DNA of 28,478 bases, taken from Myxococcota bacterium. GTDB taxonomy: Bacteria; Myxococcota_C; UBA6777. The stretch's first letter is position 1, and every line of letters starts with the position of its first letter. The translations under genes were made by a program, and so were the position numbers. This document shows, piece by piece, positions 1-28,478 of the stretch. A model generated the notes under the pieces. That model saw only the letters and a program-made list of their open reading frames with translations. It searched no databases and was not told the DNA's origin. The stretch covers positions 1 to 28,478 of the forward strand of contig JAKLKB010000090.1 in assembly GCA_023150835.1 (NCBI GenBank), written 5' to 3'.

Positions 1-2
1 TT

Positions 3-100
3 CCTACAATATCCGTCAAAAGCGTATCCATAAGCGTCGATGCGGTTTGTTGTAAACGCCCTGTGATTGGGCAGCCACAGGGGGCTGCCCCTACTTTTTC
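3..100 (-). repeat. Dispersed hairpin repeat family 2, copy 1
   Basis: Read on the minus strand, this stretch matches the elements at 5765-5847 and 20467-20557. All begin with GTAGGGGCAG, fold into a short GC hairpin (here GGGCAGCC at 69-76 pairs with GGCTGCCC at 83-90), continue through GGGCGTTTAC or a close variant, and end near a GATATNGTA-like tail. The far end lies at the window edge, so the copy may extend further. It is non-coding on both strands as far as can be seen. Confidence 0.7.
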
Positions 101-184
101 ACGTACTTCACGGACGGAACTCGTAGAAACTGTTTGCTTTGAAAAAAGCAGCCGTCGAAGCGAACAGACCGGAGCAGAAACCTC

Positions 185-313
185 GTTACGCAGGGAAAAA
201 AGAGTCGTGTTGTCAGCGAAACGAATCGATTGAGTTGGTCCAAGTGGTTCGCGAACCGCCCCTACAACGTTCTGATATCTCAGGGTTTCCCTTTTCAACT
301 GCGTAACTCCTAT
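185..313. mobile_element. Degenerate MITE remnant (same family as 20644-20761)
   Basis: The right end AACTGCGTAACTCCTAT (297-313) is identical to the right terminal inverted repeat of the intact element at 20644-20761. The core GGTTCGCGAACC followed by GCCCCTACAACG is shared as well. The left end is eroded: only GTTACGCAG (185-193) remains of the expected 17-bp inverted repeat. It has no coding capacity. This is a non-autonomous element remnant by comparison with the second copy. Confidence 0.6.
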
Positions 314-580
314 AAGAAACAAAAGAAGCGGATCGATTCGGGAATGCGGACAGCGCAGGGATGAAAGCATTGGCGGATCCAGTCCATCGTTTCACGGACT
401 GGGAAGCGGCGCTGGTGTCTTTACGCAGTCGGGAAGCGGCCTAAATCACACAGAAACCCCTTGGTTGCAACCCAAGACCCAAAAGCGGAGACCCTTGCAG
501 GGACGAGCCATCTGTGCCAAAAAGATCCCGCGCCAAAGCGCAGAAAAGCCCGCTATCATCGCATACCAAAGGAGGAATTG
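314..580. other. Intergenic leader of the first gene, no gene seen
   Basis: No convincing gene lies here. A 7-bp inverted repeat (CCAGTCC at 379-385, GGACTGG at 396-402) is visible but is not followed by a T run. The reading frame of the downstream gene stays open back to a TTG near 461, but the strong ribosome binding site is at 570-576, so translation most likely starts at 581. Confidence 0.4.
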
Positions 581-2014
581 ATGAACACGTCCCGCCGTTC
601 TTACGGGTGGATTGGGGTCTTTGGGGCCATCACAACCATCGCATTGGCTTGGGGAATCTCCCCAACACCCGTTGTTGGACAATCCCCCAAGTTCCACACC
701 ATCTTTTACAAGCGCCTCTTCAACATGACTCCTTCTGCTGCGTGGTCTCCAGACAGCCGCTACCTCGCCTTTCATGGCTTGCGCGCCTCCCCAAGCTATG
801 CCTACCGCATCCATCGCCGCAGCACACACTCCCCCTACCGCCGCGCAACGACCTCACCCGTGTATCGCCGCAACACGCACTCCCCAATCTACCGCCGCGC
901 CACCGCCTCACCCGTGTATCGCCGCGCCACCGCCTCTCGTGTCTATCGCCGCGCCACCGCCTCTCGGTTCTATCGACGAAGCACTCACGCACGCTATCGC
1001 GACACACGCGCAGCCTACCGAAACAAATTGCTCTCCGCAGATCGCGTCTATTCGACTGTTCCAAATCGTAGTCACCTCGGTTTGATCGACGCCTTCCGTC
1101 GGACGCTTCGGACGCTTCCGGCCTACGCTTACAAACGCTCCACCTCTTCCGCCGCGTATTTCCGACCGCGCTGGCTCAACGCAAGCCAAGTCGTCACCAG
1201 CACGGGCTTCAGCGGCGATGGCCAATTCATCGACACAACCACGCAGCGACAAACCTCGCTCCAACGCTTTTCCACGGTGCATCCGCACCCACAAGGGCAG
1301 TTTTTGGTCGGGCGCGACCCCCAAACGGGCGTGTTTTTGGTCAAGACGCATTTGTACCATACACGCTACGCGCTGGTCGACAAACGCCGAAGAATCGGTG
1401 GATTTTTGCCGCAGTTTAGCCCCGATGGCCGCTATCTCGCATGGATCGATGCAACGCACGATTATAGCGCGGCCAGCCTCAAGGTATACGCCTTCCCCTA
1501 TCGCCCCGAAACACTCGACAAAGACGCGAACTTGCGCATCCGCAGCCCTTGGTCTTGGGACAAGGCCGAGTACCGAGCCATCGAGTTGCGCGAGATCCCC
1601 ATCCCCGAAACAGGGCCGATCGTCGACTTTGTGTGGGGTCCACAAGGCCGTAGCATCGCCTTTGTACGCGGCGATGGATACAGCGGTGCAGGCAATTATC
1701 AGCACACCACCAAGGGCCTTTACCTGATGGCCTTCGACGGTGAAAACAGCCAAAAGCCCCGCCTACTCGACCGAAAAGGCGATCAACCTTCCTTTATGCC
1801 AAACGGCAGCGTTGCTTATCACCGTCGCAACGGTTTCCGCGATGAGATATGGTTTTGGAACGCCACCCAAAGCGGAAAAACCTTTGTTGTGTACGGACAC
1901 GAACCGCGCATCTCCCCAAATGGCCGTTATCTGGCGTACTTGCGTTGGTTGCCTCCCCAACGCGCTTGGGGCGACGGCGCACAACTCTTCCTCGGTATCC
2001 TCGCCCTCCCGTAA
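581..2014 (+). CDS. Secreted TolB-like (PD40) beta-propeller protein with Arg/Tyr-rich repeats
   Basis: The protein has 477 aa. The start ATG at 581 follows AAAGGAGGAATTG, a near-perfect Shine-Dalgarno. Residues 1-34 look like a signal peptide (basic start, hydrophobic core, V-V-G-Q region). PD40/TolB-type strands are visible: AAWSPDSRYLAFHG (~53-66), then FSPDGRYLAW, GPQGRSIAFV and ISPNGRYLAYL further on, which suggests a six- or seven-bladed propeller in the envelope. Between the first and second blades sits a very basic stretch, ~86-140, of six imperfect 9-residue repeats of the form YRRATASPV. No catalytic residues are apparent. Proteins of this fold usually bind partners or ligands rather than catalyse, so I cannot name a function. 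The next gene is on the same strand 196 bp downstream, across a dispersed repeat, so co-transcription is uncertain. Confidence 0.8.
   Translation: MNTSRRSYGWIGVFGAITTIALAWGISPTPVVGQSPKFHTIFYKRLFNMTPSAAWSPDSRYLAFHGLRASPSYAYRIHRRSTHSPYRRATTSPVYRRNTHSPIYRRATASPVYRRATASRVYRRATASRFYRRSTHARYRDTRAAYRNKLLSADRVYSTVPNRSHLGLIDAFRRTLRTLPAYAYKRSTSSAAYFRPRWLNASQVVTSTGFSGDGQFIDTTTQRQTSLQRFSTVHPHPQGQFLVGRDPQTGVFLVKTHLYHTRYALVDKRRRIGGFLPQFSPDGRYLAWIDATHDYSAASLKVYAFPYRPETLDKDANLRIRSPWSWDKAEYRAIELREIPIPETGPIVDFVWGPQGRSIAFVRGDGYSGAGNYQHTTKGLYLMAFDGENSQKPRLLDRKGDQPSFMPNGSVAYHRRNGFRDEIWFWNATQSGKTFVVYGHEPRISPNGRYLAYLRWLPPQRAWGDGAQLFLGILALP
836..1000 (+). repeat. In-frame 27-bp tandem repeat, about six units
   Basis: The units encode YRRATTSPV, YRRNTHSPI, YRRATASPV, YRRATASRV, YRRATASRF and YRRSTHARY. 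The 27-bp period keeps the frame open. The middle units are nearly identical at DNA level, which indicates recent duplication inside the propeller gene. Confidence 0.8.
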
Positions 2015-2043
2015 GACCTCCGTCCCAAAACAAATCGATGTTA

Positions 2044-2164
2044 AACCCCCCGTGTTCGCACCCGTCCAAGCGGCAGCGCCGTTGTTTTGAAAAACGGCTG
2101 TTCGCCCCGCCAATACGGGGTCAAGGGGCGACAGTCTATGGCGGGGCATGGTACCTCGCCCCAC
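2044..2164 (+). repeat. Structured dispersed repeat family 1, copy R1
   Basis: One of seven ~120-bp copies in the window. Shared landmarks in order are CCCGTGTTCGC, TCCAAGCGGCA, a TTTGAAAAACG-like segment, CCCGCC, ACGGGGTCAAGGGG and a terminal GCCCCAC. In this copy the second-half hairpins are partly degraded. It lies between two same-strand genes and ends 47 bp before the next ATG, so it would form much of that gene's leader. Confidence 0.85.
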
Positions 2165-2210
2165 ACAACAGAACGACCGCGATCACACCCAAAGGAAAAG
2201 GAGCGCAACC

Positions 2211-4328
2211 ATGCGCCGATACGGGCCAGCGATGGTGTTGTTTTTGCTACCGTTTGCCTATGATCCGTGGGCCTATGATGTATTGACCGCCAAATACGGG
2301 GCGTGGATGGTTTGCGTGGGGTTGTGGGCCAGCGTGCGGCTCTGGGAAGGGGATCTACCCCGTTATTCGGGCACGGCAATGGCTTTGTTGATCGGTTTGT
2401 ATTTGCCATCGTGGGTGCAGGGGGCTTCTTGGGCGCATACATGGGTGCCGTGGAGCCAAGCGCTTGCGTTGGTGTGGTGGATGTTGTTGGTGTGGGACGC
2501 GCTGCTACAAAGTGAAGAGCCGAGAGTGCTGCAAGCAACGTGGCTGCGGGCTTCTGCGATGGGATTGGTATCGATCTCGCTTCTTGCGGTGGTGGAGTGG
2601 TGGCATCCGCAAGCCTTCGTCTGGTCGGGTGCTGTAAGGGGATTGAGCAATGCGACGATGGGCAATCCCAACCATCTCGGGGCATTGCTTTCGGTGGGGC
2701 TACCGATCTTCTTTGTGCTGGGCAGGCGTTGGCGATGGGGAGCGCTTTGCGTGGTGGTGGGGATCGCCACGACAGGCTCTCGATTAAGCCTATTGACCGC
2801 CTACATCCTGATGGCGCTTGGGGCGATCTTGACGTGTTGTTTTGGTGGAGGGCAAACGCTGCGTGAACGCTTGCAAACGACCGCATGGGCGGCCTGTTGC
2901 ATCGGGGCGTTGTGGTTTGGCGCAAAGCAACTCACTCCACAAAAGCAGATCGCGGATATCGCGCAAGGAAGGGGCGGGATCTCTGCTCGCCTTCATCTTG
3001 TGCGATGCGCGCTACCGATGAGCCAAGAAGCCCTTCCTTGGGGCCTTGGCTACGGGCGCTTCCGTCAGCGTTTTCCTGCCCATCGTGGACGTTGTTTGAA
3101 GGGGACGGTCTTTGCGCAAGCTCCGCTACATACGGTCGCTGTCAACTTGCACAACGACTGGCTCCAGATCGCCCTCGAAGGCGGTCTATTAGTTGTTTCT
3201 GTGTTGTTGGCTGTGTTGCTTTGGTGGGGGCTGCTCTTGCTGCGCTCGCTCCGGATGAATCGCCCCACCCCATCGGCTCAATCTCCACAGTTTTCAGGAA
3301 ATGTATGGCTGCTTCTGCCGATGCTTGGGATTTTTGTGCAGATGGGTGGAACATTCCCGATCCAATTGCCGTCTGTTCTCGCGCTCGCGACACTTTGCGC
3401 GTTATCCGCCCAACACGCGATGTTTTGCGCATCATCAGTTCAACAGGCGATGCCCTGCGCATCATCATCCCGATACACGGCGATTTGCGCACGATTCGCC
3501 CGATACACAACACCCTTTCGTTGGTTCCGACACAGCCCCGAGCATCCTGCCCCACAACAAGCCACCACCGACGCAGCCGTTGGCTTCTATCTCAAAGCTA
3601 CGCTGCGATGGGGATATTGGGTGCTTTGGTTGGTAGTGATGTTTGTTGCGATGCGGGTGGTGCGAGCCGAACACTTGCTTGTCCAAGGGATGCGTGCGAT
3701 GGAGCGGCGTTCGTCCGATGCTACGGCACTTTTGCAACAAAGCGCCTCGCTGCACCCTTCCGAACAAGCTCTGTTCCAACTCGGCCAAGCACAGCTTGCA
3801 TCACGACAGCCCGAACCTGCCATCGACTCCTTGCAACGGGCTTATGCGATCTTTCCAGACGTTCAAGTCGCCCTCACGCTCGCCGAAGCCCATCTCGCTC
3901 TTCGCAATCTTCACCATGCCCGCCGTGATCTTCACCATGCCCGTCGTGATCTTCGCCATGCCCGTCGTGATCTTCGCCATGCCCGTCTTTGGCTGTTGCG
4001 TGGACTGGCCCTTCACCCCCACCACACCGAAACGATCTCGCTTCTGCGCCACATCCAAAAGATCACCTCCTCGACAAAAAAGATCACACCAAAGATGATC
4101 ACGCCTGTTTTGCCACCCACTTCACCCCCGAGCCTCCATCCCTTCCCTCGCCAACCTGCACCACAACCCTCGGATGATCCTGATCTGTGGCCTGCATCAC
4201 AACCCTCGGATGATCCTGATCTGTGGCCTAGATCACAGCCTGCCTCCCAACCCTCGGATCTGTGGCCTAGATCACAGCCTACGACCCAGACGACACCCTC
4301 ACCACCTCAAAAAAAGCATCTGCGATAA
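2211..4328 (+). CDS. O-antigen ligase/polymerase-like membrane protein with C-terminal TPR and repeats
   Basis: The protein has 705 aa. ATG 2211 follows AAAGGAAAAGGAG; an upstream in-frame start at 2148 has no such site. Residues ~1-395 hold about ten membrane segments with the hallmarks of the WaaL/Wzy_C superfamily: GNPNHLGA (151-158), TTGSRLSLL (187-195), and the periplasmic-loop motif HNDWLQIALEGG (314-325), which carries the conserved His. Such proteins transfer or polymerise undecaprenyl-linked glycans at the periplasmic face. A further TM helix (~465-483) precedes a TPR-like helical region (~485-620), a fusion seen in some family members. Three tandem arrays are inserted: 30-bp units at residues ~400-437, 7-residue LHHARRD units at 566-593, and 12-residue PSDDPDLWPASQ units at 653-690. 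No glycan cluster is visible nearby, so the acceptor is unknown. Confidence 0.8.
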   Translation: MRRYGPAMVLFLLPFAYDPWAYDVLTAKYGAWMVCVGLWASVRLWEGDLPRYSGTAMALLIGLYLPSWVQGASWAHTWVPWSQALALVWWMLLVWDALLQSEEPRVLQATWLRASAMGLVSISLLAVVEWWHPQAFVWSGAVRGLSNATMGNPNHLGALLSVGLPIFFVLGRRWRWGALCVVVGIATTGSRLSLLTAYILMALGAILTCCFGGGQTLRERLQTTAWAACCIGALWFGAKQLTPQKQIADIAQGRGGISARLHLVRCALPMSQEALPWGLGYGRFRQRFPAHRGRCLKGTVFAQAPLHTVAVNLHNDWLQIALEGGLLVVSVLLAVLLWWGLLLLRSLRMNRPTPSAQSPQFSGNVWLLLPMLGIFVQMGGTFPIQLPSVLALATLCALSAQHAMFCASSVQQAMPCASSSRYTAICARFARYTTPFRWFRHSPEHPAPQQATTDAAVGFYLKATLRWGYWVLWLVVMFVAMRVVRAEHLLVQGMRAMERRSSDATALLQQSASLHPSEQALFQLGQAQLASRQPEPAIDSLQRAYAIFPDVQVALTLAEAHLALRNLHHARRDLHHARRDLRHARRDLRHARLWLLRGLALHPHHTETISLLRHIQKITSSTKKITPKMITPVLPPTSPPSLHPFPRQPAPQPSDDPDLWPASQPSDDPDLWPRSQPASQPSDLWPRSQPTTQTTPSPPQKKHLR
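3408..3521 (+). repeat. In-frame 30-bp degenerate tandem repeat, ~3.8 units
   Basis: The units encode AQHAMFCASS, VQQAMPCASS, SRYTAICARF and ARYTTPF. They lie in a loop between the last ligase membrane helix and the helix that precedes the TPR part. Confidence 0.65.
3906..3989 (+). repeat. In-frame 21-bp tandem repeat, four units
   Basis: The units encode LHHARRD, LHHARRD, LRHARRD and LRHAR within the TPR region. Adjacent units are almost identical in DNA, so this is a young expansion of a helical segment. Confidence 0.8.
4167..4280 (+). repeat. In-frame ~36-bp tandem repeat in the C-terminal tail
   Basis: Units of the form PSDDPDLWPASQ or PSDDPDLWPRSQ are followed by a shortened PSDLWPRSQ. 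They make up the Pro/Asp/Trp-rich, probably disordered end of the ligase-like protein. Confidence 0.8.
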
Positions 4329-4335
4329 CATCGGT

Positions 4336-4372
4336 CAATCGGAGGCTTTGGAGAGCGATTGCGGCTTTTTTT
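4336..4372 (+). terminator. Candidate rho-independent terminator
   Basis: CAATCG (4336-4341) pairs with CGATTG (4356-4361) and is followed by CGGC and seven T residues (4366-4372). It sits just after the ligase-like gene. The stem is short and the loop is long, so support is moderate. Confidence 0.4.
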
Positions 4373-4552
4373 CAAACGCTCGTCATTTTTTTGTTGACGG
4401 GGTTCGGTTCGTCGTGTAGACCGCCGCGCATCCTATCTCAGTATTTCACCACCAAGGGAGTTCCTTTCTGCAAACCTTCAACACTTTGTGCGTTTGCGTT
4501 CACGCTCCCGAAAGCATCGTTCGTCCCTTTTTTCCAGTCCAAGGAGACTACC

Positions 4553-5698
4553 ATGTTCCAAAGAAAATCCCTGATGTTCGCTCTTTTGTTGGCGAGCAGC
4601 CTTGTCACCCTCGCCGCTTGCGGTGGTATGAACCCAAGCGAAGAAACTCAAACCACCGAGCGCAACGAAGCCTCTCTTTCTACCAGCGCGATCCCTTCTT
4701 GGTTTCGACACATCCCCCTCGATTGGGGCTGTGATCAAACGCTGAAAGGCCGCTTTGTCGGTCGTGATAGCGCCCATCTCTACAGCTTCCCCGGCAAAGT
4801 CGGCTACCGCTACACCTTTTCCTTCAAAGGTACTCACCCCGCAGCACATGGCGCAGCCATCGCTGTGTATGACTCCCAAAGCGGAAAACGCGTCGCCTTG
4901 CAATTCGCCTCGCGCAACAACAGCGTCAGCCTCCAATACACCGCTGCTCAAAGCATCAAATACCTCGTGGGTGTGTTCTCGATCTTCCCCTACACCACAG
5001 GAAACTACACACTCTCCGCCAAATGCGAACTCACCAAATACTGCGTTGAATACGAAACCACCGATGACCAAGGCAACCCCTACAACAACTTCTACGCCAT
5101 CAACGTGAACTCTTACGCAGAAGGCAAAAAGCATCTCGCCATCGTGAAATACTTCATCAACGAAGCCATCTCCAACGGTTCGTGCGCAAGCCAAGGCACC
5201 ATGTGTCCCCTTCTTTATGCCCCCGTCTGCACCGACTCTCCCACCGCTCAAACCGAATACGGAAACGTCTGCGCATTCAAAGTCCATATCCGACAAACGG
5301 CAGGCGACGCAGGCCAACACAAAGGCCATTGGGACAAAGGCCAATGCTCCGCTGAAGGCAAGTTCTGCGGTGGTATCGCTGGCATCCAATGCCCCGACGG
5401 CTTCACCTGTGTCCTCGATGGCAACTACCCCGACGCTGGCGGCAAATGCACCAAGATCACTTGTGATCCCAAAAAAGAATGGAACCGCAACTACGTCACC
5501 ACCGACAAAAATCAGTGCGCCTTGATCCGCTACACTTGCCCCACCAACACCACCCACTTCTCCAATGATTGCGGCTGTGGTTGCGAACAAGCCGCTTCTT
5601 GCCCCGAATACTTCAACTGCATGCCCGGCCCCGGTGCTACCCCCTGCGATACCAACGCACTTCTCGCCAAATGCCCCTACAGCAAAATCGCTTGGTAA
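4553..5698 (+). CDS. Secreted Cys-rich lipoprotein with PPC-like and Kazal-like modules
   Basis: The protein has 381 aa. ATG 4553 follows AAGGAGACTACC, and an in-frame extension upstream lacks a site. The N-terminus is a lipoprotein signal (hydrophobic core, TLAAC lipobox, Cys23), so the mature protein should be lipid-anchored. Residues ~55-150 (GCDQTLKGRFV ... YTLSAKC) resemble a bacterial pre-peptidase C-terminal (PPC) beta-sandwich. A Cys-rich region follows: PLLYAPVCTD ... YGNVCAFK resembles a Kazal-type inhibitor core. CGGIAGIQCPDGFTCV and DCGCGCEQAASCPEYFNCMPG are of the Cys-rich adhesion/EGF-like kind common in myxobacterial exoproteins. More than twenty cysteines imply a disulfide-bonded extracellular form. 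No protease triad is seen. It may be a protease inhibitor or surface-binding protein; the function is not assignable from sequence alone. Confidence 0.8.
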   Translation: MFQRKSLMFALLLASSLVTLAACGGMNPSEETQTTERNEASLSTSAIPSWFRHIPLDWGCDQTLKGRFVGRDSAHLYSFPGKVGYRYTFSFKGTHPAAHGAAIAVYDSQSGKRVALQFASRNNSVSLQYTAAQSIKYLVGVFSIFPYTTGNYTLSAKCELTKYCVEYETTDDQGNPYNNFYAINVNSYAEGKKHLAIVKYFINEAISNGSCASQGTMCPLLYAPVCTDSPTAQTEYGNVCAFKVHIRQTAGDAGQHKGHWDKGQCSAEGKFCGGIAGIQCPDGFTCVLDGNYPDAGGKCTKITCDPKKEWNRNYVTTDKNQCALIRYTCPTNTTHFSNDCGCGCEQAASCPEYFNCMPGPGATPCDTNALLAKCPYSKIAW

Positions 5699-5764
5699 TC
5701 TAGTTCCCACTCTACTCTTCTCTCCCCTTTATACGAAATCCGCCCGTTGAGTTATCGTAAAAAT

Positions 5765-5847
5765 GTAGGGGCAGCCCCCTGTGGCTGCCCAAGAATCGGG
5801 CGTCTACGTACTATCTTACGATCACACATCACTCGGATATCGTATTA
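5765..5847 (+). repeat. Dispersed hairpin repeat family 2, copy 2
   Basis: GTAGGGGCAG opens the element, GGGCAGCC (5769-5776) pairs with GGCTGCCC (5783-5790), then GGGCGTCTAC follows and the tail GGATATCGTA ends it. It is collinear with the copies at 3-100 (opposite strand) and 20467-20557. Confidence 0.75.
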
Positions 5848-5905
5848 CTCTGCTCTTCTGCCCCTCTCCCCAGTTTGTTGCTCTGCTCCATTTTGTTTTT
5901 TCTTT

Positions 5906-6028
5906 TGGGGTGCTACCCCACACCCCGCCATAGAACTGCCGCCCCTTGACCCCAGCATCGGCGGAACAAGCACACGTTTTTCAAACGAACGTCCGTGCCG
6001 CTTGAACGCTTGCGAACACGGGGTTTTT
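5906..6028 (-). repeat. Structured dispersed repeat family 1, copy R2
   Basis: On the minus strand it reads ACCCCGTGTTCGC, TTCAAGCGGCA, TTTGAAAAACG, TTCCGCC, TGGGGTCAAGGGGCGG and ends in a GGGG-TAGCA-CCCC hairpin (5907-5919). It is located between convergent genes. Confidence 0.85.
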
Positions 6029-6103
6029 CTCCACAAGCCACCCGACCCTCGCCTTCTTCCGCTTTTTTCTCCCCCCGTTTTTTTCTCCCCGTCCGTGTTT
6101 TCC

Positions 6104-6183
6104 GTGTTTTTCGTGGACTGTGTTTTTCGTGGACTGTGTTTTTCGTGGACTGTGTTTTTCGTGGACTGTGTTTTTCGTGGACT
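6104..6183. repeat. 16-bp perfect tandem repeat, five units
   Basis: The unit GTGTTTTTCGTGGACT occurs five times without change, preceded by a partial, variant unit. The 16-bp period is not a multiple of three, so apparent reading frames through it repeat FVDCVFRGLCFSW-like strings and are spurious. It lies in the gap between two convergent genes, 58 bp from the stop of the minus-strand gene. A classic VNTR layout. Confidence 0.95.
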
Positions 6184-6241
6184 CTTCTTTCTGTGCCTCA
6201 CGAAGCGCGAAACTCCCGCTGGTCGTATATGTTAGGCTGCC

Positions 6242-9200
6242 TCAAGGAAGAGCGAATGGATCGAGCGACAAGCGATCGTTTTGTAAGAAAAAGACACTGG
6301 TACCCACAAACCGCGATGTATAGACCAAAGCAGATGTGGTGCTGACGGGATTCGAGGTGGAGACCAAAGTGCCGTCGGCTCGATAGCGCATCCATTGCAT
6401 AGGGGATCGCTGTGTGTTGGTATGCAGCACAAAGTCATCTCCGAGCAAGCCAAGGCGATCTGCGGTGTAAGGGAAGTTGGCGGATGAGTTGGTGGAGGCG
6501 GTGGCATAGCGCAGCGTTTTGATCTCTTTGCCAGAGGATTCGAAAAAGACGGCTTCGTGCGTACGCGATCCGTAAGGGGTCCAGACCACGACAAATTCGC
6601 TTTTGCCGTTCATGGCAAGCAGATGTGATGGTCCGAGCGTTCCGCGTGTGTTTTGTGTGGCGGCGATACTCACAACATCGGCCTCGATCCATACGTTGCT
6701 GTTGTTAAAACGCCGCAAGGTGTAGGGGTTGGTATAACTCGCCCCTGCGCAGACAACAACACCTCCGCCGCCGATGGGATTTCGGGCCACCCGAAACGGC
6801 GTGCTGGAGCCGCACAAACGCGGGGAGGCTTCGTAGCTAAGGCTCGTCCCAAGGGGGTTTCCGCTTGCATCGAAGAAAGACAGGTTGAGTTGCGCCGAGA
6901 TATCCCGCCATCCCACGAGAAGTTGGTTGCCTGCTCCAAAAGCCGCCATGATCTGGCCGTCTCCTTGGCGGGTAGGGAACTCAACCAAAGCGCCGACGGG
7001 TTGGCAGTTGGAGTCAAAGAGTTGGAATTGGGCGATCTGCGGGCTTGTGGGTGGATCAAGACGCCACAGCACGGCCCACAACGAAGCATCTGGAGAGGCG
7101 TAGACTTGGACATCACGGAACTTTTGATCTTGGGCCTCTGCGATCACAAAGGTTCGTCCTCGCACCGCCCCCATCGCGTCCCAACACAGGCCCAACAACG
7201 AGCCATCGTTCCCAAGATCCCGCGCAAAGGCCAGAAAAATCTCCTTTTTGGCGTTTGCATCGATATCCGTCGCACCGTTTGAAACATTCGCAGGAAGAGA
7301 GCGAAAGTCCTTAGCAGGGCAAGAATCATCGATCCGTCCATCGCAATTGTCGTCGATGGCGTTTCCGCAGATCTCGGACGTGGGCAAGACTTCTCCGTTG
7401 CAATCTCCGTAAGTTGAGCCATCTTGCGCACAAGTTCTCGTTCCAGCCATGCAAGGCGATCGAGGCGATGAACCCGGGGCCGCAAAGCGATAACAGGGGG
7501 ACGTTGTACCTGCCTCACAAAAACAAGGCTCGCCGTTGCAGATCCCCGCAGAGGCCGAGAGCTTCAAGAGATCGCGCCGCAACCCCGTGTTCGGGATGTA
7601 CAACACCGATTTTTTCCCTTCGCTGCGCAACAGCCACGCTGTCGCTTGATCACCTTGCAAACGCGGCATCGCAGCCACCAGTTTTCCATCCAGATCGTAG
7701 CGCAAGAATCGTCGCCAAAAGGACGGCGCACCATCCCACAACACCACATCTCCCTCAAAACGCGGCATCGCTCCCGAAAAACCAAACGCATTGGCCCCCG
7801 AAAAACGCTTGCTGATCTCCCATGTTTTGCGAGGCTTTGCATCAACACCGTAGCTTTGCGCACGCCAGACCGAGAGCGTCGCGTCAGACCACGCCACCAC
7901 AAACCCTTGGGCATTCATCCCCACACGAAAGCCTTGCCCGGAAGTGAGGTGGTTCCCGATCGTTGCGCTCAACCCTGTGTAGTTCGCCTCCAACAAGCTG
8001 CCTGTGAGCGAAAAGCGACGCCAAAAGATCTGGCCTAGCGCGGATGCGCAAGCGATCACGCCCCACCCAAGGTCGTCTTGGTAAGCAACATGAGCATTAT
8101 CCAGCAAGCCGCTCCCACAAGTTCTCTGAGCGTCTGGATCCACCATCGTGGAAGACAACGCCCCCGACGCATCCAAGAAAGCCAACCGCAGACTCGTAAT
8201 CACCGCAGGTTCTCGCCACAAAAGCGCTGAACGACCGCTTTCATCGATCACCACACGCGGAATCATCAATGCCCACGCCGATTCAGCAACCGCGATCACC
8301 CCCGTCAATGGGCGGCATTGGCCGTCAAACAATCGCGCACGCAACGAAAGGCTCGATGCCCCCGATGCGCTCCCTTCCAACCAAGCGATCACAAAACGCC
8401 CACTCTTCGGAGCGATCGCGACTGTCGCGGATTTCACCGAACGAAACGGCTCAGAAACGGCGAAGGCCCCTTGTGCGATCTTTCCCGCCGCATCCCAACA
8501 AGTCGCCCACACACGACGCTCACCCGAGGCAACCCCCACCACGCGGCCATCTTCCGCGATGCCCATATCCGACAACGCAAGCGTTGGGGTGATCTGTGGA
8601 TCGCTACAGTCGTTGTCTACACGACCATCGCAATCATCATCCTTCCCATTGCCGCAGATCTCGGGGACAGGAACCGTCTCGCCTTGACAATCCCCCCAAG
8701 CACTTCCGTCATTCGCACACGTTGAAAGACCTTCCTTACACGGCGAAGCCGCAGTCCGACTTCCTGCACCCGTATAACAACGTCGCAGCCGCTGCGGCTC
8801 ACAAGCACACGCTCCACCCGGGCAAAGCCCCCTTCCTGCCGAGAGATCGATCGCGTTTGCGTAGATGCGCGTTCCACCGCGCAAATACAACGATGTCCCA
8901 CCCACCCGCAGCGACGCCGACAACAACGGCGACGACGCGCTGCTTACCAACGTCCCCGCAGCATTGTAACGAAACCACCGCGTATATCCGCCTTCTTGAC
9001 GCACGATCTCTCGAAACACAAAGTCGCCTTGCAAGATCTCCACACGCTCGTGCGGACCGTCATAACCACCCGACGAAGACTCCATCACGCGGCTGATCAC
9101 CAGATGTTGCAACTTTGTGCCGTCCGCCTTCAACAAGAGCCCTTCGATCTGGCTCTTGTTTCGGTGCTGATACGCGATACCGATCTCCCCTGTCTCGTTG

Positions 9201-10624
9201 ATCCCTGCCACAAATGTATGACGCTCGATCAACGCATTGGCCGTATCGCCCAAGATCTGGAAACCTGTGTCTTTCCAAGCGGGATCATTGTTTGCCCCCG
9301 CAACAAGGCCGAAACGACGAACCGAAAGAGAGCCTTGGGGATTGCCACAAAGCACCACACCATCGCCCTTTCCGTTAAGCGCAACTCGCCCACCACCACT
9401 TGCTCCACAAATTCCAGCATCCACAAGAGACGTCTCCGCCCCGATCAATCCGCCGCTTGCATCGTACGAGATCACGCGCATCTGCGTGCCCATCCGAAAC
9501 AACACCGCGATCTGGCCGCTCGCATTCACCGCGATATCCAAGAGCTGATCGGTGACGCTGCTCAAAAACACCTTCTCTTTGAGGAGCGGCTCGCAATCTT
9601 GTTTGAAGAGGCTTAGATAGCCGCTGCGCTGCGAGGGGAAAGGATTGTACTGAAACCATGCCACCACAAATCCCCCTGCGGGCAAAGCGCGAAAAACCAC
9701 CCCCCCATCACTGCGATCGCTGCCAAGCTTAAAGCTTGCTTTCACCACCGAACCATCCGCGCCATAACAACGAAGTTCGGGGCCTGTTGAACTACTCAAC
9801 CGATCGAACACCACGATGTTTCCGTTGCTTAGCACCAAATAATCGTCCATAGACGATGGGATCTCCGTGAACTTCGCACAACCGGGTCCATTGTCGATCT
9901 GCCCGTCGCAGTCGTCATCCACTCCGTTCTCGCAGATCTCTTGGTTCAATTTGTTATTGGGTTCGCAGACGATCTGGCCCTTCAAACAGACTTGGCGACC
10001 ATCACGACAAGCAGAGGTTCCTCCCGTCACTCGGCAGTCTTGCCCTTGCTGTGGGAACGTTTCGTCGATCTGACCGTCGCAGTTGTTGTCGCGACCGTCG
10101 CATACCTCGGCCTTGGGCAACACGTCTCCAACACACGAACTCCACGCACCCGATCGGCAAACTTGTGTGCCTTCTTTACAATCTCCCACACCCGCCCATT
10201 TCGGATCGCCCCCAAAACACGGGCGGCTTTCGCCTTCTCGGCAGTCCCCTTCGGGTTCTTCTTCTTTCTTGGGTTCTTCGCTCTGCTCGGGGAGGCTCGG
10301 TTCTCCCCCATCTTCCGTGATCTGCGGCTCTTGTAGAATGTTCTCTTTGGCGATCTCTCCACCCGAAACCAAGCACACACCCCCCACACACACTTTTCCT
10401 GTCCCGCAATCCGAAGCCTCCCGACATACGGCACACACGCCTTGCACACAAAATCGCGCAACTTCCGTACAATCGGTGTCCCCGCTACATATTTTTTGAC
10501 CACCCACCACACACGCCCACGGAACCATCCACAACCCCAAACACAACAAACACAACAACAATACACGCACCCCAAAACCCCGAACCATACGCTGCTTCGC
10601 CGAAGATCTCTTGACTCGATACAT
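6242..10624 (-). CDS. Giant secreted propeller protein with Cys-rich knot and four Asp-rich metal-binding motifs
   Basis: The protein has about 1460 aa if started at ATG 10624. GTG 10633 (after GGAGAGG) and ATG 10588 are alternatives. A signal peptide is clear (VRVLLLCLLCLGLWMVPWACVVGG). Residues ~46-86 form a small Cys-rich unit (CSGDTDC, CREASDC, CVGGVC), followed by an acidic linker. Four putative metal-binding motifs (MopuN type) follow: DGRDNNCDGQIDE (~176), NGVDDDCDGQIDN (~233), NGKDDDCDGRVDND (~660) and NAIDDNCDGRIDDS (~1090). The last two belong to Cys-rich modules that separate three long beta-rich segments of roughly 350-400 aa with repeated strand patterns such as GFVVAWS and RFVIAWLEG, probably propellers. 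Asp-rich motifs of this type resemble calcium-binding DxDxDG loops. A cell-surface or matrix role is inferred. It is the downstream partner in a convergent pair with the lipoprotein gene. Confidence 0.85.
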   Translation of the reverse strand: MYRVKRSSAKQRMVRGFGVRVLLLCLLCLGLWMVPWACVVGGQKICSGDTDCTEVARFCVQGVCAVCREASDCGTGKVCVGGVCLVSGGEIAKENILQEPQITEDGGEPSLPEQSEEPKKEEEPEGDCREGESRPCFGGDPKWAGVGDCKEGTQVCRSGAWSSCVGDVLPKAEVCDGRDNNCDGQIDETFPQQGQDCRVTGGTSACRDGRQVCLKGQIVCEPNNKLNQEICENGVDDDCDGQIDNGPGCAKFTEIPSSMDDYLVLSNGNIVVFDRLSSSTGPELRCYGADGSVVKASFKLGSDRSDGGVVFRALPAGGFVVAWFQYNPFPSQRSGYLSLFKQDCEPLLKEKVFLSSVTDQLLDIAVNASGQIAVLFRMGTQMRVISYDASGGLIGAETSLVDAGICGASGGGRVALNGKGDGVVLCGNPQGSLSVRRFGLVAGANNDPAWKDTGFQILGDTANALIERHTFVAGINETGEIGIAYQHRNKSQIEGLLLKADGTKLQHLVISRVMESSSGGYDGPHERVEILQGDFVFREIVRQEGGYTRWFRYNAAGTLVSSASSPLLSASLRVGGTSLYLRGGTRIYANAIDLSAGRGLCPGGACACEPQRLRRCYTGAGSRTAASPCKEGLSTCANDGSAWGDCQGETVPVPEICGNGKDDDCDGRVDNDCSDPQITPTLALSDMGIAEDGRVVGVASGERRVWATCWDAAGKIAQGAFAVSEPFRSVKSATVAIAPKSGRFVIAWLEGSASGASSLSLRARLFDGQCRPLTGVIAVAESAWALMIPRVVIDESGRSALLWREPAVITSLRLAFLDASGALSSTMVDPDAQRTCGSGLLDNAHVAYQDDLGWGVIACASALGQIFWRRFSLTGSLLEANYTGLSATIGNHLTSGQGFRVGMNAQGFVVAWSDATLSVWRAQSYGVDAKPRKTWEISKRFSGANAFGFSGAMPRFEGDVVLWDGAPSFWRRFLRYDLDGKLVAAMPRLQGDQATAWLLRSEGKKSVLYIPNTGLRRDLLKLSASAGICNGEPCFCEAGTTSPCYRFAAPGSSPRSPCMAGTRTCAQDGSTYGDCNGEVLPTSEICGNAIDDNCDGRIDDSCPAKDFRSLPANVSNGATDIDANAKKEIFLAFARDLGNDGSLLGLCWDAMGAVRGRTFVIAEAQDQKFRDVQVYASPDASLWAVLWRLDPPTSPQIAQFQLFDSNCQPVGALVEFPTRQGDGQIMAAFGAGNQLLVGWRDISAQLNLSFFDASGNPLGTSLSYEASPRLCGSSTPFRVARNPIGGGGVVVCAGASYTNPYTLRRFNNSNVWIEADVVSIAATQNTRGTLGPSHLLAMNGKSEFVVVWTPYGSRTHEAVFFESSGKEIKTLRYATASTNSSANFPYTADRLGLLGDDFVLHTNTQRSPMQWMRYRADGTLVSTSNPVSTTSALVYTSRFVGTSVFFLQNDRLSLDPFALP

Positions 10625-10824
10625 TGCTTTCACGACCCAACCTCTCCGCTCGGATGCAAAACCCGTTGCTTCCTCAACCCATCCAACAAATCGACCCCAC
10701 CCAAACCAAGAACGTCCCACCCAACCCCACCACTACGCAAGAAGCGCAAACAGAACAGCCACCCATCTCCGCCCACTTCGCTCCGAACGCGCCTAAACCA
10801 AACACTTCACACGAACATCACAAA

Positions 10825-10916
10825 CGGAAGCGTACAGGAATCGAACCTGCCCACGAGGGATCACCCCGCACGACGGTTTTGAAGACCGCGAGCGCCACCA
10901 GACGCCATGCACTTCC
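10825..10916 (-). tRNA. selC: tRNA-Sec (anticodon UCA)
   Basis: On the minus strand the gene begins GGAAGTGC and ends ACGCTTCC plus discriminator G. It is ~92 nt, far longer than an ordinary tRNA. The anticodon arm is GCGGT-CTTCAAA-ACCGT with anticodon TCA. The D arm has a six-pair stem (GGCGTC/GGCGCT) closed by a four-base loop, a tRNA-Sec hallmark. A long variable arm and a T arm (GCAGG-TTCGATT-CCTGT) follow, close to E. coli selC in order and sequence. The innermost acceptor pair would be C-A and one pair is U-G. CCA is not encoded. The gene implies SelA/SelB and at least one UGA-decoded selenoprotein elsewhere; none is visible in the window. Confidence 0.93.
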
Positions 10917-10983
10917 CGATGCAGCCGACATCTCCGAAATAAAGCAACTGCTCTCTCTCCACGAGATACGCGCAACTCCCCGC

Positions 10984-11012
10984 ACACTACGACAACCCAA
11001 TCCACCCGTCAA
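10984..11012 (-). promoter_or_regulatory. Possible selC promoter
   Basis: On the minus strand TTGACG (11007-11012) is spaced 17 bp from TAGTGT (10984-10989), about 70 bp upstream of the tRNA. The -35 box is good and the -10 box is weak. It lies downstream of the helicase stop, so selC could be transcribed independently or by read-through. Confidence 0.35.
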
Positions 11013-11056
11013 GAACACCCTCCCCACCGTCCCAAACGCGCCCTCTGCCGTCCGCC

Positions 11057-14000
11057 TCACCCCTCTTCCCTAGCCTCTTCGATCTGCCCCTCTTTCCGAG
11101 CCTCTTCGATCTGCCCCACAGTTCGGGCCTCTTCGATCTGCCCCTCTTTCCGAGCCTCTTCGATCTGCCCCACAGTTCGGGCCTCTTCGATCTGCCCCAC
11201 AGTTCGGGCCTCTTCGACACGCCTTTCGTGCCGGATTTCTTCGAGCCACCCTCCCCACGCAGCCAAGGTTTCACCCACTTCATCCAACGCAAGCAGACCC
11301 GCCAAAAGACGGAAATACTCGCGATCTTTGCTGTGCCGATTGCCCTGCTCACCCGCCACCAAACGCTTGTGCATCTTGCGCATACGCCGCAACGCCTCCA
11401 ACACTTGGTGATGTTGGGCCAACGCCCCTTGAAAAGCTTCGCTGTGTTCGTCCAAAGCTTCAAAAGCCTGCTTCCACGTCCAAATACGTTGCTCTTCGCC
11501 AAACGGCAACGCCAAAAACAGCCGCCTCGCCTCGCGGTACGCTTCGGGCCATCGCTCCTCAAAACGATCCAAAGCCGTCGTGCGCGACGACTGTTCCGTC
11601 GACCAACTCGATGTCCGTTGCTCTTGTATCGCGTGCTCTTGTTCCGCTTCGTGCCAAACGTGCGCCGCCACATACGCCAACCATGTACCCTCTCGAACTT
11701 CCCCGATATCCGTGATCTCCGCAGCACGCGATCTTGTTCCCATCTCTTCTAACAACGCCATCACCTCTGCCAGCCATTCTTTGCGCATCTCTGCCCAAAC
11801 TTCCTCTCGATCCTCCCCCTCCCCATGCTCCCTCAACAGATAACGCGACTCTTCCTTGATGTGATGTTGCAACGTTGCTTCGTAATAGCGAGGAAAAAAG
11901 CTCGCCATCTCCTCCTCCGAGATCGTCCGAAAAAACCACAGCAAGGCCGCCATCTGCGCGGGTCTCCCTTGCCGCATCCCCAACGAAAGATCTGCTTTCA
12001 GAGACGAATACTGCGGAAAACATCGCCTCGGATCGATCCGAAACGTCCGAACAGCGGCCATCTCCCCAGACAAGGGACCTTCCCCAAACCATGAACCTTC
12101 CCCCTTCGCGGCTTCTTCCGCAAGCAAGGTGTCCACACCTTCCGCAAGCAAGGCCAACTCTGTCGGCCAAACCACCGACAAACGCCGCAACACCTTGGCC
12201 AAACCCACCGGCCACACAGGCACAGCCGCCGACCAACGCCCCGTCGAAGCCGAACGCTCTTCGCCTGTCGTACGCGATATCACCCGAACATCCCCATCCA
12301 CCGCACCTTCAACACGACGACTCATCGTCAAACGCTGCAATGACTCCAACAACTGTCTGCGGATCTCTTCGACACGCCAGATCTTGATCGTCCGCAACTT
12401 GGACTCCAACAAGAAGAATTGGCGCAAGATCTCCGTCACGTTTCGCAAAGACAACGCTCGCACCAAGTCACGCAACAACCTGCGCCGCCCCTTGATCTCT
12501 CGATCAAACGCTTGATCTTCCAACTGCAAGATGCGGTAGATGCGCTCTTTCGCTTGATCGCGATGCTCGTCTCTCTTTTCTTTGCTTTTTTCGAGCAGAA
12601 TCTTTTCCAACAACCTTTTGCTCTCGTCACGCAAAAGCTTCCGTTGCTCCGCAAGACTCCGCGTAAAATCATCCCGCTCAAACGCCTCCCTAACTTGCGC
12701 ACCTTCCGTCGCTTCCTCCCAACGACGCATCATATCCTCAAGATATCCACCCTCTCTTCTTTTTTTCTCCAGCGCCTGTGCTTCTCGACGTGCGGCTTGC
12801 ATACTCTGCTTGTAGTCTGCCAACAGTACCGCAAACTCCCTCCACGCCGCTCGTTGCTGTCTTCTCCCCTCCCACACTTCCAACGTTCCCCTCAACCACG
12901 CAACCTCTTCTTTACGCCCCAACTCCTTGCCATCCAAAACCTTGCGCAGATGGCCTACATAACGCGGCTGTTCGTTGGAGGCAAACCGATACAGCTTTGA
13001 AAAAAACACCTCCAACAAGGCCGATGCGTTGGGCAGATCAAACAAGGCCACCAAAAAACGCCGCTGCGCCGCCTCTTCGCCCTCCAACGCCTGCAACACG
13101 CCCTTCACGCTCACGGGCTCTGTCTTCATCAACTCGATCGTATGCGCCACCAAAAAATCCTGCTGCGCCTCTTCGATCAATGGAACACTCGCCGACTTGT
13201 AAGCCGAAAAGATCGGCAGAAAACGATCGTAGATCCCCAACAATGCGCCTCGTTGCTTTGGATCAAACGATGCCGCCTGCACGCTCACCTTCTGCAAGAT
13301 CTGTTGGCTATGCTGTAAAAACACCGGTAACAAACGCCGTAAGGGCCTCTGCTCTAGCGCATCCAACAACCGACGCAACGTCTCGACAAACCGCTGCGGA
13401 TCGCGACCCATCTCCCAAGAACGCGAACTCCAAAAAGCATCCGCATGTTGCCCCATCTCCAAAAAACGCAACGCCCAATCCTCTCCGATCGCCTCGCAGG
13501 TATGGCTCCTTTCCGCCCACTCCCCCAACGCCTCGACCGTCCCTTCCAAAGCAACCCTCAGGTAGTGCTCAGGTCCATGCTGTTGCAACGAACCTCCTTG
13601 CCAAGGCAAGATCGCCAACCGATACGCGATCTCCATCCGCAACGACACGATATGCTGCAACAAAAATTGGTTTGGCTGCTCCTGCTTAAACAACAACGAC
13701 TCCGCAAGCTGGATATGCAAAAGCGCTTTCTCAGGAGCCGTATCTGCGAGCTTTTCCGCCATCAAGCGCGCTGACAAGATCTGATCGTCCTGCTCTTGAA
13801 ATGAATATCCCCCGTACTCCGTACAAAAATCATCGATCTCCCCCTCCCAAACATCCCCCACATCCAACGCGATCCCACGCAACAAACCTGCGATCACACC
13901 TTGCTCCCCATGTGCCGAAAAGATCACCAGCCGCTCTCTCGAACGACTCAGCGCGATCCGCACCAGATCGATCGATTGACGCAAACGCAACAAACGCAGC

Positions 14001-15820
14001 GGATCGTCTTCAGAGACTTTTTCGAGTACGATATCCACCACCCCCACCCACTGAAAGTCCAACCCCTTGACCTCCGAAGACAACAAAAAGATCTCCGCAC
14101 CATTGCGCGCATAAGCCCCCTCTCCTTTGTCATAGAACTGCTGTGACGACGGGTACACCACACTCGGATACAACACCACCGAGTCCGGCAAATAACGAAA
14201 AAACGACAGCAGCCTTGCGAAGGCATACTTGGCCCCTTTGGGACCCGACTTCACCAAAAACACCGATGGCCGCTCGGTGATCTCCTCTTTGCTCGGAATA
14301 TGCGACAACCCGCTCGGTCGATACGCCTTTGGCAACCAAGCGCTGTATAGATCACGCGAGGCCCCCAAGATCTCCGCAATCAACGGCGGCGAACGCAAGT
14401 TGTCTCGCAAATCAAATTTCTCTGTCTGGTCGGGACCTCGGAAAAATTGACGACTCACATCCGCCCAATCAAAAAAGGTCGGACGTGCCGTCTGCCCCTC
14501 ATCCCCCGCCAACAAACACACCACCCGACCCGCCGCTCCCTTGTGCGCGACAGATCCTTTTGGCTCCAACTGCTCGCCCATTTGAGCGTGCTCTTGCAAA
14601 CGCGCCCAAAACCGCGACAGCACCCGAAACTCTAGCGGCGTCAAATCTTGGATCTCATCCACCACGATCCAATCCACACCCCGCAATCCCTCCGGGATCT
14701 CTCCCCCACCCTCCAATCGCCCCAAAGCCCACAACGCCAAAAACAACGGACGAAACAACTTCAACAACGTGAATTGCTTTTCTTCATCCTGTTGCGAGAC
14801 CTCTCCACGACGTTCACTCCGACGCATCGCCTCTTCTTGCGTCCTCTGCAAAAACTGCAACACCTGCACGACGCTTTGACCATCCCGTCCCAAGACTTCT
14901 TGACGATGCTTCAAATACGCATCTCTCTGAAACTCCCATGCCACCGCCCGTTGCACACCCTCCAAACGGCTCCCCCCTCCCACCGCTCGCGGAAAACAAT
15001 AACGCCCAAAAACCTGCCCATACATCTCCGCAAACAACAACTCCCACGCCCCCTCCCACCGCTGCAACGGCGTATAACGCTTCTCCGAAAACGTCGAAAA
15101 CAACCGCCCCAACTCCTCCTCATGCACAGAAAACAGCGCCGATTCTTCTTCCCCCGCCAGCCTCGCCCAAAAAGACACCAACGGCAAACAAGACACCCGC
15201 GTCGGCGTCTCCAAAGAACGAAAAAACGCCTCCGCTCGCTCCACCAACCGCTCGCTTAACGTCAAGTACAACACGTGCCGCGCACCATCGTTCTCCGCCG
15301 ACGCCAACGTCGACAACCACAACGACGTCGTCTTGCCTGTCCCGGGCAGCCCCTTTAACAAACGCAAGGCCGCCCGTGAGTGCGCCACTTTGTACTGATC
15401 CAACGAATACGGAGACTCCATCATCCCATCCGCTTCGTTAAAACACACCACCATCCGCAGTCTTTCAGGAGAGACCCTTTGGTACGCTTCGATCTCTCCT
15501 TCTGATAATTCTTCTGATGTCTCGTCATGATGCCGCAAGATCCGCAAGTAGATCTCTTCTCTGCGACCTCCCTTCCATGACATCGCCGAACCCGTCTTCC
15601 ACCACAGATAATAGTGGTAGCCTTGCACAGGCGAACGCAGCCACCCCTTCGCAACACCTTGGATCGCTTTGTAACTATTGCTCTGGCCTGTCGCCAAAAA
15701 TTGCTGCAACAACAGCGTCACCCTCCGCCGAAAAGTCTCTTGTGCAAAGCTTCCTTCTTCTAATTGAGCCACCAGATCCCTGTGCATAGACACCACATAC
15801 AGTTCTTGGCTGTCGTACAT
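11057..15820 (-). CDS. UvrD-like superfamily 1 helicase with ~950-aa helical tail and terminal repeats
   Basis: The protein has 1587 aa. ATG 15820 follows AAGGAG with 7-bp spacing. SF1 motifs appear in order: Walker A GLPGTGKTT (157-165), Walker B VVDEIQDL (386-393), motif III AGDEGQT (438-444), motif IV LRDNLRS (471-477), motif V SSEVKGLDF (581-589) and motif VI RIALSRSRERL (621-631). It is therefore an ATP-dependent translocase/helicase of the UvrD/PcrA type, but with ~155 extra residues before Walker A. Beyond ~640 the protein is almost entirely charged alpha-helix or coiled coil, with no nuclease motif I can recognise. It ends in six 9-residue repeats of EEARTVGQI/EEARKEGQI type. UvrD is ~720 aa, so this is more than twice the usual size. 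Standalone giant SF1 proteins of this shape occur in repair and defence, and the role here is unknown. It is divergent from the enoyl-CoA isomerase gene. Confidence 0.85.
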   Translation of the reverse strand: MYDSQELYVVSMHRDLVAQLEEGSFAQETFRRRVTLLLQQFLATGQSNSYKAIQGVAKGWLRSPVQGYHYYLWWKTGSAMSWKGGRREEIYLRILRHHDETSEELSEGEIEAYQRVSPERLRMVVCFNEADGMMESPYSLDQYKVAHSRAALRLLKGLPGTGKTTSLWLSTLASAENDGARHVLYLTLSERLVERAEAFFRSLETPTRVSCLPLVSFWARLAGEEESALFSVHEEELGRLFSTFSEKRYTPLQRWEGAWELLFAEMYGQVFGRYCFPRAVGGGSRLEGVQRAVAWEFQRDAYLKHRQEVLGRDGQSVVQVLQFLQRTQEEAMRRSERRGEVSQQDEEKQFTLLKLFRPLFLALWALGRLEGGGEIPEGLRGVDWIVVDEIQDLTPLEFRVLSRFWARLQEHAQMGEQLEPKGSVAHKGAAGRVVCLLAGDEGQTARPTFFDWADVSRQFFRGPDQTEKFDLRDNLRSPPLIAEILGASRDLYSAWLPKAYRPSGLSHIPSKEEITERPSVFLVKSGPKGAKYAFARLLSFFRYLPDSVVLYPSVVYPSSQQFYDKGEGAYARNGAEIFLLSSEVKGLDFQWVGVVDIVLEKVSEDDPLRLLRLRQSIDLVRIALSRSRERLVIFSAHGEQGVIAGLLRGIALDVGDVWEGEIDDFCTEYGGYSFQEQDDQILSARLMAEKLADTAPEKALLHIQLAESLLFKQEQPNQFLLQHIVSLRMEIAYRLAILPWQGGSLQQHGPEHYLRVALEGTVEALGEWAERSHTCEAIGEDWALRFLEMGQHADAFWSSRSWEMGRDPQRFVETLRRLLDALEQRPLRRLLPVFLQHSQQILQKVSVQAASFDPKQRGALLGIYDRFLPIFSAYKSASVPLIEEAQQDFLVAHTIELMKTEPVSVKGVLQALEGEEAAQRRFLVALFDLPNASALLEVFFSKLYRFASNEQPRYVGHLRKVLDGKELGRKEEVAWLRGTLEVWEGRRQQRAAWREFAVLLADYKQSMQAARREAQALEKKRREGGYLEDMMRRWEEATEGAQVREAFERDDFTRSLAEQRKLLRDESKRLLEKILLEKSKEKRDEHRDQAKERIYRILQLEDQAFDREIKGRRRLLRDLVRALSLRNVTEILRQFFLLESKLRTIKIWRVEEIRRQLLESLQRLTMSRRVEGAVDGDVRVISRTTGEERSASTGRWSAAVPVWPVGLAKVLRRLSVVWPTELALLAEGVDTLLAEEAAKGEGSWFGEGPLSGEMAAVRTFRIDPRRCFPQYSSLKADLSLGMRQGRPAQMAALLWFFRTISEEEMASFFPRYYEATLQHHIKEESRYLLREHGEGEDREEVWAEMRKEWLAEVMALLEEMGTRSRAAEITDIGEVREGTWLAYVAAHVWHEAEQEHAIQEQRTSSWSTEQSSRTTALDRFEERWPEAYREARRLFLALPFGEEQRIWTWKQAFEALDEHSEAFQGALAQHHQVLEALRRMRKMHKRLVAGEQGNRHSKDREYFRLLAGLLALDEVGETLAAWGGWLEEIRHERRVEEARTVGQIEEARTVGQIEEARKEGQIEEARTVGQIEEARKEGQIEEAREEG
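11073..11234 (-). repeat. 27-bp tandem repeat, six units of two alternating types
   Basis: The units encode EEARTVGQI or EEARKEGQI, in plus-strand order type A, B, A, B, B and one diverged unit. Each shares the same 14-16 first bases and differs in a cassette of about 13. The period keeps the helicase frame open to the last residues. There are no spacers, so this is not a CRISPR. Confidence 0.9.
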
Positions 15821-16043
15821 CCCGATGCTCCTTGGCTTGACTTGACAGGATCGCCGCAACTTTGTACAGCTTGGATCTTCTCTTCGTGCTTGGCCATCTT
15901 ACAGATCTGCCCAGAAAGCCCAAGTGCTGCTCCCTTCACACAACAAGGCTTCGCTCCCAAAAGGTAGGTCTTCCTTACTTTGGTTCTTTCTCGGTGATCT
16001 TTGCAATCCTTTTCTTCCTCTTTCGATACAGAAAGGTTCCACC

Positions 16044-16742
16044 ATGTCTTTCTCTTTCCTTCACATCGAACGCCACGACGATATCGCCTGCATCACCCTC
16101 CAGCGCAAAGAAGACAACAGCATGGATCGCGCTTGCTTGCAGGAGATCATCGATTGCCTCGATCACATGGAAGAAGACCACAGCGTCAAAGCCATCCTCT
16201 GGACGGGACATGGAGAAAAATACTTTAGCACAGGCATCGATCTACAATGGTTCACCCAAGCAGGACCCGATGCTCTCCCCGGCTTTATGCGCAAGATCGC
16301 CGAGATGACCCACCGCACCCTGATCTTTCCCAAGCCCACTGTCGGCGCATTCAACGGCCACTGCTTTGGCCTCGGTGCGATCTGGTCTTGCGCCTTTGAC
16401 TTCCGCTTCATGCGCCAAGATCGCGGCTGGTTCTGCTTTCCCGAAGTCGACGTCAATATCCCCCTCGCTCCCGGCATGCGCGAACTGATCTGTGGAACCC
16501 TCCCCTTCTCCACCACCAACCGACTGCTGCTCACTGGACAACGTGTCGGCGGCGAAGACGCCGTACGCATGGGCATCGTCGAAGCTGCTTATCCCAAAGA
16601 CACCCTTCTCCAACAAGCCCTCGCCTTCACCCGTATCCTCGCCTCCAAAGAACAAACCATCTACGCCAGTCTCAAACACGACCTACGCCGCGAAGCCATC
16701 ACCGCTTACGCCACTTATCTTCAAGAAAATCCTCCCGCCTGA
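16044..16742 (+). CDS. Crotonase-family protein, probably delta3-delta2-enoyl-CoA isomerase
   Basis: The protein has 232 aa. ATG 16044 follows AGAAAGG with ~8-bp spacing; an in-frame upstream start lacks a site. The crotonase fold is clear: ILWTGHGEKYFSTGIDL (51-67) supplies the first oxyanion-hole segment and GAFNGHCFGLGA (101-112) the second. Of the two catalytic glutamates of enoyl-CoA hydratase, the first position falls in GLGAIWSCAFD and is not Glu. The second is present as Glu134 in FPEVDVNIP. A single Glu, together with the FMRQDRG...PEVD pattern, fits enoyl-CoA isomerases, which move the double bond of unsaturated acyl-CoAs for beta-oxidation, better than hydratases. The protein is a little shorter than typical (~255). 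The thiolase at 23380-24558 could serve the same pathway but is not linked. Confidence 0.85.
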   Translation: MSFSFLHIERHDDIACITLQRKEDNSMDRACLQEIIDCLDHMEEDHSVKAILWTGHGEKYFSTGIDLQWFTQAGPDALPGFMRKIAEMTHRTLIFPKPTVGAFNGHCFGLGAIWSCAFDFRFMRQDRGWFCFPEVDVNIPLAPGMRELICGTLPFSTTNRLLLTGQRVGGEDAVRMGIVEAAYPKDTLLQQALAFTRILASKEQTIYASLKHDLRREAITAYATYLQENPPA

Positions 16743-16802
16743 TCTTTTGTCTCTCCGATGCAACGGGCGATTCGATGAAACGTGACACCGTTGCATGGTT
16801 TT

Positions 16803-16923
16803 GCGGGGCTTTGCCCCATACCCCACAAGGGAGCGCGGCTCCCTTGACCCCGTATCGGCGGAACGAGTAGACGTTTTTCAAACCCACGACTGCGCCGCTT
16901 GAACGTCCGCGAACACGGGGTTT
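16803..16923 (-). repeat. Structured dispersed repeat family 1, copy R3
   Basis: On the minus strand it has both hairpins intact: CAAGGGAG...CTCCCTTG and GGGGC-AAA-GCCCC. ACCCCGTGTTCGCG opens the element and TTCAAGCGGCG, TTTGAAAAACG and TTCCGCC follow. It lies 60 bp after the isomerase gene. Confidence 0.88.
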
Positions 16924-17001
16924 ATGTCCGCGACGAAAGTCCTGCCCATCAAAAAGACAGCAAAAGCGAGATCCCAAGCAAAGGAGCACGTCGATCACAC
17001 G

Positions 17002-18180
17002 ATGACCCACCACCAAACGAAATGGATACGGGAGCTTCGGTGGATACAACATCTTCGGTCGGGCGTTCCGTTGTTTTGGCTTGTTTCGATGCCTCTTCTT
17101 CTTGACGCAGCGCAATTCACCCAGATCCGTCCATCCCGCACCTTTTCTCGAACAGCCGAATTTCGCCATTTTACCGAACAGATCCAACTCACCGAACAGC
17201 CTTGGCAACAGCACAAACAACGATGCGGTTGGCATCTCTTTGTTCACTTTCATCCACGCGGCCGATCTTCCTTTCGCTACGGCCCATTCTACCGAGGATT
17301 TGTTCTTCCATCGACCTCCCGACCTGCGATCCGCGCCCGAACCTTGGTGCTGTTGCTCGGACTCTTTTGGGACGCCGCACAACAAGAACAAAGCGCAGGC
17401 GCGCTCTCTTGCACACAACGACAAACTCGTATCCTTTCCGTCTCTCTACCCGGGACACTACCCGCCCCACCAACGCCCCCACCCGATCGCTCTCTCTCCA
17501 AACCGCCCAAACCACCGATGCCTTCTCCTATCCCCCCCAAACCGCCCAAACCACCGACGCTCCCAACCACCGCCCGAGCCACGCTCCCACCTGCCCGCCC
17601 CTCCTCCCAACCCACCTCGCTTCCGTTGTCATCGCCCACGTCCTCACCCACTCCGCCAATCAAACGCCCCTCCTCCCGCCCTGTACCCTCCGCCCAAAAC
17701 ATCCCGTTGGACTTCACCTTGGGCGGCCACTTGACTCCCTTTATTGGCTTCAACGGCAACTTGATCTGGGCAAGCTCGATCACAACGCTCTACTGGCCTA
17801 CATCACCGTGGCGGATGCGCATTGAGGCCACTGGCGGACGCTATGACGACCCCAACCAAGGCAGCCAGATCATCGCCCAGATCAACGCCTTGGCCGAATG
17901 GGTTCCTTGGCGCTCGCGCTTTTTCTCGTGGGATATCCATCTCGGACTTGCGCTGATCTTTTCTTGGACTTACAAAGATCTCGGTAGCTACTTGTGGATG
18001 ACGCTCGGGATCCAAGGCGGAACCGCTTTTTCTTGGCACCCCATCGATCGACTCAGCCTTTTTCTACGCCTCGATATCGCCTACTATCCCTTCCGTACGC
18101 CAGCAAAAGATGATACCTCTTATCGCCACCTCCATGATTCCTATCTTCTCCCGATACTCGGCGCTTCATGGAGATTCTGA
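17002..18180 (+). CDS. Probable outer-membrane beta-barrel protein with Pro-rich linker
   Basis: The protein has 392 aa from ATG 17002. The AAAGGAG upstream is ~15 bp away, so the start is uncertain; the frame is open back to 16924. The C-terminal ~155 residues (LDFTLGGHLTPFIGF onward) alternate polar and aromatic residues as in short barrels (RMRIEATGG, WDIHLGLALIFSW, RLSLFLRLDIAYY) and end in GASWRF, an outer-membrane-protein C-terminal Phe. Before it, ~150-233, lies a Pro/Ser/Thr-rich linker with PPKPPKPP motifs. The N-terminal 150 residues contain two hydrophobic stretches (PLFWLVSMPLLLDAA and TLVLLLGLFWDAA), of which either could belong to a signal peptide. A competing plus-strand frame (17202-17825) is open but compositionally a shadow. 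Function unknown; it sits 277 bp before the sigma factor gene. Confidence 0.6.
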   Translation: MTHHQTKWIRELRWIQHLRSGVPLFWLVSMPLLLDAAQFTQIRPSRTFSRTAEFRHFTEQIQLTEQPWQQHKQRCGWHLFVHFHPRGRSSFRYGPFYRGFVLPSTSRPAIRARTLVLLLGLFWDAAQQEQSAGALSCTQRQTRILSVSLPGTLPAPPTPPPDRSLSKPPKPPMPSPIPPKPPKPPTLPTTARATLPPARPSSQPTSLPLSSPTSSPTPPIKRPSSRPVPSAQNIPLDFTLGGHLTPFIGFNGNLIWASSITTLYWPTSPWRMRIEATGGRYDDPNQGSQIIAQINALAEWVPWRSRFFSWDIHLGLALIFSWTYKDLGSYLWMTLGIQGGTAFSWHPIDRLSLFLRLDIAYYPFRTPAKDDTSYRHLHDSYLLPILGASWRF

Positions 18181-18210
18181 GAACTCCCCGTAAGCGCGAC
18201 ACAGTCTATC

Positions 18211-18330
18211 AAAACCCGTGCTCGCGCCACTCCAAGCAGCAGAGTTGTCTGTCTGAAAAACGTTCATGCACTCCGCCAACGCAGAGTCAAGGGAGTCGCG
18301 ATCCCTTGCGGGGTGTGGGGTCGAACCCAC
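18211..18330 (+). repeat. Structured dispersed repeat family 1, copy R4
   Basis: AAAACCCGTG opens it, and TCCAAGCAGCA, CTGAAAAACG and CTCCGCC follow. Two hairpins can be drawn, CAAGGGA...TCCCTTG and GTGGG-GTCGAA-CCCAC. It diverges most in the GGGGTC segment, which here reads AGAGTC. Confidence 0.82.
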
Positions 18331-18457
18331 AAAACAAACCCAACCACGCAAGCCCTCTCTCAAAAAAATTTGAAATATCGGCTTCTCTCTTACAACGAAG
18401 TGTTTCAGAGCAAAAGCAGCCTGTTGGTTCGCTTGGTTCATCGGAGCTTTTTGGATC

Positions 18458-19114
18458 ATGTTGCCGTCACTCTCTCCTCCACCGACGCAAGGCCCTATCC
18501 CATCGGCTCCAACAGAGCATGAACACGATCTTGCGCTCGCCACGCGCATCCTCGCAGGAGAACGCAGCGCATTTGCCCAACTCTACGAGGCTTGCGCTCC
18601 TGCTCTCCTGCGGCGACTCACCCGCATGACGGGGTCGATCGATCACGCCGAAGACTGCTTACAACAAGTCTTCGCGGAAGCCCTGCGCGCCTTGCCACAA
18701 TACCGAGGAAAAGGGCGTCTTGAGGCTTGGCTTGAACGCATCGCCACCCATACCGCGATGGGCTGGTATCGCAAAAAGTACCGCTGGCGCTCATTTGTCG
18801 AACAAGTGGTCGAGCAGCTCACCCCCGAATCCACGCTCCCTCAGCCCGACCCCTTGCCCGAACAAATTTTTCTTCACGAGGAGATGAAAGCCGTGGTGTG
18901 GCAACTTCTGGATCGACTCAGCCCTCGAAAGCGCATGGCTCTCGTGTTGTGCGATCTCGAAGGACGCACCATCGAAGAAGCTGCCGAACAGATGGATATC
19001 CCCGTCGGTACGGCGGCTTCTCGTCTCTTTCACGCACGTCAAGACTTCCGAAAGATCGCCCTCGCCGAACTGCGTCGTCAGGGCCTTGATGTGGGGGATT
19101 GGATCCATGATTGA
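18458..19114 (+). CDS. ECF (extracytoplasmic function) RNA polymerase sigma factor
   Basis: The protein has 218 aa. A GGAG lies ~11 bp before ATG 18458. Sigma region 2 covers ~30-107 (AFAQLYEACAPALLRRL, HAEDCLQQVFAEALRALPQY, LEAWLERIATHTAMGWYRKK), which contacts core polymerase and the -10 element. Region 4 covers ~143-200 (VWQLLDRLSPRKRMALVL, GRTIEEAAEQMDIPVGTAASRL), with the HTH that reads the -35 element. A Pro-rich N-terminal tail of ~20 aa is extra. The stop overlaps the next gene's start by 8 bp, so the two are translationally coupled, and the neighbour is the obvious candidate regulator. It probably responds to an envelope signal. The target promoters are not evident in the window. Confidence 0.92.
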   Translation: MLPSLSPPPTQGPIPSAPTEHEHDLALATRILAGERSAFAQLYEACAPALLRRLTRMTGSIDHAEDCLQQVFAEALRALPQYRGKGRLEAWLERIATHTAMGWYRKKYRWRSFVEQVVEQLTPESTLPQPDPLPEQIFLHEEMKAVVWQLLDRLSPRKRMALVLCDLEGRTIEEAAEQMDIPVGTAASRLFHARQDFRKIALAELRRQGLDVGDWIHD

Positions 19115-20438
19115 TCACACAAACAAACAAACCACCCCAAAAACGTCTCCAACCCCCGTTCTCTCGACCTTATGGGCGTCGGCCTCTTTGCGCGAAACCT
19201 ACGACGCTTGCCTTCCCTCCCCAGAACAAGAGCAAGAAAGCCTCGCCAAAGTTCGACGCCTGCTATCTCAAGACTTTTCGCCCTCGCCCAGCACTTCCTC
19301 CAACACATCCCCAAAACGGCCTTGGTTCCGCATCGCATGGGCAAGCATCGCAACCGTCGGAGCCTTCGCTTTTGTGCTTTTCCTCTGGCCGTATCTCGAA
19401 CCCCTCGAACCCTTCACTCTCCAAGGCATCTCCCCCACACAAACACAAAAAGACGGTTCGACCCATTTCCAAACAGACCAATCCACCGCAACCATCGCCT
19501 CCAAAGGCCACTGGTCGGTCGTCGTGGCCCCACGCTCTAGCATCATCCTCCAACGCAAAGCCGCCCGAAACACCGCCCTCCAACTCGCACACGGCCGCGT
19601 CCAAGTCGCCGTCACTCCCCAACAATACGAGTCCTTCACCGTTCATCACAAACGCTGGCAAGTCCGCGTCAAAGGCACACACTTCGCCGTCTCACAACAC
19701 GCACACACCTTGCGCATCGAAGTTTGGACAGGACAGGTCGAGATCCACAACGCCTCTCACCCAGATCACTCCTCTCACCCGTTTCGCCTCAACCAAGGCG
19801 AAGGTGCGCACATCGACCTTTCCACTTCTCGCGTCCGTCGTTTTCCCGTCCCTCCTCTTTCGCTCCCTCCCCAACAGCACCTATCATGGGCCTCCAAGCT
19901 CTCTCCCACGCTCTGCGCACAATACGCGCTCGATCTCCCCGCTCAAACCAACCTTCCCGCCCCGCTACGCGCACAGATCCTCCAACACCTCCTCGCCTCC
20001 CTCCTCTTCCGCAGCGAGCCTTCTCTCTGGCTCCCCTTGCTCGAAGCACAACAGCGCCTCGAACAAGATCCCCTCGCCCAAGAAACCGCCCTCTATCTAC
20101 TCCTCCAACGCTGCTATTCCACCGCCCCCACCCGTTGCCTCCCTCTCTCCACTTGGTACATCGAGCACTTCGCCAAACGCGGGATGCGGCCCTTCCTTGC
20201 TCGAATCCACTTTCTCCGCGCCGATGCCCTCGCCTCCCAACCCCACTCCGCCAAACAAGGACTCCTCGAACTCAAAAGCTTCCGCGAAACCTTCCCCCAA
20301 GGTCTCGATCGCCGCCGCGCTTGTGATCGCATCAAGATCACACTCCAACACACTTCTCTCCCTGATCTGCGATCACTGTCCGAAGAGATCGGTGTAAAAA
20401 GTCTTTGGTTTTCAAGACACTGCCCCTTTTCAAAATAA
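19107..20438 (+). CDS. FecR-domain single-pass membrane protein, probable anti-sigma regulator
   Basis: The protein has 443 aa from ATG 19107, which overlaps the sigma stop (ATGATTGA). The GGGGGA 8 bp upstream fits as a binding site. A cytosolic stretch of ~75 aa precedes one TM helix (~76-96, RIAWASIATVGAFAFVLFLW). A FecR-type domain follows at ~125-215, with the family signature VRVKGTHFAV (186-195) and EVWTGQVEIHN. The remaining ~220 residues look helical and periplasmic. Known FecR proteins pass a signal from outside to an ECF sigma factor. The position and topology support that role here. The N-terminal part shows no HxxxCxxC zinc anti-sigma motif, so how it would hold the sigma factor is unclear. 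Another plus-strand frame is open over most of the gene but lacks any domain and is a shadow. Confidence 0.85.
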   Translation: MIDHTNKQTTPKTSPTPVLSTLWASASLRETYDACLPSPEQEQESLAKVRRLLSQDFSPSPSTSSNTSPKRPWFRIAWASIATVGAFAFVLFLWPYLEPLEPFTLQGISPTQTQKDGSTHFQTDQSTATIASKGHWSVVVAPRSSIILQRKAARNTALQLAHGRVQVAVTPQQYESFTVHHKRWQVRVKGTHFAVSQHAHTLRIEVWTGQVEIHNASHPDHSSHPFRLNQGEGAHIDLSTSRVRRFPVPPLSLPPQQHLSWASKLSPTLCAQYALDLPAQTNLPAPLRAQILQHLLASLLFRSEPSLWLPLLEAQQRLEQDPLAQETALYLLLQRCYSTAPTRCLPLSTWYIEHFAKRGMRPFLARIHFLRADALASQPHSAKQGLLELKSFRETFPQGLDRRRACDRIKITLQHTSLPDLRSLSEEIGVKSLWFSRHCPFSK

Positions 20439-20466
20439 AGCCCGCAGTACTGGTGTGATCGCAAAA

Positions 20467-20557
20467 CGTAGGGGCAGACCCCTGTGCTGCCCAACAACAG
20501 GGCGTTTACAACAAACCTTGGCGACGTTTCGATCACGCATCTCTCAAATATCGTACA
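20467..20557 (+). repeat. Dispersed hairpin repeat family 2, copy 3
   Basis: GTAGGGGCAG opens the element, GGGCAG (20472-20477) pairs with CTGCCC (20487-20492), then GGGCGTTTACAACAAACC follows and the tail ATATCGTACA ends it. The 18-base middle segment is identical to copy 1 read on the minus strand. Confidence 0.75.
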
Positions 20558-20574
20558 TCAGGTGTCCCAAACCA

Positions 20575-20608
20575 ACAGCCCTGCCGCGAACACAGGGATG
20601 TTTGCCCG
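20575..20608 (-). repeat. Fragment of dispersed repeat family 1 (possible eighth copy)
   Basis: GCCGCGAACACAGGGATGTT resembles the outer end of copies R2 and R3 read on the plus strand (GCGAACACGGGGTTT). The rest of the element is absent. It abuts the 34-bp direct repeat and MITE. Confidence 0.4.
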
Positions 20609-20642
20609 CAAGCCACCCCAATCAAAAGATCGCTCCACTCTT
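20609..20642 (+). repeat. 34-bp imperfect direct repeat, left copy (flanks MITE)
   Basis: It matches 20765-20798 at 29 of 34 positions by hand count; both begin CAAGCCA and contain ATCAAAAGATCG. The MITE lies exactly between the copies. Confidence 0.75.
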
Positions 20643-20643
20643 C

Positions 20644-20761
20644 ATAGGACTTACGCAGTTCGATACGAAAAAGGCCCATGTTCGGGCGCGGGCGGTTCGC
20701 GAACCGCCCCTACAACGGGTTGATTCTTCACGCTTTCCCTCTTCAACTGCGTAACTCCTAT
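20644..20761. mobile_element. MITE with 17-bp terminal inverted repeats
   Basis: ATAGGACTTACGCAGTT (20644-20660) is the inverted copy of AACTGCGTAACTCCTAT (20745-20761), with one mismatch. CTTC occurs on both sides (20640-20643 and 20762-20765) and may be a 4-bp target duplication. Inside is a perfect 18-bp palindrome, GGCGGTTCGC-GAACCGCC (20691-20708). The element is 118 bp with no open frame, so it must rely on a transposase supplied in trans. None is in the window. Confidence 0.85.
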
Positions 20762-20764
20762 CTT

Positions 20765-20798
20765 CAAGCCATTCCGATCAAAAGATCGATCCACTTTT
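20765..20798 (+). repeat. 34-bp imperfect direct repeat, right copy
   Basis: It is the partner of 20609-20642. Five differences mean it is not a simple insertion-site duplication made by the present MITE. Confidence 0.75.
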
Positions 20799-20916
20799 TT
20801 TGATAGATCGCCACCCCTCTCGCAACGTGTGGCGTGAATGAAAAAGAAACAGAGTCCAGTATGTCTCACCAACGCATACTCGCTCACTTCACAAACCAAC
20901 GATCTTACAGACAACG

Positions 20917-21648
20917 ATGCGTATCACTCTTTTTTTTCTCTTTTCTTTTTGGTTTCTTTGTCTCCATCTTGGCTGCGCGATCTTCGTCGATGGAAATGGT
21001 AAGATCTCCGAACAAACCCTTCCCATCGACAACTTTCAGACACTTCATCTTGATTATACTTTTCAAGTCAACGCACAGCCCAACGCCGCATATCGCGTCG
21101 TTGTTCGTGCAGATGAAAATATCTGGCCTTTTTTGGACATCAAAAAAACCAATGATCAAACGCTTTTTCTCGGAAGAAAAAGTACGATCTTTTCAAACAC
21201 CGTCAAAGGAAGCCTCGAAGCAACGGTGGCCATGTCCTCGTTTTCTTCGGCGAAAGTGACCAATGCAAGCCGACTTACGCTGGGAGCCTTTGCTTATACC
21301 GAAACTCTTACGCTCGATATCATCGGTGCTTCCGAATGTTCGGCCACTTCGCTTTCAGCGAACAGTGCGCAGATCAACGTCTCAGGAGGCAGTCGGCTCA
21401 GCCTTGGTGGGAACATCGCAACGCTCAAGATCGAAGCTTCTGGAGGAAGTACGCTCGATCTCAGCGGACTGACCGCACAGATCGCCGAGATCACGCTTTC
21501 AGGAAAAAGCCAGATCAATCACCTACAATTCGCAAACAACGGTCGACTTCGCGTCCGATTATCGGGCGCAAGCACGCTGCGTTATACAGGTTCGCCCGAG
21601 ATCGAGATCCTCGAAAACTCAGGCGGTAGCCAAATCATTCAACAATAG
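20917..21648 (+). CDS. Lipoprotein with head-GIN (DUF2807-like) beta-helix domain, first copy
   Basis: The protein has 243 aa from ATG 20917; the ribosome binding site is weak. MRITLFFLFSFWFLCLHLGC is a lipoprotein signal with Cys20. After a short N-terminal strand region (QTLHLDYTFQV), residues ~90-240 consist of short recurring strands with S-G-[AG]-S turns: NASRLTLGA, GASECSATSL, SGGSRLSLGG, SGGSTLDLSG, SGKSQINHL, SGASTLRYTG. This is the right-handed parallel beta-helix pattern of the head-GIN/DUF2807 domain, often annotated as a putative auto-transporter adhesin. It is likely lipid-anchored in the envelope, with unknown ligand. It is related in fold to the gene at 22224-23117, 575 bp downstream; two inverted copies of repeat family 1 lie between them. 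Confidence 0.82.
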   Translation: MRITLFFLFSFWFLCLHLGCAIFVDGNGKISEQTLPIDNFQTLHLDYTFQVNAQPNAAYRVVVRADENIWPFLDIKKTNDQTLFLGRKSTIFSNTVKGSLEATVAMSSFSSAKVTNASRLTLGAFAYTETLTLDIIGASECSATSLSANSAQINVSGGSRLSLGGNIATLKIEASGGSTLDLSGLTAQIAEITLSGKSQINHLQFANNGRLRVRLSGASTLRYTGSPEIEILENSGGSQIIQQ

Positions 21649-21670
21649 AAGTGGCGCGTTGGGTTTATTT

Positions 21671-21795
21671 TGTGGGGTTGGAACCCCAAACCCCACAAGG
21701 GACTCACGCCCCTTGACCCCGTGAGGGGCGAAAAGATCGCAGGCTTTTCAAAACAACGACTCTGTCGCTTGGACGGGCGCGATCACGGCTTTTTT
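21671..21795 (-). repeat. Structured dispersed repeat family 1, copy R5
   Basis: On the minus strand it reads GCCGTGATCGCG, TCCAAGCGACAG, TTTTGAAAAGCC, CACGGGGTCAAGGGG. Hairpin one is CAAGGG...CCCTTG; hairpin two is TGGGGTT-CC-AACCCCA, whose pairs differ from other copies on both sides. It is opposite in orientation to R6, 240 bp away. Confidence 0.85.
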
Positions 21796-21963
21796 GCCGC
21801 GCAACGGCTCAATAAACCACGAACAATATCTCGCTCTTCTCCTCTTTTTGGGGCTTGGCAGAGCCCTGATGTGGTCGTCTTTCTTGAAGTGAGTTGACAA
21901 CCTACAGGAAAGACGGCCACTTCCCTTTCGGGAAGACCTTTTCTTCTCTGCACACGGCCCAGA

Positions 21964-21992
21964 TTGCTCAGATTTGTTCTGATATGTAAATA
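21964..21992 (+). promoter_or_regulatory. Possible promoter for the second GIN lipoprotein
   Basis: TTGCTC (21964-21969) and TAAATA (21987-21992) are 17 bp apart in an AT-rich stretch between R5 and R6. A hairpin just upstream (CTTCCC 21920-21925 with GGGAAG 21930-21935, followed by ACCTTTTCTTC) could end the preceding transcript. Both boxes are imperfect. Confidence 0.28.
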
Positions 21993-22034
21993 GATCGTTC
22001 TCTTGCAGCTTTTTCTATCAAGAAACGAAGCATC

Positions 22035-22157
22035 AAAACCCCCCGTGTTCGCGAGGCTTCAAGCGGCACGAATGTTTGTAAAAAAACCTCCGTTCACCCC
22101 GCCAAGTCGGGGTCAAGGGGCCAGCGGTCCCTTGCGGGGTTTGGTACCTCGCCCCAT
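22035..22157 (+). repeat. Structured dispersed repeat family 1, copy R6
   Basis: It starts AAAACCCCCCGTGTTCGCG, passes TTCAAGCGGCACGA and ACCCCGCC, and ends TACCTCGCCCCA. Like R1, it carries the GGTACCTCGCCCC variant of hairpin two, which suggests that R1 and R6 form a subgroup. Confidence 0.85.
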
Positions 22158-22223
22158 AAAACAAAAATAAAACCAACCCGCTATGTTCACAAAACAACAA
22201 ACCACCACGAAGGAGTCTCTCCA

Positions 22224-23117
22224 ATGAATACCTCATTTTCTCGTTGCCCGCGCACCCGAACCGACAAAACTATTTTCGAGATACTTTTCTCAAAAGCCCT
22301 GTCGATGGTGCTTTTCTCTGTTCTTGCGGTGCTTGTGATCGGATGTGGGCCGGGCCTTGTGGGTTCAGGCCCCACGATCACACAAGGGCTTTCGATCCAA
22401 GGCGTGCAACGCATCATCGTCCACGATTCCCTCAACGTACACATCTCCTACAGCGAGCAAGAAAAAGCCGATCTATCGGGCCATAGCAATCTGCTCCCCT
22501 ATTTCAAACACGAGCAAGTAGGCGACACGCTGAACTTGCGACTGCATCACGGGGCGCAAATCCTCGAAGGTGATCTGACGGTGGTGCTTGCCCTTCCGCG
22601 ATTACGCGAGCTGCGCGTGGTCGATGGCAGTCGCGTTCATCTCAAAAGGCTCGAAACGCGGGGCGATCTGCGTCTCGATTTCTCAGGAATGTCCGATATC
22701 CGAATCGATCTGCACACCGACGCACAAGTCGACATCGACATCAACGGCAGCAGCCGCGTCCAAGGGCAGCTTCGCGCCAACGTCATCCGATGGAAACTGA
22801 CGGGAAACAGCCGCGCTTTGGCCCGCGTCCACGCCGACCAAAACCACCTCGACGCAAGCGGTAGCAGTTGGGTGGAATTTGTGGGAGAGAGCAACCTCTT
22901 TCAGGTCGGATTATCGGGAGGTAGCAAAGGCTTCTTCTCTTCGCTCAAGGCCCAAGAGATCGACGCTCATCTCAGCGGCGCAAGCCAAGGCATCGTCAGC
23001 CACGACGGCAGCTTGCGCGCCCTGCTCGAAGGCGCAAGCAAGCTGTTTTGTCGCGGACAACCACATATCGAAAAACTCGACACCACGGGCGGTTCTGTCC
23101 TCGAACCCATCCAATAA
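22224..23117 (+). CDS. Lipoprotein with head-GIN (DUF2807-like) beta-helix domain, second copy
   Basis: The protein has 297 aa. ATG 22224 follows GAAGGAGTCTCTCCA, a strong site. The hydrophobic segment ~28-40 ends in the lipobox LVIGC (Cys41), so it is lipid-anchored, with an unusually long basic n-region of ~25 aa. The domain begins IQGVQRIIVHDSLNVHISYSE (~58-78), a typical DUF2807 opening, and continues with ladder strands: DGSRVHLKRL, SGMSDIRIDL, NGSSRVQGQL, TGNSRALARV, SGSSWVEFVG, SGGSKGFFSS, SGASQGIVSH, EGASKLFCRG, TGGSVLEPI. It shares architecture with the preceding lipoprotein but is longer and diverged, so the pair is an old duplication or two recruitments. No partner gene indicates a specific job. 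Confidence 0.85.
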   Translation: MNTSFSRCPRTRTDKTIFEILFSKALSMVLFSVLAVLVIGCGPGLVGSGPTITQGLSIQGVQRIIVHDSLNVHISYSEQEKADLSGHSNLLPYFKHEQVGDTLNLRLHHGAQILEGDLTVVLALPRLRELRVVDGSRVHLKRLETRGDLRLDFSGMSDIRIDLHTDAQVDIDINGSSRVQGQLRANVIRWKLTGNSRALARVHADQNHLDASGSSWVEFVGESNLFQVGLSGGSKGFFSSLKAQEIDAHLSGASQGIVSHDGSLRALLEGASKLFCRGQPHIEKLDTTGGSVLEPIQ

Positions 23118-23186
23118 TCCATCCCTCCGCCCCCCCAAAAACAACCACCAAACTGATCAAGATCCGATCTGAATCACGGCCTCGAT

Positions 23187-23310
23187 AAAAAGCCCGTGTT
23201 CGCGCCACTCCAAGCGCCACCGTCGTTCGATTGAAAACATCTATTCACCCCGCCAAATACGGGGTCAAGGGAGCGTGGCTCCCTTGCGGGGCGTGGGGCA
23301 GCGCCCCACC
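23187..23310 (+). repeat. Structured dispersed repeat family 1, copy R7
   Basis: The best-folded copy. CAAGGGAG (23266-23273) pairs perfectly with CTCCCTTG (23279-23286), and GTGGGG (23293-23298) with CCCCAC (23304-23309). The outer part reads AGCCCGTGTTCGCGCC, TCCAAGCGCCA, GATTGAAAAC and CACCCCGCC. It lies between convergent genes, where it could act as a bidirectional terminator. Confidence 0.88.
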
Positions 23311-23379
23311 AAAGACAAAAACCACACCAACAAAACCAACCCAACGAACAATCGCCCCACCCGCGCTCAAAATCTCGAA

Positions 23380-24558
23380 TCAAGCCATCTCGACAACGAC
23401 GGAAGCGCCCATCCCACCGCCGATGCACAAGGTCGCGAGGCCGCGTTTCAACCCATGTTGTTTGAGGGCGTGGAGGAGCGTGACCAAGATCCGCGCACCG
23501 CTCGCACCGATGGGATGGCCCAAAGCGATTGCACCGCCGTGTACGTTGGTCTTGGCGGGATCGAGGCCGAGTTCTTTGACCACAGCGAGGGCTTGGGCGG
23601 CGAAGGCTTCGTTGGCTTCGATCAGATCCAGATCGCCAACCGCCCAACCGGCCTTTGCAAGGGCTTTTTGGGAGGCAGGGATCGGCCCGATACCCATGAC
23701 TTTGGGATCGACTCCTGCGGTGGCATAACCGCGCAAAAAGGCCATCGGCTTGAGTCCCAAAGATCGGGCCTTTTCAGCGCTTGCGAGGATCAAAGCAGCG
23801 GCACCATCATTGATCCCCGAAGCGTTTCCTGCTGTCACACTTCCGCCTTTTTTGAAGGCGGGCTTGAGTTCAGCGAGTTTTTCAAACGTAGTGGCGCGGG
23901 GATGTTCGTCTGTTGCGAAAACAACGGGTGCGCCTTTGCGTTGGGGGATCTCGACGGGGACGATCTCTTCTTTGAAAGCGCCCGAAGCGATGGCTTGCGC
24001 AGCACGCTCTTGGCTGGTCAACGCGAAACGGTCTTGTTCTTCGCGGGAGATGCCGTATTGTTCGGCGACATTTTCAGCGGTGATGCCCATATGGATATCG
24101 TGAAAAGCATCCCACAAACCATCGTGGATCATCATATCGCGCACTTCGCTGTGGCCCATCCGAGCGCCCCAACGCGCACCATCCATCAAAAACGGGGCGC
24201 GGCTCATATTCTCGCAGCCGCCTGTCACCACGATATCTGCATCGCCTGACTGGATCGCTTGTGCGCCCATCATCACCGAACGAAGGCCCGATCCGCACAC
24301 TTGGTTGATCGTAATCCCCGAAACGCCTACAGGAAGGCCGCTGCGAACAGCCACTTGGCGCGCCACATTCTGCCCCAAACCGCCCTGCAAGACACAGCCA
24401 AACACCACGTCATCGACCTGTTCTGCCGAAACCCCCGCTCGCTTGAGTGCTTCGCGCACCACGATCTCGCCAAGCTGGGCCGCCGAGACCTCTTGCAAAC
24501 TCTTCCCAAATGCCCCAATCGCCGTACGTACCGCGCCAAGGATCACGATCTCTTTCAT
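23380..24558 (-). CDS. Thiolase (acetyl-CoA C-acyltransferase)
   Basis: The protein has 392 aa, the usual length. ATG 24558 follows GGGAGG; a TTG directly before it is a less likely start. All thiolase landmarks are present: nucleophile Cys88 in [19 protein letters not shown] with His348, and the acid/base Cys378 in CIGGGMG, plus NEAFAAQ. Numbering matches PhaA-type biosynthetic thiolases almost exactly. The enzyme condenses two acetyl-CoA or cleaves 3-ketoacyl-CoA in the cytosol. Sequence alone does not separate the PhaA/AtoB role from beta-oxidation, so I give no symbol. No phaB or fadB lies next to it. Its 3' end faces the GIN lipoprotein gene across repeat R7. Confidence 0.93.
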
Positions 24559-24591
24559 CAAATCAAGCCTCCCAAAAAAAACGCCTACACC

Positions 24592-24687
24592 GCGCTCAGC
24601 CCGCTGCCTACGCCTCTTTTTACGCGCTCGGCTCGCTGCCTACGCCTCTTTCTACGCGCTCGGCTCGCTGCCTACGCTCTCTCGTGC
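24592..24687. repeat. 32-bp tandem repeat, three units
   Basis: Units begin GCGCTCGGCTCGCTGCCTAC and run 32 bp. Units one and two differ at three positions, and the third diverges in its last third. The period is not a multiple of three and the array lies upstream of the thiolase gene, within its probable 5' region. Confidence 0.85.
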
Positions 24688-24902
24688 CTCCCTTATCACG
24701 ATCCCCCACCGCTACTGTCAAGAGGCTCCATCCATTTCGCCAACACGATCTCGCCACACCCGCTTATACCATCGTGTAATCGGGGGCTTTGCCTGCAAAC
24801 CTCGTCGCCTCCGCTCTGGAGATCAAACAAATGACTGTGCTGCATGAAAGACGGCGAACGCGAAGCTCTGAAGGAGAGTGAATCGCCTTGCGTTTGCTCT
24901 TG
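24688..24902. other. Intergenic, no gene seen
   Basis: Between the 32-bp array and the end of the minus-strand cassette I see no gene with a plausible start. The segment probably contains the thiolase promoter and the 3' end of the cassette transcript; no clear terminator is visible. Confidence 0.4.
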
Positions 24903-25292
24903 TTACAAACGTAGTGCTGTCTCTTCTGTTTGCGTGAGATGAGCAAAAGAACACCGTTGGCCTCGATCAAACAAAGCATCTTCCTCTTTCAACAGCCAAG
25001 CATAAGAAAAGATCGCGTCAATACTTCCCCCCAAACCATTCTCGATCCGCCATAATGTCGAGCAAGAATAGCCTTTCGGCAACATCTCCACATCCGCCAA
25101 AAAGCGGCTTAACTTGGCGATCTCACCCAACGTCCATCCCTCCTTCTTCATCGGTTTTTTTCGAAAGACTTCAAGGTCGACGTCTGCTTTTTGCAAAGTG
25201 TCGAGGATCTCCAAACGAGGAAACAACATCCGCGCTCTCGCGACTGCAAGATGGTCACCGATCTCGGAAAGGTAGGCATTCAGTTTGTTCAT
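24903..25292 (-). CDS. Small XRE/HipB-like HTH protein, second paralog of the cassette
   Basis: The protein has 129 aa. ATG 25292 follows GAGGAACGAAAG; an in-frame extension to 25391 exists but has no site. Residues ~80-108 (YSCSTLWRIENGLGGSIDAIFSYAWLL) match the recognition helix and following helix of XRE/HipB-type DNA-binding domains (compare S-x-S-T-[IL]-x-R-[IL]-E-x-G). The part before, GWTLGEIAKLSRFLADVEML, would supply the earlier helices with an unusual insertion. It aligns end to end with the protein at 27194-27538 at about 47 identical positions of ~107 by hand. It is the last gene of the minus-strand cassette, 159 bp after the Lon-like gene, so it may also have its own promoter. 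A DNA-binding repressor is inferred, not shown. Confidence 0.7.
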   Translation of the reverse strand: MNKLNAYLSEIGDHLAVARARMLFPRLEILDTLQKADVDLEVFRKKPMKKEGWTLGEIAKLSRFLADVEMLPKGYSCSTLWRIENGLGGSIDAIFSYAWLLKEEDALFDRGQRCSFAHLTQTEETALRL

Positions 25293-25451
25293 CTTTCGTT
25301 CCTCACTCTCAGCGTGTTCGAGAAAAAAAGCATCCGCAACCACGGTACTCGCCGAGAGAAGTGATCCAAAAGCAACACTTCGGGTGAACAAATTTACTTT
25401 TTTACGCCCCCTCGCTCGAAAGAATACGATTTATCCCCCATCATCCGATGT

Positions 25452-26573
25452 TTATCGAATTTTACGGATCTCAGATTCCGCGATATTGCAGTAGTGATCG
25501 ATCTTTTCACGGTACGTCTTTTTCTCGCTCATCGCAGAGATAGGCCGCAACAGCTTTGGACGACCAATGGCTCCTGCCAAACGCTCGATTTCTTGTTCTC
25601 CGCAACGCTCCAGTCCGGGAGAGTGATCTATGCAGATATTGTGTAACTCCTTCATACTGCAAGCAAAATGACATGGAGGTGGCTGAGATCCAAAGCGTCC
25701 CAAAAAACGACAACGTTCTCGACAAATGCTTCCACAAGCACGCGCAACGATCACTCGCCGTTTACAGATCTCTTTGTAATCCATCACAAGATTCGGCCAT
25801 ACAGGACGCAAGATGCTTTGGCAGATATCTTGGCTCATAAAACACGAAGAAGCCAACAACAACGACAACAAGCCCAAGATCCCAAGCCAACGCCTCCAAC
25901 GAAAACTTCGCTTTTCTCGCCCTTGTAACCACTCGATCAATTCTTTGATTTGTTTTTCTGGGAAAAAGATCAACAATAATTTATCTTCTATCGACCGAGA
26001 CTTTTTCGCAAATCGCAAAGTATCCAGCGACTGTACTTGCTTTGGCCAAAAAACCGCCTCAACGCGCTCTTTTTGTCTTTCCAAAGAAGGTGCCAGCGCG
26101 TCGTAGCCCGAAGCTGGCAGCAAAAAAACGGTGTCGCCAAGAAGCGGGTTGGAGCCGTCCATCTCGCTTACCGATGAACTCAAAAGAATCTCCAACTTTT
26201 CCGGTAGCATCGAAGGAACAGAAACACCTCCGTCTGAAAAAACCAGCCCAGAAGCCCATACATTCGAGCGCGACAGCCGAAAAGGACGCACACAATCCGC
26301 TGCAGCCAACAAACAAGACAACGTTGCGGAAGCTCCGCGCCATTCATGTGCCAACGTGGTATTCGAGGACGGATATTTTTTCCACCAGAAACGCAAAGCA
26401 TCGTTTTCTTCTGGGAAAAAAGCTCCAAAAGCCTGCCTCGCTTGTGGCAACGCGAAAGCTTCGGACGGAAATAACTCATACCCTTTCGGGACATCAGGGG
26501 TTTTCGTCACGCAGATTTGGGCATACCCAATCTTTTTGTTGGGGAGAGCCAAAGGAAAAAAAAGCGACGTCAT
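25452..26573 (-). CDS. Membrane protein: Lon-like (S16) protease domain, one TM, Cys-rich C-terminal domain
   Basis: The protein has 373 aa. ATG 26573 follows GAAGGAG. Residues ~1-195 follow the Lon proteolytic domain: RGASATLSCLLAA (79-91) corresponds to Lon GPSAGIAMCTALV with Ser82 as nucleophile. VWASGLVFSDGGVSV then PSMLPEKLEIL corresponds to the strand-turn and GGLKEKLLAA with Lys126. Next, DTVFLLPASGYDAL and VEAVFWPKQVQSLDTLRFA match the last strands and helix. Ser-Lys spacing is 44, against 43 in E. coli Lon. No ATPase domain is present. A basic stretch (REKRSFRWRRW) precedes one TM helix (~228-243), placing the protease domain inside and a ~130-aa region with about a dozen Cys outside, probably disulfide-bonded. 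The alignment is by eye and the dyad could be inactive. It is 24 bp downstream of the 168-aa gene, clearly operonic. Confidence 0.65.
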   Translation of the reverse strand: MTSLFFPLALPNKKIGYAQICVTKTPDVPKGYELFPSEAFALPQARQAFGAFFPEENDALRFWWKKYPSSNTTLAHEWRGASATLSCLLAAADCVRPFRLSRSNVWASGLVFSDGGVSVPSMLPEKLEILLSSSVSEMDGSNPLLGDTVFLLPASGYDALAPSLERQKERVEAVFWPKQVQSLDTLRFAKKSRSIEDKLLLIFFPEKQIKELIEWLQGREKRSFRWRRWLGILGLLSLLLASSCFMSQDICQSILRPVWPNLVMDYKEICKRRVIVARACGSICRERCRFLGRFGSQPPPCHFACSMKELHNICIDHSPGLERCGEQEIERLAGAIGRPKLLRPISAMSEKKTYREKIDHYCNIAESEIRKIR

Positions 26574-26597
26574 CGATCACTCCTTCGATTGCGTGAT

Positions 26598-27104
26598 TTA
26601 GCAGTCTTCATCTTTGCTAAAGACCATCACACGAAAAGGAGATTGAAGAGGATCGAAATGAAGTTGTTCGACAAAAAGGATCTCTTGGCCTTCCATCTCT
26701 CGACCGAGAGGTAAGGTACAGATCGGATCATCCACCTCCTCGCCAAGATAAAAAGCCAACCACCATCCGTTCGGGCTTGGTTCCGTCGCTTTCCATGTTA
26801 AATCCAAATAGCCTCTGCCGTCCGATGCTCTCTGCAAATCCAAACGGAACTCAAATTGGCCAAGATGCCAAGCAGAAAAATCTACCTTTTTTTCCAAGCG
26901 CTCTCCTCCTGAAGCAGAAGATAATCGAACCTGTCCTTGAAGACACCAAGGAGGCTGAAATTCAAAAGGATTGGCTTCTGGTGTTGCAACGAGCAGTGGC
27001 ATCTCGCCGTGTTGAATGGCTCGGACGGCTTGTGGAGGAAGAATCCCTCGCGCCTGTAAATGCTTTGACCACCGCTGGAGAGGAGCAAAAAAATCTGACT
27101 TCAT
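26598..27104 (-). CDS. Hypothetical 168-aa protein of the Lon-like cassette
   Basis: I do not recognise this family. ATG 27104 follows AAGGACAGAAACC. There is no signal peptide or TM, so it is cytosolic. A short helical N-terminus (FAPLQRWSKHLQARGILPPQAVRAIQHGE) precedes ~120 residues that alternate hydrophobic and polar as in a beta-sandwich (FEFRLDLQR, RGYLDLTWKA, GWWLAFYLGE, EILFVEQLHF, FRVMVFSK). It starts 89 bp after the first HTH gene and ends 24 bp before the Lon-like gene, so it belongs to the same transcript. It could be a protease substrate, an adaptor or a ligand-binding subunit; the sequence does not decide. Confidence 0.75.
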   Translation of the reverse strand: MKSDFFAPLQRWSKHLQARGILPPQAVRAIQHGEMPLLVATPEANPFEFQPPWCLQGQVRLSSASGGERLEKKVDFSAWHLGQFEFRLDLQRASDGRGYLDLTWKATEPSPNGWWLAFYLGEEVDDPICTLPLGREMEGQEILFVEQLHFDPLQSPFRVMVFSKDEDC

Positions 27105-27193
27105 GGTTTCTGTCCTTACTTGTTCATAGAATGAAAAGGTAACCTTCTTTATAAAAAAGAGAGCGTGAAAATCTTTCTATCTCTTATTTATTT

Positions 27194-27538
27194 TCATTTT
27201 AACGAAATATCTGGATATGAAAATAACTCGTTCTCTGTATTTAAAATCCAAGCATACGTATAAATAGATTCCATACTTCCTCCTGCACCTCTTTCGATTC
27301 TACGAAATGTTGCATAAGAATAACATTCTGGCAACATTTTAATATCCTCTAAGAAACCATTGAGTGCAACGATCTCCGAGAGACTCCATCCGACATTCTC
27401 ACTTCGCTTGAACGTTGCGGTGTCCAACAGATGCTTTTTCAACGCGCTTGTCACTTCCGCACGTGGATCGCGCATATTTCTCCGAGCAACAGCAAAATAC
27501 TTCCCTATATGAAGCAAATATTTGTCCAATTGATCCAT
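27194..27538 (-). CDS. Small XRE/HipB-like HTH protein, first gene of the cassette
   Basis: The protein has 114 aa from ATG 27538, with AAAGG ~10 bp upstream. It is a paralog of the protein at 24903-25292: both begin M-x-x-L-x-x-YL-x-x-IG-x-x-x-AVAR and share GW[ST]LxEI, FLxD, MLP and YSxxTxxRIExGxGGS. The segment YATFRRIERGAGGSMESIYTYAWIL has the form of an XRE/HipB recognition helix and its successor. As the leading gene behind a promoter that contains a perfect dyad (27573-27591), autoregulation is a natural guess. The coding sequence is noticeably richer in A and T than the genes before 24600, which hints at separate acquisition of the cassette. Confidence 0.72.
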   Translation of the reverse strand: MDQLDKYLLHIGKYFAVARRNMRDPRAEVTSALKKHLLDTATFKRSENVGWSLSEIVALNGFLEDIKMLPECYSYATFRRIERGAGGSMESIYTYAWILNTENELFSYPDISLK

Positions 27539-27555
27539 CTCTCACTTACCTTTGT

Positions 27556-27591
27556 GTTATAGGATGATGGTGGTGCTATTTTTAATAGCAC
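27556..27591 (-). promoter_or_regulatory. Cassette promoter with perfect dyad operator candidate
   Basis: GTGCTATT-TTT-AATAGCAC (27573-27591) is a perfect 8-bp inverted repeat with a 3-base centre. On the minus strand TATAAC (27556-27561) follows as a good -10 box, with an AT-rich -35 (TTAAAA) inside the dyad. The implied transcript would start ~11 nt before the first HTH ATG, which is short. A TATAAT (27664-27669) further upstream is an alternative start site. The dyad has no T-run and sits before a gene, so operator is likelier than terminator. Confidence 0.4.
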
Positions 27592-28397
27592 TCCCCGATC
27601 AAAATAAGCACAAATACGCAGCAAAAACCTCGGAACATCCGAGAATTGTTTTTTTTGAGCGCAATTATACACAAAGGGGAGCGCTATAAACATCTATTTT
27701 GCGAGAAAATTTTAAACAACACGCACCGAGCCGGGAGCCTGCCTCTTGTGAACAGAATAGTACACACAAAAGCGATCTCGATCTTTTCGCCTCATGAAAA
27801 AAACGGCCAAGCGAACTATCGCCTCTTTATGATCGCGAGTACTGTGCACTTCACGAAGAAAGTCGTCCACAATATGCAGCGCAAGAAGCTTGGGGCTCGG
27901 GTGAAAGATCACGTTGTTTTCTTGCATACCACCGAGCAGGGCGCAGCGTTGGAATGTTGTGAGGAGGATGTTTACAACGAAGGCAACCGCATCGACAACA
28001 AGTGATACAAACGAAGTCGCAGCGATGACTGCGCACCGACGAGCAAACGTGGACGTACCAAGGAGCCGACAAGGCCATCTAGCGACCACACGCAATGGAG
28101 ATGAACAAGCAAAGACAAGTCCGTTTCGGCGTGGGCGTCTGAAACGGACAACGAAACCAAATCAACGAAGTTTTATCGCAGAACTCCACTTCCAACAACC
28201 GCGTTGTGAAAGCCGTCAAACGTACCGCTCACCTTGATGGTTGAAGATCTGCGGCCTGCCGTGTCGGTGTATTTGGTCAGAGTCAACAATTTTTCATCAG
28301 ATGAAAAGACAAGAAGGCAACGATGAGGGTACAAAAAAACGAAAGGTTGAAACGCAAACCAACCTATGATCAAACAAAGCCACGGAGATTTTGTTTC
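27592..28397. other. ~800 bp without a recognisable gene
   Basis: Frames on both strands are open for up to ~125 codons (27646-28005 plus, 27712-28095 minus), but neither gives a recognisable protein or has a good binding site, and they overlap each other. A 9-bp inverted repeat GTCCGTTTC/GAAACGGAC (28119-28127 and 28141-28149) is the only clear structure. The stretch may hold the decayed remains of a gene or the leader of the gene starting at 28398. Confidence 0.4.
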
Positions 28398-28478
28398 ATG
28401 GAATTCAAAAATGCACTCGGAGTACTTTCTATTGCAGCCATTTTCGGAATAACTGCACTCTATTTCTCGTCCTCATCG
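28398..28478 (+). CDS. Start of an exported or membrane protein, cut by the window end
   Basis: ATG 28398 follows GGAG with ~10-bp spacing. The 27 visible codons give MEFKNALGVLSIAAIFGITA followed by LYFSSSS, a short charged start and one hydrophobic segment, as in a signal peptide or TM anchor. Nothing further can be said about its function. It points away from the cassette. Confidence 0.55.
   Translation, partial: MEFKNALGVLSIAAIFGITALYFSSSS

Follow-up and report, generated by a model that had tools for sequence, protein, structure and literature searches.

What is the unit of about 120 bp that recurs seven times within a 28,478-nucleotide contig of a Myxococcota genome (the window), and do its hairpins reflect selection on a folded strand or merely the palindromic habit of small bacterial repeats? 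A preliminary description had listed seven copies of a discrete structured family and could not name it. All seven were recovered at those places and on those strands (E at most 2e-25). A sequence-only covariance model built from 36 copies found them at E 1e-25 to 2e-33 and had no other convincing match in the window, and a structural covariance model scored them at 95-132 bits (E 1e-25 to 1e-35, values that are rough). The copy under study, R7, has its core at 23184..23312 on the plus strand (119.9 bits, E 3.4e-32). The others are R1 at 2040..2167 (+; 98.6 bits, E 2.9e-26), R2 at 5902..6031 (-; 97.7 bits), R3 at 16800..16928 (-; 132 bits, E 1.5e-35, the top-scoring copy of the window), R4 at 18206..18333 (+; 95.2 bits), R5 at 21669..21798 (-; 103.8 bits) and R6 at 22033..22160 (+; 102.1 bits). 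The repeat indeed matches no known RNA family: at gathering score, the Rfam 15 models hit only tRNA-Sec in the window (the selenocysteine tRNA gene at 10825-10916, minus strand), and in 13 loci that carry a copy none of them matched the repeat at E<=5.

The family is large and narrowly distributed. An HMM of the 36 copies, run over 80 tiles of 12-20 kb (1.56 Mb) from the window's own genome, of which about a quarter was read, gave 167 matches and none in reversed versions of the same tiles; 139 of the 167 are full length, which defines a core unit of about 125 bp. Extrapolation gives some 800 copies per genome (an earlier, smaller sample had suggested about 950), and 150 strong copies were counted in one search alone. 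The whole unit is present in its own genome and in one genome of the same genus, both of them fragmented MAGs, and is absent from three other genomes of the family and from 36 unrelated ones. When 84,980 species genomes were scanned for the pattern, the only match was KLAP109, a Myxococcota-labelled MAG that is this same-genus genome, of a sister species with 91% DNA identity to the own genome across one shared gene. The pattern was absent from viral contigs.

In R7, the fold runs on the plus strand and consists of helix P1 (23192-23200 with 23256-23264), helix P2 (23214-23217 with 23250-23253), hairpin P3 (23266-23274 with 23278-23286), hairpin P4 (23293-23299 with 23303-23309) and a lone tertiary pair (23287-23301) that joins the P4 loop to the P3-P4 linker. 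The lone pair is C-G here and C-G or U-A across the family, and the pair closing the P4 loop likewise covaries between C-G and U-A. P2 contains a family-wide covarying pair, 23217-23250; in R7 itself it is C-C and unpaired. P1 varies little, so that only its tolerance of G-U pairs speaks for it; it is compatible with the fold, hardly covaries and is hardly tested by variation.

With 36 copies, RNAalifold detected little covariation. Mutual information over 280 copies, on the other hand, singled out three pairs at z 33-38, the next best reaching 19: 58-92 (A-T in 129 copies, G-C in 125), 128-142 (C-G 125, T-A 115) and 140-144 (C-G 147, T-A 114). They correspond to 36-73, 113-129 and 127-131 of the 130-copy alignment A2, where 36-73 is G-C in 60 copies and A-U in 59, and 113-129 is C-G in 59 and U-A in 49. 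Two of these strongest pairs, 36-73 and 113-129, lie outside the hairpin stems and had been missed by the preliminary description. For the structure named above, which leaves 87% of cells paired in the 130 copies, 214 cells were changed on both sides, as against 87 after shuffling and 32-83 when partners were slid; the covariation score was 0.175, compared with 0.121 for shuffled and at most 0.072 for slid partners. Partners changed together on 27 branches for 36-73, 56 for 113-129 and 42 for 127-131, the tree for the first two having been built without their columns, whereas non-partner control pairs changed together on 2-19 branches and much more often changed singly. Moreover, 36-73 and 113-129 persist within every stratum of the variable bases between the partners; together with their co-change, this is a pattern that neither linked inheritance nor conversion tracts can produce. 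The covariation is real by comparison with co-change, shuffled and slid controls, and the hairpins are kept in most of the 130 copies.

Most copies are not all copies, however. The compensated 3' hairpin variants quoted earlier for R7, R5, R4 and R2 are present, but R1 and R6, which carry the GGTACC variant, have the terminal hairpin altered to GGTACCTCGCCCC, R1 and R2 have the lower part of the preceding hairpin mispaired (CAAGGG/CTATGG), and P3 or P4 is broken in about 10-15% of copies. At A2 columns 90-95/106-111, arms of the types CAAGGG and CCATAG face arms of the types CCCTTG and CTATGG and are mismatched in about 10-15% of copies, as if the arms had been exchanged separately. Over P1-P4, the tertiary pair and an alternative helix, H2, there are 1062 G-U cells and 200 A-C cells, and this large excess places the fold on the reported strand, although about half of the G-U cells come from H2. 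That helix (A2 70-76 with 111-117) has 94% of cells paired, largely via G-U, and is mutually exclusive with P2; the two could possibly form a two-state fold. What is shown, then, is that the core preserves one specific single-strand fold, formed by the reported strand and made up of P2, P3, P4 and the lone pair.

The core is also the middle of a larger element, a feature that the preliminary description had overlooked. About 30% of copies sit inside a MITE of about 170 bp with the TIR TAGGACTTACGCAGTTG and target duplications of 5-6 bp. Alignment of 124 copies with their flanks reveals an inverted repeat, degenerate in sequence, beyond the core. The best copies have an element of 157-172 bp that reads TAGGACTTACGCAGTTGCC...CAACTGCGTAAGTCCTA and is flanked by duplications, for instance CCAGA, TAAGA, TTTGA and TCAAA. 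The TIR is found at 13 or more of 17 positions at 37% of left and 32% of right ends (null 0) and is absent, with information near zero, in 39% of copies. Among 52 copies with two TIRs, the five bases outside the ends agree at 0.485, compared with 0.327 (maximum 0.392) in 200 shuffles. Elements of this size, around a core of some 125 bp, hold no transposase gene, and no transposase gene with the same TIR was found in the sampled or pattern-searched sequence: every intact TIR read in the sampled genome belongs to the main MITE, to a second, 116-bp MITE or to a close variant of these. The second MITE shares the TIR (TAGGACTTACGCAGTT...AACTGCGTAACTCCTA), lies at window 20645-20760 with the duplication TCTTCA, and occurs in 8 copies in 1.19 Mb, again with no autonomous partner found; a right-end piece of it lies at window 246-313. 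By its type, the TIR element would be a MITE of a DDE-type insertion sequence. Three candidates for an autonomous element were rejected: an IS1634-type transposase is present as fragments only, with ends that do not match; a TIR pair 2.06 kb apart at C102 is a chance pairing flanking unrelated genes; and a 1218-bp TIR pair at locus L137 is the main MITE with another element nested inside it and no transposase.

No recognisable pair of TIRs accompanies any of the seven copies in the window. R7 is TIR-less and R1 has no recognisable TIR, while weak candidates for a right TIR occur downstream of R4 and at R5. In TIR-less copies generally, the left flank carries no information right up to the core, and the right flank is rich in A and C over its first 24 bases, with 47% A in the first six (about 27% otherwise); the TIR-bearing copies have the same A/C-rich 3' side. 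Core identity to the consensus is independent of TIR state (rho -0.07, p 0.28), being 0.807 in the TIR-poorest class and 0.795 in the TIR-richest one. TIR-bearing cores belong mostly to the subfamily A58/T92 (A58 in 62 of 81 such copies) and TIR-less cores to G58/C92 (G58 in 75 of 109). Between the two sister species, sites that are occupied in one and empty in the other show that the unit inserts at new places. The entire stretch of R2, for example, is missing at the orthologous place in the sister genome, and so are 8 of 34 TIR-less and 3 of 19 TIR-bearing copies; the TIR-less copies are therefore not simply older. Direct repeats scoring at least 10 flank 8 of 119 TIR-less copies (1.3 expected) and span 13-24 bp in these few, while most TIR-less copies have no visible duplication. 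At two TIR-less copies, L211:3188 and L130:6959, the site is empty in the sister species; their duplications measure about 14-17 and 19 bp and are separated from the core by 3-5 bases in front and 17-38 bases behind. Direct repeats of 28, 20 and 17 bp at L192, L180 and L168 were discarded as target duplications, being local duplications or TIR matches. The numbers are small; TIR-less insertion may be a second mode, but it is not proof of retroposition.

Comparison of the 22 copies shared by the two species indicates how the cores evolve. Substitutions per site are 0.104 in the core and 0.097 in the outer flank, so per-site constraint is modest; gaps per site are 0.028 and 0.227, respectively, a difference that is partly due to ascertainment. 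Divergence among the cores is overdispersed, with a variance of 97 on a mean of 13 (29 and 11 in the outer flank), the differences between orthologous cores fall in patches, and in 11 of the 22 pairs some other core is closer than the ortholog, though the flanks match at about 90%. To judge from these alignments, copies that exchange sequence with one another would best explain the patchy replacement of cores.

The copies are placed as one would expect if a mobile element were tolerated, and unlike leaders or riboswitches. The copies had been called intergenic throughout; 205 of 237 do lie outside the genes predicted by a home-made gene finder, but not every one. Orientation is mixed, with 56 antisense and 34 sense copies in tandem gaps, and the downstream gene is on the same strand in 71 cases and on the opposite strand in 97. 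Convergent gaps hold 41 copies, compared with about 28 expected from gap length, and divergent gaps hold fewer than their lengths predict.

Taken together, the repeat is probably a non-autonomous mobile repeat of about 800 copies, restricted to one genus, with a selected single-strand fold; it is partly a MITE with TIRs, and its core sequence appears to be exchanged between copies. Selection of the fold would mean that the repeat needs its single-strand form during propagation or for stability, and the folded strand may well act during propagation itself. RNA would be a likelier folded form than single-stranded DNA because of the strand asymmetry. Spread would probably combine TIR-based transposition with another route, by which cores travel without a TIR. 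The earlier suggestion of selection on, or replication through, the fold is partly supported, as regards a fold conserved at covarying pairs; that the single-strand form is what selection favours is something we infer from it. It could be argued instead that the covariation is mutational, template switching within palindromes making arms complementary without any selection. Known mutation mechanisms suggest that this would account for the compensatory changes in P3 and P4, but 36-73 and 113-129 straddle freely varying bases and, since they are not palindrome arms, template-switch correction is an unlikely cause; we consider such an origin highly improbable. A role in host gene control, as cis-regulatory RNA or terminator, is scarcely more attractive. 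The intergenic position, the hairpins and the enrichment between convergent genes would suit it, yet both orientations occur everywhere and antisense outnumbers sense in tandem gaps, evidence by which this reading is largely refuted; in addition, no U-tract follows the hairpins and insertions are polymorphic between the sister species, so that it is very unlikely.

The remaining alternatives concern the mode of spread. The copies might all be those of a plain MITE that once had TIRs and lost them with age, ectopic gene conversion refreshing the cores. The patchy core exchange is what this would require, and the concentration of A58 in TIR-bearing and of G58 in TIR-less copies looks as if the former were younger. 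However, the TIR-less copies bear no trace of a TIR, yet are absent from the sister as often as the TIR-bearing ones (8/34 against 3/19), and two of them are insertions into empty sites with direct repeats of 14-19 bp; we therefore regard a plain MITE as rather unlikely. More doubtful still is that the core is a SINE-like bacterial retroposon, TIR-less in itself, whose RNA would be copied by reverse transcriptase into staggered breaks, giving variable duplications of 13-24 bp and an A/C-rich 3' tail, which would overwrite existing copies in patches and which a TIR element would have captured in part of the family. The sharp 5' end next to random flank, the A-rich 3' side, the excess of direct repeats at TIR-less copies, the strand-specific fold and the two empty sites would all fit. 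On the other hand, the A/C-rich 3' side also occurs in TIR-bearing copies and may be element sequence, most TIR-less copies lack a duplication, and a scan of a sampled 2.7 Mb for reverse transcriptase motifs, weak and without positive control, found none. Finally, mobilisation by a RAYT, as for a REP or BIME, would be in keeping with the GC palindromes, the intergenic position and the one RAYT-like gene in the genome. REPs are palindromes of 20-40 bp thought to be moved by RAYTs (PMC3733652), though, and the present unit is far longer and has target duplications; moreover, the RAYT-like gene (at L077; NF047646 58 bits, below the cut-off of 80) is flanked by GTAGGGGC repeats instead and lies about 5 kb from the nearest copy of the core repeat. 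The RAYT link raised by the preliminary description was accordingly rejected, and there is next to no likelihood left for this reading. The same gene has internal IGQAQ repeats and, downstream, an array of a GC palindrome family (GTAGGGGCAGCCCCC...) that also occurs at window 52-103, 5756-5807 and 20463-20529 and at L077/L331, with about 66 motif hits per Mb.

A mobile repeat with a selected fold may be set beside several known systems. REPs and REPINs with their RAYTs (PMC3733652, PMC3116915) are likewise intergenic GC palindromes in hundreds of copies, but they are several times shorter, and the present unit has target duplications and no RAYT linkage. In its broad kind, the repeat is one with the ERIC, Correia-NEMIS and RUP MITEs (PMC2229807), which are also of about 100-200 bp, non-autonomous, intergenic and numerous, form single-strand stem-loops and have TIRs and target duplications in part of the copies. 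It differs from them in its duplications of 5-6 bp rather than TA, in its many copies without TIRs, in a fold of P1/P2, two 3' hairpins and a lone tertiary pair with no long TIR stem, and in its pair-by-pair covariation and apparent exchange of cores. The Caulobacter CIR repeats (PMC2229807) resemble it in having about 110 bp, several stem-loops, no single long TIR stem and few MITE features, but belong to another phylum and have another sequence, a comparison made with the review's description and not by alignment. Small bacterial repeats are usually filed as REPs or as decayed MITEs with incidental hairpins. Here, by comparison, co-change at pairs for which palindromes cannot account shows the fold to be conserved, on one strand, and the family goes on inserting although many of its copies have no TIRs. 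Two questions can thereby be addressed in one system: what an internal structured RNA (or single-stranded DNA) does for a bacterial MITE, and whether movement or copying of a structured core is possible without TIRs.

Partial likenesses to the unit occur elsewhere. Repeats in one genome of the same family (G003) and one of another family (G027), seen at loci L260-L289, have a similar 3' half of hairpin, GCGGGG linker and hairpin, which in G027 includes a GGGGC-ARM-GCCCC hairpin; the 5' half is not shared, and the likeness may be homology or convergence. Of 381 genomes from other families, two hold the exact pattern GCGGGGT-GGGGC-RRM-GCCCC, the unrelated G027 with 30 matches and G052 with one. 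Structural-model matches in G027 and G003 were not accepted as a wider family, only the 3' two-hairpin half being in common. The 3' end of the repeat also matches small plasmids (NZ_OK324135.1:2802-2827, NZ_CP011478.1:5957-5982 and NZ_CP120985.1:1453-1499) over about 26 bases (E 6e-4 to 0.09), with one match of 47 bases at 81%; these may be chance hairpin likeness. Two inspected plasmid matches adjoin mobilisation genes.

Several other features lie near copies of the repeat or within the window. A further element, of about 180-1025 bp with the ends GGCGTTAGG and GCGCCTTG, is inserted in GC hairpins, including P4 of the core repeat, with a hairpin of about 15 bp duplicated on both sides (L150:5260-5514, L040:1626-1842, L098:15506-15721, L137:3168-4192 and others); 19 cases lie beside the core repeat in the window's species and none in the sister sample. 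At L076, a TnpB-family gene (1656-3014; guided_TnpB 86.9 bits, under the cut-off) lies 1.3 kb downstream of a repeat copy at 218-346, probably by coincidence. In the window itself, 27-bp tandem repeats at 11033-11248 fall inside the end of a 1600-aa ORF (11057-15859), and a 16-bp tandem repeat, GTGTTTTTCGTGGACT, at 6088-6195 directly adjoins R2.

Follow-up and report, generated by a model that had tools for sequence, protein, structure and literature searches.

A recurring three-gene core of putative regulator, β-sandwich protein and Lon-like protein as a candidate proteolytic switch on transcription

The cassette and its recurring core

The window, that is, the whole stretch of DNA analysed, is one entire contig of 28,478 bp from a genome of 7.56 Mb in 239 contigs. 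It carries four consecutive genes, all on the minus strand and separated by gaps of 89, 24 and 159 bp, in full agreement with the layout, strand and spacing given in the initial annotation. The first gene, HTH1 (P0004, 114 amino acids (aa); 27194..27538, minus strand), encodes a putative divergent XRE-like helix-turn-helix (HTH) protein, which we propose to be a transcription regulator. It is followed by the gene for a 168-aa protein (P0003; 26598..27104, minus strand), here termed the β protein, a proposed regulator inhibitor or adaptor and a proposed protease substrate, and by that for a 373-aa Lon-like protein (P0002; 25452..26573, minus strand) with a predicted Lon proteolytic domain, a membrane helix and a Cys-rich C-terminal part. 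The fourth gene, HTH2 (P0001, 129 aa; 24903..25292, minus strand), encodes a paralog of HTH1 and lies outside the conserved core described below. Scans against Pfam, NCBIfam and PADLOC placed none of the four proteins above cut-off.

The perfect palindrome GTGCTATT-TTT-AATAGCAC (27573..27591), a candidate operator, lies 34–52 nt upstream of the HTH1 start codon. It is the sole match in the window when up to three mismatches are allowed, with 0.05 expected in shuffled sequences, and its right half coincides with one end of a dispersed repeat. This MITE-like repeat of ~110 bp (27583..27691, with ends set by alignment) has the terminal inverted repeats ATAGCRCTCCCC/GGGGAGCGCTAT and adjoins the HTH1 promoter region; five other copies occur in the same genome and three in a sister genome (72–91% identical).

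When the 373-aa and the 168-aa protein were used as queries against the same genome, both led to a further, diverged copy on contig C214 (E 1.9e-11 and 2e-12, respectively), in which an HTH gene again comes first. The sister genome G001 carries an ortholog of the C214 copy on contig C174, also with an HTH homolog first, and two copies lie in G003, which belongs to a different genus: the one on contig C10 begins with a gene for two fused HTH units and the one on contig C96 with a gene for a divergent ECF sigma factor. A further copy, in a genome of another phylum (G634), starts with a 493-aa gene product in which no domain was recognisable. The ordered three-gene core is therefore present at five further loci besides the window (six in all), with an invariant gene order and with most joints either overlapping or no longer than 40 bp, and its recurrence at five other loci is far beyond chance. 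A lone Lon-WD40 gene on contig C13 of G003 is not a full core copy, and two further genomes of the window genome's family contain no core copy. The recurring unit is thus three genes, in the order regulator, β protein and Lon-like protein, and not four: of the four-gene cassette originally proposed, the first three genes recur together and HTH2 stands apart. When co-occurrence was checked, the homologs were found to share a neighbourhood at the six loci and not to be scattered. Most of the copies come from a little-known bacterial group with large genomes, and another phylum contributes one.

Across the window cassette, the G+C content falls from about 56% to 43–49%. The thiolase gene that adjoins the cassette has relatives in G002, G003 and G004; G002 and G004 are without the cassette, and G003 carries it on contigs other than that of its thiolase relative. 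Because thiolase relatives occur without a cassette beside them, the position of the cassette is not conserved. An IS4/5-type transposase lies downstream of the C10 copy of G003, and horizontal movement of the cassette is plausible. No relatives were found in viral contigs or in phage and plasmid collections.

The Lon domain and the parts behind it

The AlphaFold model of P0002 has a mean pLDDT of 65, with values mostly of 80–88 across the first 180 residues. In a structure search with this model, residues 1–219 matched Lon proteolytic domains (Z 15.3), with human Lon aligning over 162 residues (Z 15.3, rmsd 2.9); the top 50 entries were mostly Lon, and the remainder were the Lon-like domains of ComM, RadA and BrxL. 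A profile built from six relatives aligned with LonB protease domains in hhalign (probability 95%, E 2.6e-8), and Ser82 and Lys126 sit on the catalytic Ser and Lys of LonB in the profile alignment, as well as on the LonC dyad. Because the single P0002 sequence fails in the comparison with LonB (probability 0.1%), this signal is visible only with the family profile; a single-sequence scan of genome contigs with P0002 also gave no match. PDB matches of the six-relative profile were to LonC only, at E values (0.26–0.32) that are not significant alone. Both Ser82 and Lys126 are among the 11 invariant positions in the 175 gapless columns of an alignment of seven divergent sequences, which takes in one sequence from another phylum. 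The alignments and the model indicate that the N-terminal part of P0002 is a Lon proteolytic domain selected to retain its dyad, in line with the Lon-type Ser-Lys domain noticed in the initial annotation, and we infer that P0002 is an active protease. Lon-fold domains may, however, be inactive scaffolds, such as those of RadA and ComM, which counts against a proteolytic switch.

Of the matches to the six-relative profile in 386 mostly distant genomes, all but seven belong to its own family. The seven (E 5e-5 to 8e-4) proved to be LonB-type proteases carrying a GDSAS active-site motif, and they were not counted as members of the Lon-like family. The 373-aa chain begins directly with the Lon domain at residue 1 and continues into the membrane helix; it contains no AAA+ domain, and Pfam gave no match. 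Because it has no AAA+ domain, P0002 is not LonA, LonB or LonC.

Hydropathy places a single hydrophobic helix of P0002 at about residues 228–248, and ten Cys follow its hydrophobic core, which bears out the earlier description of one transmembrane segment with a Cys-rich part behind it. This C-terminal part carries the pattern CX3CX3C-X12-CX3C, and CX3CX3C...CX3C is common to the Cys-rich parts of the window and G003 C10 proteins. The helix is followed by a Pro/Ser/Arg-rich linker and a short C-terminal segment in the C214 and G001 copies, and by a coiled coil and WD40 in the C96 and C13 proteins of G003. In the copies of the window's own family, the Lon domain leads into a single hydrophobic helix; in G634, the Lon-like domain is fused to NB-ARC and TPR and has no membrane helix. 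Because a basic stretch precedes the helix, the sequence suggests that the window Lon domain is cytosolic, but the WD40 versions have strongly basic residues after the helix and flanking charges do not fix the orientation. The Cys-rich part of the window protein is probably extracytoplasmic.

Regulators and the β protein

HTH1 and HTH2 are 45% identical (E 2.2e-24) and are thus paralogs, and six homologous HTH units share an invariant S..R.E.G motif. The Pfam match, to HTH_31, was below cut-off (E 0.033); comparison of the HTH profile with XRE domains of the same genome in hhalign gave a probability of 90% and an E of 1.5e-6, with an insertion of ~13 residues. These comparisons support the assignment of the HTH proteins as divergent XRE-like and agree with the pair of XRE-like paralogs first described; with this profile support and a Lon fold modelled at Z 15.3, the refuting outcome named in the initial annotation, neither an HTH nor a Lon-like fold, did not occur. 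RpoN as a relative (PDB, E 0.089) was dropped, the XRE profile comparison being far better. We take HTH2 as a local duplication because no HTH was seen downstream of the other core copies. Across the loci, the regulator slot holds a single HTH, a fused HTH pair or the divergent ECF sigma, with no domain recognised in G634; the ECF sigma assignment on C96 of G003 comes from a match to TIGR02937 (E 1.2e-10) that lies just under the cut-off (41.2 bits versus 42.9).

The AlphaFold model of the β protein comprises an N-terminal part with two short, weak helices, a disordered linker at about residues 35–50 and a C-terminal β-sandwich with pLDDT of about 83–93 across most of residues 70–160. Its structural neighbours are mostly MATH/TRAF/SIAH (Z 6–7.4, with all matches under Z 8.3). 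Widespread arrangements commonly reach such Z scores, and for this reason the β protein was not assigned to MATH/TRAF; the top-ranked entry is an unrelated protein. Foldseek and VIA-align returned no clear single relative, and the Pfam, NCBIfam and PADLOC scans detected no effector-like domain. The β protein is the product of the middle gene at all six loci. A search of genome contigs with the β-family profile reached two MAGs only, and a β-protein profile run against 377 genomes of another phylum yielded one match, in G634 (E 2.8e-12). The way to this phylum led via a genome that encodes several MYXO-CTERM proteins, which makes Myxococcota its probable identity.

In G634, the middle protein (P0008) begins with a zf-HC2 domain (E 6.1e-7, above cut-off), which is the hallmark domain of zinc-binding anti-sigma factors, and continues with the β domain. 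The Lon-like gene comes next, overlapping the β gene by 4 bp, and its Lon-like domain matches the profile at E 2.8e-19, with the set scaled to 1000 sequences. No sigma or HTH domain could be recognised in the 493-aa product of the first gene. Two genes that read by eye as Ser/Thr kinases flank the group.

The ECF sigma of G003 C96 and the anti-sigma zinc finger of G634 lie at different loci, neither of which is the window, and the window's 168-aa protein has no zf-HC2 (HX3CX2C) zinc finger and no anti-sigma match. Because a zf-HC2 fusion occurs in one relative and an ECF sigma neighbour in another, the likeliest role of the middle protein, judged from sequence, is that of an inhibitor of a transcription regulator. 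The same two relatives move the favoured protease substrate from an HTH repressor, as the initial annotation had it, to the 168-aa protein. Of the three roles first offered for the latter (adaptor, effector or substrate), the evidence favours a probable substrate that would also be the inhibitor, and leaves the adaptor and the effector as rivals. That the β protein would be the substrate is the largest uncertainty of the whole reading.

A candidate switch, its alternatives and its relatives

We propose that the operon may be a stimulus-gated proteolytic switch on transcription, in which a sensor-gated Lon domain would remove the regulator's inhibitor, and we regard this as evenly poised between right and wrong. 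The β protein would bind the regulator (an XRE-like HTH here, an ECF sigma in a relative) and hold it inactive. The sensor that is observed fused behind the Lon domain would detect a signal, in the window through a Cys-rich, probably extracytoplasmic part reached via one membrane helix. The cytosolic, ATPase-free Lon domain, with its observed dyad, would then be switched on and cut the β protein, the probable site being the flexible linker that joins its N-terminal helices to the β-sandwich, and the freed regulator would alter transcription. The duplicated HTH downstream suggests a possible further level of control, for instance by autorepression or through a heterodimer.

We favour this switch because gene order is kept at six loci, the dyad is invariant and the Lon fold is matched at Z 15.3; because an ECF sigma occurs at one locus and a middle protein with zf-HC2 at another; because the sensors vary (Cys-rich, WD40, NB-ARC plus TPR) while the Lon domain stays; and because there are precedents in CalpL/CalpT/CalpS and Csx29/Csx30/CASP-σ. 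Against it count the G634 first gene, without a sigma or HTH domain, and the window β protein, without a zinc finger. To our knowledge, moreover, control by an anti-sigma-type inhibitor has been established for sigma factors alone, and not for XRE-like proteins.

Alternatively, as in the main circuit of the initial annotation, the Lon-like protease might degrade an HTH protein directly, with the β protein as a delivery adaptor, so that the operon and its targets become derepressed. Lon proteases commonly degrade small regulators, and the neighbours of the β-sandwich are mostly MATH/TRAF/SIAH substrate-binding domains, a fold frequent in adaptors. We nevertheless consider direct degradation unlikely: the Z scores of these neighbours lie in the common-arrangement range below an unrelated top entry, the sigma-bearing and zf-HC2-bearing copies suit an inhibitor better and, with no fused AAA+ unfoldase, a single cut is more natural than full degradation. 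The β protein or a fragment of it could instead be an effector released by the protease (causing, for example, growth arrest or cell death) in a defence-like system, with the HTH or sigma only setting operon expression. The G634 Lon domain joined to NB-ARC and TPR, a bacterial NLR-type layout, points in this direction, as do mobile elements adjoining two core copies and published conflict systems (PMC8195603) in which an ECF sigma factor and DUF1822 accompany a caspase. However, the β protein contains no effector-like domain, none of the window's four proteins matches the defence models of PADLOC and the searches of viral, phage and plasmid collections gave no match, all of which render an effector quite improbable.

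In a further alternative, the Lon-like domain would be a non-proteolytic oligomerisation or binding domain that signals by conformational change across the membrane. The Lon-like domains of RadA, ComM and BrxL are among the best structural matches, domains of this kind can be without proteolysis, and no AAA+ motor is present. Yet Ser and Lys are strictly kept though only 11 of 175 positions are invariant, and a specified pair of positions would fall within this set of 11 by chance with a probability of about 0.004; a scaffold role is accordingly very unlikely.

Protease-gated release from an inhibitor, as in the proposed switch, is already known from CRISPR-linked Lon and CHAT systems and from membrane-spanning anti-sigma factors. 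The type III CRISPR Lon protease CalpL cleaves the anti-sigma factor CalpT, which frees the ECF sigma CalpS (PMC11417357). As in that system, a Lon domain, a regulator-binding partner and a transcription regulator appear to be encoded together here, with a sensor fused behind the Lon domain; the likeness is partial in that a sigma factor is found in one copy and an anti-sigma zinc finger in another. CalpL has a SAVED domain, whereas the window and the other copies scanned show no SAVED match and carry a Cys-rich part, a linker with a short tail, WD40 or NB-ARC plus TPR instead. In the window, an XRE-like HTH replaces the sigma, and the middle protein is a β-sandwich without a library match. 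Csx29, a TPR-CHAT protease that works with Cas7-11, cleaves Csx30 and relieves inhibition of CASP-σ (PMC10028731). Here too a protease would cut the inhibitor of a transcription factor, but Csx29 is a CHAT cysteine protease activated by RNA guidance and the present loci combine a Lon Ser-Lys domain with other sensors. EACC2-caspase systems comprise a constant protease domain, a variable sensor, an ECF sigma gene and DUF1822 (PMC8195603); the loci described here share the constant protease, variable sensor, ECF sigma gene and a third protein, but those systems have a caspase where Lon stands here, and DUF1822 is described as a TPR protein.

The proposed path from envelope signal through inhibitor proteolysis to regulator release also resembles that of DegS/RseA, RsiW and FecR/ECF pairs. 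In those systems, the membrane-spanning partner is the inhibitor and the first cleavage is made on the outer side, whereas here it is the protease that crosses the membrane, and the predicted inhibitor is a soluble protein. ImmR/ImmA likewise couples an HTH regulator with a dedicated protease gene. ImmA is a zinc metalloprotease, and direct reading of all four window proteins found no HEXXH motif; the comparison with ImmR/ImmA made at first is thus displaced, the Calp and Csx29/Csx30 systems being closer.

Literature searches for a Lon-based version, mostly of non-subscription sources, found the CRISPR one only, and the word 'Lon' is absent from a paper on protease-containing conflict systems (PMC7159879). 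The original remark that no system of such composition has been described holds for the family libraries and the literature searched. Because neither the middle protein nor the window's Lon-like protein matches a family in Pfam or NCBIfam, both escape annotation pipelines. The kind of system, protease-gated regulator release, would be known; the Lon version, with no CRISPR parts noticed in the stretches read, would be new. The same logic seems to be present outside CRISPR, with Lon on a membrane protein or an NLR-type protein and with a sigma or an HTH as regulator. The loci could represent an undescribed signalling class, found in at least two phyla, in which a standalone ATPase-free Lon domain takes the caspase or CHAT role and is combined with interchangeable sensors (a membrane-anchored Cys hairpin, a WD40 propeller or an NLR-type NB-ARC/TPR), interchangeable regulators (an XRE-like HTH or an ECF sigma) and a conserved β-sandwich inhibitor; we see this as possible while leaning slightly against it. 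If true, a fixed protease–inhibitor core to which many different sensors and regulators can be fitted would offer a simple evolutionary picture, and the CRISPR Calp system would fall within a wider group.

Repeats and a candidate operator

An inverted 15-nt match with a GGATGATGG core is located upstream of both genes for the paralogous XRE-like proteins, at 25435–25449 before HTH2 and 27559–27573 before HTH1; it could represent an operator common to the two or have arisen by chance. The window also carries a MITE-like repeat of about 110 bp (27583–27691) with terminal inverted repeats ATAGCRCTCCCC/GGGGAGCGCTAT and an internal stem–loop with a T run; further copies occur elsewhere in its own genome and in the sister genome. 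Parts of a second dispersed family, with a unit of about 130–150 bp, lie at 21644–21808 and 23187–23313, and the sister genome G001 contains dozens of copies in both orientations.

A lone Lon-TM-WD40 gene

In G003, a genome of another genus, a Lon-TM-WD40 gene stands alone (L029, 6540–8711, minus strand), with neither a regulator nor a β gene adjoining it. Its partners may be encoded at another genomic place.

Other genes in the window

An ordinary ECF sigma factor gene (18458–19114, plus strand) is followed by one for a FecR-domain protein (19086–20438, plus strand); the two form a separate envelope-signalling pair. Two consecutive plus-strand genes (20917–21648 and 22224–23117) encode DUF2807 (head GIN domain) proteins, both putative surface proteins. 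A selenocysteine tRNA (10826–10916, minus strand; Rfam RF01852, 70.6 bits) indicates that the organism probably produces selenoproteins. The product of the minus-strand gene at 11057–15859 is 1600 aa long and contains the Walker A motif GLPGTGKTTSL, but a Pfam scan of this protein at an E value of 0.001 returned no match; its C-terminal tail consists of EEARTVGQI/EEARKEGQI repeats.
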